From positions 995,001 through 1,059,000 of the forward strand of contig NC_016027.1 in assembly GCF_000182745.2 (NCBI RefSeq): 64,000 nt of DNA, written 5' to 3'. Below, piece by piece: positions 1-64,000 of this stretch (its first letter is position 1; each line of letters opens with the position of its first letter). The notes beneath the pieces are model-generated. The model saw only the letters and a list, made by a program, of their open reading frames with translations. It was not told where the DNA came from and made no database searches. This DNA is from Komagataeibacter medellinensis NBRC 3288 (GTDB taxonomy: Bacteria; Pseudomonadota; Alphaproteobacteria; Acetobacterales; Acetobacteraceae). Both the position numbers and the translations under genes were made by a program.

Positions 1-605
1 CCGGCACCGGATTCGACCGCAAAGTCCCGGAAGGCCTTCCGTCGCCCATCATCAAGGATATAGACATTGAGCTTGTCAGCCGGCCAGTGCAGGTCCATCG
101 CGCCGAGCACGGTTGAGCGGACCAGTTCCAGATCCTCGTTGTAGGAGGGCACATACACATCGACAACCGGCCAGTCATCGGGGTTGTCGGGCAGGCAGTG
201 CGGCTTGCGGCCCAGCGGCCATGACATCTGGAAATAGCTCAGGCACAGGGTGGAGAGCGCATAACCTTCCGCTGCAAGCAGGGCAAGCGACATGGCGACC
301 TGCAGCGGGCCATGGAACTCCACCGTGCGGCCCAGCCGCCATATCAGGTAGCGAAAAGAGACAAAGAGCGACAGCATCATGAGGATGCAGGTGACATGCC
401 GCCCCGGCCTGCGGTTGAGGATGAAGAAAAGCGTGACAGTACCGATCGAGATATAGGCCTGCTCGCCCGGTGCAAGGGTAATGTTGCCCACCGACAGGCA
501 GAGTATGGCCCCCCCGATCATCAGCAGCGCGATAAGCCAGCCCTGCCGCCGCGGCGTGGTATCAAGCGCATTCCCGCCCCACTTCAGCCACAATTCCCTG
601 AGCAT
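1..605 (-). CDS. bcsA: Cellulose synthase catalytic subunit (BcsA type), N-terminal part, truncated by window edge
   Basis: About 201 residues are visible; the rest lies beyond the left edge. The product should polymerise UDP-glucose into beta-1,4-glucan at the inner membrane. The visible part has four hydrophobic segments (about residues 21-38, 49-63, 71-88 and 101-122). The start of the GT2 glycosyltransferase domain follows, with VPSYNED near residue 150 and the UDP-binding VYILDDGRR near residue 185, both typical of BcsA. Komagataeibacter carries several bcs operons, some with fused bcsAB; I cannot tell which paralogue this is. The start at 605 fits the family but has no clear SD, and the frame stays open upstream, so an earlier start is possible. 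No bcs partner lies upstream, so this is probably the first gene of its operon. Confidence 0.85.
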   Translation of the reverse strand, partial: MLRELWLKWGGNALDTTPRRQGWLIALLMIGGAILCLSVGNITLAPGEQAYISIGTVTLFFILNRRPGRHVTCILMMLSLFVSFRYLIWRLGRTVEFHGPLQVAMSLALLAAEGYALSTLCLSYFQMSWPLGRKPHCLPDNPDDWPVVDVYVPSYNEDLELVRSTVLGAMDLHWPADKLNVYILDDGRRKAFRDFAVESGA

Positions 606-979
606 TTTTCTACAACCAGACTGACCTGAATCAAAACCCGTCAATACGTACAGGCATACAGGCAGTGACACCAGCGGCTTTGTACCGTGGGGCCTGCCGC
701 ATGGATGGTTTTTCGTTCCCTATCATGAACGGTATGACCGAACGCCCTTTATCCCCCTTGCCTTCCTGATGGATGCCGACACTAGATGAGCGAATGCTCC
801 AACCGCAAGGCATTATCAGGCGGGTCGATCCATTTTCAGACCGGGGCGCAAAAAGGGGTATCCACATACCCTTTATCGCCCTTTTACCACGGCGGAATAT
901 GCAGCAGATAAGACCCCTCCCCATGTAGCGGACCGGTGTCGCAAGAGATGCAGGCTAAACCGCGCACCATGCCCAGGAA
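606..979. other. Intergenic region upstream of the cellulose synthase gene
   Basis: About 370 bases with no convincing gene. A 97-codon leftward frame at 631-924 has no family resemblance and an unnatural composition. The region must hold the leftward promoter of the bcsA-type gene, but I could not identify -35/-10 boxes with confidence. Confidence 0.5.
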
Positions 980-1016
980 AACACAAAGGCACCCGAGCCA
1001 TCGCCCGGGTGCCTTC
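980..1016 (-). terminator. Rho-independent terminator of the helicase gene
   Basis: An inverted repeat (GGCACCCG... / CGGGTGCC) at 988-1013 forms a GC-rich hairpin. Read leftward it is followed by TTTGTGTTTTC. It lies about 50 bases past the stop of the helicase at 1066. Confidence 0.75.
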
Positions 1017-1065
1017 TGTCTGTCAGATCCGGCTCGCCAGATGCGAGCAGGCATTCATGCGGAGA

Positions 1066-2403
1066 TCAGACCGCGCGACGGCCCGCACCGCCCGAGCGGC
1101 TGCCACCACCGGGGCGGCCACCCCGGCCACCGCCGGGCGGACGACCGCCACCCGCCGGGCGACCGCCACCACCGGGCCTGCCGCCACCGGGCCGACCACC
1201 GCCGCCGCCACGGCCCCGACCACCGCCACCCAGCACAGGCGGGCGCATGGTGGAGTTTTCTGCCGCTTCGGAATGATACGGGTGCTCGGACACCACAGGG
1301 ATGGCCTTGCCAATATTCTTCTCGATATCACGCAGCCAGGCGCGCTGTTCCGCATCGCACAGCGATACGGCCCAACCCTCGCGCCCCGCACGCGCGGTAC
1401 GGCCAATGCGGTGCACGTAGCTCTCGGGCACGTTGGGCAGATCGTAGTTAAACACGTGGGTCACATCATCCACGTCAATGCCACGGGCCGCGATATCAGT
1501 CGCCACCAGCACCTTTACATTACCCGAGCGAAAGCCGGACATGGCCCGCTCGCGCGCACCCTGTGACTTGTTGCCGTGAATCGCTTCAGCCGTAATGCCG
1601 TGCTCACTCAGGAAGGCAGCAACCTTGTTGGCTTCATGCTTCATCAGCGTGAACACCACGGCGCGCTCGACCTTGGGGGAGTCAACCAGCAGCTTCAGGG
1701 CTTCGCGCTTGTTGGCGGTATCGACAAACATCACTGCCTGGCGGATACGGTCCACCGTGCTGGATGGCGGTGTGACCTGCACGGTAGCCGGGTCACGCAG
1801 CAGGCCATGCGCCAGGTCGGAAATGCTCTTGGGCATGGTGGCCGAGAACAGCAGCGTCTGCCGGTCGGTCGGCAGGGCTGCCACAATTTTGCGGATATCG
1901 CGCACGAAGCCCATGTCGAGCATGCGGTCGGCTTCATCAAGCACCAGCACCTCAAGCCCGGACAGGTCGACATGCCCCTGACCCATCAGGTCCAGCAGGC
2001 GGCCGGGGGCTGCGACCAGAACGTCCACGCCACGGCGCAGGGCCTCGATCTGGCGCCCCTGCCCCACACCACCGAACACCACGGCATGGCTGAAGCGCAT
2101 GTGACGGGCATAGGATGCAAAGCTTTCCCCGATCTGGGAAGCCAGTTCACGGGTGGGGGCGAGCACCAGGGCGCGCGCGCCCTTGGGGTGGGCACGACCC
2201 TTTTCACGGAAAAGACGGTCAAGGATGGGCAGCGCGAAGGCCGCGGTCTTGCCCGTGCCGGTCTGTGCCAGACCCAGCAGGTCACGCCCTTCCAGCAGGT
2301 AGGGAATGGCGCCAGCCTGAATGGGGGTGGGCTGGGTGTAGCCTTCCTCGTCCAGTGCACGCAGCAGCGGCTCTGCAAGATGAAGATCGGCAAACGTTGT
2401 CAT
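1066..2403 (-). CDS. rhlE: DEAD-box ATP-dependent RNA helicase, RhlE type, with Gly/Arg-rich tail
   Basis: 445-residue RNA helicase, probably acting in ribosome assembly or RNA turnover. The DEAD-box series is complete and in order: Q motif ([10 protein letters not shown]), motif I AQTGTGKT, motif Ia PTRELA, motif II DEAD, motif III SAT, and [10 protein letters not shown] in the second RecA domain. After about residue 385 the chain becomes an RGG-like tail built of GGGRPGGG units. This is a low-complexity RNA-binding extension and gives a GC-rich repetitive DNA stretch at about 1070-1230. The start at 2403 is chosen because AGGAGG sits 8 bases upstream and MTTFADLHL matches RhlE N-termini. 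The gene appears monocistronic with its own terminator. A second helicase of this family lies at 37460-39019. Confidence 0.93.
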
Positions 2404-2703
2404 GAATGGCGCCTCCTGGCGCGAAAAAACAGGGCCGCGGGGCCTGCAGCTTACTGCATGCCCAAAGAGCGAACCGACAGACATACCCGAAACCGGCCCT
2501 TATATGCACAGGGGCACGTGTTCTGTCGTCGCAAGGATATGATGTAAGGGATAAAAGGCCGGTCCAGTCTGCTTTCAGTCGTGTCCCCCGCGTCAAGGAC
2601 ACGTGCAATCAAACCAGCACAAGGAAACAGGCGCGGTCCGTTCCCGAGCCTGATGCTTTATCGCGTTATCGGGGGGGCCGCAAGCCTTTTATAACACGCC
2701 ACG
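2404..2703. promoter_or_regulatory. Helicase leader and promoter region; SD inside a small hairpin at 2409-2422
   Basis: 300 bases between metW and the helicase start, without a gene. Read leftward, GCGCC-AGGA-GGCGC (2422 to 2409) is a perfect 5-bp GC stem whose loop and 3' arm contain the helicase Shine-Dalgarno sequence. Pairing would hide the ribosome site. A promoter must lie here but no clear boxes were found. Confidence 0.4.
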
Positions 2704-3309
2704 CTACGTTCCCTTGCGCCGCAGCAGGAACAGCGCCTGTTCGCCAAACAGGTTGGCCAGCCGGATCGAACGCCGCCACGGTGCGCGCTCACCGTCCTCA
2801 TCCACGGCCATCCATTGTTCGACCACGTACCCCTCGTCACGGCACAGGGTCAGGAAGTCAAGGATGGTGCACGGGTGGATGTTGGGCGTGTCATACCACG
2901 GCGTGCTCCACACGCTGGTCATGGGCATGCGCCCGCGCAGGAGCATCTGCACACGCAGGCGCCAGTGGCCGAAATTGGGGAAGGACACGATGGCATACCG
3001 CCCGATGCGCAGCATCTGGCGCAGCACCTCACGCGGGCGCTCGACCGCCTGCAACGTGCGCTGGAGGACCACGTAATCAAAGGCATTGTCGGGGTAATGC
3101 ACCAGGTCATGGTCCGCATCGCCATGCATGACCGGCAGGCCGTGGGCGACGGAGCGCGTGACCTCGCGCATGTCGATCTCGATGCCACGGGCATCGCAGC
3201 CACTGGTACGGAACAGGTAGTCCAGCAGCGCGCCATCCCCGCTGCCAACATCGAGCACGCGGGTACGGGGGCGGATCATCCCGGCAATCAGGCGCTGGTC
3301 AAGCCGCAT
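2704..3309 (-). CDS. metW: MetW methyltransferase-fold protein of methionine biosynthesis
   Basis: 201-residue Rossmann-fold protein with the SAM-binding motif I VLDVGSGDGALLDYL near residue 24, as in the MetW family. It also has the family-typical PNFGHWRLR and the block TPWYDTPNIHPCTILDF. MetW is required together with MetX for homoserine O-acetylation/methionine synthesis in many proteobacteria, although its enzymatic role is not fully settled. The start MRLDQRL at 3309 lies two bases after the metX stop, so translation is probably coupled. An in-frame upstream extension inside metX is not used. Confidence 0.93.
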   Translation of the reverse strand: MRLDQRLIAGMIRPRTRVLDVGSGDGALLDYLFRTSGCDARGIEIDMREVTRSVAHGLPVMHGDADHDLVHYPDNAFDYVVLQRTLQAVERPREVLRQMLRIGRYAIVSFPNFGHWRLRVQMLLRGRMPMTSVWSTPWYDTPNIHPCTILDFLTLCRDEGYVVEQWMAVDEDGERAPWRRSIRLANLFGEQALFLLRRKGT

Positions 3310-3311
3310 GG

Positions 3312-4481
3312 TCAGGCAATCCCGGCATGTTCGGCGGCCCCGCACAGGAAACCGCGGATGGTTCGGTCAAAATCCGGCTCATCGAGCAGGAAAGCGTCAT
3401 GACCCTTGTCGCTATCAATCTCGACAAAGGACACGTTGGCCGCCACCCGGTTGAGCGCGCGCGCCACAAGGCGCGCCTGCGATGTGGGGAACAGCCAGTC
3501 GGACGAGAACGAGACAATGCAGAACCGCGTGCGCGTGCCCGCGAACGGGCGCGACATGTCCCCCTCATGCTCGGCACCGAGGTCGAAATAATCCATGGCA
3601 CGGGTGATGGTCAGGTAGGAATTGGCATCAAAGCGCCGCACAAAGGTCGAACCCTGGTGGCGCAGGTAGCTTTCCACCTCGAACATCTCACCAAACAGCG
3701 ATCCCGGCTCCCCTGCTGCGCTGCGCCCGGCGGCATGACGCACGCGACGGCCGAACTTGCGGGTCAGCGCGGCCTCGGACAGATAGGTGATGTGCGCCAT
3801 CATGCGCGCGACCGCGAGGCCCCGGGCCGGGATCTCGTTACATTCCCAGTAGCGGCCACCATGCCATTGCGGATCGGCGAAGATGGCCTGCCGGCTGACT
3901 TCATTGAACGCGATGTTCTGGGCGGAATGGAAGGGCGATGTGGCGATCGGCATGGCCGCGAACACGCATTGGGGGTAAGTCGCGGTCCATTCCAACACCT
4001 GCATGCCCCCCATGGAGCCGCCAACCACCGCCAGCAGGCGTTCGATGCCCATGTGTTCCACCAGCAGTTTCTGGGTACGGACCATGTCGCGGATGGTGAT
4101 GGGGGGGAAGTCGGTGCCCCATGGCTCGGTCGCCCCGTCTTCGCGCACACGCAGGCTGCGCGGGCCGGTCGTACCCATGCAGCCACCCAGCACGTTGACG
4201 CAGATTACGAAAAAGCGATCCGTATCAATAGGCAGGCCGGGCCCGACCATGCGGCTCCACCAACCGGGCTTGCCAGTCAGCGGGTGGGTGTCGGCCACAT
4301 ACTGGTCGCCCGTCAGGGCATGACAGACCACAATGGCGTTATCGCGCGCGGGTGAGAGGGTACCATACGTACGGTACGCCACATCCACCGGCGCCAGGTG
4401 GAAGCCGCAGTCAAGGCGCAATCCATCGGGAAAGGTGACAGTCTGGTGCGACAGGCTGGTCTCGGGCTTGGTCTGGTCCAT
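3312..4481 (-). CDS. metX: Homoserine O-acetyltransferase
   Basis: 389-residue alpha/beta hydrolase-fold enzyme that acetylates L-homoserine with acetyl-CoA, the first committed step of methionine synthesis. The nucleophile elbow GGSMGG (Ser about residue 155) and FSSDWLFP (Asp about 326) with DKGHDAFL (His about 361) form the catalytic triad. YRTYGTL and the DHALTGD-like HALTGDQYV block are MetX hallmarks. I start at MDQTKPETS (4481) because the 28 residues upstream in the open frame do not look like family sequence. metW follows directly, and dnaE ends 108 bases upstream. No SAM-II riboswitch consensus was recognisable in that spacer. Confidence 0.94.
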
Positions 4482-4589
4482 TCTGTATCCGGCATGGCGT
4501 AGACAGGGACGAAAAAAACGCAGGCCATGCGTATGACACCCCAGCCATGGACTTGCAAGCTTCATGCAACAACGGGCGCGTGTCTGTGC
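4482..4589 (-). terminator. dnaE-metX spacer with a weak terminator-like hairpin
   Basis: Read leftward, CGCATGGCCTGCG followed by TTTTTTT (about 4531-4511) forms a short 4-bp stem with a seven-T run. It may attenuate or end dnaE transcripts. The stem is short, so this is tentative. Confidence 0.35.
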
Positions 4590-7500
4590 TCAGAACTGCT
4601 CCACCTTGCCAACACCTTCGATCGCCTTGATCATCTGGGCCACGCGCGGGGTCACGCGGTAGCGCTCGGCCAAAGTCAGTTCCACATCCCGCGTTTCCGT
4701 AACCGACGGCAACAAGATGACCCGCCCCCGCCCTGCCCCGTGGCCGTGCAGCACATCACGGATCGGCTCCAGTGCTTCCGCGCGGTCGAACCATATGCGC
4801 ATCTCGGCTGCGGCCTCGGCGGCCGCCTGTTCCAGTTCCATCACGTCGGATGCGGTAATGCGCAGGGCCTCGCCCTCCAGCTTCAGGTCCGCCGTTACCA
4901 CCACGGCATTACCCGCCACCAGTATTTCACGCGCCCGCGACAGCACTTCGGAAAAGAACGTGATCTCGCACCCGCCCGATGCATCGGACAGCCGCACCCA
5001 CGCCATCTTGTTGCCCGTGCGCGTGGGGCGTTCCTTGCGATCCACCACGCAACCCGCGATCTTGACGCGCACGATCCCCGCCTGTGCCGCCGCCTCCAGC
5101 CCCGTGGCCCGCACCGCACCCAGCCTGCGCATGAGCGGGCCGTAGGAATCCAGCGGGTGACCGGTCAGGTGGAAGCCTATGGCGTCAGCCTCCATGTTCA
5201 GGCGCTCGAACTCCGGCCAGTCGGCCACGCGCGGCAGGCGCAGCGGCTCGCGCTGGGCGGGCCCGTCGCCACCGCCGCCAAACAGGCCGATCTGGCCACT
5301 GGCCGCCTGCTGGGCATTGGCCTGTGCACGGCGCATAACCGTCTCGGCCGCGGCGCAGGCACGGGCACGGTTGGGCAGAATGGTGTCGAACGCACCCGCG
5401 CGCGCCAGATTTTCAAGCTGCATCTTGTTGACCTGCCGGGGGTCAAGACGGGCGGCCAGGTCCTCAAGGTCGGTAAAGGGCCGGTCGCCGCGCACCGCCA
5501 CCAGCGATTGCATGGCCCCCAGCCCCACCTTTTTTACCGCCGCCAGCGCGTAACGGATGCCGTAGGTCTTGCCATCGGGCATCTTTTCCACGGTAAAATC
5601 AGCACCCGATGCATTGATGTCGGGCGGCAGCAGAGGAATGCCCAGCCGGTCGGCCTCCTGCCGCAGGCCGGCCAGCTTGTCGGTCTTTTCACGCGCAAGC
5701 GACATGCACGCGGCAATAAAGGGCACCGGGTGGTTCGCCTTCATCCACGCCGTCTGGTACGAAACCAGCGCGTAGGCTGCGGCATGGGATTTGTTGAACC
5801 CGTAATCGGCAAACTTGGCCATGAGGTCGAACACCTCGGCAGCCTTTTCACGCTCGATCCCGCGCTTCATTGCCCCTTCGGTAAAGATTTCGCGCTGGCG
5901 GTCCATCTCGGCACGGATCTTCTTGCCCATGGCACGCCGCAGCAGGTCGGCCCCACCCAGGCTGTAGCCCGCCATTTTCTGGGCAATCTGCATGACCTGT
6001 TCCTGATAGACCATGATGCCGTAGGTCTCTTCCAGGATATCGCGAATTTCCTCGTGCGGCGGCTCCCATGCCTCGCCATGCTTACGGCGGCAATAATCGG
6101 GAATGTTGGCCATGGGGCCGGGGCGGTACAGCGCCACGGCGGCAATCAGGTCTTCCAGCCGGGTCGGGCGCATCTGCTTGAGCACGTCGCGCATGCCCGC
6201 ACCTTCAAACTGGAACACGCCGCCTGTGTCGCCGCGGGCCAGCATCTCGTAGGTCAGCGCGTCATCCAGCGGCAGGACGGACAGGTCCACCTCCACCCCC
6301 ATGCCGTGCAGGAACTGCACCGCGCGCTGCAGGATGGTCAGCGTGGTCAGACCAAGGAAGTCGAACTTGACCAGCCCCGCCTGCTCCACAAACTTCATAT
6401 TGTACTGCGTAACCAGCATGTCGCTCTTGGGGTCACGGTACAGCGGCACCAGTTCCACCAGTTCGCGGTCCCCGATCACAACACCTGCGGCGTGGGTACT
6501 GGCGTGGCGGAACAGCCCCTCAAGCTGCTGGCCGATTTCCATCAGCCGACGGATGGCCTCATCCTCATCGCGCATTTCCTGCAGGCGCGGCTCCCCCTCG
6601 ATCGCCTGTTTCAAGGTGACGGGCTGAGCGGGGTTGTTGGGGATCAGTTCGGCCACGCGGTTGACCATGCCAAATGGCAGGCCCAGCACGCGCCCCACGT
6701 CACGCACTGCGGCACGCGCCTGCAGCTTACCGAACGTGATGATCTGGGCCACCCGGTCCGCACCATATTCATTGCGGACGTAGCGGATCACCTCATCGCG
6801 CCGGTCCTGACAGAAATCGATGTCGAAATCGGGCATTGACACGCGTTCGGGGTTCAAGAACCGCTCGAACAGCAGGTTGAAGGGAATGGGGTCGATATCG
6901 GTAATGGTCAGCGCCCACGCCGCCAGCGAGCCCGCACCCGAGCCACGGCCCGGCCCTACGGGGATATCATGTTCCTTGGCCCACTGGATGAAGTCGGCCA
7001 CGATCATGAAATAGCCGGGAAAGCCCATGTTCGCGATGATATCGAGTTCAAACGCCAGTCGTTCCTCGTATTTCCGGCGCGTCTCATCATCCACTGTCAT
7101 GCGCGACAGGCGGTGGGCCAAGCCGGTCTGCGCCATGTTGCGCAGGGTCTCATCTTCCGTCTTGCCGGGCTGTACCTTGGGGCACATGGGCAGCAGCGGC
7201 TTGCATGTCTCGACCTTGATCGCGCACAGGCGCGCGATCTCCAGCGTGTTGTCACAGGCTTCGGGCAGGTCGGCAAACAGTTCGCGCATGACCTCGGCGG
7301 GCTTGAACCAGTGCTCCGGCGTGACGCGCCAGCGGTCACGCTCGGCCATGGTCCGGCCCTGCGCTATGCACAGCAGCGCGTCATGCGCCTCGTACATATC
7401 CGGTTTTGGGAAGAAACATTCATTGGTGGCCACCAGCGGCAGGCCCATGCGGTCGGCCATGGCAATCATGCCCGGTTCCACCGCGCGCTCGGCCGCCTGG

Positions 7501-8024
7501 CCGTGGCGGTGCAGTTCGACTGCCATGTAGCGACCATAGGCTTCGTGCAGGCGCTCCATGAAGCGGGTGGCCTCGCGCTCCTGCCCTTCCGCCAGCATGT
7601 GGAACAGTGGGCCACGGCTGCCGCCGGTCAGCAGGAACAGACCGCCCGCACGCTCGCACAAAAGGTCCAGCGTGACAGTCGGCTCATCGGTCACGTTCTG
7701 CAGGAACCCGGCCGAAGAGAGGAACTGCAGGTTGGCCAGTCCCTCCGCATTGCGCGCCAACAGCGCTACATGTTCGGCGGGCATACCGGGCTTGTCGCTA
7801 CGCGCGGGCAGGCCAAGCTGGCAGCCAATGATGGGCTGCACGCCCTTCTTGGCGCAGTATTGCGAGAACTCCAGCGCACCGAACATGTTGCCGGTATCGG
7901 TTATGGCCACGGCGGGCATGCGCATGTCATGCGCTAGCGCCACCAGTTCGGGCACGCGAATGGCCCCCTGGCTCAGGGAATAGGCGGAGTGAACCCGAAG
8001 GTGGACAAAATCGGCATGGGACAT
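4590..8024 (-). CDS. dnaE: DNA polymerase III alpha subunit
   Basis: 1144-residue replicative polymerase subunit (DnaE1 class). The N-terminal PHP domain starts with FVHLRVHSAYSLSQGA. The palm contains PDFDIDFCQDRRDE (catalytic Asp pair near residue 400) and VKFDFLGL (third Asp near residue 554). GPGRGSGAGSLAAW is the canonical Pol III motif. The C-terminal third carries the HhH, OB-fold and C-terminal domains (KIAGCVVDRKERPT..). Length is normal for alphaproteobacterial DnaE. AGGA lies 8 bases before the ATG at 8024. It sits downstream of lolC-lolD, separated by intergenic repeat copy A. Confidence 0.97.
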   Translation of the reverse strand: MSHADFVHLRVHSAYSLSQGAIRVPELVALAHDMRMPAVAITDTGNMFGALEFSQYCAKKGVQPIIGCQLGLPARSDKPGMPAEHVALLARNAEGLANLQFLSSAGFLQNVTDEPTVTLDLLCERAGGLFLLTGGSRGPLFHMLAEGQEREATRFMERLHEAYGRYMAVELHRHGQAAERAVEPGMIAMADRMGLPLVATNECFFPKPDMYEAHDALLCIAQGRTMAERDRWRVTPEHWFKPAEVMRELFADLPEACDNTLEIARLCAIKVETCKPLLPMCPKVQPGKTEDETLRNMAQTGLAHRLSRMTVDDETRRKYEERLAFELDIIANMGFPGYFMIVADFIQWAKEHDIPVGPGRGSGAGSLAAWALTITDIDPIPFNLLFERFLNPERVSMPDFDIDFCQDRRDEVIRYVRNEYGADRVAQIITFGKLQARAAVRDVGRVLGLPFGMVNRVAELIPNNPAQPVTLKQAIEGEPRLQEMRDEDEAIRRLMEIGQQLEGLFRHASTHAAGVVIGDRELVELVPLYRDPKSDMLVTQYNMKFVEQAGLVKFDFLGLTTLTILQRAVQFLHGMGVEVDLSVLPLDDALTYEMLARGDTGGVFQFEGAGMRDVLKQMRPTRLEDLIAAVALYRPGPMANIPDYCRRKHGEAWEPPHEEIRDILEETYGIMVYQEQVMQIAQKMAGYSLGGADLLRRAMGKKIRAEMDRQREIFTEGAMKRGIEREKAAEVFDLMAKFADYGFNKSHAAAYALVSYQTAWMKANHPVPFIAACMSLAREKTDKLAGLRQEADRLGIPLLPPDINASGADFTVEKMPDGKTYGIRYALAAVKKVGLGAMQSLVAVRGDRPFTDLEDLAARLDPRQVNKMQLENLARAGAFDTILPNRARACAAAETVMRRAQANAQQAASGQIGLFGGGGDGPAQREPLRLPRVADWPEFERLNMEADAIGFHLTGHPLDSYGPLMRRLGAVRATGLEAAAQAGIVRVKIAGCVVDRKERPTRTGNKMAWVRLSDASGGCEITFFSEVLSRAREILVAGNAVVVTADLKLEGEALRITASDVMELEQAAAEAAAEMRIWFDRAEALEPIRDVLHGHGAGRGRVILLPSVTETRDVELTLAERYRVTPRVAQMIKAIEGVGKVEQF

Positions 8025-8100
8025 GGGGGCATCCTACCCCACACCGCACCTGATTCGCACGCCCCCGCGCAGACCCTGCCAGCCCTGAAAAACAATAAAA

Positions 8101-8187
8101 GTTTCCGGGTGCTGTCTTTTTTTAAAAAGGCAGCACCTTTCGAAGCTTTTTGGCAGAAAGCTTTACCAAAAACTTCCTGTCGTTTTT
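8101..8187 (-). repeat. AT-rich palindromic intergenic repeat, copy A
   Basis: Starts directly behind the lolD stop codon. Read leftward it has AGGAAGTTTTTGG, then a palindrome around AAGCTTT..AAAGCTT (8143-8163), then a stem GGTGCTG/CAGCACC closed on a T7A5 core (8108-8137). The same layout recurs at 11733, 39072, 40511 and 62264. Either hairpin could also act as a terminator for lolC-lolD. Confidence 0.75.
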
Positions 8188-8892
8188 TCAGGTAGCCGGT
8201 GCCAGTGCCACCACAAGCCCATCGCGCAGGGTAACAATGCGGTCCATGCGACGGGCAAGGTCCATGTTGTGGGTGGCGATCAGGGCGGCCACGCCATGGG
8301 CGCGCACGGTTTGCAGCAGGGCGTCGAACACGGCATCCGATGTATGCACATCCAGGTTGCCCGTCGGTTCATCGGCCAGCAGCACCTGCGGGCGGTTGGC
8401 CAGTGCGCGCGCAATGGCCACGCGCTGCTTCTCCCCACCCGAAAGCTTGCCCGGCAGGTGATCCAGCCGGTGTGCAAGGCCAAAGGTCGCCAGCAGTTCA
8501 TCCGCCCGCGTACGGGCCGCCTTGCGCGCGACGCCCGCGATCATCTGTGGCAGCATGACATTCTCGCGCGCCGTGAATTCGGCCAGCAGATGATGGAACT
8601 GGTAGACAAACCCGATCCGCTCACGCCTGATCTGGGTGCGCTGGGCATCCGTCAGCGCACCGGCATCCTGCCCCGCCAGCATGACACAGCCCGCATCGGG
8701 CTTTTCCAGCAGCCCCGCCAGATGCAGCAGCGTGGACTTGCCCGTGCCCGAAGGGGCGACAAGAGCCACGATCTCGCCTGGGTGGAGCGTCAGGTCAGCA
8801 CCGCGCAGCACATCAAGCGTTTCCTCGCCACTTATGTAGCGGCGTGCCACGCCATCCATGCGCAGCGGTGCGGCACTCTGGGTCTCATTCAT
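8188..8892 (-). CDS. lolD: Lipoprotein-releasing ABC transporter ATP-binding protein
   Basis: 234-residue ATPase of the LolCDE complex, which releases outer-membrane lipoproteins from the inner membrane to LolA. Walker [10 protein letters not shown], signature [15 protein letters not shown], Walker [13 protein letters not shown] and the H-loop (ATHNMDLA) are all present. The MacB/LolD-type [14 protein letters not shown] segment follows Walker A. It overlaps the 3' end of lolC by 8 bases, so the two are cotranscribed and probably coupled. The start at 8892 fits family length. Confidence 0.94.
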
Positions 8893-10129
8893 GGCGCAGG
8901 GCCTCCACCGGATCGGTTTTCGCTGCCCGCCATGAAGGATAGAGCGTTGCGAGCAGCGACAGCACCAGCGCCATCACAATCACTTCAATGACCTGCGACC
9001 AGATCAGCTTGGAGGGCAGATGTTCAAGGTAATAGACCTCGGAATTGAACAGATCGGTGCCGGTAATGCGCTGAAGCAACTGACGGATATGCTCGATATT
9101 CAGGCAGAATACGATGCCCAGCCCCGTACCCACGAATGTGCCCGTCACCCCCACCGAGGCCCCGCACATGAGGAAGATGCGCATGATCGCCCCGCGCGTT
9201 GCCCCCAGCGTACGCAGCACGGCAATATCGGCGCTCTTGTCCTTCACCATCATGATCAGCGATGAGATCACGTTGAACGCGGCGACAAGGATGATGAGCG
9301 TCAGGATCAGGAACATCACGTTCTGTTCCACCTGCACCGCGCCAAAGAAGGCGTTGTTGCTCTGGGTCCAGTCCATGACCCGGACTTCGCCATCCATGGC
9401 CTTCTCGATCCCCTGACGGACCGGGATCACATTTTCCGCATCGCGGGTCATGACCTGCACCTGCGTCACCTGCCCCGGCATCTGGAAATAGACCTGGGCT
9501 GCATGCAGCGGCAGGAAAACATAGCTGGCATTGTATTCATTCATGCCCGCATCAAAGATCGCCACCACGCGGTAGGCCCGCACGCGCGGCATGGTGCCAA
9601 ACGCGGTGGCCGCCCCCTGCGGCGAGACGAGCGTAAGCCTGCCCCCCACGGTCAGGCCCGCACGCTCGGCCAGCGTGGTGCCAACGACTATGGTGTCATC
9701 GGCGCCAAAATCATCCAGCGAACCCGCAACAAGGTTGGTGCTGATCTCATGCAGGTCGAGCAGGTCGGTGCGCGTCATGCCGCGCACAAGGCCGCCCGCG
9801 TTGTAGCTGCCAGAATTGAGCAGTACCTGCGATTCCACCAGAGGGGCCGCCGAGACCACGCCGGGCACCCTGCGCACCCGGCCCGCCACATCATCGTAAT
9901 CGGTGAGGGTGCGGGTCAGGCCATACACGCTCAGATCACCATTCAGGCCAAGGATGCGCCCCAGCAGGTCGGCCTTGAACCCGTTCATGACCGACATCAC
10001 GATAATCAAGGTCGCAACCCCCAGCGCGATCCCCACAAGCGAGAAGATCGCGATGACGGACACGAACCGCTCCCCGCGCCGGGCATGCAGGTAACGCCCG
10101 GCGACCATCCGCTCGAAGGGACCGAACAT
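8885..10129 (-). CDS. lolC: Lipoprotein-releasing ABC transporter permease
   Basis: 414-residue inner-membrane protein of the LolC/LolE family. [38 protein letters not shown] at the N-terminus contains the first TM segment. A large periplasmic domain follows, then three TM segments in the last 150 residues, ending [16 protein letters not shown], the FtsX-type ending. Only one lolC/E-like permease is present here, as in many alphaproteobacteria. The start MFGPFERMV at 10129 overlaps the proS stop by one base (TGATG), indicating coupled translation. Confidence 0.93.
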
Positions 10130-11451
10130 CAGCAGCCCGTTTTCTGGATAAGGGCTAACGCCCCTTCCACCGTCTCTTCGGTGCGTTCGCCAGTACGGCG
10201 GTTCTTGACCTCGACCTTGCCTTCCTTGGCACCACGCGGGCCGACAATCAACTGCCACGGATGGCCCAGCAGGTCGGCATCGGCAAACTTGGCACCCGCG
10301 CGCTCGGCACGGTCATCATACAGCAGGTGGCCGGGGGCTGCGGCATAAAGCTGCTCACAGATGGCATCGCACTGCGTATCACCATTTTTGAGGTTGATGA
10401 TGACGGCGCGGAAGGGGGCTACCGATTCCGGCCAGATGATGCCGTTCTCATCATGGCTGGCCTCGATGATGGCCGCGACAAGGCGGGAGACACCAATGCC
10501 ATACGACCCCATCTCCGGGTGCAGCGGCGCGCCATCGGGGCCGCTGACCGCGATGTCCATCGACTGGGTATATTTACGCCCGAAGTTGAAGATATGCCCG
10601 ACTTCGATGCCCCTGCCCTCGCGCCGGCGTTCGGCTGGCACGCTGGCCCATGCTGCCTCGTCATGCATTTCGTCTGTTGCTGCGTAGAAGGAGGTCAGGT
10701 GGGTAAAGAACGCCCCCAGCGCGTCGCGGTCATTCACATCAATGTTTTCGCCCACCCAGTCCTGTTCCTCCAGCGCGCTGTCAAAGAACACGCCGCTCTC
10801 CCCCGTGGGGGCGAGGATCAGGAATTCATGGCTCAGCTCGCCACCGATCGGTCCGGTATCGGCCCGCATGGGGATCGCGCGCACGCCCAGGCGCTGGAAG
10901 GTGCGCAGGTAGGACAGCATCATGCGCCGGTAGGTATCGACCGCCGCCGCGTGGTCCAGATCGAAGCTGTAGGCGTCCTTCATGTAGAACTCGCGCCCGC
11001 GCATCACGCCAAAGCGGGGGCGGACCTCGTCACGGAACTTCCACTGGATCTGGTAGAGCACCTGCGGCAGTTCCTTGTAGGACTTGATGGCCTGGCCAAA
11101 CAGGTCGGTCACCATTTCCTCGTTGGTGGGGCCGAACAGCATGTCGCGCTCGTGACGGTCCTGGATACGCAGCATTTCGGGGCCATAGGCATCGTACCGG
11201 CCCGAACGCTTCCACAGATCAGCCGACTGCATGGTGGGCATGAGCAGTTCCTGGGCGCCGATGGCATCCTGCTCCTGGCGGACGATATTGGCGATATTGC
11301 GCAGGACCCGCAGCCCCGTTGGCAGCCAGGCATAAATTCCCGCCGCTGTCTGCCGGATCATACCCGCACGCAGCATGAGCCGGTGCGAGGTGATCTGGGC
11401 TTCACTCGGGTTTTCCTTGAGAGTGGGGAGAAAGCTGCGGGACAGACGCAT
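10129..11451 (-). CDS. proS: Prolyl-tRNA synthetase, short form lacking the INS editing domain
   Basis: 440-residue class II synthetase charging tRNA-Pro. The N-terminus [19 protein letters not shown] and the motif 2 block [13 protein letters not shown] are typical. The class II motif 3 region [16 protein letters not shown] is followed by the anticodon-binding domain with [19 protein letters not shown]. Classical bacterial ProRS is about 570 residues because of an INS editing insertion. Here motifs 2 and 3 are separated by only a short linker, so INS is essentially absent, as known for alphaproteobacterial ProRS. Clearing of Ala-tRNA-Pro would then depend on a separate YbaK/ProX-type protein. 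Followed without gap by lolC. Confidence 0.95.
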
Positions 11452-11689
11452 AGCCGTATGAACCTTGAGTATAAGGGAGCCGATAACGCTGCGGACCCTA
11501 AACCAATCCCGACGCCCGTGGAATGGTCATGTTTACTCTCCATCCGCACGCAACACCGAAGCGTGATGCCCGAAGCCCGCTACTGCGTAAACATCCGCGT
11601 GAGGAGGCATGGCCTTCCTCCCCGGCCGGACCTATGGTGCACAGGCCGATCTGGCCACATGAACGATGCCGGGTTTAGGGAAAACGTAC
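11452..11689. other. proS upstream region without a gene
   Basis: Together with the terminator and repeat that follow, this forms a 385-base gap between rnj and proS. It probably contains the leftward proS promoter. A 17-codon rightward frame preceded too closely by GGAGG (about 11600) is not credible. No RNA gene was recognised. Confidence 0.5.
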
Positions 11690-11742
11690 CAAAAAAAATG
11701 GCAGGAAACGGATCAACCGTTCCCTGCCATAATTATTTTTCA
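11690..11742 (-). terminator. Strong hairpin terminator downstream of rnj
   Basis: GGCAGGAAACGG / CCGTTCCCTGCC at 11700-11729 forms a nearly perfect 12-bp stem with a 5-base loop. Read leftward it is followed by ATTTTTTTT, a strong intrinsic terminator for the rnj transcript. Read rightward it ends in ATAATTATTTTTC, so it could work on both strands. Confidence 0.85.
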
Positions 11743-11822
11743 AAGAGCTTTCCGGTGAATCTTTTGCGGAAACGCTTCATGGAACGCCGCCTTTTTTAAA
11801 AAGGCGGTACCCGAAAACTTTT
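11733..11822 (-). repeat. AT-rich palindromic intergenic repeat, copy B
   Basis: Begins about 14 bases past the rnj stop. Read leftward it shows AAAAGTTTTCGGGTACC, the perfect palindrome CCGCC-T6-A5-GGCGG (11787-11807), and decayed AAGC/GCTT arms ending near GAAAAA. Same architecture as copy A. Confidence 0.7.
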
Positions 11823-11836
11823 ATCCGTTACCCGCT

Positions 11837-13480
11837 TCAGACGCGCAGCAAGTGCACATCCACCTGCGGGCGCTTCTGCAGCTTGCGGCCCAGGGCGCGG
11901 CGCAGGGCGGTTTTTGCCGCCTCGCGGAAGGTGGCGTCATTGGCGCGCAGTTCATCAGGAATTTCATCCAGCGCGTTGCCAAATTCTTCCGTAACCCGCT
12001 GCGTCTCGGGGTCTTCCATATCCAGCAGGCCCGGCGCGCTGACCTTGGGGTCACCGATCAGGTAGCCTTCATCATCTACCGCAAAGCTGCCCAGCACCAT
12101 GCCGTTGAACAGCATGCGCCGGCGCGCAGCCAGCACGCCGCCATTCATGGGCAGGATACGCCCGCCATCAAGCACCAGCCGCCCGGTGGGTGCGGTATCG
12201 CCAATTTCCACGCCATCGGAACGGATATCAAGGATATCGCCATCTTCCAGCAGCACTGGCTCGATATCGAGTTCCTGCGCAATGGCGGCATTGGCGGTCA
12301 GGTGACGCCACTCGCCATGCACCGGGATCAGGAAACGCGGACGCACAAGGTCATACAGCTTACGCACGTCGCCCCCCGTGGCGTGGCCCGACACATGCAC
12401 AAGGTGGTCCTTGTCGGTAATCACGCGCACGCCGCGCCGGGTCAGGTTGTCCTGCACCTGAATCACGGCCTGCTCGTTACCGGGGATCATGCGACTGCTG
12501 TAGATGACCGTATCGCCTTCCCCCAGCGAGATGTTGGGGTGGGTGTCGGATGCAATGCGTGACAGAGCGGAGCGCGGCTCCCCCTGGCTTCCGGTCACGA
12601 TCAGCAGAATCTGGCCATCGGGCACGGAATTGGCGTCCTGCTCGGACAGGAACTGCGGCACATCGGACAGGTAGCCACACTCACGCGCCGCGACTTCCAG
12701 ATTGCGCAGGCTGCGCCCCACCACGGCCACCCGGCGGCCAGCGGCCTGTGCTGCCTTGGCCAGCGTTTCCACGCGGGCGACGTTACTGGCAAAGCAGGTG
12801 ACCGCGATCCGCCCCTCAAGGGAGGCGATTAGGCGGGTCATCTCGCGCCGTACGTCGGCTTCGGATGCGGAAGGGCCTTCAGTGCGCACATTGGTGCTGT
12901 CGCACACCATGGCCAGCACGCCTTCGCGCCCCAGTGCGGCAAAGGTTTCAAGATCAGTGGGGGGGCCGACCTGCGGGTCGGGATCAATCTTCCAATCACC
13001 GGTGTGGACGATAATGCCCTGCGGCGTGCGCAGCACCAGCGACTGGGATTCGGGCACCGAATGGGTCACGGACACGAAGCGCAGGTCGAATGGCCCAACC
13101 GTAAAGGCGCTGCCCGGCGCCACGACGTGGATCGGCACCTGCTGGACCAGTCCTGCCTCCCCCAGTTTGCGGCGCAGCACGGCGGCGGCAAACGGGGTGA
13201 CATAGACCGGGCAGCCAAGCTGCGGCCACAGGTGGGCGATCGCCCCCAGATGGTCCTCATGCGCATGGGTGACCACAAGGCCCGCCAGCGCCTTGCGGCG
13301 TTCGGCAATGAACACCGGGTCGGGCAGGATAATCTCGGCTTCCGGCGTGTCGTTGCCGCTGAAGCCAATACCGCAATCCACCGCAAGCCATGTCTCGCCC
13401 TGCCGGTACAGGTTGAGATTCATGCCAATTTCGCCGGTTCCGCCTAGTGGAAGAAATGAAACGCCTGTTACATCATTCAT
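11837..13480 (-). CDS. rnj: Ribonuclease J family endo/exoribonuclease
   Basis: 547-residue metallo-beta-lactamase/beta-CASP RNase, acting in mRNA decay and rRNA maturation. FLPLGGTGEIGMNLNLY opens the domain. The zinc motif THAHEDHLGA lies near residues 69-77, HTGDWKID and the CDSTNVRTEG block follow, and GSQGEPRSALSRIA marks the beta-CASP part. LIPVHGEWRHLTANA is the conserved C-terminal motif. The start MNDVTGVSF at 13480 is chosen by family N-termini; the open frame extends 92 residues further upstream but that stretch is implausible as protein. Lies downstream of birA, an arrangement often seen behind nuo operons in alphaproteobacteria. Confidence 0.94.
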   Translation of the reverse strand: MNDVTGVSFLPLGGTGEIGMNLNLYRQGETWLAVDCGIGFSGNDTPEAEIILPDPVFIAERRKALAGLVVTHAHEDHLGAIAHLWPQLGCPVYVTPFAAAVLRRKLGEAGLVQQVPIHVVAPGSAFTVGPFDLRFVSVTHSVPESQSLVLRTPQGIIVHTGDWKIDPDPQVGPPTDLETFAALGREGVLAMVCDSTNVRTEGPSASEADVRREMTRLIASLEGRIAVTCFASNVARVETLAKAAQAAGRRVAVVGRSLRNLEVAARECGYLSDVPQFLSEQDANSVPDGQILLIVTGSQGEPRSALSRIASDTHPNISLGEGDTVIYSSRMIPGNEQAVIQVQDNLTRRGVRVITDKDHLVHVSGHATGGDVRKLYDLVRPRFLIPVHGEWRHLTANAAIAQELDIEPVLLEDGDILDIRSDGVEIGDTAPTGRLVLDGGRILPMNGGVLAARRRMLFNGMVLGSFAVDDEGYLIGDPKVSAPGLLDMEDPETQRVTEEFGNALDEIPDELRANDATFREAAKTALRRALGRKLQKRPQVDVHLLRV

Positions 13481-13805
13481 AAATAAAACCTGTTTCCAGT
13501 TACCAAGGTTTGGATGCGTTTTAAAAAAGGGCCCGGAACGCCTGTTCCGTACCGGTTCGTCTGCCTGGATGTCAGCCCGATCGGGGCCAAAATTCCGCGT
13601 TCTTCCAGCCTGATGCTGGGGCATGTGGGCTGCCTGCACGGTGGAGCGCTGTCTTTTCTCCCGCCCCCTATATGGGGCCTGCTTGCGGGAGAAGCCGCTC
13701 GACACCGGCGCGGGCACATACGCCACACACCATGAAATCCAGCTACGGGTTACCATGTAATCCGCTTGACTTAAATCTCTTTCCTTGCCCGAATTCGGAT
13801 TATTC
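13481..13805. other. birA-rnj spacer
   Basis: 325 bases without a convincing gene. Read leftward, CGGAACAGGCGTTCCG (about 13552-13537) forms a 6-bp stem and a TTTTTT run follows about 6 bases later. This is a weak terminator-like element for birA. An rnj promoter may also lie here. Confidence 0.4.
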
Positions 13806-14597
13806 TCAACCCGTGCGTGCCACCATGACCTCGCCGGTCACGACGTGACACAGGCCGTGGGGGGTCTGCAGCAGCAGGGTGCCATCATCTGCCAGACCTG
13901 CAAACGTGCCAGAAAACTGCCGGTTCCCCGCCGTTACGTTCACGGCTGTGCCAACCGGGTGTCCGCGCTCCAGCCATGCTGCGCGCACCGCGCCAAAGCC
14001 ATAACTGACATAACAGCCAAGCCAGCGGTCCAGATGGCGCAGCACCGCGCATGCCATATCTGGCGCACCTGGCACATCTGGGGTCGCATCAGCCAGGCAG
14101 GCCAGTTCACGCCCTGCAATGGCCGGGGCATGCCGCAGGTTGGCCCCCATGCCGATCACCTGCCAGCGCGCACCCGTGGCGCAGGTTCCGGCCTCGATCA
14201 GGATGCCCGCCATCTTGCGGCCCGCGAGCAACAGGTCATTGGGCCATTTCAGTTGCAGTGCATGGTTGGCAGGCAGGTAGTCGGCCATCGCATCATGCAT
14301 CGCCAGCCCCGCAATGAACGGCCACAGACCCACCGGCACCTCCGTCCCCTGTCCCACCAGCATAACGGAAAGTGCGAGGTTGCCTCCCGGATCGGCCCAT
14401 TGCCGCCCCCTGCTGCCCCGCCCGGCGGTCTGGCTCAGGGCAAGGATGGCAAGGCCATCCACCCCCTTCCCCGCATCAAGCCGGGCCTTGCACGTATCGG
14501 ATGTCGATCCCAGCGTGCCGTATATTTCCATCTGCCAGGCCCTGCCATCGCTGCGGGGGATGCGCCGATGGGAGAGGGAGGCCGGGATGGAGGTCAT
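13806..14597 (-). CDS. birA: Biotin--[acetyl-CoA-carboxylase] ligase
   Basis: 263-residue ligase that activates biotin to biotinyl-AMP and transfers it to carboxylase biotin carrier domains. SQTAGRGSRGRQW is the biotin/ATP loop, and KWPNDLLLAGRKMAGILIE is the second hallmark of the class. There is no N-terminal helix-turn-helix, so it is a monofunctional (group I) ligase rather than an E. coli-style repressor. It begins 3 bases after the nuoN stop and is most likely the promoter-distal part of the nuo transcript. ATG at 14597 is used; an internal ATG at MEIYGTLGST would also fit the family. Confidence 0.92.
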   Translation of the reverse strand: MTSIPASLSHRRIPRSDGRAWQMEIYGTLGSTSDTCKARLDAGKGVDGLAILALSQTAGRGSRGRQWADPGGNLALSVMLVGQGTEVPVGLWPFIAGLAMHDAMADYLPANHALQLKWPNDLLLAGRKMAGILIEAGTCATGARWQVIGMGANLRHAPAIAGRELACLADATPDVPGAPDMACAVLRHLDRWLGCYVSYGFGAVRAAWLERGHPVGTAVNVTAGNRQFSGTFAGLADDGTLLLQTPHGLCHVVTGEVMVARTG

Positions 14598-14600
14598 GCG

Positions 14601-16025
14601 CTACCTGAACAATGCACCTGCGGCCGCCTGTGCCGCTGTTGCGACCGGGCCAAGTGCCACGATGAAGAAAACGGTCACCAGTCCCATCCCGACCGATACG
14701 AACGATACGGAAACCGGCGTGCGATCCAGCGCCGGGGCTGGTGCATCGAAGAACATGACCTTGACCACGCGCACGTAGTAATAGGCCCCGATCACACTGC
14801 TGATGATACCAATTGCTGCCAGCCCGTAAAGCTGTGCATTGATGGCGGCGTAAAACACCATCAGCTTGCCAAAGAAACCGGCCAGCGGCGGCGCGCCCGC
14901 CATCGAGAACATGAATACCGCCATGGCCAGCGCCAGACCCGGGTCGCTGCGCCCCAGCCCCGCCAGATCACTGATGCGGCTGACCGCATGGCCCTTGCGC
15001 CGCATGGCCACGATGCCGGCAAAGGCACCCACATTCATGAACAGGTAGGTCACAAGGTAGACCAGCGTGCCACGCGTGCCCTCCGCCGTGCCAGCGGCCA
15101 GGCCGATCATGGCATAACCCATATGCCCGATGGAGGAATAGGCCATGAGCCGCTTGATATTGACCTGCGGAATGGCCGCAAGCGAACCGAACAGCATGGA
15201 AGCTGCGGACACCACTTCAATCAGCAGCTGCCATTGCGGCGTCATGCTGCCAAAAGGACCGGCCATGACCCGCAGCAGCACCGCAAACGCCGCAACCTTG
15301 GGTGCCCCCGCCATATAGGCGGTGACTGAACTGGGGGCACCCTGGTACACATCCGGTGTCCACATATGGAACGGCACCATGGACAGCTTGAAGCACAGCC
15401 CCACCAGCACGAACACAATACCCACCATAAGCCCGGCCGGCAGTACCGCACTGCCACGTACCGCCTGCTGCAGCCCCGCATATTCCAGCGTGCCGCCAAA
15501 GCCATAGGCCAGCGAGATACCATAAAGCAGTAACCCCGACGCCAGCGAGCCGAGCACGAAATACTTCAGCCCCGCTTCCGCCGCCGTAACCCGATCACGC
15601 GCGAAGGCGCACAGGATGTAGATAGCCAGCGACGAAAGCTCTAGCCCCACGAACAGCGTCATGAGATTGCCCGAGGACGCCATAATCATCGTACCCAGCG
15701 TGGAAAACGCGATCAGGACAGGGAACTCGAACTTATCGATTTCCATCTCCCGCGCATAACCCACGCTCAGCACCAGCGAGAGTGCGGCCCCGGTCAGGCT
15801 GAGCACCTTCATGAAGCGGGCAAATCCGTCATTGACAAAGACATGTCCGTAGCCGGTGCCATCAGGCGTGAACACCACAAGGATGCCGGTGACCACCAAC
15901 GCCAGCAGCGTCATCATGGTACAGGAGAAGAAGGCCTGCCCGCGCTTCTGCATCACCCCGGCCAGCAGGATGACCAGCCCCGACAGGGCCAGCACGATTT
16001 CGGGCAGAGCAAGTGTCCAGTTCAT
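14601..16025 (-). CDS. nuoN: NADH-quinone oxidoreductase subunit N
   Basis: 474-residue antiporter-like membrane subunit of complex I, with about 14 predicted TM helices. NuoN-type features include LELSSLAIYILCAF, the EAGLKYFVLGSLASGLLLYG block with the conserved Lys, and LMAYSSIGHMGYAMIGL. It ends DRTPVSVSF..ALFR. The start MNWTLALPEIVLAL at 16025 is only 25 bases behind the nuoL stop. In normal operons nuoM lies between these two genes; here it is absent. Confidence 0.96.
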   Translation of the reverse strand: MNWTLALPEIVLALSGLVILLAGVMQKRGQAFFSCTMMTLLALVVTGILVVFTPDGTGYGHVFVNDGFARFMKVLSLTGAALSLVLSVGYAREMEIDKFEFPVLIAFSTLGTMIMASSGNLMTLFVGLELSSLAIYILCAFARDRVTAAEAGLKYFVLGSLASGLLLYGISLAYGFGGTLEYAGLQQAVRGSAVLPAGLMVGIVFVLVGLCFKLSMVPFHMWTPDVYQGAPSSVTAYMAGAPKVAAFAVLLRVMAGPFGSMTPQWQLLIEVVSAASMLFGSLAAIPQVNIKRLMAYSSIGHMGYAMIGLAAGTAEGTRGTLVYLVTYLFMNVGAFAGIVAMRRKGHAVSRISDLAGLGRSDPGLALAMAVFMFSMAGAPPLAGFFGKLMVFYAAINAQLYGLAAIGIISSVIGAYYYVRVVKVMFFDAPAPALDRTPVSVSFVSVGMGLVTVFFIVALGPVATAAQAAAGALFR

Positions 16026-16050
16026 TGGTGTGGCCCTGACATCGTTGGGG

Positions 16051-17988
16051 TTAGCGGGCGAACAGCATGGTGGATAGTAGTACCACCAGCCCGATCAGCA
16101 TGGAAAAGGCATAGACGGCAATCGACCCGGTCTGCACGCGCACGGCCTGCCCGGCGCTGCCTGCGGCCAGGCGGGCCAGACCTTCGGGTATGCCTTCGAC
16201 CACATCCTCATCCACACCCTTCCACAGGAAGCGCGCGAGTGCGCGATAGGGCCGAACGAAGATGAAGGCGTACAACTCGTCAAAATACCATTTGTTGAGC
16301 AGGAACAGATAAAGCGGACGCAGGCCACGCGCCATGGACGCCGGGATACCGGGACTTGCGATGTAACACACATACGCCACCGCAATGCCCGCCACCGCAG
16401 CTATGGTCGGCACCAGCGCAATGAAGCCCGGCGTCTCCTCCAGTCTTGCCATGATGTCGTGGCCGGGCATGGACGTAATCGCTCCGTTCCAGAACGCTAC
16501 CTGATGGACACCGATATAGAAGGGTGCAAGCACAACTCCCGCCACCACCGCGCCAAAGGACAGCACAGCCAGCGGCATGAGCATGGAAGGCGGGCTTTCA
16601 TGCGCGCCTTCATTCAGGTGTGCATCACGCGGCGCGCCATGAAAGACCAGGAAAATCAGCCGCCAGCTGTACAACGCGGTCAGGAACGCGGTGATACACC
16701 CCATGACCCAGCCATAATGCCCCATGGCAGAGCCCGACATCCACGCAGCCTCCAGAATCGCATCCTTCGACCAGTAACCGGCAAAGGGGAAGATACCGGC
16801 CAGTGCGAGGCTACCGATCCACATGGCAGCGTAAGTGAGCGGGATTTTCCGCCATAGTCCGCCCATGCGGAACATGTCCTGCTCATCATGCACGGCGTGG
16901 ATCACGCAGCCCGCGCCAAGGAACAGGAGTGCCTTGAAAAACGCATGCGTGGTCAGGTGGAACATCGACGCCTGATACGCCCCCACGCCAACGGCCACGA
17001 ACATGTAGCCCAACTGCGAGCAGGTGGAATAGGCGATGGTGCGCTTGATGTCGGGCTGCACCAGCCCCACAGTGGCGGCAAAGAAACTGGTAGTGCCACC
17101 AACAAGAATGATCAGGTCGCGGGTTACGGGTGCCAGTTCCACCAGCGGCGACATGCGCACCATAAGGAAGATGCCTGCCGTAACCATGGTAGCTGCATGG
17201 ATCAGGGCGGAAACCGGGGTCGGCCCTTCCATCGCATCGGGAAGCCAGGTGTGCAGGAACAGCTGCGCTGACTTGCCCATGGCACCAATGAACAGCAGCG
17301 TCGCGATCACCTCATACAGCGGATGCGTGCCGAACAGCGCGAACGTATCATTCACATGGTAAGGGATAGCCGCGAAAATATCGTCATACGACACGCTGCC
17401 CAGCCGGATGAAGATGAGCGAGATGCCCAGCAGGAAGAACAGGTCGGCCACGCGATTGACCACAAACGCCTTGATGGCGGCGGCACAGGCGGAAGGCCGG
17501 TCGTACCAGTAGCCGATCAGCAGATAACTGGCGAGCCCCACCCCTTCCCAGCCAAAGAAAAGCTGAAGCAGATTGTCTGATGTCACCAGCATCAGCATGG
17601 CGAAGGTGAATAGCGACAGATAGGAGAAGAAACGGTAAACCGGCCGTGCCTCATGCGCCATGTAGCCCACGCTATATACATGCACCAGCAGCGAGACCAC
17701 GGTGACCATGGCCACCACACTGACCGAAAGCATGTCCATACGCAGTTGCCAGTCAGCCCGGAAACCTGCCGCATGCACCCAGTCGGCCACCGGCACGACA
17801 AATGTGCCCACATCGCCCATCTCGAAGCCTAGCACGCCAATGGCGGCAAGTGCGGCGCACGCCATGAGGGCTATGGTCAGCGCACGCGCCGCCGTATCCC
17901 CCATAAGGTGGCCGAAGCCACCGGCAAGCAGAAAGCCGACAAGGGGCGCGAACACCGCCACTTCAAACAGGAAGGATGCCGTCTGCAT
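16051..17988 (-). CDS. nuoL: NADH-quinone oxidoreductase subunit L
   Basis: 645-residue antiporter-like subunit at the distal end of the membrane arm. VFAPLVGFLLAG at the start, FFGWEGVGLASYLLIGYWY, the KSAQLFLHTWLPDAMEGPTPVSALIHAATMV region and AYSTCSQLGYM are unmistakably NuoL. The long C-terminal part (about residues 500-645) supplies the lateral helix HL and the last TM helix, so the gene is full length and is not a NuoL/NuoM fusion. Starts 5 bases after the nuoK stop. Confidence 0.97.
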   Translation of the reverse strand: MQTASFLFEVAVFAPLVGFLLAGGFGHLMGDTAARALTIALMACAALAAIGVLGFEMGDVGTFVVPVADWVHAAGFRADWQLRMDMLSVSVVAMVTVVSLLVHVYSVGYMAHEARPVYRFFSYLSLFTFAMLMLVTSDNLLQLFFGWEGVGLASYLLIGYWYDRPSACAAAIKAFVVNRVADLFFLLGISLIFIRLGSVSYDDIFAAIPYHVNDTFALFGTHPLYEVIATLLFIGAMGKSAQLFLHTWLPDAMEGPTPVSALIHAATMVTAGIFLMVRMSPLVELAPVTRDLIILVGGTTSFFAATVGLVQPDIKRTIAYSTCSQLGYMFVAVGVGAYQASMFHLTTHAFFKALLFLGAGCVIHAVHDEQDMFRMGGLWRKIPLTYAAMWIGSLALAGIFPFAGYWSKDAILEAAWMSGSAMGHYGWVMGCITAFLTALYSWRLIFLVFHGAPRDAHLNEGAHESPPSMLMPLAVLSFGAVVAGVVLAPFYIGVHQVAFWNGAITSMPGHDIMARLEETPGFIALVPTIAAVAGIAVAYVCYIASPGIPASMARGLRPLYLFLLNKWYFDELYAFIFVRPYRALARFLWKGVDEDVVEGIPEGLARLAAGSAGQAVRVQTGSIAVYAFSMLIGLVVLLSTMLFAR

Positions 17989-17993
17989 GTCCC

Positions 17994-18317
17994 CTACCCC
18001 TTCATCATCGTAATATCGTCGACCTCGATCGACCCGCGATTGCGGAAATAGACCGTGACAATGGCCAGCCCGATGGCGGACTCGGCTGCGGCAATGGTCA
18101 GCACGAACAGCGTCATCACCTGGCCCGACAGGTCGCCGGTCGCGGCCGAGAACGCCACGAAATTGATGTTGGCCGAAAGCAGGATCAGTTCGATCGACAT
18201 CAGGATGATGATGACGTTCTTGCGGTTGAGGAAGATGCCGAACACCCCCAGAACCAGCAGGATCGCGCCTACGCTCAGATAGGGTGCAAGGCCTATCGCC
18301 TCAATCGGGCTATGCAT
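17994..18317 (-). CDS. nuoK: NADH-quinone oxidoreductase subunit K
   Basis: 107-residue membrane subunit with three TM helices. [19 protein letters not shown] contains the conserved membrane Glu, and [17 protein letters not shown] the second one; both belong to the proton path. The start [18 protein letters not shown] at 18317 overlaps the nuoJ stop by 8 bases. Normal family length. Confidence 0.96.
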
Positions 18318-19083
18318 CGCCTTGTCCTTTCGTGCTTTCGGTCGGTGGCGTAACCACAAGTACGGCCTGCGCTTCCTCCGCTACCTCGCGCACACGCCAG
18401 GCTTCGGTACCGTAGGTGCCGGGCACGGCGGCCACGTCGTAACTCTCATGCGGGCGCAGGAAGCCGCCCTGGGCCGCCACACCTGCGCCAAGGGGCACCT
18501 GCAACATCTCAAGCGAGTCCTGCACCACGCGGTCGTGCTGACGGTCAATATTCTGTCGGCGACCGGTTGGCCGGTCGCGCAGGGTCAGCACGATTGCGCC
18601 AATCATGGCCACCAGCAGCACCAGCGCACAGGACTGGAACAGGAAAATGTAGTGGGTATAGATCACATCCCCCAGCGCCGCCGTGTTGGTGCGCGTGGGT
18701 GATGAAGGCACCAGATGCGGGATCTGGTCGATGTTGGAGGCACTGCGCCAGCGCGCAAACGCCATGACCAGTTCCAACAGCAGTACGCCGCCCACCAGCC
18801 CGCCAATGGGCGCGTAGCGCTGCACGCCTTCACGCATGCGGGTGAAATTGACATCCAGCATCATGACCACGAACAGGAACAGCACCGCGACCGCGCCGAC
18901 ATAGACAATGACCAGCGTCATCGCCAGGAACTCGGCCCCCGCGATCAGGAACAGCCCCGACGCGTTGAAGAACGCAAGGATAAGAAACAGCACCGAATGC
19001 ACGGGATTACGCGCGCATACCACCATGGTGGCGGACAGAACCAGCACCGCCGCGAAAACGTAGAAGACAATCTGGGTCATCAT
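18310..19083 (-). CDS. nuoJ: NADH-quinone oxidoreductase subunit J, with extended C-terminus
   Basis: 257-residue membrane subunit with five TM helices in the first 170 residues ([55 protein letters not shown] and others). [13 protein letters not shown] is the family core around the pi-bulge helix. The remaining 80 or so residues form a hydrophilic tail not found in the 184-residue E. coli protein. The tail holds [12 protein letters not shown], a stretch resembling the DRxxD..L region of alphaproteobacterial NuoJ, and a further Glu/Thr-rich end. Two adjacent ATGs exist; the first (19083) is preceded by AGGAAG at 7 bases. Confidence 0.93.
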
Positions 19084-19161
19084 GGGTGGACTTCCTGCCG
19101 CATGGATCTTTCCTCCGGCTGGCATGGCAGGTGCGCCGTGGGCCGCACCTGCCGTGCAGTG

Positions 19162-19650
19162 TCAGCGGTACGGGGCATCAAGTTCAAGCCTGCGGGCAAG
19201 CACGCTTTCCCAGCGGTCGCCGTTGGCCAGAAGCTTGTCCTTGTTGTACATCAGTTCTTCGCGGGTTTCGGTCGCGAACTCGTAATTTGGACCTTCGACA
19301 ATGGCATCGACCGGGCAGGCTTCCTCGCACAGGCCACAGTAGATGCACTTGGTCATGTCAATGTCGTAGCGCGTGGTGCGACGTGAGCCGTCATCGCGCG
19401 GTTCGGCCTCAATCGTGATTGCCTCGGCGGGACATGTCGCCTCGCACAGCTTGCAGGCAATGCAACGTTCCTCTCCATTGGGGTAACGGCGCAGCGCATG
19501 CTCGCCCCTGAAGCGTGGCGAGAGCACGCCCTTCTCGTAAGGGTAGTTGATCGTGGCCTTTGGTTTGAAGAATGCCTTCAGTGTCACACTCATGCCTGCC
19601 ACCAGTTCGGTCAGCAGCATGGAGCGGGCGGCCTTGCCTAAACTGTTCAT
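19162..19650 (-). CDS. nuoI: NADH-quinone oxidoreductase subunit I
   Basis: 162-residue peripheral-arm subunit carrying two [4Fe-4S] clusters (N6a, N6b). Both CxxCxxCxxxCP motifs are seen: [12 protein letters not shown] and [29 protein letters not shown] precedes the first. The start [12 protein letters not shown] at 19650 overlaps the nuoH stop by one base (TGATG). Electrons pass through it to NuoB. Confidence 0.97.
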
Positions 19651-20672
19651 CAGCCTGCTCCTCCGGGCAGAAGGCCCGTTACCATCAGGAAACCCGCGCT
19701 CAACACCATCCATGCCAGCGAGAACGGCAGGAATACTTTCCAGCCCAGCCGCATGAGCTGGTCGTAGCGGTAGCGGGGAAATGTCGCGCGCACCCAGATA
19801 AACACGAACAGGCAGAACAGGATCTTGGCGATCAGCCACAAAGGCCCCGGTATCCATGTAAAGGGCGCGATCCCCAGCGGGGGCAACCACCCACCCAGGA
19901 ACAGGATACTGACCATGCCCGACATCAGGAACATGTTCGCGTATTCACCCAAAAAGAACAGGCCGAACGCAAGGGCCGAATATTCGACAAAGAAGCCCGC
20001 CACCAGTTCGCTCTCGCCTTCTGGCAGATCGAAAGGAGCACGATTGGTCTCGGCCAGTGCGGAGATGAAAAACACGATGAACATCGGGAACATGGGCAGG
20101 CAGAACCACACGTGGCGCTGCGCCAGCACGATGTCATTGAGGTTGAGACTGCCCACCGCCAACAGCACCGACACGATCACCAGCCCGATCGAGACCTCGT
20201 ACGACACCATCTGCGCGGCCGACCGCAGGCCACCAAGGAAGGCATATTTGGAATTGGACGCCCACCCCGCGATCAGCATGCCGTAAACACCAAGTGACGA
20301 GATGGCCAGCAGGTACAGGATGCCCACATTGATGTTGGCAATGGCCAGCCCGTTACCGGTGGGAATAACTGCCCATGCGATCATGGCGAGCGAGAAGGTC
20401 AGGAACGGAGCGAACAGGAACAGCATCCGGTTTGCACCCGCCGGGATGACCGTCTCCTTGGTCAGCATCTTGATCGCATCGGCAAAAGCCTGCAGCACGC
20501 CGAACGGGCCGTTCACGTTCGGCCCCTTGCGCAACTGCATGGCGGCCATCACCTTGCGCTCGGCCAGCGTCAGATATGCTACCCCCAGCAGCAGCGGCAC
20601 CAGTACCGCCAGTGATTCCAGCACGATCAGCAGGATCTGACCCAGCGTGGTATGAAAGAAGAAATCCGCCAT
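19650..20672 (-). CDS. nuoH: NADH-quinone oxidoreductase subunit H
   Basis: 340-residue membrane subunit next to the quinone site, with eight TM helices. Family blocks present are [33 protein letters not shown] (split across the first loop), the acidic loop [20 protein letters not shown] and [30 protein letters not shown] at 20672, four bases behind nuoG, is taken as the start. Confidence 0.97.
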
Positions 20673-20676
20673 GGTC

Positions 20677-22743
20677 CTACTCCGCCGCCTGGTTTGCGGG
20701 GTGCACGTAAATCCCCGAACAGGTTTCCATTGTGGGACTTGCGCGACACACCGCATGGGTCAGGTAATAATCGGCAATGACCGGCTGGAACGCATCTGCC
20801 GCCACCGGCGTGGCACCCGCCTGCGGTCCCGTGGTGTCGGATGTGCCAAGGCGCGTCCACCGTACCTGACCGAATACGGGGTTGGCACGCACCATGCGCG
20901 CGCGCAGCGCATCAATTGTATCATAAGGCAGCTTGTGGCCCACCACTTCGGAGAAGGCACGTAGGATACGCCAGTCCTCCCGCGCATCGCCGGGAGGCAT
21001 GACCGCGCGGAAAGCCTGCTGCACACGGCCTTCGGTATTGGTGTAGGTGCCCGGCTTTTCGGCATAGAGCGTACCAGGCAGGATCACATCGGCCCGCGCG
21101 GCCCCCGCATCGCCATGATGGCCCTGGTAAACCACAAAGGTTTCCTGTCCAATGCGCCCGGTGGGAAACTCATCCGCCCCCAGCAGCCACAGCACGTCCA
21201 CCCCGCCATCCAGCATGCCGGCAACGTCACGCCCCCCGGCGCCCGGCACCAGGCCAAGGTCCAGCCCGGCCACGCGACTTGCTGCCGTATGCAGCACATT
21301 AAAGCCATGCCAGTCCGTGCCAATCGCGCCGACCTGAACAGCCAGATCCCAGCACGCGCGCGCAATGGCCAGACCATCCGGCCGGGTCAGCGCGCCATGA
21401 CCGACAATGACCATAGGCTTCTTCGCGTTCTTCAGCACTTCCGCAAAAGGCAGGTCACCTGCGGCAAGCCTTGCCAACACATCCGGCCCCTCGCCCAACA
21501 TTTCGGCAGCGTAAGTGGGGTCGGCATTGGGGGCACCGATCATGGCGATGGGAAAGCCACCGCGCCCCGCCCCCACAAAACGCTTGCGGATACGCGCATT
21601 GAGCACCGGCGCTTCCTGCCGGGGAATGGAGCCTACGATCAGCAGGGCATCCGCATCTTCAATACCGGTAATGCCGGTATTGAAGGTGTAGAAATCACGC
21701 CGCGAAACATCGTACTGCGCCCCATCCTGCCGGCAGTCGATGTTGGATGAGCCGAGTGCCGCCATCAGGTCCTTCAGCGCCATCATGCTCTCGGCATCGC
21801 ACATATCACCCGCAATCGCGCCGATCCGGTCGCCCGGCATGCCTTTGAAACGGGTTGCGATGGTTGCAAACGCATCCTGCCAGCTTGCGGGTTGCAGCTT
21901 GCCATCCACCCGGATCCAGGGACGGTCAAGGCGGCGACGACGGAAGCCATCGACCACAAAGCGCCCCTTGTCGGCCAGCCATTCCTCGTTCACCTCGTCA
22001 TTGATGCGCGGCGTAATGCGCAGCACGGAGGCGCCACGGGCCTGCATGACGATGTTGGTGCCCACCGCGTCGCATACATCAATCGAGTCCGTGCGCTTGA
22101 GTTCCCATGGCCGGGCGCTGAAGGCGTAGGGCTGCGATGTCAGCGCCCCCACGGGGCAGATATCGATCAGGTTGCCCGACAGTTCGGATGTCAGCGCCTT
22201 TTCGACATAATTGGTGATTTCAAGGTTTTCACCGCGTGAGACGCCACCCAGTTCGGGCACACCCGCCACCTCGGTAGAAAATCGGATGCAGCGCGTGCAC
22301 TGGATGCAGCGCGTCATGACCGTCTTGACCAGCGGGCCAAGATACTTGTCGGTCACCGCGCGCTTGTTCTCGTGGTAGCGGGAATGGTCCGCGCCGTAGC
22401 CAAAGGCCTGGTCCTGCAGGTCGCACTCACCACCCTGGTCACAGATGGGGCAGTCCAGCGGATGATTGATGAGCAGGAACTCCATCACCGCACGGCGCGC
22501 ACGGCGCACGACCTCGGTATCGGTGAAGATCTGCATCCCCTCCCCGATCGGGAAGCCGCAGGATGCCACCGGCTTGCGCCCGCCCGAGACCTCGACCAGG
22601 CACATCCGGCAGTTGCCCGCCACCGACAGGCGTTCATGATAACAGAAACGCGGTATTTCCTTGCCCGCCGCCTCACACGCCTGTAGCGCGGACGAACCGG
22701 CTGCGACGTCTACCGGAATACCGTCAACGGTTACTTTTACCAC
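20677..22743 (-). CDS. nuoG: NADH-quinone oxidoreductase subunit G
   Basis: 688-residue Fe-S subunit of the N-module. The N-terminal ferredoxin-like [2Fe-2S] site ([15 protein letters not shown]), the His-ligated cluster region ([19 protein letters not shown]) and the [10 protein letters not shown] [4Fe-4S] site are present. A molybdopterin oxidoreductase-like domain fills the rest. Length matches alphaproteobacterial NuoG (about 690) and is shorter than the E. coli 908-residue form. Starts 5 bases after nuoF. Confidence 0.97.
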
Positions 22744-22748
22744 TGTTC

Positions 22749-24074
22749 CTACTCCGCCGCTTCAACCAGGCCCGCCGGCACCTGCACGGTACGGCTGCCC
22801 CCATGCGCTGCCTTGTAGGCGCGGATGCGTTCTTCCATAACCGGGCGGAAACGGCGGATCAGCCCCTGTATCGGCCATGCCGCCGCATCGCCCAGCGCGC
22901 AGATCGTGTGGCCTTCCACCTGCCGGGTCACCTGTTCGAGCATGTCGATTTCCTCGATTTCCGCCCGCCCCTGCACCATCCGGTCCATGATGCGCATCAT
23001 CCAGCCCGTCCCCTCGCGACACGGCGTGCACTGACCACAGCTTTCATGCTTGAAGAATTTCGAGAACCGGGCGATCGCCGCGATAATGTCGGTGGATTTG
23101 TCCATCACGATCATGCAACCGGTGCCAAGGCCCGACCCTTCGGCGCGCAGGCTGTCGTAATCCATCAATACGCTCTCGCACACATCGCGCGGCAGCATGG
23201 GCACCGAACAGCCACCGGGAATGACAGCCAGCAGATTGTCCCACCCGCCACGCACACCACCGCCATGCTTTTCAATCAGTTCGCGCATCGGCACGCCAAG
23301 CTCTTCTTCAAACACGCATGGCGTGTTGACGTGGCCCGATATGGCCATAAGCTTGGTGCCTGCGTTATTGGGGCGTCCCAGCCCCGAAAACCATGCAGCA
23401 CCCCGGCGCAGGATGGTGGCGGATACGGCAATACTTTCCACATTATTGACCGTGGTGGGGCAACCATACAGCCCCATCGCCGCCGGGAAAGGCGGCTTCA
23501 TGCGCGGCTGGCCCTTTTTACCTTCAAGGCTTTCCAGCAGGGCGGTTTCCTCGCCGCATATGTAAGCTCCAGCGCCCCGGTGGATGTAGAAATCGAAATC
23601 CCAGCCTGAGCCGCAGGCGTTCTTGCCGATCAGACCCGCCGCGTAAGCCTCGTCAATGGCGTGCTGGAGGTGCATCGCCTCGTTATAGAACTCGCCACGG
23701 ATGTAGATATAGGCCGCATGCGCCCCCATGGCGAAGGAGGCGATCAGCGCGCTTTCCACCAGCTTGTGCGGATCATGGCGCAGGATCTCGCGGTCCTTGC
23801 AGGTGCCAGGTTCTGATTCATCGCCATTGATAACGAGGTAGTGCGGCCGCCCGTCGTTCTTTTTTGGCATGAACGACCATTTGACGCCGGTGGGGAAGCC
23901 CGCACCACCGCGCCCACGCAGGCCGGATGCCTTCATCTCATTAATGATGGCATCGCGCCCGCGCGCCAGTATGTCCGCCGTACCGTCCCAGTCGCCACGG
24001 GCGCGGGCACCGGCCAGCATCCAGTCATTCTGGCCATACAGGTTGGTGAAGATGCGGTCCTTGTCCTGCAACAT
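22749..24074 (-). CDS. nuoF: NADH-quinone oxidoreductase subunit F (NADH and FMN binding)
   Basis: 441-residue subunit that oxidises [17 protein letters not shown] and the following [17 protein letters not shown] block bind NADH and [18 protein letters not shown] with the downstream [12 protein letters not shown] cysteine coordinates cluster N3. The ATG at 24074 lies five bases behind the nuoE stop. Contained in the uninterrupted nuo transcript. Confidence 0.97.
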
Positions 24075-24079
24075 GTTCC

Positions 24080-24739
24080 CTACCCCTGTCCCTGCGGCTT
24101 CTGTGTCGCGTCTTCCACCAGCACCTTGCGCCCGCCTGCGGGGGCAGAGTTCAGGCGGTCGATGGTGGGACCGGGCGCGGGGCGTTCGCCGCGTTTAAGG
24201 GCCGCGATCAACGCCTCCGTACGCGGGCCGTCCAGATCCTCGTAGTAATCATCATCCACCTGCAGGATCGGGGCATTGGCACAGGCGCCAAGGCATTCGA
24301 CCTCCGTCAGGGTGAACAGGCCATCTGCACTGGTCTCGCCAAATGCCCTGATACCCGTCGCCGCTTTGCATGCCGCCGTCACATCATCCGAACCGCGCAG
24401 CCAGCACGATGTGGTGGTGCAGACCTGCAGGTGGTAGCGGCCAATCGGCTTGGTGTTGAACATCAGGTAAAAGGTCGCGACTTCGTATACCCGGATCGGG
24501 GCCATTTCCAGACGTGCCGCCACTACATCCATGGCCACGCGGGGGATCCAGGCGCTGCCGGTCTGGCGGCCCATCTGCTTCTGCACCACATAAAGCAGGG
24601 GCAGCACGCCACTGGCCTTACGCTCGGGCGGATATTTGGCAAGGATGGTCGCGATCTGCTGCTCGCTCTCGTCATCGAATGCGAAATGGGTGGGTTCCAC
24701 GCCATCAGGCGCGTTGGGTTGGACGGACATGTCGGTCAC
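24080..24739 (-). CDS. nuoE: NADH-quinone oxidoreductase subunit E
   Basis: 219-residue thioredoxin-like [2Fe-2S] subunit. The four cluster cysteines are in [11 protein letters not shown] and [31 protein letters not shown] is the family helix bundle. The frame opens with a GTG at 24739 whose last bases overlap the nuoD stop (GTGA). An ATG three codons later ([10 protein letters not shown], 24730) is an equally possible start. The tail after the Fe-S domain ends [15 protein letters not shown]. Confidence 0.95.
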
Positions 24740-25992
24740 CTGTCAATCTCGCCAAATACCAGATCGAGCGACCCGATAATGGCCACGGCATCCGCCAGCA
24801 TGTGCCGGCGCGACATCTCGTCGATTGCCTGGAGATGGGAAAAACCCGTAGGCCGGATCTTGCAGCGATACGGCCGGTTGCTGCCATCGGCCACCAGGTA
24901 CACACCGAACTCCCCCTTGGGCGTTTCGGTCACGGTGTAAGTTGCGCCCGGCGGCACGTGATAGCCTTCGGTAAACAGCTTGAAGTGATGGATCAGCGCT
25001 TCCATCGAGCGCTTCATTTCCCGGCGCGGCGGCGGCGTGATCTTGTGATCCTGCACCTTCACCGGGCCAGGGCGGATCTGTTCAAGGCACTGGTTGACGA
25101 TCTTTACGCTCTCGCGCATCTCGGCAACGCGGATCAGGTAGCGGTCATAACAGTCACCCTGACGACCCACTGGCACGTTGAATTCCACCTTGTGGTAATT
25201 GTCATAGGGCTGGCTGCGCCGCAGGTCCCATGGCACGCCCGATGCCCGCAGGCACGGACCGCTGAAGCCCCAGGCCAGCGCCTGTTCAGTCGTGAAAACA
25301 CCAATGCCCACCGTACGCTGTTTCCAGATGCGGTTATTGGTCAGCAGGGATTCAAGGTCATCAATCCATTTGGGGAAGGTGTGTGCCCAGTCAGCAATGC
25401 GTTCCTCCAACCCGGCGGGCAGGTCCCGCGCCACCCCGCCGGGGCGGACGTAATTGGCATGGAAGCGCGCGCCGGATGCGGCCTCGTAGAACTCGATCAG
25501 CTTTTCGCGTTCCTCATACCCCCATAGCGCGGGTGTCAGCGCCCCGCAGTCCAGCCCGAATGATGTCAGGTTGAGGATATGGTTCAAGATGCGCGTGATC
25601 TCGGCAAACATGACCCGGATCCACTTCGCGCGTTCCGGGGCCTCAATGCCCAGCAGCTTTTCCACCGCCAGCGCGAATGCCTGCTCCTCGCACATGGGCG
25701 AGACGTAATCGAGGCGGTCAAAATACGGTAGCGCCTTGGGATACGTCTTGTACTCGATCAGTTTTTCCGTGCCGCGATGCAGCAGGCCGACATGGGGAAT
25801 GGCACGGGCGACGACCTCGCCCTCCATTTCCAACACCAAGCGCAGCACCCCGTGGGCGGAAGGATGCTGGGGACCGAAGTTCAGCGCGTGGGAGTCAATT
25901 TCCACCACATGGCGCTTGACCTCGCCATCCGTCTCCTCGGGCAGCAGGCTGTCAGGTATGTCCGTATCGCTACGAAGGGTTACGTCGCTCAT
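24736..25992 (-). CDS. nuoD: NADH-quinone oxidoreductase subunit D (49-kDa type)
   Basis: 418-residue subunit lining the quinone cavity with Nuo[24 protein letters not shown] holds the conserved His of the quinone loop. [24 protein letters not shown] and the C-terminal [34 protein letters not shown] are family hallmarks. It is separate from nuoC, unlike the fused E. coli nuoCD. Confidence 0.97.
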
Positions 25993-25999
25993 CTGTCGC

Positions 26000-26674
26000 C
26001 TATCCCTGTCGTTTCATGTCCTGGCGGGCGGCATGTGCCTTTTCATCGCCCGGCAGGGTCAGGATGCCTTCCCATGGGGATTCAAAATCGAAATTGCGGA
26101 AATCCTGCACCAGGTTGACCGGGCCATAGACAACCTGCCGCCGTTCCTCGTCGTATCGCAGTTCGACATAGCCGGTCAGTGGGAAGTCCTTGCGCAGCGG
26201 GTGGCCCTCGAACCCGTAGTCGGTCAGGATACGACGCAGGTCCGGCTGGTCGGTAAACAGAATACCGAACAGATCGTAGGCTTCACGCTCCCACCATGTG
26301 GCTGCGGGCCAGAGCTGGTGCACCGACGGGACAGGCGCCGTCTCGTCCGTGGTCACGATCACACGAATGCGGTGGTTATGGGTAACGGATAACAGGTTGT
26401 AGACCACATCAAACCGCTCAGCGCGTTCGGGGAAATCCACGCCGCATATGTCCATCACCTGCTGGCAGGCATAACGCGGGTCATCGCGCAACATGGACAT
26501 GAGCGGCAGGAGCCGGTCGCGCGTAGTCCGCACTACCAGTTCCCCCTTCTCGATACTGGCGGAAATGACACCGGGCACGGAAGCGGAAAGACGGAAGGCA
26601 ATGACCCCCAGGCCGCCCGGCACCGCGCGCGAAAGTTCCCCGGCACCCGGGGGTGTGTTTGCTGACTCAGCCAC
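26000..26674 (-). CDS. nuoC: NADH-quinone oxidoreductase subunit C (30-kDa type)
   Basis: 224-residue peripheral subunit. The family signature [22 protein letters not shown] and the following [27 protein letters not shown] are present. It starts with ATG at 26674, overlapping the nuoB end by 8 bases, and is followed by nuoD after 7 bases. An N-terminal Ala/Pro/Gly-rich stretch (about 20 residues) precedes the conserved domain. Confidence 0.96.
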
Positions 26675-27245
26675 GACGGATGGTCCCTGTCCTGCGGATT
26701 TTCTTCTGCAGTTGCAGAATGCCGTATATCAACGCCTCCGCCGTGGGGGGGCAGCCGGGCACATATACATCCACTGGCACAATGCGATCACACCCGCGCA
26801 CGACAGAATAGGAATAGTGGTAATACCCGCCGCCATTGGCACATGACCCCATGGAAATGACCCAGCGCGGCTCAGCCATCTGGTCGTAAACCCGGCGCAG
26901 GGCGGGTGCCATCTTGTTGGTCAGCGTGCCCGCCACGATCATCACATCCGACTGCCGCGGCGAACCGCGCGGGATGATGCCCATGCGGTCCAGATCATAG
27001 CGCGGCATGTAGGCGTGGATCATCTCGACCGCGCAGCACGCCAGCCCGAAGGACATGGGCCACAGGCTACCCGTGCGGCCCCAGTTGACCAGCTTGTCCA
27101 GGTTCGCGACGACAAAGCCCTTTTCGGTAATCTCGCCGGTCACGCCCTTGATCACGGCATCCTGCTCTGCGCCCGGGGGCAGCATTTCCCGGTTCCAGGC
27201 GATACTGTCCGCCGGCCGCCCCGTGCCGGGTGTGTCATTGGCCAT
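26667..27245 (-). CDS. nuoB: NADH-quinone oxidoreductase subunit B
   Basis: 192-residue subunit binding cluster N2, the electron donor to quinone. The tandem cysteines (GLACCAVEM), [19 protein letters not shown] and [19 protein letters not shown] provide all four ligands. [28 protein letters not shown] lies between. About 30 residues precede the conserved domain. Starts at ATG 27245, 24 bases after nuoA. Confidence 0.97.
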
Positions 27246-27269
27246 TGCTGCGCCCTTCCCTTGTCATGC

Positions 27270-27635
27270 TCAATCCCAGTCCAGCGCGCCCTTGCTCCAT
27301 TCGTAAATGAAGCCGACGACCAGAACGCCGAGGAAACCCATCATGGACGCAAAGCCGAACCACCCGATCCGTGACAGGCTCAATGCCCACGGAAACAGGA
27401 AGGCGACCTCCAGGTCGAAAATGATGAACAGGATCGCAACCAGATAAAAGCGCACGTCAAAGCGATGACGCGCATCATCAAACGCCTCGAAACCACATTC
27501 ATAGGCGGACGTTTTCTCCGCATAGGGTTTCTGGTGACCAAACAGCAACGAACTGCCCAGCATGGCCCCCGCGATCACCACAGCAATGCACCCGAATATG
27601 AGAACGGGCAAATAATCAGCGATAACGGAATGCAT
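27270..27635 (-). CDS. nuoA: NADH-quinone oxidoreductase subunit A
   Basis: 121-residue membrane subunit with three TM helices, the first gene of the nuo operon. [36 protein letters not shown] contains the conserved Cys loop and the intramembrane acidic residues. The start [11 protein letters not shown] at 27635 is preferred over an in-frame TTG 15 bases upstream. The leader upstream of it must carry the nuo promoter. Confidence 0.96.
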
Positions 27636-27857
27636 CTTCCGTGTTCCCAACCTGTTAATCAGCCATCCGCCGTCGTTATCGACTTGTCCGTGGCTTTCAG
27701 GATGCTAGCCCCAACATTGGGCAGGGAACAGTTACTTAACGGCGTTCCTGCAGGAACATTACTGTGAGGAGGCCGTACAGGACCAAATTCGTCAATATTA
27801 CGTGACCATTACTTACACGCCACAGTTTGTTGTTCTCATTTTTTCGTGTGAACCAGG
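27636..27857 (-). promoter_or_regulatory. nuo operon leader with a 14-bp perfect palindrome at 27744-27757
   Basis: About 220 bases between the tRNA terminator and nuoA. GTTCCTGCAGGAAC (27744-27757) is a perfect inverted repeat about 110 bases upstream of the nuoA start and is a candidate operator. Read leftward, a TTGACG (-35-like) occurs about 45 bases upstream of it, without a convincing -10 box. Confidence 0.4.
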
Positions 27858-27892
27858 CACAAAAAAACGCCAGTGCTGATGCATCTGGCGTT
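27858..27892 (-). terminator. Terminator of the tRNA-Val/tRNA-Asp transcript
   Basis: AACGCCAG / CTGGCGTT (27866-27892) forms an 8-bp stem. Read leftward it is followed by TTTTTTTGTGCC. It lies about 30 bases past tRNA-Asp. Confidence 0.85.
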
Positions 27893-27920
27893 ACCGACTT
27901 TGGCATAGATCTATGCCATA

Positions 27921-27997
<77 letters not shown>

Positions 27998-28038
27998 GTG
28001 GTGCATGTTCCTGCTACTATGACAGCATCAGGATAATA

Positions 28039-28113
28039 TGGTGGGCGATGACGGGATCGAACCGCCGACCCTCTCGGTGTAAACGAGATGCTCTACCGCT
28101 AAGCTAATCGCCC
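28039..28113 (-). tRNA. tRNA-Val (TAC)
   Basis: 75 bases with encoded CCA. Acceptor GGGCGAT/ATCGCCC, discriminator A, anticodon stem TCTCG/CGAGA around loop TTTACAC (TAC), and T arm GGCGGTTCGATCCCGTC. Cotranscribed with tRNA-Asp. Confidence 0.97.
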
Positions 28114-28134
28114 GCGCCCGTAGTAAGCGATTGT

Positions 28135-28178
28135 AAAAAAGGGGGCAACCCAAAAAATGGATTGCCCCCTCTTTTTTT
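28135..28178 (-). terminator. Terminator of hupB
   Basis: GGGGGCAA / TTGCCCCC (28141-28169) makes an 8-bp stem. Leftward it is followed by TTTTTT and rightward by TCTTTTTTT, so it can work in both directions. Lies 27 bases past the hupB stop. Confidence 0.85.
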
Positions 28179-28195
28179 CCTGACAGGAAATGGTC

Positions 28196-28483
28196 TTACT
28201 TACTGACCGCTTCCTTCAGGTTCTTGCCCGGCTTGAAACGCACGGACGTGGATGCCGGAATATCCAGCGGTTCACCCGTGCGGGGATTACGCCCCTTGGC
28301 TGCCTTGCGGGTTGCAGTCACGAACGTGCCGAAACCAACCAGACGGACTTCCTGCTTGCTGGCCAGCGCCTTTTCAATCGCACCGAAAACCGCATCAACC
28401 ACTTCGCCAGCCTTCGCCTTGGCCAGATCGGCTTCCTCGGCTACAGCAGCGACGAGTTCCTGCTTGTTAAGTGGCTTCTCCAT
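28196..28483 (-). CDS. hupB: DNA-binding protein HU
   Basis: 95-residue histone-like protein that bends DNA non-specifically. LNKQELVAAVAEEADLAKAKAGEVVDAVFGAIEKAL is the dimerisation helix pair. VRLVGFGTFVTATRKAAKGRNPRTGEPLDIP is the beta arm region. The start MEKPLNKQEL at 28483 has AAAGG about 7 bases upstream. It closes the tig-clpP-clpX-lon-hup cluster, as in many proteobacteria. A separate IHF alpha lies at 63434. Confidence 0.95.
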   Translation of the reverse strand: MEKPLNKQELVAAVAEEADLAKAKAGEVVDAVFGAIEKALASKQEVRLVGFGTFVTATRKAAKGRNPRTGEPLDIPASTSVRFKPGKNLKEAVSK

Positions 28484-28547
28484 TTTACGCCTTTCTTTAT
28501 ACTGTGCGCCTACGCAATCGTTCAAAAGTCGCGCCGCATTTCTGCAC

Positions 28548-28577
28548 GCACTATGCCGCTGTTTTTTCTCACGTCAA
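28548..28577 (-). promoter_or_regulatory. Candidate hupB promoter
   Basis: Read leftward, TTGACG (28577-28572) is followed after 17-18 bases by ATAGTG/TAGTGC, about 65 bases upstream of the hupB start. Spacing fits a housekeeping sigma promoter; the -10 match is only partial. Confidence 0.45.
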
Positions 28578-28589
28578 CCGACAGAATTC

Positions 28590-28620
28590 GGGGAATGACC
28601 GAGAAAATCCGTCATTCCCC
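28590..28620 (-). other. Strong hairpin between lon and hupB
   Basis: GGGGAATGAC / GTCATTCCCC is a perfect 10-bp stem with an 11-base loop. There is no T run on either side, so it is not a classical terminator. It could end lon transcripts with help or act as an mRNA processing or stability element. Confidence 0.55.
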
Positions 28621-28665
28621 TTCATCATGACAATTTTGCGACCCAGCACCTGCCCCGCAGGGCGG

Positions 28666-31152
28666 TCAATGGGTCAGTACGGGTGCCGCCTTGCCTTCTG
28701 GTGTGGCCGGTGCAACGGACTCCGTCCATTCAATCGGCTCGGGCTTGTGCACCAGCGCCTGCCCGATCACCTCATCCACATGGGCAACAGGCAGGATGGT
28801 CAGTGCCGATGTCACTACATCGGGAATATCCACCAGGTCTTTCTCGTTGTCCTTGGGAATAAAGATGGTGGTGAGTCCCGCACGATGCGCCGCCAGAAGC
28901 TTTTCCTTCAACCCACCAATCGGCAGCACGCGGCCACGCAGCGTGATTTCGCCCGTCATGCCCACTTCACGGCGCACCGGAATGCCCGTCATCACGCTCA
29001 CGATGGAAGTCGCCATGGCAATGCCGGCAGATGGCCCATCCTTGGGCGTGGCCCCTTCAGGCACATGCACATGCAGGTCACGCTTTTCAAACAGGTCGGG
29101 ACTGATGCCAAACGTCACGGCACGACTGCGGACATAGGACAGGGCGGCAGCGACACTTTCCTTCATCACATCCCCCAGCTTGCCGGTCAGCTTGATGTTG
29201 CCCTTGCCAGGCACCATCACGCTTTCGATGGTCAGGATTTCTCCACCCACCTCGGTCCATGCCAGCCCGGTCACGACTCCGACCATATCTTCCGACTCGG
29301 TCTCGCCATGGCGGAAGCGCTTCACGCCTGCATATTTTTCAAGGTTTTCAGCCGTGATCGCCACGCTCTTTGCCTTGCCTGTCACGATCTCGGTCACAGC
29401 CTTGCGGGCCAGTGTCGCGATTTCACGCTCCAGGTTACGCACGCCCGCTTCACGCGTGTAGCTGCGGATCAGTTCGCGCAGCGCATCATCCGATACCGAC
29501 CACTCACCCGGCTTGAGGTTGTTGGCTTCCGTCTGCTTGGTCAGCAGGTGGCGCTTGGCAATCTCGACCTTCTCGTCTTCGGTGTAGCCGGACAGGCGGA
29601 TGATCTCCATACGGTCCAGCAGCGGCTGGGGCATGTTCAGGCTGTTTGCCGTGGTGATGAACATCACATCCGACAGGTCGTAATCGACTTCCAGATAATG
29701 ATCGCCAAAGGTCGAATTCTGTTCGGGATCCAGCACCTCAAGCAGCGCGGAGGACGGATCGCCCCGCCAGTCAGCGCCCAGCTTGTCGATCTCATCAAGC
29801 AGGAACAGCGGATTTGAGGTCTTGGCCTTCTTCATCCCCTGAATGATCTTGCCGGGCATGGAGCCGATATAGGTGCGGCGATGGCCACGGATCTCGGCCT
29901 CGTCACGCATGCCACCAAGCGACATGCGGACATACTGCCGCCCCGTCGCCTTGGCGATGGACTTGGCCAGCGAGGTCTTGCCCACACCCGGCGGTCCCAC
30001 CAAGCACAGGATCGGCCCCTTCAGCTTCTGCGCGCGACTCTGTACCGCCAGATATTCGATGATGCGTTCCTTGACCTTCTCCAGACCATAATGGTCGGTA
30101 TCGAGCACCTTCTGGGCCTCGGTCAGATCATGGCGCACCTTGGAGCGCTTTTTCCACGGAATGCCCAGAATCCAGTCAAGGTAGTTGCGCACCACCGTCG
30201 ACTCGGCCGACATCGGGCTCATGGTCCGCAGCTTTTTCAGCTCGGTCACCGCCTTGTCGCGCGCTTCCTTGCTCAGTTTGGTCTTGGCAATCTTTTCTTC
30301 AAGCTCCGCGGTCTCGTCCTTGCCGTCTTCGCCTTCGCCCAGTTCCTTCTGGATCGCCTTGAGCTGTTCGTTGAGGTAGTACTCGCGCTGCGTCTTTTCC
30401 ATCTGCCGCTTCACGCGGTTACGGATGCGCTTTTCCACCTGCAGCACGCCGATCTCGGCTTCCATATGAGCAAAAACCCGCTCCAGACGCGCATTCACGT
30501 CCTGGATTTCAAGGATTTCCTGCTTTTCGGGAATTTTCAGGTTCAGATGGCTGGCGATGGTGTCCGCAAGCTTCGACAGGTCATCAATCTGGTTGAGCGA
30601 GACCAGCACCTCGGGCGCGATCTTCTTGTTCAGCTTGATGTATTGCTCGAACTGGCCAATCAGCGTGCGGCCAATGGCCTCGGCTTCCTTCCCGTCGGTT
30701 TCCTGCTCCGGCACATCCTCGATCTCGGCCTCGAAATGGCCGTCAACCTCATGCAGCGCGGTGATGTGGGCACGACGCCCCCCTTCAACCAGCACCTTGA
30801 CCGTACCGTCGGGCAGCTTGAGCAACTGCAGGATGGTGGAAACCGTACCATAACGGTAAATATCGCCGGGTGCTGGGTCATCCTGCGCCGCGTTCTTCTG
30901 TGCCACCAGCAGGATCTGCTTGTCACTGCGGGTTACAGCTTCCAGTGCGCGGACGGATTTTTCGCGCCCCACGAACAGCGGCACGATCATATGCGGGAAA
31001 ACCACGATGTCGCGCAGCGGCAGAACAGCAATGGTATCCTGTCCGCTGCCGGTTTCCTCCGTCCCGTGCGTGGCCGCGACCGGGGCTGCCGCCTTGGTGT
31101 TATCCATGTCGCTGCCTTCCGGCACGGGATTCAGTCTGTCAGTTTTTGACAT
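28666..31152 (-). CDS. lon: ATP-dependent Lon protease
   Basis: 828-residue AAA+ serine protease degrading damaged and regulatory proteins. The N-terminal LON substrate domain begins [25 protein letters not shown]. Walker [10 protein letters not shown] lies near residue 383. The Ser/Lys dyad is in [11 protein letters not shown] (Ser about 705) and [14 protein letters not shown] (Lys about 748). The ATG at 31152 has GGAGG 13 bases upstream; the internal ATG at MDNTKAAAP (31107) has a better placed GGAAGG and may be the real start. Lies behind clpX after a 158-base gap, so it may also have its own promoter. Confidence 0.96.
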
Positions 31153-31310
31153 GTTGTTTTTGACCTCCTGATGGACGATCCCGGACGGGCACCCACATGT
31201 GGCCTGCCCATCCGTTGCGCCGCATATGCGACAACTTCACTTCATGTTGTCACGACGCCCCACCATCACAAGTCCGGTGGTAATAATTCGGCGTGAACCC
31301 GGCCCGTTAC

Positions 31311-32570
31311 TCAGGCAGACTGCTCGGCCGGTTCATTCTTGCCGTAAACATAGACGGGCTGGGCCCTGCCTTCCGCCACTTCCTTGTTGACCACCACTTC
31401 CTCGACATTCTTCAGACCCGGCAGGTCGAACATGGTCGTAAGCAGGATGCTCTCCAGGATGGCGCGCAGGCCACGCGCGCCGGTACGACGGGCAATCGCC
31501 CGCTGGGCGATCTGGCGCAGCGCGTCCTCGGTAAAGGTAAGCTGCACCTCCTCCATCTGGAACAGGCGGGCATACTGCTTGACCAGCGCATTCTTGGGCT
31601 TGGTCAGGATCTCGATCAGGGCAGCCTCGTCCAGGTCCTCAAGCGTCGCGACAACGGGCAGACGCCCGATGAACTCGGGGATCAGACCGAATTTCAGCAG
31701 GTCTTCAGGCTCGACATCGCGCAGCACGGCACCCATGCGCCGCTCGTCAGGCGACTGTACATCCGCACCAAAACCGATACCCGACCCCTTGCCACGCGCG
31801 CTGATGATCTTGTCCAACCCAGCAAACGCACCACCGCAGATGAACAGCATATTGGTGGTATCGACCTGCAGGAATTCCTGCTGCGGGTGTTTGCGCCCAC
31901 CCTGCGGCGGCACGGAGGCCACGGTACCTTCCATGATCTTCAGCAGCGCCTGCTGCACGCCCTCACCGCTTACGTCACGGGTGATGGAGGGGTTGTCCGA
32001 CTTGCGGGAAATCTTGTCGATCTCATCAATGTAGACAATGCCACGCTGGGCCTTCTCCACATTGTAATCGGCAGCCTGCAGCAGCTTGAGGATGATGTTC
32101 TCCACGTCCTCGCCCACGTAGCCGGCTTCGGTCAGCGTGGTGGCATCAGCCATGGTGAAGGGCACGTCAAGGATGCGGGCAAGGGTCTGGGCCAGAAGCG
32201 TCTTGCCTGACCCCGTAGGACCAAGCAGCATGATGTTGGATTTTGCAATCTCGACATCATTGTTCTTCTGGGCGTGCGCCAGGCGCTTGTAGTGGTTGTG
32301 CACGGCAACCGACAGCACCTTCTTCGCATGCGCCTGGCCGATCACATAATCATCCAGGATCTTGCAGATCTCACGCGGGGTAGGCACGCCATCGCGGGAT
32401 TTGACCAGATGCGTCTTGTGTTCCTCACGGATGATATCCATGCACAACTCGACGCATTCATCGCAAATGAACACGGTGGGACCGGCGATCAGTTTGCGGA
32501 CCTCATGCTGCGACTTGCCGCAGAACGAGCAGTAAAGCGTATTTTTGGAATCGCCGGATTTGTTATTCAT
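31311..32570 (-). CDS. clpX: ClpX, ATPase subunit of the ClpXP protease
   Basis: 419-residue AAA+ unfoldase. The N-terminal zinc-binding domain has CSFCGKSQ and [10 protein letters not shown], giving the four cysteines. Walker [12 protein letters not shown] lies near residue 118, and DEIDKI is Walker B. The IGF-type loop for docking to ClpP reads SGIGFGADV. The start [10 protein letters not shown] at 32570 has AGGAG 6 bases upstream. Separated from clpP by about 130 bases. Confidence 0.97.
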
Positions 32571-32701
32571 AACCGCTCCTATTCCCACCAGGGGGAACTT
32601 CTCCATACCTTGCGACCGGATAGCCAGACCCCGGCACGCCGCAGATGACCACCACCCGCAGGGGTGTGGGGGCGCACCTGCGCACGCGCCCCCTGTGCAG
32701 A

Positions 32702-33343
32702 TTATTCAGCAGGCTTTGACGCAACGTTACGACGGACCACTTCATCCACAATACCAAATGCCTGCGCTTCTTCCGCCGACATGTAGCTGTCGCGCTCCAG
32801 CTTCCGCTCGATTTCCTCAAGCGTACGGCCGGTGTGCTCGTTGTAGATTTCGTTCAGACGCTTGCGGATGGTCAGGATTTCCTGGGCCTGGATCTCGATG
32901 TCACTGGCCTGACCCTGCGCCCCACCCGAAGGCTGATGCACCATCACGCGCGAATTGGGCAGGGCGAAGCGCCGCCCTTTTTCCCCACCGGCCAGCAGCA
33001 ACGACCCCATGGAAGCCGCCTGCCCGATGCACACCGTGCTGACGGGGGAGCGGATGTACTGCATGGTATCGTAAATCGCGAGCCCGGCTGACACCACCCC
33101 ACCGGGGCTGTTGATGTAGAACGAGATTTCCTTCGTCGGGTTCACGCTTTCCAGATAGAGCAGCTGTGCCGACACCACTGCTGCAACCTGATCATAGACC
33201 GGCCCAGTCAGAAAAATGATCCGTTCCTGCAGAAGGCGGGAATAGATGTCGAATGCCCGTTCCCCGCGGGAGGTCTGTTCAACCACCATGGGCACCAGAG
33301 CGTTATTGAAGATCTCCACGGGATCCCGATCCCTCATAGCCAT
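32702..33343 (-). CDS. clpP: ClpP, proteolytic subunit of the ClpXP protease
   Basis: 213-residue serine peptidase forming the tetradecameric chamber. The catalytic Ser is in [14 protein letters not shown], the His in [14 protein letters not shown], and the Asp in the [17 protein letters not shown] region. INSPGG forms the oxyanion-side loop. I start at ATG 33343 ([10 protein letters not shown]), with AGGA 8 bases upstream. A GTG nine codons earlier opens the longest frame and is less likely. Confidence 0.96.
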
Positions 33344-33604
33344 ATTCCCGATCCTGAAAGGCAAGGGCACATACCACGCCCGGCCAGCCCGGTGCAGGAG
33401 GCACGGACAGCCACAACGCAGCCGGGCCCTTCCCGGTTACTTATGACAAAATAGAGACAAACTCGCCAGATACCACCCCACCCCTGTCATTTTGCCATGA
33501 ACGGGGTGACAAACCATGCCTGCACGCCTGCCCGCAAACACATACGGCGCACGGAAGGGGAGCCTCCCGCGCGCCGCATGCGCTACCTATGTCCGAAAAG
33601 CGGA

Positions 33605-34942
33605 TCAGACGTCAGCTTCCGGCATTTCGGCCAGCTCTTCCGGCGTCACGTCCTTGTCCTCGACCTTGGCCAGCTCGACGATGTAGTCGATGACCTTGTT
33701 TTCGAAGATCGGGCCGCGCAGGCCGTCAACCGCCTGCGGGTTCTTGGAGAAGTACTCGAACACGGCCTGTTCCTGACCGGGATAGCGCGAGGCTTCGGCG
33801 CGCACGGCGTGCACGATCTCATCCTGCGTTACGGTGATGTTGTTCACCCGTCCGATCTCGGCCAGCAGCAGGCCCAGCTTCACGCGGCGCTCGGCAATCT
33901 TGCGATAGTCGGCGCGCAGGGTGTCCTCGTCCTTGTCCTTGTCCTCGTCATCCAGGCGACCGGCCTTACGGTCTTCCTCAATGCGGTTCCATATCTGACT
34001 GAACTCGGCATCGACCATGCCCGGAGGGGCCTCAAAGTCGGTCTTTTCCGCCAGCTTGTCCAGCAGTTCGCGCTTCAGGCGCAGGCGGGAAAGCTGTTCG
34101 TATTCCTGGCCAACCTGCTTGCTGATCAGCTCACGCACCTGCTCCAGCCCGTCAAAGCCGAGCTTCTTGGCCAGTTCGTCATCAATCTTGGCCTCAACCG
34201 GGCTCTTGAGCTCCTTGAGCTTGATGTCGAAGTTGGCTTCCTTGCCTGCCAGGTGCTCCGCGCCGTAATCGGCGGGGAAGGTCACGGTGATCATCTTTTC
34301 GTCACCGACCTTCATGCCCTCGATCTGCTCGGCAAAACCGGGGATGAAGCCCGCGCCACCCAGTTCGACGCTCACGTCATCGGCAGAACCGCCTTCGAAC
34401 GCGGTACCATCGATCTTGCCCACGAAGTCCACCACGGCTACGTCGCCATTGGCGGCGGGGCGGTCTTCCTCAATCTTCTCGAACTCACGCTGGCGGCCTG
34501 CGATTTCCTGCAGAGCCTTATCCACCGTCTCGGCATTCACCTCGGACTTGAGGCGCACGAGCGACAGGGTGGACAGGTCGGGAATGGTGATTTCGGGCAG
34601 GAGCTCGAACTCAACCTTGAAGACCAGATCTTCCTTACTGCCTGGCTCGCTGCCCGATACCAGGTCCACCTGGGGCTGCATGGCAGGACGCAGGCCACGC
34701 TCGCTGAGCAGGTCGCGGGTTGCATCGCTCACCACCTGCTCCAGGACTTCGCCCTGGACAGATTCGCCAAAACGCTGCTGCAGGATGCTCATCGGCACCT
34801 TGCCGGGGCGGAAGCCCGGCAGCTTCATGGACTGTCCAACTTCTTTCAGGCGCGCAGTGCGCTTGCTCTCGATTTCTGTGGCAGGCACCGTAACGGTGAA
34901 CCCGCGCTTCAGGCCATCGGAAAGCGTTTCAGTAACCTGCAT
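33605..34942 (-). CDS. tig: Trigger factor, ribosome-associated chaperone
   Basis: 445-residue chaperone that meets nascent chains at the ribosome exit. MQVTETLSDGLKRGFTVTVPA opens the ribosome-binding domain, and LPGFRPGKVPMSILQQRFG is the conserved docking loop. The FKBP-like PPIase domain (VVDFVGKIDGTAFEGG, FIPGFAEQIEGM) and a C-terminal helical chaperone domain follow. The last residues are acidic. An ATG four codons upstream (MAWQ, 34954) is the alternative start, but GAGAGG is then too close. A 261-base spacer before clpP may hold a clpP promoter. Confidence 0.96.
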   Translation of the reverse strand: MQVTETLSDGLKRGFTVTVPATEIESKRTARLKEVGQSMKLPGFRPGKVPMSILQQRFGESVQGEVLEQVVSDATRDLLSERGLRPAMQPQVDLVSGSEPGSKEDLVFKVEFELLPEITIPDLSTLSLVRLKSEVNAETVDKALQEIAGRQREFEKIEEDRPAANGDVAVVDFVGKIDGTAFEGGSADDVSVELGGAGFIPGFAEQIEGMKVGDEKMITVTFPADYGAEHLAGKEANFDIKLKELKSPVEAKIDDELAKKLGFDGLEQVRELISKQVGQEYEQLSRLRLKRELLDKLAEKTDFEAPPGMVDAEFSQIWNRIEEDRKAGRLDDEDKDKDEDTLRADYRKIAERRVKLGLLLAEIGRVNNITVTQDEIVHAVRAEASRYPGQEQAVFEYFSKNPQAVDGLRGPIFENKVIDYIVELAKVEDKDVTPEELAEMPEADV

Positions 34943-35037
34943 CTGCCAGGCCATCCTCTCGGTCAGAACGTATCAAAGAACGCAAGAGGCCGCTTGGGCC
35001 ACCACGTCTGTTCGCATTACGCGACTTGCCGGGATCT

Positions 35038-35122
<85 letters not shown>

Positions 35123-35199
35123 ACAGTGCCCAGGCTGTAAGCGCGCGGCTTTAGCGCACCATTTGCCATGCGGCAAGCCCCCAGACCGGAAAGGCGGCT

Positions 35200-36660
35200 T
35201 TAGCCCGTAACTTTTTGCGCCATGGTCTCTGCCCGCACACGGGCCGCGCCCACGTGGCGGTCAAAGTCCTCGGCGACCGGCCACGCCCCGGCATGCAGCG
35301 CCGCGTCACCATGCAGCCATACGCCTGCGCAAGCTGCCTCCCACCGTGGCATGCCAGCGGCCAGCAGGGCGGCGATTATACCCGTCAGCGTATCGCCCGA
35401 GCCCGCCGTGCCCAGCATGGGGGTGGCATGGTCGTTTATGGCAACACGGCCATCGGGGCTGGCGATGATGGTATCCGGTCCCTTCAGCACGGTCACCGCC
35501 CCGGTACGTGTGGCGGCCGCGCGGGCCGCGGCCACCCGGTCCGGCCCCGGCCTGCCGAACACGCGCGAAAATTCGCCTATATGGGGCGTAATGATGGCAG
35601 CGCCCGCCAGCCGCTCCGGCGCACCGGCCGCCATGCTGAAAGCCCCGGCATCGGCAATCACATCCCGCCCCGCCCCGACCAGTGCGGGAAAGGTGGCCGC
35701 GACCTCCGCCACCGACAGGCCGGGACCACACACCCATACATGGCGGCGCGAATCCGCCAGCAACGTGGCCAGCGGGTCGGAATCCACAATCAGCCCGGCC
35801 GGCGCGGTCATGCGGTAGATCCCGGCACTCTCCCCCACCGCCAGCCGTACAAGCCCGGCCCCGGCGGCCCGTGCACCCGCTGCGGAAAGGCGGGCGGCAC
35901 CGGGCATTTCCGCCCCGCCGCAGATGCTCACGACCCCACGACTGTATTTATAGCTGCTTACCCCGCATGCTGGCGTACGCCACAGGCCGGGCTCGTTGCG
36001 CCAGGCCCGAATCGGCACGGACTCCACCGCCGCCTCCGGTATGCCAATATCCGCCAGCATCACCCGGCCACACAGCGTACGTCCGGGCAGCAGCAGGTGG
36101 CCGGGCTTGAGGCGACAGAACGTGACCGTCAGTTCCGCACCTGTCGCATGCCCCCGGACCTCACCCGTCGCCCCGTCCACACCGGTTGGCATGTCGATGG
36201 CGACCAGTCGGGGGGCTGCCGCAAGCACGTCGGCCACGTCCGCCCCCACATCCCGACTCAGTCCCGCACCGAACACGGCATCGACCACAAGGTCGAAGCG
36301 CGCGGCGCTGGCGGGCGCAAAGGGTACCACAGGGCCATGCCACAGTGCCGCGGCAGCGGCCGCATCCCCGCCGGGATGGGGCGATGCCAGCATGGCAATG
36401 GCAACCGGCCAGCCCTGCTCGGCCAACCTGCGCGCGGCAACATAGCCATCCCCGCCATTGTTGCCCGGACCACACAGCACCAGCACCCGACACGCACCAG
36501 TATGCTGGCGTATGGCGCGGGCCACGGCACGGCCTGCATTTTCCATCAATGTGGTCACCGGCACATGCGCACTGGCGGCCCGGTCTATCCGTGCCATCTC
36601 GGCAGGCGTGGGCAAAAGCAGATGGCGCGCAGTGGCGCAATGGTGTTGATTGTCAGGCAT
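35200..36660 (-). CDS. nnr: Bifunctional NAD(P)H-hydrate epimerase and ADP-dependent dehydratase
   Basis: 486-residue repair enzyme that restores damaged NADHX and NADPHX. The N-terminal YjeF epimerase domain (about residues 1-210) has LVLCGPGNNGGDGYVAARRL and DAVFGAGLSRDV. The C-terminal ribokinase-like dehydratase domain has GVVSICGG, TVLKGPDTIIASPDG and GTAGSGDTLTGIIAALLAAG with the catalytic Asp. I start at MPDNQHHCAT (36660), preceded by AAGGGGGGCGGAT. Monocistronic, divergent from the membrane gene to the right. Confidence 0.94.
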   Translation of the reverse strand: MPDNQHHCATARHLLLPTPAEMARIDRAASAHVPVTTLMENAGRAVARAIRQHTGACRVLVLCGPGNNGGDGYVAARRLAEQGWPVAIAMLASPHPGGDAAAAAALWHGPVVPFAPASAARFDLVVDAVFGAGLSRDVGADVADVLAAAPRLVAIDMPTGVDGATGEVRGHATGAELTVTFCRLKPGHLLLPGRTLCGRVMLADIGIPEAAVESVPIRAWRNEPGLWRTPACGVSSYKYSRGVVSICGGAEMPGAARLSAAGARAAGAGLVRLAVGESAGIYRMTAPAGLIVDSDPLATLLADSRRHVWVCGPGLSVAEVAATFPALVGAGRDVIADAGAFSMAAGAPERLAGAAIITPHIGEFSRVFGRPGPDRVAAARAAATRTGAVTVLKGPDTIIASPDGRVAINDHATPMLGTAGSGDTLTGIIAALLAAGMPRWEAACAGVWLHGDAALHAGAWPVAEDFDRHVGAARVRAETMAQKVTG

Positions 36661-36796
36661 ATCCGCCCCCCTTGTGGCAACTTTGGCTGCGTGGGTGCCC
36701 TTGCACGTGATACAAGAATGGGGAAACAAGCACCCCGTATCTTGCCTGTAACACTATGACCCTTTTCCTTATCACTCATCCCCGCAAGGAGGCTTC

Positions 36797-37249
36797 ATGT
36801 CCTCATCCATAGTCTGGAGCCTTGTGCTCGCCCTTCACATTACCGCCATGGCAGCCTGGGTAGGCGGCATGATCTATGCAGCCTTCGTGCTCAAGCCCAG
36901 CCTGGGGCTGCTGGACCCGACCCAGCGCGCTTCGGTCCATCTTCAGACGCTGAACCGCTTCTTTCGCATTGTATGGCATACCATGCCCATGGTGCTGGTG
37001 ACCGGGTGGCTACTGATATACCACGATGGCGGGTTTGCCGTCGTGCCCTGGCCGATCAACCTCATGCAGCTTTTCGGCCTGATCATGGCTGGTGTATTCG
37101 CGCGCATCTATTTCGGCCCCTATCAGGCGGCCCGCCGCGCGCTACGCCCCAAGCAGGGCGTGTTCGACTCGATCCGCTCGCTGGTGCTGCTCAACAGCGG
37201 ACTGGGCGTATTGACCATCGTGACCGCCTGCCTGGCGCATCCATTCTGA
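36797..37249 (+). CDS. CopD-like four-helix integral membrane protein
   Basis: 150-residue membrane protein with four hydrophobic segments (about 6-28, 58-76, 85-105 and 127-147). LALHITAMAAWVGGMIYAAFVL with a His in the first helix resembles the CopD copper-resistance domain and related heme- or metal-linked membrane proteins. A second helix has RIVWHTMPMVLVTGWLL. Function cannot be fixed from sequence; metal or heme handling is only an inference. AAGGAGG sits 4 bases before the ATG. Monocistronic with a hairpin directly downstream. Confidence 0.8.
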   Translation: MSSSIVWSLVLALHITAMAAWVGGMIYAAFVLKPSLGLLDPTQRASVHLQTLNRFFRIVWHTMPMVLVTGWLLIYHDGGFAVVPWPINLMQLFGLIMAGVFARIYFGPYQAARRALRPKQGVFDSIRSLVLLNSGLGVLTIVTACLAHPF

Positions 37250-37255
37250 AATTGC

Positions 37256-37285
37256 GGGCGTGATGCCTCACGCCCCCTTGATTTC
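37256..37285 (+). terminator. Hairpin downstream of the CopD-like gene
   Basis: GGGCGTGA / TCACGCCC (37256-37275) is a perfect 8-bp stem with loop TGCC, six bases past the stop. The T tail is poor (CCTTGATTT), so termination may be inefficient. Confidence 0.6.
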
Positions 37286-37459
37286 CATTGCAAAGATGGA
37301 TAGGCACAGGGAATGTGGCGCTTGAGGGGCCTGTCCCCGCGTGTCACACTCCCCTTCCCTGCATTGCTGCAGGTACATCAGGGACGGCAGCCTGATACAG
37401 CGCGACACGGTAGCAATCGGACGGGGCCATATTCATCTGCTGATACGTTCGAGAGTAAT

Positions 37460-39019
37460 TTGAGCGCCAAAAAAACTTCCTCCGCCCCGGCCCGTCCCGC
37501 AAAAAAGGCGGTGGCAACTCCTACCGCCCCCAGCACGGACGGGGTACTGCCCCCTGACGCGCCGGCCCCGGCGGCGGAACCTGAACAGCCCCAGCCCCTG
37601 TTTTCTGAACTCGGCCTGTCCGAACCCATCCAGCGTGCCATTGATGAGATGGGATACCGTCATCCCACCCCCATTCAGGCACAGGCCATTCCTTACGTTC
37701 TGATGGGGCGTGACGTGTTGGGGGTTGCCCAGACGGGCACCGGCAAGACCGCCTCCTTCACCCTGCCGATGCTTGAAATCCTGCAGGGTTCGCGTGCCCG
37801 TGCGCGCATGCCGCGTTCGCTGATCCTTGAGCCGACGCGCGAACTGGCATTGCAGGTGGCCGAGAACTTCGTCAATTATGGCAAGCACCTCAAACTGACC
37901 CACGCGCTGCTGATCGGTGGCGAGAGCATGGCCGAACAGAAAGAGGTGCTCAACCGGGGCGTGGACGTGCTGATCGCAACCCCGGGCCGCCTGATCGACC
38001 TGTTTGAACGCGGCGGCCTGCTACTGACCCAGACCAAACTGTTGGTAATCGACGAAGCCGACCGCATGCTCGACATGGGATTCATCCCCGATATCGAGAA
38101 GATTGTGAGCATGCTCTCGCCATTGCGCCAGACGCTGTTCTTCTCTGCCACCATGGCACCCGAGATCCGCCGCCTGGCCGATGCGTTCCTGCGCAACCCC
38201 AAGGAGATCACGGTCAGCCGTCCCTCCTCCGTTGCCTCCACCATCGAGACCGGCCTGGCTATTGTCGATGGCAAGGACAAGCGCCGTGCCCTGCGCAAGC
38301 TCCTGCGCGAGTCGGACATGCAGAATGCCATCGTGTTCTGTAACCGCAAGCGCGATGTGGATGTGCTGTGCAAATCCCTGCTCAAGCATGGTTTTTCCGT
38401 AGGTGCGCTGCATGGTGACCTGGCGCAGTCGGTCCGCTTCTCCACCCTTGAGGCTTTCAAGAGCGGGGAACTGAAAATCCTGGTCTGTTCGGACATCGCA
38501 GCCCGTGGAATCGATATTGGCGGCCTGTCGCATGTGTTCAATTTCGACCTGCCGTTCCATGCCGAGGACTATGTCCACCGGATTGGCCGGACTGGCCGTG
38601 CAGGCCGCACCGGCCATGCCTACAGCCTTGCTACCCCCGATGAGGAAGCGCTGGCCCAGGCGATCGAGAAACTGACGGGTAAGCCCATCCCGAGAATCGA
38701 GGTCAAAGGCGTGGATAATCTGGAATGGTCGAATGAGCCGCGTGCCGCGAATGGCCGCCGCAAATCGCGCAAGGGTAATGTGGAAGCGGCACCTGCTGCC
38801 CCCACTCCTGCCCCGATAGCAGAGGAACCGCCCCGCAAGCCCCGCAGGCAGGCGGCAGCAACATCGGCTCCGGGCACTGGCGCGCCCACACGGCGTGAGC
38901 GCGATTCTGGCCTGCTGCCCGCGGCCCCCGACCATGCGATTACCGGATTCGGGGACGAAATTCCTGCCTTCATGCGCCTGCCCCGGCGAGAGAAGCCCGT
39001 TATCGCGGCAGACGAATAA
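37460..39019 (+). CDS. DEAD-box ATP-dependent RNA helicase, second RhlE-type copy
   Basis: 519-residue RNA helicase. Q motif HPTPIQAQAIP, motif [22 protein letters not shown] and HRIGRTGRAGRTGHAYSLA are intact. About 45 Ala/Pro/Lys-rich residues precede the core, and a basic Ala/Pro/Arg-rich tail (about residues 415-519) follows. The start is not an ATG: TTG at 37460 (then SAKKTSSAPARP) is preceded by GAGAG at 4 bases. The frame is open further upstream to 37313 without a plausible protein. It is distinct from the Gly-rich helicase at 1066 and has a different tail. Confidence 0.88.
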   Translation: MSAKKTSSAPARPAKKAVATPTAPSTDGVLPPDAPAPAAEPEQPQPLFSELGLSEPIQRAIDEMGYRHPTPIQAQAIPYVLMGRDVLGVAQTGTGKTASFTLPMLEILQGSRARARMPRSLILEPTRELALQVAENFVNYGKHLKLTHALLIGGESMAEQKEVLNRGVDVLIATPGRLIDLFERGGLLLTQTKLLVIDEADRMLDMGFIPDIEKIVSMLSPLRQTLFFSATMAPEIRRLADAFLRNPKEITVSRPSSVASTIETGLAIVDGKDKRRALRKLLRESDMQNAIVFCNRKRDVDVLCKSLLKHGFSVGALHGDLAQSVRFSTLEAFKSGELKILVCSDIAARGIDIGGLSHVFNFDLPFHAEDYVHRIGRTGRAGRTGHAYSLATPDEEALAQAIEKLTGKPIPRIEVKGVDNLEWSNEPRAANGRRKSRKGNVEAAPAAPTPAPIAEEPPRKPRRQAAATSAPGTGAPTRRERDSGLLPAAPDHAITGFGDEIPAFMRLPRREKPVIAADE

Positions 39020-39071
39020 ATCCTGAAAGCCGCCAGGAAAGCCAGCCCGGAACACGTCGTGCAGTCATGCG

Positions 39072-39160
39072 GACATTTTTGGGTGGCTTTTTTCCAGAAA
39101 GCCTGACGGTCATGTCACCTTTTTGGAAAAGGTGGCATCTGAAGGCTTTTATTTTTTACC
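39072..39160 (+). repeat. AT-rich palindromic intergenic repeat, copy C
   Basis: About 50 bases behind the helicase stop, in the same orientation as that gene. Read rightward: TTTTTGGGTGGC, arms GGCTTT/AAAGCC (39085-39103), then the palindrome CACCTTTTT-GG-AAAAGGTG (39116-39134) and an AT-rich end. Layout and key motifs match copies A, B, D and E. Confidence 0.7.
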
Positions 39161-39209
39161 AATGAGTTGTTTTCAAACGCCTCTCTTGGTCTTTCAGGCA
39201 ATTACAGTC

Positions 39210-40478
39210 ATGGAAAATGCAGCAGTCGACCCCATCCCCGTGGTGGCGCTCGGCAATGATGGGGATGGTCTGGCCCAGACCACGGCAGGAAGGGTGTTCG
39301 TACCCGGCACCGTGCCAGGTGACGAGATCCTGCTGGCCAGCCAGACGGATACACACGGCACGCTGGAACGGGTTGTCTCCCCCGGCTCCACCCGCGTCAC
39401 GCCGCCATGCTCCCTGTTCGGCACCTGTGGTGGATGTCGCCTGCAACACATGGCACGCCCCGCCATACTGGAATGGAAAGCCGGGCGGGTGGTCGAAACA
39501 CTGCGCCATGCCGGGTTTGACACCGTTCCCACCCCCGTGACCCGACAGGTCAGCCCCCATGGCAGGCGCCGGGTCGATCTGGCCTTCCGCCGGGCGGGAA
39601 AAGAAATCGTGCTGGGCCTGCATCGCCGCCGGGGCGCAGTGGTGGACATGACGGAATGCACACTGCTGGACCCCGCCCTGCTGGCCCTGCTTGCGCCCCT
39701 ACGCGCCATGCTGCACTCCCTGCCTGCCGTGCATGCGGGAGGGGACATACAGATCAACCTGCTCGATAGCGGGCCGGACCTGCTGATTGCCATGGACGGC
39801 ACACCGGATACCAACGACCGGCGTATCCTGGCCGAATTCAGCAAGACACACGGCATTGCACGGATATCACTGCATGCGAGGCCACCCGAAACGCTGGCCC
39901 AGGCCGGGCCGGTTTTCCATCATTTTGACGGTGTGCGGATCGTACCGCCCCCCGGCGCTTTCCTCCAGCCCGCGCGGGAAGGGGAAGAGGCCATCAGGAA
40001 TGCCGTCGTGGCCGGTCTGCCGCGCAAGGGGCTAAAGGCCGGGATTATTGAACTGTATGCAGGTTGCGGCACGCTATCCTTCGCGCTGGCAACACATGCG
40101 AAGGTCCATGCCTATGAAGGGGATCGGGCGGCGCTTGCATGCCTGAAGCAGGCCAGCGGCGGCACCCGTGTGCTGCCCGCCCTGCGTGACCTGAACCGTC
40201 AACCGGTCATGGCCAATGAACTGGCAAAGAGCGCTGCCGTGGTGCTGGACCCGCCCCATGCTGGGGCCGGTGCACAGATGGCGCAGATTATTACAGGCAA
40301 GCCGCGTTGCGTCATTTATGTAAGCTGTAACCCCGTAGCGCTCCAGCGCGACCTGACACCGCTAGCGCAGGCCGGATACCGGCTGGACAACCTGACGGTC
40401 ATCGACCAGTTTTTATGGTCAGCCGAAGTTGAAGCTGTGTGCGTGCTAACACTTCCTACTACCCGGCCCCGTCGTTAA
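39210..40478 (+). CDS. RumA/TrmA-family RNA (uracil-5-)-methyltransferase
   Basis: 422-residue class I SAM-dependent RNA methyltransferase that probably makes 5-methyluridine in rRNA or tRNA. A partial TRAM-like N-terminus leads into a [4Fe-4S] site CSLFGTCGGC (CX5CX2C). The SAM-binding domain has IIELYAGCGTLSFALA, followed by VVLDPPHAGAG and the nucleophile motif YVSCNPVALQRDL. The start MENAAVDPIP at 39210 is chosen because the 29 residues upstream are encoded by intergenic repeat C. No strong SD. The specific target base is unknown. Confidence 0.9.
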   Translation: MENAAVDPIPVVALGNDGDGLAQTTAGRVFVPGTVPGDEILLASQTDTHGTLERVVSPGSTRVTPPCSLFGTCGGCRLQHMARPAILEWKAGRVVETLRHAGFDTVPTPVTRQVSPHGRRRVDLAFRRAGKEIVLGLHRRRGAVVDMTECTLLDPALLALLAPLRAMLHSLPAVHAGGDIQINLLDSGPDLLIAMDGTPDTNDRRILAEFSKTHGIARISLHARPPETLAQAGPVFHHFDGVRIVPPPGAFLQPAREGEEAIRNAVVAGLPRKGLKAGIIELYAGCGTLSFALATHAKVHAYEGDRAALACLKQASGGTRVLPALRDLNRQPVMANELAKSAAVVLDPPHAGAGAQMAQIITGKPRCVIYVSCNPVALQRDLTPLAQAGYRLDNLTVIDQFLWSAEVEAVCVLTLPTTRPRR

Positions 40479-40510
40479 AGGCTGAGTCACCATAACTTAT
40501 TGATAGGAAT

Positions 40511-40597
40511 TTGGGGGTGTCATCTTTTTTAAAAAAGGCGGCAGTCGTGGAAGAATTTTGAAAAAACCTTCCAAAAAAAACTTCCTCTATTTTTCTG
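40511..40597 (-). repeat. AT-rich palindromic intergenic repeat, copy D
   Basis: Directly behind the sufA stop, oriented with sufA. Read leftward: AGAGGAAGTTTTTTTTGG, arms GGAAG/CTTCC (40549-40572), then the 14-bp perfect palindrome CTTTTTTAAAAAAG (40524-40537) flanked by decayed GC arms. It separates two convergent genes and may end both. Confidence 0.75.
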
Positions 40598-40978
40598 TCA
40601 GACGTGGAAGCTCTCTCCGCAGCCACAGCGTCCCTTCTCGTTAGGGTTGCTGAAGGTAAAGCCCGATTCAAGCTGCTTGACCTCATAATCCATCACCGAG
40701 CCGATTAGGAACAGTGTGGCCTTGCGATCGACCAGCAGGGTAACCCCCTTATCCACCACGACTTCATCTGTCGGACCGGCCTGCTCGACAAAGCTCATGT
40801 CATAGGCATGGCCCGAGCAGCCTTTGGTGGAGATGGCAATGCGCAGCAGATGGCCCGCGTGGTTGGTCTGGTACAGCTTTTCCAGCCGCTGCGCCGCCCG
40901 GTCGGTCATGGTCAGGAGCGGCGGCAACGCGCGGCGCGGTGCGGCTGTGGTGGTGGCAGGCGTGTTGTGTGCAGTCAT
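40598..40978 (-). CDS. sufA: A-type Fe-S cluster carrier, last gene of the suf operon
   Basis: 126-residue HesB/IscA-family protein that receives or carries Fe-S clusters. The three conserved cysteines are in STKGCSGHAYDM and KGRCGCGESF. About 25 Ala/Thr/Pro-rich residues precede the domain. The start MTAHNTPATT at 40978 has GGGGA about 8 bases upstream and lies 20 bases after sufT. Ends in the CGCGESFHV tail typical of this family. Confidence 0.94.
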   Translation of the reverse strand: MTAHNTPATTTAAPRRALPPLLTMTDRAAQRLEKLYQTNHAGHLLRIAISTKGCSGHAYDMSFVEQAGPTDEVVVDKGVTLLVDRKATLFLIGSVMDYEVKQLESGFTFSNPNEKGRCGCGESFHV

Positions 40979-40998
40979 GGTACGTTCCCCTATCGGGT

Positions 40999-41460
40999 TC
41001 AGAACATGTTCAGGGAAAGGCGGGCGTCCTCGCTCATGCGCGACATGTCCCATGGTGGTTCCCACACGATCTCGACCGTGGCGGAGGTGACCGTATCGAG
41101 CTTTTCCACCGCTTCCTTCACCTGCGCAGGCAGTTCCTGCGCACTGGGGCAATTGGGGGCTGTCAGGGTCATCTCAACCTTGACCGTGCCATCATCATGC
41201 AGATCAATGGCGTAAATCAGGCCGAGTTCGTAGATATTGACGGGAATTTCCGGGTCATACACAGTGGCGATGGCCGCGATGATCATTTCTTCATCGGAGG
41301 TGGTAGGCGTTTCCACCTCCTCTGCCTGTGTCTCGCCATCAGGGGTCCAGGCAGATACGGGCGGAGACTTCCCAACCGGGTCGCCTTCAGCCTCAAGGGA
41401 GAAATGCCCGGCCCCCTTCGCCATGCCGCTGGCAGGCGCTACCTGATTTTTCTCATCCAT
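40999..41460 (-). CDS. sufT: SufT, MIP18/DUF59-family Fe-S assembly factor
   Basis: 153-residue protein. The DUF59 domain runs from SDEEMIIAAIATVYDPEIPVNIYELGLIYAID to the C-terminus. LTAPNCPSAQELP contains the conserved Cys and VWEPPWDMSRMSEDAR is the family ending. SufT proteins help Fe-S maturation, notably under high Fe-S demand. About 55 residues of low-complexity acidic sequence precede the domain. MDEKNQVAP (41460) is chosen with AGGTGA 7 bases upstream; two earlier ATGs overlapping sufU are less likely. Confidence 0.93.
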   Translation of the reverse strand: MDEKNQVAPASGMAKGAGHFSLEAEGDPVGKSPPVSAWTPDGETQAEEVETPTTSDEEMIIAAIATVYDPEIPVNIYELGLIYAIDLHDDGTVKVEMTLTAPNCPSAQELPAQVKEAVEKLDTVTSATVEIVWEPPWDMSRMSEDARLSLNMF

Positions 41461-41467
41461 GAGACTT

Positions 41468-41896
41468 TCACCTGTCTTTTTCATCATTAAGCATCTCGGT
41501 CAGTGCCGACCACGGCAGCATCGCGCAGCGAATACGCGACCGATGCTGGTGAAGTGGCGCAAAAACCGATAGTTCACCCAGCCCCGCCGGGGCCACTCCC
41601 GTTTCGACCGCTGCTGTCAGGTCCGCCTGCAACCGACTGACCTGCATGCACCCAAGCCCCATGACCCGCTCGGCCATAAGGTCCGCGGAAGCAGTACAGA
41701 TCGCGCACCCACGTGTCTCATGCCGCAATGTAGCGATTCGTCCCTGCGCATCAACCATGGCATGTAATTTTACCCGGTCCCCGCATAACGGGTTACTGCC
41801 CTGACCATGCAGGGCCGCATCTGGCAAATCACCCGCATGGCGGGGGCTTTTCGCCCGCTCCAGCACCACGGAGCGGTACAGATCATCCTGTGCCAT
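41468..41896 (-). CDS. sufU: SufU-type sulfur acceptor/scaffold protein
   Basis: 142-residue IscU-fold protein. SNPLCGDRV, RGCAICTASADLMAE and RIRCAMLPW supply the residues that bind zinc in SufU (Cys and Asp of CGD, Cys of the middle motif, Cys near the end). Zinc-type SufU accepts persulfide sulfur from SufS. No sufE is present in the operon, so SufU probably fills that role. The start MAQDDLYRSVVL at 41896 fits the family and lies 7 bases behind sufS. Confidence 0.92.
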   Translation of the reverse strand: MAQDDLYRSVVLERAKSPRHAGDLPDAALHGQGSNPLCGDRVKLHAMVDAQGRIATLRHETRGCAICTASADLMAERVMGLGCMQVSRLQADLTAAVETGVAPAGLGELSVFAPLHQHRSRIRCAMLPWSALTEMLNDEKDR

Positions 41897-41903
41897 CACA
41901 CCA

Positions 41904-43157
41904 TCAGACAAAAAAGCCGCGTATCTGTTCCAGCGTGGTGGCGAGGATGTCGATTTCCTCCGGCGTGGTGTAGATGCCAAAACTGGCCCGCGCGGTAGCG
42001 GTAACCCCCATCCGGCGCATCAGTGGCTCGGCACAGTGGTGGCCCGCGCGCACCGCAATGCCATTGCGATCCAGCAGGGTCGCAATATCATGCGGGTGGA
42101 CATCGGCCATGGTGAACGAAATGACGCCGCCACGCTGCGGGGCTGTGCCGATCACCTTCAGGCCGGGCACACTGCCCAGCGCTTTCAGGGCGTGGGCGGT
42201 CAGGGCATCCTCATGCGCTCCGATTGCATCGAACCCTATGGATTCGATATAGGCGAGCGCAGCACCCAGTCCGATGGTCTCGATGATGGCCGGGGTGCCT
42301 GCCTCGAATTTATGCGGCACATGCGCCCAGGTGGAGCGCTCGAACGATACGGTAGAGATCATGTCTCCCCCGCCAAGGAAAGGCGGCATGGCTTCCAGTA
42401 TCTCGCGCCGCGCCCATAGCACGCCAATGCCGGTCGGCCCGTACAGCTTATGCCCGGTCACGACATAGAAATCGGCATCAAGTGCGCGCACGTCCACCCG
42501 GCGGTGCACGGCAAGCTGGCTGCCATCAAACAGCACCTTGGCCCCAGCCGCATGCGCCATGTCGGCAATGGCCCTGGCATCGGTAATGGTGCCCAGAACG
42601 TTGGACATATGGGTAATGGCCACCAGTCCCACCCTGCCATCGGACAGGGTGCGCGCCAGTGCTTCCATATCCAGCGCGCCATCATCGGTGATGGGTGTCA
42701 CGCGCAGTTCGATACCGGTGCGGTCGCGCAGCATCTGCCATGGCACGAGGTTGGCATGATGCTCCATTTCCGACACCACGACTGCCTGCCCCGGTTTAAG
42801 CAGGGAGCCGTAGGAATGGGCAACAAGGTTGATGGCCTCGGTGCTGTTACGGGTGAAAACGATTTCCTCCCGCGCCCCCGCACCCAGAAATGCCGCCACC
42901 TGATCGCGCACGCGCTCATAGGCTTCCGTCGTACGTTCACTCATCCAGTACAGGCCACGATGGATGTTGGCATACTGGGTGCGCATGGTCTCGGCCATGC
43001 TGTCGATCACCTGCCGGGGCTTCTGGGCGGAAGCGGCGCTATCAAGGAACACGAGATCCTTGCCATGCACCTTTTCCGACAGGATGGGAAAGTCGTCACG
43101 CACATGGCGCAGGCTGTCCGCTACCCTACCGGGCCGGATTACTGTCTGGCCCATCAT
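41904..43157 (-). CDS. sufS: SufS cysteine desulfurase
   Basis: 417-residue PLP enzyme that removes sulfur from cysteine as persulfide. The PLP lysine is in VTGHKLYGPTGIGVLW, the catalytic cysteine in RAGHHCAEPLM, and the family opening reads FPILSEKVHGKDLVFLDSAASAQKP. ATG 43157 overlaps the sufD stop in ATGA, so translation is coupled. A longer GTG-started frame (43175) inside sufD is unlikely. Confidence 0.96.
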   Translation of the reverse strand: MMGQTVIRPGRVADSLRHVRDDFPILSEKVHGKDLVFLDSAASAQKPRQVIDSMAETMRTQYANIHRGLYWMSERTTEAYERVRDQVAAFLGAGAREEIVFTRNSTEAINLVAHSYGSLLKPGQAVVVSEMEHHANLVPWQMLRDRTGIELRVTPITDDGALDMEALARTLSDGRVGLVAITHMSNVLGTITDARAIADMAHAAGAKVLFDGSQLAVHRRVDVRALDADFYVVTGHKLYGPTGIGVLWARREILEAMPPFLGGGDMISTVSFERSTWAHVPHKFEAGTPAIIETIGLGAALAYIESIGFDAIGAHEDALTAHALKALGSVPGLKVIGTAPQRGGVISFTMADVHPHDIATLLDRNGIAVRAGHHCAEPLMRRMGVTATARASFGIYTTPEEIDILATTLEQIRGFFV

Positions 43158-44425
43158 GCGTGCCCCCGCTTCCACCAGGACTCGACCGTCAGGTTGAGGC
43201 TGTCCTTCAGGCGCTGGTCTGTAATCTGGTCCACCACATCATGCAGAAAGGCGCGGATCAGGATGGAACGGGCCACCACGCCCGAAATGCCACGGCTGCG
43301 CAGGTAGAACAGCTGATCATCATCCAGCGCGCCAACGGTGGCGCCGTGGCTGCACTTCACGTCATCAGCGTAGATTTCAAGTTCCGGCTTGGCATCGATC
43401 TCGGCTGAATCAGACAGCAGCAGCGCCTGATTCATCTGGTAGCCGTCCGTTTTCTGAGCGATCCGCTCCACATGGATCTTGCCCTGAAACACCCCGCGCG
43501 CGTGGTCCGAAAGTACATTCTTCACCGTCTGGCGCGATGTGCACTCGGGTGCGGCATGGGTAATCACGCTGGTCAGGTCACCATGCTGCCGCCCACCGAG
43601 CAACTGCGCCCCGTTCACATGCACGCACGCCCTGGGCGCCGTCAGCCGGGCATGAACTTCATGGCGTGACAGGCTGCCGCCCAGCGTGAGCGTAAAGCTG
43701 TCATACAGCCCTGTCGCTGCAATTCGGGCATGACTGACTGCAAGGTGGATCGCCTGGTCCCCTTCCGCCTGAACGCGCGCATGGGACAGATGACCATCCT
43801 CGCCCACCGTGATGTCATAAAGCGGGTTATGCAGGTAGTCCCCCTGCCCCACGGATGCATCAAGCAGGGCCAGCCTGCCCCCCTTTTCCACGACAATCGT
43901 GTGGCGCGGATGGATGGAAACGGGTGCATCACCTGCCACAGCGATACTGGCCAGCAGCAGGCAGCCGGCATCTACCCCTTCGGGCACAACAAGCACCAGC
44001 CCGTCATGGGCAAGCACCGTATTAAGCGCGGTCGTGACATCGCCGGTGGGGTCGATGTCATCGTCAATGCGCCCTTCAGCGGCAAAGGCGGAGACCCTGA
44101 CACCCGTAGGCAGGCGCGAGCGCGCGGCATCGAAATACCCGTTTACGAACACCGCACGTGACGCCCCGGCACCAAGGCCGGATATGGTCTCGACCTCCGC
44201 CAGCAGGGTATCGACCACATTCGCGTCGACCGCCTGCGGCGCGGCGGTAAAGGCAATGCCGGCAAGCGTGCGCAGGCTGGTATATTTCCAGGCTTCCACA
44301 CCTGTCCGTGGCAGGCCGGCATGGCGCAGGAAATCAGCGGCCCTGCCCCGTGCCGGACTGCTACCTACATCACCCCGGTCGAGAAAGGCGGAGGCGTTGA
44401 CCCCGACCGGTGCGATGGCGTTCAC
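43154..44425 (-). CDS. sufD: SufD, Fe-S assembly scaffold subunit
   Basis: 423-residue beta-helix protein of the SufBCD complex. It has the EAWKYTSLRTL opening and the C-terminal blocks TDGYQMNQALLLSDSAEIDAKPELEIYADDVKCSHGATVG (shared by SufB and SufD) with SRGI. The conserved His in SHGATVG lies at the SufB-SufD interface. ATG 44425 overlaps the sufC stop by four bases. Confidence 0.95.
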   Translation of the reverse strand: MNAIAPVGVNASAFLDRGDVGSSPARGRAADFLRHAGLPRTGVEAWKYTSLRTLAGIAFTAAPQAVDANVVDTLLAEVETISGLGAGASRAVFVNGYFDAARSRLPTGVRVSAFAAEGRIDDDIDPTGDVTTALNTVLAHDGLVLVVPEGVDAGCLLLASIAVAGDAPVSIHPRHTIVVEKGGRLALLDASVGQGDYLHNPLYDITVGEDGHLSHARVQAEGDQAIHLAVSHARIAATGLYDSFTLTLGGSLSRHEVHARLTAPRACVHVNGAQLLGGRQHGDLTSVITHAAPECTSRQTVKNVLSDHARGVFQGKIHVERIAQKTDGYQMNQALLLSDSAEIDAKPELEIYADDVKCSHGATVGALDDDQLFYLRSRGISGVVARSILIRAFLHDVVDQITDQRLKDSLNLTVESWWKRGHA

Positions 44426-45195
44426 GCCGCCTCCGACAGAAACTGGGCGTAACCCTGCGCCTCAAGCTGCTTGGCCAGTTCGGGGCCACCGCTGTGGATG
44501 ATACGCCCCTTCGCCATCACATGGATGCGGTCGGGTACGATATAATCCAGCAGACGTTGGTGATGGGTGATGACAAGCGCCGAGAAATCGGGCGAACGCA
44601 GGGAGTTCACCCCTTCGGCCACAATGCGCAGGGCATCGATATCCAGCCCGCTATCCGTTTCGTCCAGAATGGCGAAGGACGGCTGGAGCATGCGCATCTG
44701 CAGCACTTCGTTGCGCTTCTTCTCGCCACCCGAAAAGCCGACATTCACGTTGCGCTTGAGCATCTCATCCGACATGGACAGGTGCTTGGTTTCCTTGCGC
44801 ACGGCTTTCAGGAAGGCCACGGCATCAAGCTCATCCACCCCACGCGCGCGGCGCACGGCGTTGACGGCGGTGCGCAGGAAGTTGGCGTTGTTCACGCCCG
44901 GCAGTTCAACCGGTGTCTGGAACGCAAGAAACAGGCCCAGGGCCGCGCGTTCTTCGGGTTCCAACGCCAGCAGGTCCTGCCCCTTGAAGGTGGCGGACCC
45001 ACCAGTTACTTCATAATCCTCACGTCCGGCCAGCACATAGGACAGGGTGGATTTGCCCGAACCGTTCGGCCCCATGATGGCGTGGACTTCACCCGCCGGG
45101 ATTTCCAGGTCAACGCCACGCAGAATTTCCTTGGGCGTCCCCTCATCCAATATCCGGGCGCACAGGCCATTGATGCTTACGAATTGCTTGCTCAC
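44422..45195 (-). CDS. sufC: SufC, ABC-type ATPase of the SufBCD scaffold
   Basis: 257-residue ATPase. Walker A GPNGSGKST, signature FSGGEKKRNEVLQMRML and Walker B AILDETDSGLDIDALR are the SufC-specific forms. No transmembrane partner is needed; it drives conformational change of SufB and SufD in the cytoplasm. Starts 15 bases after sufB and overlaps sufD by four bases. Confidence 0.97.
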   Translation of the reverse strand: MSKQFVSINGLCARILDEGTPKEILRGVDLEIPAGEVHAIMGPNGSGKSTLSYVLAGREDYEVTGGSATFKGQDLLALEPEERAALGLFLAFQTPVELPGVNNANFLRTAVNAVRRARGVDELDAVAFLKAVRKETKHLSMSDEMLKRNVNVGFSGGEKKRNEVLQMRMLQPSFAILDETDSGLDIDALRIVAEGVNSLRSPDFSALVITHHQRLLDYIVPDRIHVMAKGRIIHSGGPELAKQLEAQGYAQFLSEAA

Positions 45196-45210
45196 GTCTT
45201 TGAACCCCTG

Positions 45211-46701
45211 TTAGCCCACGCTGCCTTCTAGGCTGATCTGCAGAAGCTTCTGCGCTTCCACCGCGAATTCCATGGGCAGTTCCTTGAGAACATCCTTGCA
45301 GAACCCGTTTACGATCAGTCCCACCGCGTCCTCTTCGGACAGGCCACGCTGGCGGCAGTAGAAGAGTTGGTCTTCCGATATCTTGGAGGTGGTCGCCTCA
45401 TGTTCCACACGCGCGGACATGTTGCGGCTTTCTATATAGGGCACGGTATGCGCCCCGCACCGGTCACCGATCAGCAGGCTGTCGCACTGCGTGAAGTTAC
45501 GCCCGCCCGATGCCTTGGGCATCATCCGCACCAGCCCGCGATACGTGCTGTCGGACTGGCCGGCGCTGATGGTCTTGGCAATGATGGTCGAGCGCGTGTT
45601 ACGCCCGATATGGATCATCTTGGTGCCGGTATCGGCCTGCTGGTGGTTGTTGGTCACGGCAACGGAGTAGAACTCGCCCACCGATCCCTCGCCCTGCAGG
45701 ATGCACGATGGGTATTTCCACGTAATGGCCGACCCGGTTTCCACCTGCGTCCATGAAATCTTGGACCGCGCGCCACGGCACGCGCCACGCTTGGTCACGA
45801 AGTTGTAGATGCCGCCCCTGCCGTTCTCATCACCGGGATACCAGTTCTGCACGGTGGAATACTTGATCGAGGCATCTTCCATCGCCACCAGTTCGACCAC
45901 GGCGGCATGAAGCTGGTTTTCATCGCGCATGGGGGCCGTGCAGCCTTCAAGGTAGGAGACGGATGCGCCATCCTCCACCACGATCAGCGTGCGTTCGAAC
46001 TGCCCCGTGTTGCGTGCATTGATGCGGAAATAAGTGGACAGTTCCATCGGGCAACGCACGCCCTTGGGCACGAACACGAAGGAGCCATCGGTAAATACGG
46101 CGGCGTTGAGGGCTGCGTAGAAATTATCAGTCACCGGCACAACGCTGCCCAGGTATTTGCGCACCAGTTCGGGGTGTTCCTGCACCGCTTCGGAAATGGG
46201 GCAGAAGATCACGCCCGCTTCCTGCAATGTCTTGCGGAAGGTGGTGGCGACGGAAACGCTATCAAACACCGCATCAACCGCCACCGGGGGCCGGGCTTCC
46301 TGGCCCTCGGGCACTTCAACGCCAGCCAGCATTGCCTGTTCATGCAGCGGGATGCCCAGCTTCTCGTATGTGCGCAGCAGTTCGGGATCGACCTCGTCCA
46401 GCGACTTGGGGCCGGGCTTCTTCCGTGGTGCCGCGTAGTAATGCACATCCTGGTAATCGATGGGAGGATGGCTGACCTTGGCCCATGTGGGCTCACGCAT
46501 TTCCAGCCATGAACGGTACGCCTTGAGCCGCCATTCCAGCATCCATTCCGGCTCGTTCTTGCGTGCCGAGATCAGGCGAATCGTCTCTTCGTTCAAGCCC
46601 TTGGGGGCGATATCCATCTCGATATCGGTCTCGAACCCCCATTTATAGGTGTTCTGACCCAGGGTTTCGACTGTCTTGCGGGTTTCGGCTACTGCCGGCA
46701 T
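45211..46701 (-). CDS. sufB: SufB, Fe-S assembly scaffold subunit
   Basis: 496-residue scaffold on which clusters are built. [35 protein letters not shown]-like [37 protein letters not shown] and the C-terminal [29 protein letters not shown] are SufB hallmarks (the conserved Glu and Cys are included). The start [10 protein letters not shown] at 46701 has GGAGG 8 bases upstream; about 80 bases of further open frame upstream overlap sufR and are not used. Confidence 0.97.
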
Positions 46702-46720
46702 CTGTCTTTCCTCCCCTGCT

Positions 46721-47182
46721 TCAGGCCGTGGCCACTGGGCCACCGAGCATGGTCTGCGCGCGCAGACCGCCCAACCGGTCACTGACGGTATGGTTCTTCA
46801 TGTCAGCCAGGGTAATGGCTGACAGGGCATTGCGTATGGCGGCATTGACCATGTCCCACTCTCCGCCCAGCCCGCAGGTGGAGCGTGCATCACAATCCCC
46901 CCCATCCACGCAGGCGGTGAGCGAGATCGGGCCGTCTATCGCCTCGATCACGGCGGCAATCGATATTTCCTCCAGCGGGCGGGCCAGCCTGTAGCCACCA
47001 CGCGCGCCACGCTGGGATGTCACGATTGCGTGGGTTGCAAGGATCTTGAGCACCTTGGCCACGGTCGGTTCGGGAATCCCCGTCGAACGCGACAGGACAG
47101 GCGAGGTCGTGACCTCTTCCTTCTGTCCCAGCCGGACCAGAGCCACGACGGCATAATCGGTCAGTTTCGACAGTTTCAGCAT
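46721..47182 (-). CDS. sufR: Rrf2-family Fe-S-sensing regulator of the suf operon
   Basis: 153-residue IscR/SufR-like repressor. A winged helix-turn-helix occupies the first 70 residues ([19 protein letters not shown], with [27 protein letters not shown] as recognition region). Three cysteines in [19 protein letters not shown] would hold a [2Fe-2S] or [4Fe-4S] cluster. As first gene of the suf operon it probably represses its own promoter when clusters are sufficient. In alphaproteobacteria this position is often called iscR. The symbol is by context. Confidence 0.93.
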
Positions 47183-47224
47183 TACGCGCTCCCGTACATC
47201 CGGCCCGGCATTTCTAATTGGACC

Positions 47225-47240
47225 GAAACAGTACTGTTTC
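47225..47240. promoter_or_regulatory. Candidate operator of the suf operon: perfect 16-bp palindrome
   Basis: GAAACAGTACTGTTTC is a perfect inverted repeat about 43 bases upstream of the sufR start. Read leftward, a TTGACG (-35-like, 47278-47273) precedes it, though the -10 box is poor. The likely binder is the Rrf2 protein encoded next to it, or an iron regulator. Confidence 0.6.
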
Positions 47241-47303
47241 CTGAAGTTTCAGATGGGCTACCAGCAGTGCGCCGTCAAGTCCAATCGTACCACACAAATC
47301 GTC

Positions 47304-48599
47304 CTACCCGATCCCGGTGCCGAATATCATCTGCAATAACATGGAAAGCCCGCACCCGGCCAGAAAGCCTACCAGCGTACCATTAAGCCTTATATATTGC
47401 AGATCCTTGCCCACGCGCAGTTCCAGCCGGTCGCTCAGGCTGTCCGCATCCCAGCCATTGACCACCGAGTAAATAAACCGCGACATCTTTTCACGCAGGA
47501 AAGGCAGGCTACCCATAACCATACCGCGCGCGCCATCATCCACGCGCTTGCGCATGGTGGGGTCGTGGTACATCTGCTCCGCCAGGCGCTGCAACGCGTC
47601 ACGCACCAGGGTTGCGGCCCAACTGGTCTCGCCCTTGCGAGTATCCTCCTCGATCAGGCGGCGCAGGCGGTGCCAGACATCGCTGCTCCAGCCGCGCACG
47701 CTGTCATGGGTCAGCACGCCCTTCACGGCATCGGTAATCTCGCCCCGGCGCACGGGGTCTTGTTCAATGCGGTCGATCTCGGAGCGGACCCAGGTGGTAA
47801 AGCCTTCACGCAGTTCCGAATTCTGCGGGTCGATGCGCTCCAGTTCCTGACCTGCCGCCAGTAACACCTTGGTGGCGATCGAGCCGCCAATGGCCCAGCC
47901 CAGCACCCGCCCGCCCTGTTCGCGCACACGGTCCTCGATCATTGCCCGCAGGGACGGCTCCTTGGCCTTGATCCCCTCCTTGAGCCGCGAAAGCAGGAAG
48001 GTCAGCACCTCCTGATGGCAGTCGCCTTCCACCATCGCGCGCAGGCTACGGGTCACGATGGGGGCAATCTCCTCGCCCCCCAGCAGGGTGGGCAGCATGC
48101 CAGCTATGGCGGAACTGGCCCGCCCATCTTCCAGCCGGTCCAGCACATGCGGCACCGAGCCCAGCACGGCGCGACTGACCATGTCCGCCGTTTCCGGCTC
48201 CTGCAGGATGCTACCAATCAGCGAAGGCAGGTCGATGCGGGTAAAGGCAGCCTCGACCTCTTTTTCGGTAAACACAGTGTTGGAGACAAAACGCCCCAGC
48301 GCCTGCGCCAGGCGTTCCTTCTGCGCGGGCAGGATGGCGGTATGCGGAATCGGCAGGCCCATCGGCCTGCGGAACAGCGCGGTCACGGCAAACCAGTCCG
48401 CCAGTCCGCCCACAACCCCTGCTTTGGTGCCCGAACGCAGGATCTCAAGCCATGGTCGTTCGGCCAGCCAGCCCATCTGCGGCAGGGCGTAACCTGCTAC
48501 CGTAAGCCCCGCCATGGCAGCAAGAAGGCCCGTGGCGGAACGCTTGTAGCGTGTCAGCACACGCCGCGCGTCCTGGTCCGATTGTGGAATACCATTCAT
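47304..48599 (-). CDS. DUF445-family membrane-associated protein of unknown function
   Basis: 431-residue protein with a hydrophobic segment near residues 25-50 (YKRSATGLLAAMAGLTVAGYALP), the DUF445 motif GTKAGVVGGLADWFAVTALFRRPMGLPIPHTAILP, a long helical middle and a C-terminal hydrophobic anchor (GTLVGFLAGCGLSMLLQMIFG). Both ends therefore look membrane-linked, with the central part probably cytoplasmic or periplasmic. DUF445 proteins lack an established function in this group. MNGIPQSDQD at 48599 is used as start. Lies just upstream of suf but on its own transcript. Confidence 0.88.
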   Translation of the reverse strand: MNGIPQSDQDARRVLTRYKRSATGLLAAMAGLTVAGYALPQMGWLAERPWLEILRSGTKAGVVGGLADWFAVTALFRRPMGLPIPHTAILPAQKERLAQALGRFVSNTVFTEKEVEAAFTRIDLPSLIGSILQEPETADMVSRAVLGSVPHVLDRLEDGRASSAIAGMLPTLLGGEEIAPIVTRSLRAMVEGDCHQEVLTFLLSRLKEGIKAKEPSLRAMIEDRVREQGGRVLGWAIGGSIATKVLLAAGQELERIDPQNSELREGFTTWVRSEIDRIEQDPVRRGEITDAVKGVLTHDSVRGWSSDVWHRLRRLIEEDTRKGETSWAATLVRDALQRLAEQMYHDPTMRKRVDDGARGMVMGSLPFLREKMSRFIYSVVNGWDADSLSDRLELRVGKDLQYIRLNGTLVGFLAGCGLSMLLQMIFGTGIG

Positions 48600-48751
48600 G
48601 AAGTCCCTGATACCATTGTCTCTGCGCCAGCCCAAGCAACACTCGGTGTATCATGCCAAATAGATGTGAAATGCATGGGAATACATTGCGGGACGCCCGC
48701 GAACATGGGATTTGAAACAACCATGACGACCTTCCATGACAGGACAACACG

Positions 48752-51556
48752 ATGACCGAAGCCGCCGCCCGGAATGTGTCCGCCCTTCTGCAACAGGCCA
48801 GTCGGCTGATAGCCAGCCATGACGAGACCACGTCAGGCAGCCCGGTCATGACGCTGGCCCGCCATATCGGGCGGCAGATGACAGCGGGCACCCTACCCGT
48901 GGAGCAGGTGGAGGAAATGGTGCGCCTGCTGCGCGACCGCGCCTTTGCTGGCCGCGCCCACCATATTGCCACCTACCTTGATGGCCCCGATGAGCAGACC
49001 GTGACCGCGCGCATGCACGCGGTGGCCCAGCGCATTGTCCAGCCCGACCCCGATGACAGCCCCGTGCCCATCGCACGCTTTCGCGCCGCCATTGAACGTA
49101 GCCGCTTTGCCGCCGTGTTCACTGCCCACCCCACCTTCGCGCTGGCCAACCCGGTTTACGAGGCGCTGGCCGAACTCGCCTCCACCAACCCCACGGAACC
49201 ACCAGCACATGTCCCCGCCTTCCTGACCCATCGCCGGGTAGGGCCACCCACGCTGGATGAGGAGTTTACCCTGGCCACTCAGGCCATCGCGCGCGGGCGC
49301 ACGGCGCTGGACCGTCTGAACACGATCCTGCTGTCGGAAGCCCGGACCCACTGGTCGCAACTGTGGTGCACGCTGGTGCCGCGTCCCATCATCATGACCA
49401 GCTGGGTCGGTTATGATACCGATGGCCGAACCGACATCGGCTGGTGGGACACGCTGCACCTCCGCCTGCGCATGAAGCAGCTCCAGCTTGCCCGCCTGCA
49501 TGACCAGATCGAGGCGGTCCCCTCCGTCGCCAACGACCTGCTGGCGCGCGTGAAGGATGCGCTGGCAGCCGTGGGCGCCCAGATCACCGCCTGCCCCACC
49601 GGGCCGGAACCAGAAGCGATCTCGCGCTTTGCTGATGTGCTGATCAACCGCAGCGCCGAAGCCCTGACCAGCAGTAACGACCTTGCCCCCGCCTTCAGCG
49701 AGGCGATCGACGCGGCAGCACCTGATGACAAGATGGTGCTGGCCGTGGCGCGCGCGGGTTTTATGGCGCATGGGCTCTCGCTTGCCCACACGCATACCCG
49801 GCTCAATGCGACACAACTGCACAACATTGCCCGCCAGCGCCTGGGCATTACCGACAGCCCGGACATTCCCGCCCAACGCCGCGCACTGATCGGCCAGATG
49901 AACGAGGCGCTGGACACTGTGGCACCGATGGAGATCGATTTCGGCTCGCTGCTGATGGAGCAGGCCAGTGCTGGCCGGCTGATGATGACCGTGCGCCAGA
50001 TCCTGCGTCACATCGACCGTACCACCCCCATCCGCTTCCTGATTGCCGAAACCGAGACAGGCTACACCCTGCTGACCGCACTATGGCTGGCGCGGCTGTA
50101 TGGCGTGGAGGAGATGATCGAGATCTCGCCCCTGTTCGAGACGCAGGAAGCCCTGGAGAATGGCGAGCAGATCATCGAGGAAGCTCTGCGCTCCCCCCAC
50201 TGGCGCGCCTATCTGCAGCGCACGCGTAAGCTCAGCCTGCAGTTCGGCTTTTCCGACTCCGGGCGCTATGTGGGACAGCTCGCCGCGACCTACCTGATCG
50301 AGCGGCTGCGCATCAAGGTATGCGACCTGCTGCGCAAATGGGATCTGGCCTTTGTTGAGGTCATCCTGTTCGACACGCACGGTGAGAGCATTGGCCGTGG
50401 CGCGCACCCGTACCGGCTGGCAGACCGTTTCGACTACCTCTCCCCGCCCCATGCGCGTGCCCGCTATGCCCGCGCTGGCATCCAGATGCGTGAGGAAACC
50501 GCGTTTCAGGGCGGCGACGGCTATCTGCTGTTCGGCACCCAGACACTGGCGGACGCCACCGTCAGCATTATTGCCGAGCATGCCTTTGCCGCCACCCCGC
50601 TGGACCGTGATCCGGTCTATGACGAACCGGACTTCTCGGCCGATTTCTTCGCCACCATCGCCAATGGCATGACCGACCTGGTGGAAGATCCCGGCTATGC
50701 CGCCCTACTGGGCGCGTTTGGCCCGTCACTGATCGACAAGACCGGATCGCGACCGTCCGCGCGGCAGAGTGATGCAGCGTCAACCGTAACCCGCATCAAG
50801 CATCCCAGCCAGCTGCGCGCCATTCCCAACAATGCCATCCTGCAGCAACTGGCCTGGTGCGCCAACACGCTACAGGGGCTGGGCACGGCGGCGGCACGGC
50901 ATCCCGAGACGTTCGAGAAATACCTGGCCGAAAGCCCCCGCTTCCGTCGCGCCATGGACTTCGCGGCCCATGCGCTAGCTCATTCCGACCACGGAGTGCT
51001 GCGCGGCGTCATCCGCCTGCTGGACCCCGACATGTGGCTGGAACGCGCCACCACCCAGACCGATCCCGCCCGGCAGGAAGCCTGCCTTACCCTTATGCAC
51101 GGGTTGGAAAACCTTGATTTCTGGGCCAGCACGCAGGCCATGTTCCGCCGTATCCAGTCTGATCACCTGGCCCTGCGTCGCGCATGGCCCGATGCGCCGC
51201 GCATGCAACCCAACGAACTACTGCTGCATGCCATCCGTATCGCCCTGATCGAGCAGATTTGGCTGCGCTCTACGCAGGTGCCCTATTTCTCCCCCCGCCA
51301 TGCCTTCTCGCGTGATGTGCTGACGCTGAAGGTCCTGTGCCTGGAGATACCCGGCGTGCTGGGTGAGCTTGAACATATCTTCCCCTATCGCGCTGATAGC
51401 GGCTTCGATCTTGATTTCCACGAACCCCATGGTCCCCGGCAGGAAGGCACCTACCGGCGCGAATATACCGAGATATTCGAACCCATGCAGCGCCTGTTCC
51501 AGATGACGCGCGAGATCAGCACCGGTGTGATGCACCATGTCGGTGCTTTTGGCTGA
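48752..51556 (+). CDS. Phosphoenolpyruvate carboxylase family protein with altered catalytic loop
   Basis: 934-residue protein whose length and landmarks match PEP carboxylase (PEP + bicarbonate to oxaloacetate). Conserved: VFTAHPTF (His126), GLSLAHTHTRL (Arg350, position of the family LDxRQ Arg), IAETETG (Glu433) and GFSDSG (Asp502) as metal ligands, and SIGRG (Arg549). Substituted: the family GDRDGNP is GYDTDGRTD, the SDSAKD Lys is Arg505, and the catalytic loop FHGRGGSIGRGG reads FDTHGESIGRGA, replacing its His and first Arg. The usual C-terminal NTG is also missing. Either a divergent carboxylase or a family member with another activity. Overlaps the next gene by 20 bases. Confidence 0.8.
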   Translation: MTEAAARNVSALLQQASRLIASHDETTSGSPVMTLARHIGRQMTAGTLPVEQVEEMVRLLRDRAFAGRAHHIATYLDGPDEQTVTARMHAVAQRIVQPDPDDSPVPIARFRAAIERSRFAAVFTAHPTFALANPVYEALAELASTNPTEPPAHVPAFLTHRRVGPPTLDEEFTLATQAIARGRTALDRLNTILLSEARTHWSQLWCTLVPRPIIMTSWVGYDTDGRTDIGWWDTLHLRLRMKQLQLARLHDQIEAVPSVANDLLARVKDALAAVGAQITACPTGPEPEAISRFADVLINRSAEALTSSNDLAPAFSEAIDAAAPDDKMVLAVARAGFMAHGLSLAHTHTRLNATQLHNIARQRLGITDSPDIPAQRRALIGQMNEALDTVAPMEIDFGSLLMEQASAGRLMMTVRQILRHIDRTTPIRFLIAETETGYTLLTALWLARLYGVEEMIEISPLFETQEALENGEQIIEEALRSPHWRAYLQRTRKLSLQFGFSDSGRYVGQLAATYLIERLRIKVCDLLRKWDLAFVEVILFDTHGESIGRGAHPYRLADRFDYLSPPHARARYARAGIQMREETAFQGGDGYLLFGTQTLADATVSIIAEHAFAATPLDRDPVYDEPDFSADFFATIANGMTDLVEDPGYAALLGAFGPSLIDKTGSRPSARQSDAASTVTRIKHPSQLRAIPNNAILQQLAWCANTLQGLGTAAARHPETFEKYLAESPRFRRAMDFAAHALAHSDHGVLRGVIRLLDPDMWLERATTQTDPARQEACLTLMHGLENLDFWASTQAMFRRIQSDHLALRRAWPDAPRMQPNELLLHAIRIALIEQIWLRSTQVPYFSPRHAFSRDVLTLKVLCLEIPGVLGELEHIFPYRADSGFDLDFHEPHGPRQEGTYRREYTEIFEPMQRLFQMTREISTGVMHHVGAFG

Positions 51557-52412
51557 CGCAGCGGTAAAGGTGGCACGTAACGGGTGGCGCGTCAGCGAAC
51601 CGCCGCCGCCCTATGGCGTGCCCCTGCCTCAATCCGCCACCATAAGGCGGGTTGTGGCGAACAATCCCGGCCCCATGACCGGCAACGGCACGAATAGCTG
51701 GCTGGTTGAACATACGGGCGGCTGTGTGGTGATAGACCCCGGCAGCGCCACTTCTGCACACCTTGATGCGCTGGTGGACGCGGCCAGTGGGCGACCCGTC
51801 ACGCACATCATCCTCACCCACACCCATCATGATCATCTTGATGGCGCCCGCCCGCTGGGACTACGGCTGGGTGTGCCTGTATGCGGCTTCCATGCCAGTG
51901 CCGAGCCGGAATTCACACCCGACATCGGCCTGCATGATGGCGATGAAATCGCGGACCTGCGGGTAGTGCATACTCCCGGCCACGCCAGTGATCATATCTG
52001 CCTTGAAACAGGGGATGGCATCATCCTGACCGGTGACCATGTCATGGGCTGGTCCACCACCATGATCCCCCCGGCCCCACATGGCTCCGTACGGCAGTTC
52101 CTGGCCAGCATGGACAGGTTGCGCAGCCGCCATGCCCGCCTGCTGCTGCCCGCCCATGGGCCTGCCATCACAAGGGTGGAAGAATGCATTGACGGTCTTA
52201 TGGCGCACCGTCAGGCACGTGAGGAAAGCATCCTTGCCCTGCTGCCGACCACCCCACGCACGCTCGATGAAATCGTGGACAGCATGTACCACAACCTGCG
52301 CCCTGGCCTGCGCCGCGCGGCACAACTCAACCTGCATGCCCATCTGGAAAAGCTGGAACACGATGGCCGTGTCCACCACCATGACGGCAGGTGGATGAAA
52401 ATCTTTCCCTGA
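51537..52412 (+). CDS. Metallo-beta-lactamase-fold hydrolase, LACTB2-like
   Basis: 291-residue enzyme. The zinc motif THTHHDHLDGARPL lies near residues 94-102, HTPGHASDHICLE and LTGDHVMGW give the remaining ligands, and LLPAHGPAI is the C-terminal His motif. A winged-helix-like domain (last 75 residues, ending HHDGRWMKIFP) matches LACTB2/endoribonuclease-like members; thioesterase or RNase activity is possible and the substrate unknown. ATG 51537 overlaps the preceding gene by 20 bases, so the two are cotranscribed and translation is probably coupled. Confidence 0.88.
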   Translation: MSVLLADAAVKVARNGWRVSEPPPPYGVPLPQSATIRRVVANNPGPMTGNGTNSWLVEHTGGCVVIDPGSATSAHLDALVDAASGRPVTHIILTHTHHDHLDGARPLGLRLGVPVCGFHASAEPEFTPDIGLHDGDEIADLRVVHTPGHASDHICLETGDGIILTGDHVMGWSTTMIPPAPHGSVRQFLASMDRLRSRHARLLLPAHGPAITRVEECIDGLMAHRQAREESILALLPTTPRTLDEIVDSMYHNLRPGLRRAAQLNLHAHLEKLEHDGRVHHHDGRWMKIFP

Positions 52413-52890
52413 CAGTCCTTCGCGCACGGCCTCACCAGCGTCTCACGCGACAGGAATCGCCGAGGGGACACATGGAGCGCCAGAGATTACCATGAAGCGG
52501 CAGGAAATCCGCAGATATCCGGCTCGGTGACAGATCTCACGCAACGGAACGCGGAAGGAACCGGATGCCCTGCCCGCCCCGTGGCAGGGACCAGACGCAG
52601 CGAACGCGCACGATCCTGGCCGTTCTGTCGCTTTCCAGAACAGCCATCCTTTTGTCTGCCCTCACCTTTCCCCGCATACCGCCAGTAAAAGCGGGTATCG
52701 ACAGGCGCAGCCACACGGCTTGCACCCCATAATCGCCCCGAACCTCTTTCGGACCTTTGCAGACCGCGTGCGACAGGAGAGTATTTCAGAACCCTGCCTG
52801 TAAAATGCCCACGATCGCCGCCTTCCTGAAAACAGGCAGCAGCGAAAAACTTTTAGCATTTTTTGGGTGCATGCCAGACAGGCATAAAAA
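52413..52890. other. Long intergenic region between convergent genes, possible decayed repeat
   Basis: About 480 bases up to the fusA terminator, with no supported gene; the leftward frame 52487-52714 has no family features. At 52826-52870, read leftward, AAAAGTTTTTCG followed by GCCTGTTTTCAGG and AAGGCGGCG resembles a decayed member of the AT-rich repeat family. Unusually long for a gap between two convergent gene ends. Confidence 0.4.
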
Positions 52891-52920
52891 AACCGGCCCC
52901 TTTCGAGGGCCGGTTTCCTT
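52891..52920 (-). terminator. Terminator of fusA
   Basis: AACCGGCCC / GGGCCGGTT (52891-52915) forms a 9-bp stem, 28 bases past the fusA stop. Leftward it is followed by TTTTTTT; rightward by TCCTTTT. Confidence 0.9.
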
Positions 52921-52943
52921 TTGATGCTCTCTTTTGAGAAAGA

Positions 52944-55031
52944 TCAGGCGGACTGCGCCATGATCTCTTCCGCAACATTGCGGGGCACCGGGTCGTAGTG
53001 GTGGAACTGCATCGTGAAGGATGCACGCCCCTTGGTCATGGACCGCAGATGCGAGATGTAGCCGAACATCTCCTTCAGCGGCACAGCAGCGCGCACCATG
53101 ACGGTGGACCCGGCTGTTTCCTGGCTCTGGATCATGCCACGGCGGCGGTTGAGGTCACCCACCACGTCACCAACGTGATCGTTCGGGGTGGTCACTTCCA
53201 CGTCCATGATCGGCTCAAGGATGACCGGACCGGCCTTCTTCATGCCTTCACGGAAGCAGGCCTTGGCCGCGATTTCGAACGCCAGCGCGGAGGAGTCGAC
53301 ATCGTGGTACTTGCCGTCCAGCAGCGTGAACTTGAAGTCCACCGTGGGGAAGCCAGCCAGCACGCCGGTCGAAGCCTGCGCCTGAATGCCCTTGTCCACC
53401 GCCGGGATGTATTCCTTGGGCACGGTGCCGCCCACGACCTTGTTCTCGAAGGAAATACCTTCGTTACGCTCGACCGGTGCGAACTCGATCTTCACTTCAG
53501 CGAACTGGCCCGACCCACCGGACTGCTTCTTGTGGGTATAGGTTTCGGTATGCGCCTGGGTGATGGTCTCGCGGTAAGCCACCTGCGGCGCACCGATGTT
53601 TGCTTCCACACCATATTCACGACGCAGACGGTCGATGATGATGTCGAGATGCAGTTCGCCCATCCCGGACAGGATGGTCTGGCCAGTTTCCTGATCGGTC
53701 TTCAGGCGCAGGGAAGGATCTTCACCGGACAGCTTCTGCAGCGCCAGCGTCATCTTTTCCACGCCATCCTTCGTCTTCGGCTCGACCGAGATGTCGATGA
53801 CCGGGATCGGGAAGGTCATGCGCTCCAGAACCACCGGGTCTGCCGGGTCTGCCAGCGTGTCACCCGTCTGGGTGTCTTTCAGGCCAACGAAGGCGGCGAT
53901 GTCACCGGCGTGGACTTCCTTGAGTTCTTCACGCTTGTCAGCATGCATCTGGAAGATACGACCGATACGTTCCTTGTGGCCCTTTGTGGTGTTCAGCACG
54001 GTATCACCGGTGCGCAGCACGCCACGGTAAACACGCACGAAGGTCAGGGTGCCGTATTTGTCGTTGATAATCTTGAAGGCGAGACCAGCAAACTTTCCAT
54101 CCGGGTCAACCGGGATGATCGGCAGCTTGTTCTCGTCCACTTCCTCGTCTTCCGGCGGAGCGATGCGGATGCCTTCCACGTCGTCCGGTGCGGGCAGGAA
54201 GTCGATCACAGCATCAAGCAGGGGCTGCACACCCTTGTTCTTGAACGCGGTGCCACACAGCACAGGACGGAAGTCACCAGCAATGGTGCCCTTCTTGATG
54301 CAGCGCTTGAGCGTTGCAACATCCACGTCGCCCTTCTCGAAATATTCTTCCATCGCCGCGTTATCAACGGACAGCGCGGTGTCGAGCAGATTTTCGCGGG
54401 CTTCGGCGGCCTTTTCCTTCAGGTCAGCGGGAATTTCCTCGTAATGGAACTTCGCGCCCAGTTCGCCACCTTCCCAGATGATCGCACGCATCTCGACCAG
54501 GTCGACCACACCGACGAAGTTTTCTTCTGTACCGATGGGCAACTGCAGCGGGATTGCAACAATATCCAGCTTTTCCTTCAGCGTGCTGAAGGCGTAGTAG
54601 AAATCGGCGCCAGTACGGTCCAGCTTGTTGATGAAGATGATGCGCGGCACGTTGTAGCGGTCAGCCAGGCGCCAGTTGGTCTCGGACTGGGGCTGCACGC
54701 CAGCCACACCTTCGATGATGAAGATCGCGCCATCGAGCACACGCAGCGAGCGGTTGACTTCGATGTTGAAGTCAATGTGGCCCGGGGTGTCAATGATATT
54801 GATGCGTCGGCCTTCCCACTCACACGTCACGGCGGCGGACGTGATGGTGATGCCACGCTCACGCTCCTGCGCCATATAGTCGGTGGTGGTGTTGCCTTCG
54901 TGCACCTCACCGATCTTATGGGACACACCGGTGTAGTACAGAATACGCTCGGTAGTGGTGGTCTTGCCGGCATCAATATGCGCGGTGATACCGATATTGC
55001 GAATCAGGGAAAGATCAGACTTGGCGGACAC
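52944..55031 (-). CDS. fusA: Elongation factor G
   Basis: 695-residue GTPase that drives ribosomal translocation. [23 protein letters not shown] (G1), the RGITITSAA switch I, DTPGHIDF (G3) and [10 protein letters not shown] (G4) are present, followed by domains II-V, ending [10 protein letters not shown]. The start is GTG at 55031 (then [11 protein letters not shown]): GGAGG lies 7 bases upstream, and no ATG fits. It is not beside rpsL, rpsG or tuf, the usual str-operon partners; rpmB lies upstream. A 13-bp hairpin precedes it. Confidence 0.97.
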
Positions 55032-55056
55032 GGGAGAACCTCCACAAGACAACACG

Positions 55057-55087
55057 GGCGCGAAGGGGAACCGCTCCCTTTCGCGCC
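55057..55087 (-). promoter_or_regulatory. Hairpin in the fusA leader
   Basis: GGCGCGAAAGGGA and TCCCCTTCGCGCC (read leftward) form a stem of about 13 bp including one G-T pair, ending about 25 bases before the fusA start and close to its SD. No T tail, so a leader or regulatory structure is more likely than a terminator. Confidence 0.45.
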
Positions 55088-55234
55088 TGCCGGAACCGTA
55101 AGCTGCTTCCGCCCTCAGTCTCTTTCAACCTGGACGACGCAGACCGGCACAGCGGAACAATGCGCCAGACTTCTGTCAGGCTACGACAGCACCGGGCCGC
55201 CCGCCCCCAATGGGTGCGGGGGCCGCGCGGTGTG

Positions 55235-55534
55235 TCAGGCTACAGCAGCCTTCTTTTCCTGAACGCGCAGGATGCGGCGCTTAACCGTCAGGGCTTCAGG
55301 CGTCAGCTTGCGGTTCGGGGTGGACAGGAGGAACGAATCCAGCCCGCCATTGTGCTCAACCGTGCGGATGCCATTCGTGGTCATGCGCATGGGAACCGCA
55401 GCCCCCAGGATATCGGACAGAAGCGAGGTTTCCTGCAGGTTGGGCAGGAAGCGGCGGCGGGACTTGTTGTTGGCGTGGCTGACGTTGTTGCCGGTCAGCA
55501 CGCCCTTGCCTGTGATCTGGCAGCGGCGAGACAT
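55235..55534 (-). CDS. rpmB: 50S ribosomal protein L28
   Basis: 99-residue ribosomal protein. [34 protein letters not shown] is the L28 signature; the CxxC zinc pair of some L28 forms is absent here (only one Cys). The middle [15 protein letters not shown] and C-terminal [18 protein letters not shown] match alphaproteobacterial L28. Starts at 55534. Lies 203 bases upstream of fusA, with no clear T-run terminator in between. Confidence 0.95.
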
Positions 55535-55715
55535 TCTATCATCCTCGGGTATAACTATGGCCGAGGCATAAATGCCCGGCAAGGATCATCTGGATTAGGC
55601 GCGGCTTATCGCCAAACCACCGCCATCAGTCAAGATGCATAAGCATGATTCGGCGCATTTTGTGCCATAAGGGCGGGAAATGGGTGTGTTTTCCCACTCC
55701 CTGCCGCCATGTAGC

Positions 55716-55982
55716 TCAGTCTGCCGCGTGGTCATGGTCGGGATGGAGTTCGCCTGCCTGCACGCTGTGCAGCGCGTTTTCCAGCATGCCCTGCATGGCC
55801 TCGCGCCCCATGGTGCGCGACAGCAGGCCCAGCGAGCCACCCAGCAGGGCGGAAGCGATGGCCATGGGCGGCAGGTTCTCGCCCAGCATGTATTCGATGG
55901 CCTTGTCCACCACCGCGCCGCAATGGCTCAGTTCAGGGGGAATGGCCTCGCCATTGGGGGGCGGGTTGTTCGTATCCGTCAT
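55716..55982 (-). CDS. Small conserved-looking protein of unknown function
   Basis: 88-residue protein (MTDTNNPPPNGEAIPPE...), with AGGAG 6 bases before the ATG. The middle is helical with the mildly hydrophobic NLPPMAIASALLGGSLGLLSRTMG, and the end is His/Asp-rich (HPDHDHAAD), which could bind metal. No family recognised. It lies on the same strand downstream of the ABC exporter gene (106 bases) and may share its transcript. A good SD and codon use like its neighbours favour a real gene. Confidence 0.7.
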   Translation of the reverse strand: MTDTNNPPPNGEAIPPELSHCGAVVDKAIEYMLGENLPPMAIASALLGGSLGLLSRTMGREAMQGMLENALHSVQAGELHPDHDHAAD

Positions 55983-56088
55983 GTCACGGCTCCTTTTCAC
56001 GTTCCCCCTGATATGTACCGCCATGGCAGCGCTGACCAGTGCGGCGGGCACATGAAACCTGTCACAAGCGTGCAGGCAGGCCAACAGG

Positions 56089-57912
56089 TCAGGCGCAGGC
56101 GGCTTCCTCCTCCGCCTGCACGGCCCACATTTCGGCATATACGCCGCCATGGGCCAGCAGGGCGCGATGCGTGCCACGCTCGATGATGCGGCCCTGCCCC
56201 ATCACGAGGATTTCATCCACATCCACGATGGTAGACAGCCGGTGCGCAATGATCAGCGTGGTGCGGTTGGCGGCAACCGTATGCAGGGCCGACTGGATTT
56301 CCTGCTCAGTACGGGTATCGAGCGCGCTCGTGGCCTCATCAAGTATCAGCACGCGCGGGTTCTTGAGGATGGTGCGCGCGATGGCGACGCGCTGCTTCTC
56401 CCCGCCAGAAAGCTTGAGCCCGCGCTCGCCCACGCGGGTGGCGTAGCCTTCGGGCAGGGTCATGATGAAGTCATGAATGCAGGCCAGGCGCGCAGCCTGC
56501 TCCACCTCTGCCTGACTGGCCCCCAGCCGCCCGTAGGCGATGTTATAGCCGATCGTATCGTTAAACAGGATGGTGTCCTGCGGCACCACGCCCACAGCCC
56601 CGCGCAGCGCCGCCTGTGACAGCGTGCGAATATCGTGCCCATCCAGCATGATGCACCCCGCCGTCACATCATAGAAGCGGAACAGCAGGCGGCTGATGGT
56701 GGACTTGCCCGCCCCCGTCGGGCCGACCACGGCCACCCGGTGGCCCGCAGGTATGTGAAAGCTCACCCCGCGCAGGATCTCGCGGTCGGGGCGGTAGCTG
56801 AAATGCACGTTCTCGAAGCGGATGTCAGCGGCCGGGGCCTCGTCCAGCCGCGCGGGCACGCTTGCGGCATCCGGCGGGTCGGTAATGTCGGCCTGCTCGC
56901 CCATCAGCGCGAACATGTGTTCAAGGTCCACCAGCGAATTGTGCAACGAGGTATAGACACTGCCCAGAAAGTTGAGCGGCATGTAAAGCTGCATGAGATA
57001 CGTGTTGACCAGCACGAAATGCCCCACGGTCATCCGCCCCGCCTCCACATCATGGCCGGCCATGAGCATGACGGCAATCAGGGCCACGGCAATGATCGCG
57101 GCCTGACCGAAGTTCAGCCCGTTAAGCGAGACCTGGGTGCGGATGGCGGCGCGCTCATAACGGTCCTGGGCGTCCTCGTAGCGCTTTCGCTCATGGTCCT
57201 CGTTGCCGAAATACTTGACCGTCTCGTAATTGAGCAGGCTGTCCAGCGCCTTCCAGCTGGCCTCGCTGTTGATCTCGTTCATCTGGCGCCGCAGCCCGAT
57301 CCGCCACGCCGTGAACTGGATGGTGAACACGACATACACCGCCACCGCCAGCAACATCACCACCGCGTAACGCCAGTCGAACAGTCGCCATATGACGGCA
57401 ATGACCAGCAGCGCCTCGATCAACGTAGGCACCACATTGAACACGCCCATACGCAGCAGGGTCTCGATCGCTTCCGTGCCGCGTGCAATCGCGCGCGTGA
57501 CACTGCCGGACTGCCGGTTGAGGTGGAAGCGTAGCGAAAGCTGATGCATATGGCTAAAACTGCGCATGGCCGCGATCCGGCTTATGCGGTAGCGCAGCGG
57601 GGCGAACAGGGCATCACGCAGTTCCCCCAGACCCGCCGCCGCCATGCGCAGCAGGCCATAGCCCACAATCAGCACAAGGGGCATCATGACCGCCCGGCCC
57701 GCAGCGGGCTGCAGGGCATCAATCACACAACTATAGGCATAGGGCACGCCAATGGTGGCAACCTTGGCCGCAACCAGCAGCAGGCACACACCTACCACAC
57801 GCAAGCGGGTGCGCGCATCATGCCGGGGCCACAGGTAAGGCAGCAGGCCGCGCAGGGTGTCGGCGGCGGAACGTTCCGGCCTGTCTTGCCGGTTCTTGTC
57901 GGGAACAGTCAT
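56089..57912 (-). CDS. Atm1-type ABC exporter
   Basis: 607-residue half transporter: six-TM domain (about residues 1-330) followed by an ATPase. LLNYETVKYFGNEDHERKRYE is the Atm1/ABCB7 hallmark in the TM domain. Walker A GPTGAGKST is near residue 396, the signature is [16 protein letters not shown], and Walker B is VLILDEATSALD. Relatives export glutathione-bound metals or sulfur species and support Fe-S maturation or metal resistance. MTVPDKNRQ at 57912 is preferred; MLHAVH six codons upstream is also possible, and no SD decides. Confidence 0.92.
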   Translation of the reverse strand: MTVPDKNRQDRPERSAADTLRGLLPYLWPRHDARTRLRVVGVCLLLVAAKVATIGVPYAYSCVIDALQPAAGRAVMMPLVLIVGYGLLRMAAAGLGELRDALFAPLRYRISRIAAMRSFSHMHQLSLRFHLNRQSGSVTRAIARGTEAIETLLRMGVFNVVPTLIEALLVIAVIWRLFDWRYAVVMLLAVAVYVVFTIQFTAWRIGLRRQMNEINSEASWKALDSLLNYETVKYFGNEDHERKRYEDAQDRYERAAIRTQVSLNGLNFGQAAIIAVALIAVMLMAGHDVEAGRMTVGHFVLVNTYLMQLYMPLNFLGSVYTSLHNSLVDLEHMFALMGEQADITDPPDAASVPARLDEAPAADIRFENVHFSYRPDREILRGVSFHIPAGHRVAVVGPTGAGKSTISRLLFRFYDVTAGCIMLDGHDIRTLSQAALRGAVGVVPQDTILFNDTIGYNIAYGRLGASQAEVEQAARLACIHDFIMTLPEGYATRVGERGLKLSGGEKQRVAIARTILKNPRVLILDEATSALDTRTEQEIQSALHTVAANRTTLIIAHRLSTIVDVDEILVMGQGRIIERGTHRALLAHGGVYAEMWAVQAEEEAACA

Positions 57913-58042
57913 ATGCACGGCATGGAGCATGTGGCACGGATTTTGCAACCCATATTCCCTGTTGCCAGCAGGCTGCTCAAGGATTGTCAGCCTTCAGGCC
58001 AGCCGGTATGCCAGCCATGACCCGAAAGTACAGGGATGGAAC

Positions 58043-58894
58043 ATGTCAGATCGCCTTGAAGGTTTTTTTCGTCATATCGCCGCATGCAACACGGCGGTGC
58101 TGCCTGGCGGGCGGCTGGAGTTCAGGCTGGGTGATCAGGCAGCCGGCTGGGTGCAGCCTGCACGCCTGCCTGCCCTGCTGAAGCACGGCATGATCCATTC
58201 AGGCAGCAGCGTGACCCTGCCCGACCCCGCCCGGCTGGAAGCCGTGGGCGAGGCCATGGCGCGTGAAGGCGTGTACCGCTCCCACCATGAACTGTTCGAT
58301 GTCTGGACCGACATGACCCGCCCGCCCGTGGCCTGCATTGACCGTGGCGCGCTGCCGCTGTTCGGACTTATGGCGGCGGGGGTGCATCTCAACGGCCTTG
58401 TACGCAAGCCGGACGGGTTGCACCTGTGGATCGCGCGCCGCTCCATGACCAAGCGGCTGGACCCCGGCAAGCTGGACCATCTGGTGGCGGGCGGCATTCC
58501 AGCCGGGCATACGGCGGCCCAGGCGCTGATCAAGGAAGCGGCGGAAGAAGCCAGCCTGCCGCCCGAACTGGTCCATACCGCCCGCCCCACGGCCGATATC
58601 CGCTATGCCCTGGACCGCCCGGAAGGGCTGCGCCGGGACGTGCTGCACTGTTTTGAACTGGAACTGCCACCTGATTTCGTACCAACCCCCGCTGATGGGG
58701 AGGTGGAGGACTTCCGCCTCATCCCCCTGTCCGAGGCATACACCCTGGTACGCGATACCGATGAGTTCAAATTCAATGTCAACCTTGTGCTGATTGATCT
58801 GTTCCTGCGCACGGGCATGATTGATGAACACAGCCCCGCAGGCCAGCGCCTGCGCCAGGGCCTGACCGGCTGGCACGCCCCGGTCGCATCCTGA
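58043..58894 (+). CDS. Nudix hydrolase with N-terminal DUF4743-like domain
   Basis: 283-residue protein. The N-terminal 120 residues precede the Nudix fold, as in DUF4743/thiamine-phosphate-type Nudix proteins of plants and fungi. The Nudix box GGIPAGHTAAQALIKEAAEEAS keeps the KEAAEE catalytic helix (KE..EE in place of RE..EE), but the Glu of the canonical GxxxxxE is not obvious. Substrate unknown; oxothiamine-type pyrophosphates are only a family suggestion. The start MSDRLEGFF at 58043 is chosen from the N-terminal motif, the upstream frame being unlikely. Confidence 0.85.
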   Translation: MSDRLEGFFRHIAACNTAVLPGGRLEFRLGDQAAGWVQPARLPALLKHGMIHSGSSVTLPDPARLEAVGEAMAREGVYRSHHELFDVWTDMTRPPVACIDRGALPLFGLMAAGVHLNGLVRKPDGLHLWIARRSMTKRLDPGKLDHLVAGGIPAGHTAAQALIKEAAEEASLPPELVHTARPTADIRYALDRPEGLRRDVLHCFELELPPDFVPTPADGEVEDFRLIPLSEAYTLVRDTDEFKFNVNLVLIDLFLRTGMIDEHSPAGQRLRQGLTGWHAPVAS

Positions 58895-58934
58895 CCCCAC
58901 CCGCAACATTCCCCCCGTGCGCAAGGACCATGCG

Positions 58935-61013
58935 ATGACCCTCCCCCCCACACCCCGCAGGATCCCCCACACCATCACGCAGCTTGGCCGCACCCGCCAC
59001 GACAGCTATGCCTGGATGAAGGATGACAACTGGCAGAACGTACTGCGCGACCCTGCCCTGCTACGCCCCGAGATTGCCGAACACCTGCGCGCGGAGAACG
59101 CCTATACCGGGTCCATCCTGTCCGGCACCGAGGAACTTCAGGCGCAGCTTGTGGCGGAAATGAAGGGTCGCATGCAACTGGATGATACCTATCCCGCCCT
59201 GCCGCACGGCCCGTTTTTCTACCAGACCAGTTACAGCGCGGGAGCGGAATACCCCGTGTATAAGCGCTACCCCGCCACGGCCCCGCAAGCGGAGCAGGTA
59301 CTGCTGGATGTGAACGAGGCCGCACGCGGGCATGATTATTACGCCGTTGCCTCTGCCACTCACAGCCCCGACCACACCCTGTTCGCCCATGCGGAGGACA
59401 CGCAGGGTTCCGAGATCTACCGCATCCGCATCCGCCATCTGGATGATCCCGCCACCACCATTCCCGGCGTGGACAACTGTAGCGGCGCGTTCGTCTTCTC
59501 ACCCGATAGCCGGTTCCTCTTTTGGGTCTGGCGTGACGAGCATGGCCGCCCCGCGCGCGTCTATCGCCGCCGGATCGGGGAAAAAACCGACACGCTGGTC
59601 TATGAGGAACCCGATGCGGGCTTTTTCGCAGGCGTGGAGGCCACGCGCTCGGGCGGGTGGATCATCATCTCCAGCGGCAACCATGATACGTCCGAATCCT
59701 GGCTGATCCCCGGTCATGACCCGCAGGCCGCCCCCGTCTGCGCCGCACCACGCAGGGATGGCCTGATGTACGGGCTTTACCACCAGGGGCAGCACTTCAT
59801 CATCCTGACCAATGCCGATGGCGCGTATGACTTCAAGCTCATGGTCACGGCGGATACCGCACCGGGGCAGGAGAACTGGTGCGATCTCGTGCCCCATGAA
59901 CCCGGCCGCTACATAACTGACTGCACGGTATGGTCGGGCCATGTTGCCTGGCGGGAACGGCGTGACGCCAATACCCGCATCATCATGCGCGACCTTGCCG
60001 GCAACACCCGCGCACTCGAACCCGCTGAAGCCGCCTATGACCTGTCCCTGAGCGGCGGGTATGAATATGACACCACCGCGTTGCGCTACGTCTACCAGTC
60101 CCCCACCACGCCACGGCAGTGGCATGCCCACGACATGGTGACGGGTGCGGACAAGATGCTCAAGCAGCAGGAAGTGCCCTCGGGCCATGACCCCGCGCAG
60201 TACCGCTGCTGGCGACTCATGGCCGCCGCCCCCGATGGCGAGCAGGTGCCGGTCACGGTGCTGGGCCGTCACGATACCCCGCCCGATGGGTCCGCCCCGC
60301 TGCTTCTTTACGGCTATGGCGCCTATGGCCATGCCATTGACCCGGTATTTTCCACCCGCGTGCTCAGCCTGGTGGACCGAGGGTGGTTCTACGCCATCGC
60401 CCATGTGCGCGGCGGGTCTGAAAAGGGATGGAACTGGTTCCTTGGCGGACGCGGGCGCAACAAACCCAATACCTTCACGGATTTCATTGCCTGTGCCCAG
60501 ACCCTGACCGAAGCGGGTTTTGGCGCGCCCGGCCGGATCGTGGCCGATGGCCGCTCGGCAGGGGGCATGGTGATGGGCGCGATTGCCAACATGCGGCCCG
60601 ACCTGTTTGCGGGCATTGTGGCGGTGGTACCGTTTGTGGATGAACTCAACACCATGTCTGACGCTTCCCTGCCGCTCACCCCGCCGGAATGGCCCGAATG
60701 GGGCAACCCGCTGCAGGACGTGCAGGCCTATGACCTGATTGCCAGTTACGCCGCCTATGAACAGATCGCCCCCCGTCCCTATCCCGCCATACTGGCCATG
60801 GGCGGGCTGACCGACCCGCGCGTAACCTATTGGGAGCCGGCAAAATGGGTGGCCCGCCTGCGTGAGCACACCACATCGGACCGGCCCATCATGCTACGCA
60901 CCAATATGGAAGCGGGACACAGGGGAGCAACGGGTCGTTTCGATTCCCTGAAGGAAGCAGCCCTGATTCATGCTTTTGCCCTATGGGCCGTTGAAACGGC
61001 AGCGCCAAAATAG
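58935..61013 (+). CDS. ptrB: Oligopeptidase B, S9 family serine peptidase
   Basis: 692-residue prolyl-oligopeptidase fold: N-terminal beta-propeller (about residues 70-410) and C-terminal alpha/beta hydrolase. The catalytic Ser is in VADGRSAGGMVMG, the Asp in GGLTDPRVTYWEP and the His in EAGHRGATGRFD. WMKDDNWQ near the start and AHVRGGSEKGWNWF are oligopeptidase B features. It cleaves short peptides after basic residues. ATG 58935 follows AAGGA by 7 bases. Forty bases separate it from the Nudix gene, so cotranscription is likely. Confidence 0.94.
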   Translation: MTLPPTPRRIPHTITQLGRTRHDSYAWMKDDNWQNVLRDPALLRPEIAEHLRAENAYTGSILSGTEELQAQLVAEMKGRMQLDDTYPALPHGPFFYQTSYSAGAEYPVYKRYPATAPQAEQVLLDVNEAARGHDYYAVASATHSPDHTLFAHAEDTQGSEIYRIRIRHLDDPATTIPGVDNCSGAFVFSPDSRFLFWVWRDEHGRPARVYRRRIGEKTDTLVYEEPDAGFFAGVEATRSGGWIIISSGNHDTSESWLIPGHDPQAAPVCAAPRRDGLMYGLYHQGQHFIILTNADGAYDFKLMVTADTAPGQENWCDLVPHEPGRYITDCTVWSGHVAWRERRDANTRIIMRDLAGNTRALEPAEAAYDLSLSGGYEYDTTALRYVYQSPTTPRQWHAHDMVTGADKMLKQQEVPSGHDPAQYRCWRLMAAAPDGEQVPVTVLGRHDTPPDGSAPLLLYGYGAYGHAIDPVFSTRVLSLVDRGWFYAIAHVRGGSEKGWNWFLGGRGRNKPNTFTDFIACAQTLTEAGFGAPGRIVADGRSAGGMVMGAIANMRPDLFAGIVAVVPFVDELNTMSDASLPLTPPEWPEWGNPLQDVQAYDLIASYAAYEQIAPRPYPAILAMGGLTDPRVTYWEPAKWVARLREHTTSDRPIMLRTNMEAGHRGATGRFDSLKEAALIHAFALWAVETAAPK

Positions 61014-61090
61014 GATGAATGTCCCTGCCCATATAGTACCATGCGGATCAGGCCCCCTGTGACCAGCGCCCGTTTTCCAGAGGAATGACC

Positions 61091-62233
61091 ATGAAAGAGC
61101 CCCATAACGCGGATCAGGAGCCTGCGCCCGCGCCGGGGATGGAGGCCGATCCCGTCTCCACCATGCGTATCTTCCGGTCATTCAGCGAAACACAGCGCAC
61201 CCAGCGCGTGGCCCGCGCCTTGCTGGCGCTGTTCTTCGTGCTGCTCGCCCTCTACACCGTGCGCGGCTTCCTGCCCTCGCTCATCTGGGGGTGCATCTTC
61301 GCCATCGCCTCCTGGCCGCTTTATGCACGCGCGCGCAGGCGCTGGCACTCACGCACACACCAGACCATGCTGCCAGTGCTGTTCACGCTGGCCATGGCGC
61401 TGATCTTTCTGGGGCCGCTGGCGCTGTTCGGGCTGGAAGCAGGGCGGGAGGCGGAAGGCGTGCTGCGCCTGCTCAACGATGCACGGCATTCCGGCATTCC
61501 GGTGCCACCGTGGATCAGCCACCTGCCCTATGGCCAGCAGGCGATCGAGACATGGTGGACCGACCACCTGAAGAACCCGGCCGATATTTCCGCCCTGCTC
61601 GGTTCGATGAACATTGGCCAGGGTGTGAAGGTTACCCAGCAGCTTGGCTCGCAGGTGCTGCACCGGGTGCTTCTGTTCGTGTTTGCCATCCTGACCCTGT
61701 TTTTCCTGCTCAAGGATGGGGATGCAGTTATCCGCCAGTCGCTCAATGTTTCGCGTCGGGCCTTTGGCAAGCGCGGCGAGCGGATTGCGCTGCAGATGAT
61801 CGCCTCCGTCCACGGTTCGGTATCGGGGCTGGTTCTGGTGGGCATTGGCGAAGGCATGCTGATGGGGCTGGCCTATCTGGTGGCAGGCGCACCGCATCCC
61901 TTCCTGTTCGGGGTAATTACGGCCATTGCCGCCATGATCCCCTTCTGCGCGCTGATTGCCATCGGTGCCGTGGCCCTGCTGCTTCTGGTCAATACGGGTG
62001 CCGTGCTGACTGCGCTGGCCATTGTCCTGTTCGGCATTGCCGTGATCTTCCTGGCTGACCATCTGGTGCGGCCCGCCCTGATTGGCGGCTCGACCCAACT
62101 CCCATTCCTATGGGTGCTAATGGGTATTCTGGGCGGGGCGGAAAGCTGGAGCCTGCTGGGGCTGTTCGTAGGCCCCGCCATCATGGCCGTGCTGCACATG
62201 CTGTGGCTGAACTGGAGCCGGGCACGCTACTGA
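61091..62233 (+). CDS. AI-2E family (PerM-like) transporter
   Basis: 380-residue membrane protein of the AI-2E/PerM family. About 45 N-terminal hydrophilic residues, then paired TM helices, a central cytoplasmic segment (about residues 120-190), and further TM helices with the family motif LADHLVRPALIGGSTQLPFLWVLMGILGGAESWSLLGLFVGPAIMA. Substrate undefined; ion or organic anion transport is possible. The start is ATG 61091 (MKEPHNADQE), with AGAGGA 6 bases upstream; ATG 61085 is possible but too close to it. Confidence 0.9.
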   Translation: MKEPHNADQEPAPAPGMEADPVSTMRIFRSFSETQRTQRVARALLALFFVLLALYTVRGFLPSLIWGCIFAIASWPLYARARRRWHSRTHQTMLPVLFTLAMALIFLGPLALFGLEAGREAEGVLRLLNDARHSGIPVPPWISHLPYGQQAIETWWTDHLKNPADISALLGSMNIGQGVKVTQQLGSQVLHRVLLFVFAILTLFFLLKDGDAVIRQSLNVSRRAFGKRGERIALQMIASVHGSVSGLVLVGIGEGMLMGLAYLVAGAPHPFLFGVITAIAAMIPFCALIAIGAVALLLLVNTGAVLTALAIVLFGIAVIFLADHLVRPALIGGSTQLPFLWVLMGILGGAESWSLLGLFVGPAIMAVLHMLWLNWSRARY

Positions 62234-62263
62234 AACGCCCGTACAGCAAACACCCACGAATCA

Positions 62264-62362
62264 TGAAAAATTTCGGGACGCCATCTTTCCGAAAAAAAGG
62301 CATTACCCAAAAACTTTCACCGTTTTTATCGACGGGCTATTTTTCAAAAAGCCGTCGAAACG
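62264..62362 (-). repeat. AT-rich palindromic intergenic repeat, copy E
   Basis: Read leftward: TCGACGGCTTTTTG...CCCGTCGA stem (62329-62358), then GGTGAAAGTTTTTGGGTAATGCC and a T7/GGAAAG element. The GTTTTTGGGT core matches the other copies. It lies between the AI-2E gene and the tRNA-Pro terminator and is oriented with the tRNA. Confidence 0.65.
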
Positions 62363-62411
62363 CGTTCTACACAAGGCGAAAAGCTCACGCCCGCTCGACT
62401 GATGTACAAAC

Positions 62412-62444
62412 ACAAAAAAGCACCCTTTTCAGGATGCTTTTTCT
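62412..62444 (-). terminator. Terminator of tRNA-Pro
   Basis: Read leftward, AAAGCATCC / GGGTGCTTT pairs over 9 bp with one T-G wobble (62416-62444) and is followed by TTTTGTG. Lies about 40 bases past the tRNA. Confidence 0.75.
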
Positions 62445-62482
62445 GTTCCGCTTCGGGAAAAATCTTATCGCAGACAAGGATA

Positions 62483-62556
62483 TCGGGCAGGCGGGATTCG
62501 AACCCACGACCCCCAGTCCCCCAGACTGATGCGCTACCAGGCTGCGCTACTGCCCG
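62483..62556 (-). tRNA. tRNA-Pro (GGG), CCA not encoded
   Basis: 74 bases. Acceptor CGGGCAG/CTGCCCG with discriminator A, D arm AGCGCAGCCTGGTAGCGCA, anticodon stem TCAGT/ACTGG around loop CTGGGGG (GGG), T arm GTGGGTTCGAATCCCGC. The 3' end reads ATATC, so CCA must be added enzymatically, unlike the three other tRNAs here. Confidence 0.93.
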
Positions 62557-62618
62557 CCTGTCTGCGATGCGCAGGATGTAGCAGCCACCGGGGAGGACTG
62601 CAAGTCATGTTCTGGCCA

Positions 62619-62648
62619 AAAATAAAAAAAACCGGATAATCAGACCGG
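62619..62648 (-). terminator. Weak terminator at the merR stop
   Basis: Read leftward, CCGG...CCGG spans the merR stop codon as a short 4-bp stem and is followed by TTTTTTTTATTTTTGG. The stem is short but the T run is long. Confidence 0.5.
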
Positions 62649-63437
62649 CACCATCTCCCGCAGTGCCTGCAGTTCCACCAATACGCCACGCAGGCTGTCA
62701 CGCAGTACCGTATTTTCAGCCTGCAGGCGCTCCAGTTCAATCATGACGAGTTGTTCAAGCGGAAGCTCTTCTTCCTGCTCTGCCAAAGGGGCAGCATCCG
62801 CCACGGCACCTTCGTCTGTCACGACACTGCTTTCCATCGCGGGGGGCTGCTCTGCCGTATCGGGTTCGGAGACTGCGGGTTCGGCAATGGCGGGCGACAT
62901 GTCTTCCACCGCCACGGAATAATCCACTTCGGCCACGGCCGTCACCTGCTCCACCACCACAACGGAGGCCGGTTCGGGAGCGGGGCCCTCAGGGGGCGGC
63001 TCGATACGGGGATGGGGTGCCTGTGCCTCAGCATGCGGTGCAGCAGCCTCTGGCGCTGCGATAGCAGGTGGTGTTGCGGGCTGCTCTGGCACGCCGCTCT
63101 CCACCACCGGGTGCGCGACCTCCAGCACCGGCGTTGACAGCGTGCTATCGGTCAACTGGGCGCGTGCCAGTTCGGCCTGGGCCTGCGCCAATGAAAGTTT
63201 CTGCACGTAAAGCAGGTCGGCAATCCGGCGCAGGACCGCAATGTCATGCGCGCGGTAGGACCGCCGCCCTCCCTGCCCACGCAGCGGGCGCAATTGCGGG
63301 AAACGCGTCTCCCACATGCGCATGACATGCTGGGCCAGACCCAGTTCGCGCGCGACCTCATAGATCGGCAGCGTATCCATTGCCGACTGCACCGTTCCGG
63401 CGGGCATGGTCCCGTCCAGATGGTCCTGCATGCTCAT
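62640..63437 (-). CDS. MerR-type transcriptional regulator with acidic linker and coiled-coil end
   Basis: 265 residues. The MerR winged-helix lies at about 22-85 ([29 protein letters not shown], then [22 protein letters not shown]). It lacks the metal-binding cysteines of MerR proper. Residues about 100-225 are a low-complexity Pro/Ala/Glu-rich acidic linker. The last 35 residues form a leucine-rich helix ([22 protein letters not shown]) likely to be a coiled coil for dimers. ATG 63437 overlaps the ihfA stop in ATGA. A fabH-ihfA-merR order is common in alphaproteobacteria; targets are unknown. Confidence 0.92.
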
Positions 63438-63757
63438 TCGTCATCTCCTTCCGGCAGGTCATCCCTGCCAGCCTGTCCGTTGACATGGGCACGAAGCAGT
63501 TGGCTTGGGCGAAAAACCAGCACGGAACGCGGAAGAATCGGTACTTCCACGCCCGTCTTGGGATTGCGCCCCGTCCGCTGTCCCTTCTGCCGGACAGAGA
63601 ACGTGCCGAACCCGCTAATTTTCAAGGTATCGCCGGTTTCAAGTGTCCGTGCCATCCGCTCCAGAATGTCTTCCAGAATGTCGGCGGATTCATGGCGGGA
63701 CAGGCCGACCTGATCATATATCTGTTCTGCCAGAGTGGCGCGCGTCACGGTGCTCAT
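63434..63757 (-). CDS. ihfA: Integration host factor alpha subunit
   Basis: 107-residue DNA-bending protein that pairs with IHF beta at specific sites. [61 protein letters not shown] (HU/IHF arm region) and [13 protein letters not shown] are typical. The start MSTVTRATL at 63757 is chosen; a few further codons upstream are not used. Coupled to the downstream merR-type gene by a 4-base overlap. Confidence 0.95.
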
Positions 63758-63857
63758 GCAACAAACGTTATGCATGCCCGCCCTCATCGTCAATTGAATG
63801 TGGCAGAACGGCTGTCAGTTTGTTGGCCGCTCTTTTCAATGTGGTACCGAAACGACA

Positions 63858-64000
63858 TTACAGACGTGCCAGCGCCGAGCCCCATGTCAGGCCACCGCCC
63901 AGTGCTTCCATCAGCACCAGGTCACCTTTTTTGATGCGTCCGTCCCGAACCGCCTCATTCAGTGCAAGCGGAATGGAGGCGGCCGAGGTATTGGCATGCC
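63858..64000 (-). CDS. fabH: Beta-ketoacyl-ACP synthase III, C-terminal end, truncated by window edge
   Basis: Only the last 47 residues are in the window: [20 protein letters not shown] (with the conserved catalytic Asn), then [22 protein letters not shown] and TAA at 63860-63858. These residues are the C-terminal signature of FabH, which starts fatty acid synthesis from acetyl-CoA and malonyl-ACP. ihfA follows 100 bases downstream. Confidence 0.93.

Follow-up and report, generated by a model that had tools for sequence, protein, structure and literature searches.

A lone nuoM some 437 kb from a 13-gene nuo operon very probably completes complex I in Komagataeibacter medellinensis and related acetic acid bacteria

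The window, a 64-kb stretch of the Komagataeibacter medellinensis NBRC 3288 genome analysed here at its whole length, carries on its minus strand a nuo operon that opens with nuoA (27270-27650) and closes with nuoL (16051-17988) and nuoN (14601-16025). An NCBIfam scan took in ten of the eleven operon proteins other than NuoL and NuoN (NuoA to NuoH, NuoJ and NuoK), and curated cut-offs were reached by NuoB (26667-27245; NF005012, 266.9 bits, cut-off 116), NuoC (26000-26674; NF004733, 285.6 bits, cut-off 225), NuoD (24736-25992; NF004739, 607.6 bits, cut-off 360), NuoE (24080-24739; TIGR01958, 164.4 bits, cut-off 142.4), NuoF (22749-24074; NF010120, 827.1 bits, cut-off 389), NuoG (20677-22743; TIGR01973, 711.2 bits, cut-off 470), NuoH (open reading frame 19650-20756; NF004745, 512.3 bits, cut-off 450), NuoJ (open reading frame 18310-19125, with the true start probably near 19080; NF005164, 265 bits, cut-off 154) and NuoK (17994-18317; NF004323, 154.9 bits, cut-off 89). 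An ATG, residue 15 of the open reading frame 17994-18359 (on which the score was taken), was chosen as the start of nuoK. NuoA has the right length and place and stays below the cut-offs of its models, the best of which (NF005922) gives 102.2 bits against 155. The nuoI frame (19162-19890, its true start probably further downstream) was assigned by its position between nuoH and nuoJ and by tblastn matches that fall where nuoI lies in other nuo clusters.

In a canonical nuoA-N operon nuoM lies between nuoL and nuoN, and at that site, occupied by nuoM in most other alphaproteobacteria seen, the window has a spacer of 25 bases (16026-16050). The original prediction of nuoL followed directly by nuoN was confirmed, as was the statement that both are full length: TIGR01974 matches residues 9-641 of the 645 of NuoL (779.9 bits, cut-off 407.5) and NF004440 matches residues 3-473 of the 474 of NuoN (590.5 bits, cut-off 519). 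Since each protein matches its own family model nearly end to end, neither is a fusion with NuoM.

A PF00361 profile search of the whole genome gave four matches, namely NuoL, NuoN, one full-length match outside the window (G000:C3:1448640-1449485) and one just below the cut-off. Only NuoL and NuoN fall within the window, in agreement with the earlier statement that it holds no other NuoM-like gene. The full-length match belongs to an intact nuoM (G000:C3:1448361-1449902, equal to L005:8362-9903, minus strand) about 437 kb away from the nuoL-nuoN junction, so that, among the options offered for the missing gene, a move to another place in the genome was the right one. Its 513-residue product reaches the NuoM equivalog model NF004499 (592.1 bits, cut-off 585) as well as TIGR01972 (552.1 bits, cut-off 263.8). 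With this gene, the membrane-arm subunits H, J, K, L, M and N are all encoded in the genome, M from the lone locus, and so are those of the NADH and quinone modules, B to G by NCBIfam and I by position and tblastn. The fourth, borderline match is a protein of 571 residues (L006:4450-6165, G000:C3:1126449-1128164) with weak, partial resemblance to PF00361 and weak matches of the hydrogenase-4 subunit B kind; similar weak matches occur in 17 of the 19 genomes of the genus.

Residues 12-494 of the lone NuoM match 8qby_M at 436 bits, this PDB chain being the NuoM of a solved complex I, that of Paracoccus denitrificans, and E151, K230, K261, H318 and E403 align with the same residues there. E151, K230, H318 and E403 are invariant in all 17 aligned NuoM sequences and K261 in 16 of them. 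The channel charges of E. coli NuoM, E144, K234, K265, H322 and E407, for which roles are discussed in the part of PMC9271201 consulted, all have counterparts in the lone NuoM: E144 corresponds to E151, and the other four to K230, K261, H318 and E403 at one constant offset, on which these four equivalences rest in place of an explicit alignment. In its match to 8qby_M and its full-length NuoL and NuoN the system is the same as an alphaproteobacterial complex I with nuoL, nuoM and nuoN in order, but its nuoM stands alone at another locus. Judged by these residues, the lone NuoM would complete an ordinary complex I.

The split is not peculiar to this genome. In all 19 genomes of the genus nuoL and nuoN adjoin without nuoM, and elsewhere there is an M-like match, the open frame of which spans 518-531 residues. 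Outside the genus, 28 genomes of the family were hand-picked by score and size from 120 (10 of which have no PF00361 match) for gene-by-gene listing: 11, from six more genera, are split with a lone nuoM, seven from four genera keep L-M-N together, and ten hold only another type of nuo cluster and no lone nuoM. Thus a lone nuoM accompanies the split operon in 30 of 30 cases (19 in the genus and 11 in the rest of the family). Among the matches listed from named loci, 80 in number, mostly titled alphaproteobacteria, with a few Acetobacteraceae, nuoN follows nuoM in 80 and nuoL precedes it in 78, the contigs of the remaining two starting in nuoM, and no split operon occurs among them. The other cluster type likewise has L, M and N genes, which lie together, but it forms a separate lineage (SH-aLRT 100, 100 and 99 for M, L and N) and is absent from the window genome. 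It was placed by trees for five of the ten genomes and inferred from the score pattern in the other five (G052, G054, G082, G112 and G127).

At the lone locus, nuoM is flanked by mutL, which has the same orientation and precedes it by 132 bases, and by parE, which converges from the other side. The same placement was found in all seven further neighbourhoods read in the genus. When the 18 lone-M neighbourhoods fetched besides that of this genome are considered, mutL adjoins nuoM in 15, the aligned stretches being separated by 104-173 bases. In 14 of these the stretch also includes parE, on the opposite side of nuoM; in L023 no parE is in range. The other three depart from this arrangement: in genus g44 (L025, L026) the distance from nuoM to parE is about 4 kb, with mutL about 7 kb away in L025, and near the nuoM of L020 (G104) there is neither gene; in that genome mutL, parE and nuoM are on three contigs.

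The pairing of parE and mutL was followed into genomes of other types. Of the genomes limited to the other cluster type, eight were examined: the two genes are separated by 0.9-2.6 kb in seven and by 5.4 kb in the eighth. A search for a nuoM remnant between them at eight loci (L147-L154, from eight genomes of eight genera, all without the window-type complex I) gave no NuoM tblastn match at E<=1 at any of the eight. Where the L-M-N operon is intact (eight genomes), parE and mutL lie 254 and 342 kb apart in the two genomes that have both on one contig, and on different contigs in the other six; six genomes free of complex I likewise do not have them as neighbours, the distance being 231 and 407 kb in two while the remaining four carry them on separate contigs. 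The mutL-nuoM-parE neighbourhood is therefore not fixed, since complex-I-free genomes nested in the clade by the tree are without it. The lone locus looks as old as the split clade, with the neighbourhood broken later in some members.

The 132 bases between mutL and nuoM (L005:9904-10035) contain a block around AATGTGAGCG...TGGATT that shows conservation across 11 sequences of three genera and could be a promoter for nuoM. The block was not found upstream of nuoA when the window was searched with up to 3 mismatches; the eight matches to it in the window are near chance (shuffle mean 3.71, with 5 of 100 shuffles reaching 8).

Trees of 38 NuoM, 38 NuoL and 36 NuoN sequences were used to follow the history of the split. 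Both the 19 lone NuoM and the NuoN partners group as single clades (SH-aLRT 100 for each). The NuoL partners require two changes, at weakly supported forks, but are united in a single clade (100) by the wider tree. In that wider tree the lone NuoM (9 rows) are nested inside the NuoM of the family (SH-aLRT 100). Furthermore, a tree of ParE and MutL from 34 genomes, in which the row of G069 has a very long branch, resolves one clade (100) with the split genomes at its base, the genomes with the other cluster type and those free of complex I making up one nested clade (100) within it. A single loss event, counted as one event only, accounts for the disappearance of both unlinked loci from this nested clade. 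The simplest history suggested by these trees, the counts of which come from short searches and which support a single origin of the split and one joint loss, is that the native nuoM moved once in a common ancestor and that both loci were later lost together.

The rate of change differs between the displaced gene and its former neighbours. Mean distances to a Roseomonas sequence are 2.18, 1.38 and 1.24 for M, L and N in nine lone-M rows versus 1.33, 1.27 and 1.10 in seven intact-operon rows, and the stem branch of the split clade measures 0.68 for NuoM versus 0.27 for NuoL and 0.21 for NuoN. The ratio of M to the mean of L and N is 1.48-1.81 in split rows and up to 1.35 in intact-operon rows, so that the contrast is clear though not absolute. 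The lone NuoM is thus more diverged from its partners' level than NuoM of intact-operon genomes, some of which also have longer M branches, and this suggests that constraint changed around the move. Within the genus, the lone nuoM is under strong purifying selection, as median dN/dS over 28 pairs from eight genomes is 0.097 for nuoM, 0.111 for nuoL and 0.071 for nuoN.

Taken together, the genome very probably encodes a complete, conventional 14-subunit proton-pumping complex I from two loci, the 13-gene nuoA-L,N operon of the window and the lone nuoM. Based on this reading, a single departure of the native nuoM from the operon would date to an ancestor shared by a group of genera of acetic acid bacteria, from which the split would have passed to those of the genera examined that retain the window-type complex I. 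The product of the lone nuoM would occupy the usual middle position of the antiporter-like subunits L-M-N, assembling into the complex of the window operon with normal proton stoichiometry.

The operon without nuoM could by itself be taken for a reduced complex I that dispenses with NuoM, has a shortened membrane arm and pumps fewer protons, and this had been among the options raised at the outset, together with a substitute subunit. Neither found support, as a NuoM-sized PF00361 gene is present in every split genome examined; a reduced enzyme is very unlikely, being also countered by selection on the lone nuoM as strong as that on its partners in the eight genomes of the genus tested, and by a protein labelled NuoM that is made by Acetobacter pasteurianus according to the accessible part of PMC10742644. 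A precise deletion, likewise proposed, fits the empty site but not the outcome. That the lone NuoM serves a different complex, either a second complex I or an Mrp-type antiporter, with the 13-gene operon truly M-less, might be suggested by the second set of L, M and N genes in 12 of the 19 genomes of the genus. However, the second set has its own M, the other seven genomes, this one included, lack it and yet keep the lone nuoM, the lone nuoM is missing from the ten genomes that hold just the other cluster type, and the sole further PF00361-like protein of this genome is the borderline one of 571 residues, all of which make this reading highly improbable. An assembly collapse at 16026-16050 that dropped nuoM has practically no chance of being the explanation, since the same nuoL-nuoN junction, with clade-specific sequence over a gap of 20-76 bases, was found in all 19 genomes read from seven genera, among them the one-contig genome G025. 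A gap of this length is too short for a nuoM remnant.

A further alternative is that the original nuoM was deleted and a nuoM from another lineage took over. The long stem of the lone NuoM relative to those of NuoL and NuoN would fit such a replacement, and the three trees (M, L and N) disagree to some extent on the closest intact-operon relatives. Against it, the lone NuoM falls inside the NuoM of the family with full support, neither with the other cluster type nor with other alphaproteobacteria; replacement is accordingly given little credence, and its donor may have belonged to the family itself. One relocation of the native gene is the preferred account.

In the accessible parts of the published record, a separate nuoM is already in print in passing for one species, Acetobacter pasteurianus. 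Strain SKU1108 was described with the operon APT_01737-APT_01725 and a separate nuoM, APT_00690, conserved in three strains (PMC5158111), and complex I of strain 386B was given as APA386B_556-567 plus APA386B_2247 (PMC3751514); the latter, unnamed there, would be nuoM by inference. In both strains the arrangement shows no difference from the split of the window genome, and the separate gene is listed without comment in the text seen. For Gluconacetobacter diazotrophicus, 13 tags (GDI2459-GDI2471) were listed for nuoA-nuoN and the complex was called complete (PMC2765452), and a probable 15-gene operon of nuoA-nuoN and lao was reported for this species (PMC9368920), which has two operons. Acetic acid bacteria were described as having none, one or two nuo operons, with a tree built from nuoHIJKLN, without M (PMC4596401), and the other cluster type is probably the extra operon of that work. 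An account of respiration in the family (PMC10715153), in the main text of which the word nuoM is absent, notes the separation of petA from petBC in acetous taxa. The portions of PMC12405394, PMC4013037 and PMC4007555 consulted held nothing bearing on the nuoM move, and no discussion of the move itself was found in the literature searched, which lay outside supplements and most subscription papers. The main addition made here is the clade-wide single origin suggested by the trees, followed by the faster evolution of NuoM on the branch of the move.

As to expression, the original prediction would have yielded to a nuoM elsewhere in the genome that is expressed; the gene is present here, and the protein is on record only in the relative A. 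pasteurianus, under the label of the authors. In the part of that proteomic study available (PMC10742644), the protein labelled NuoM (fig_HN.1610), taken as the product of the lone nuoM because its number is distant from those of the operon, changed 0.62, 0.33, 2.16 and 1.78 fold, and NuoN (fig_HN.3354) 0.93, 0.31, 2.22 and 2.12 fold. The other Nuo subunits listed (fig_HN.3342-3350) change in the same directions; in one of the four comparisons NuoM and NuoN, at 0.62 and 0.93, fall less than these others (0.29-0.51).

With an intact nuoM in the genome, a false case of reduced complex I is removed, and the relocation appears harmless, the enzyme being very probably complete. The point bears on surveys of gene clusters: in a 2025 survey (PMC12361115), the part seen of which groups Nuo hits on one strand within 250 bases as a cluster and calls subunit-lacking clusters partial, a lineage whose nuoM is displaced could be scored as having none. 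The split also offers a natural experiment, in which the gene of a central subunit would have stood outside the operon throughout the history of the clade and is still strongly selected. A more speculative idea, held to be improbable, is that a separate nuoM lets the cell set the supply of NuoM independently, so that part of complex I would be built without the distal NuoM and NuoL, tuning the protons pumped per electron. Were it true, some conditions, e.g. acid stress, would yield a fraction without NuoM and NuoL, and the faster evolution of NuoM on the branch of the move and the conserved upstream block would be traces of such regulation.

Several minor observations were also made. A plasmid search returned 106 records, none covering 80% of the query. 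The second set of L, M and N, seen for example at G012:C1:1434292-1438498 and absent from this genome, is a distant lineage in trees for G012, the only one placed. Pairs resembling nuoL and nuoM occur in two other genera at L055:2150-5502 and L058:2285-5613 (G033 and G035); no other nuo genes were present in the upstream stretches read (L183, L184) and no nuoN downstream. Considered as a reduced complex I, the pairs do not resemble complex I operons, as the stretches read to either side showed no further nuo gene, and they possibly represent a separate antiporter-like pair; G054 may hold a similar one, at which its contig ends (L061). Finally, a metagenome contig titled Asaia bogorensis (L072) has an L-M-N operon and falls outside the split clade, and its title may be misassigned.
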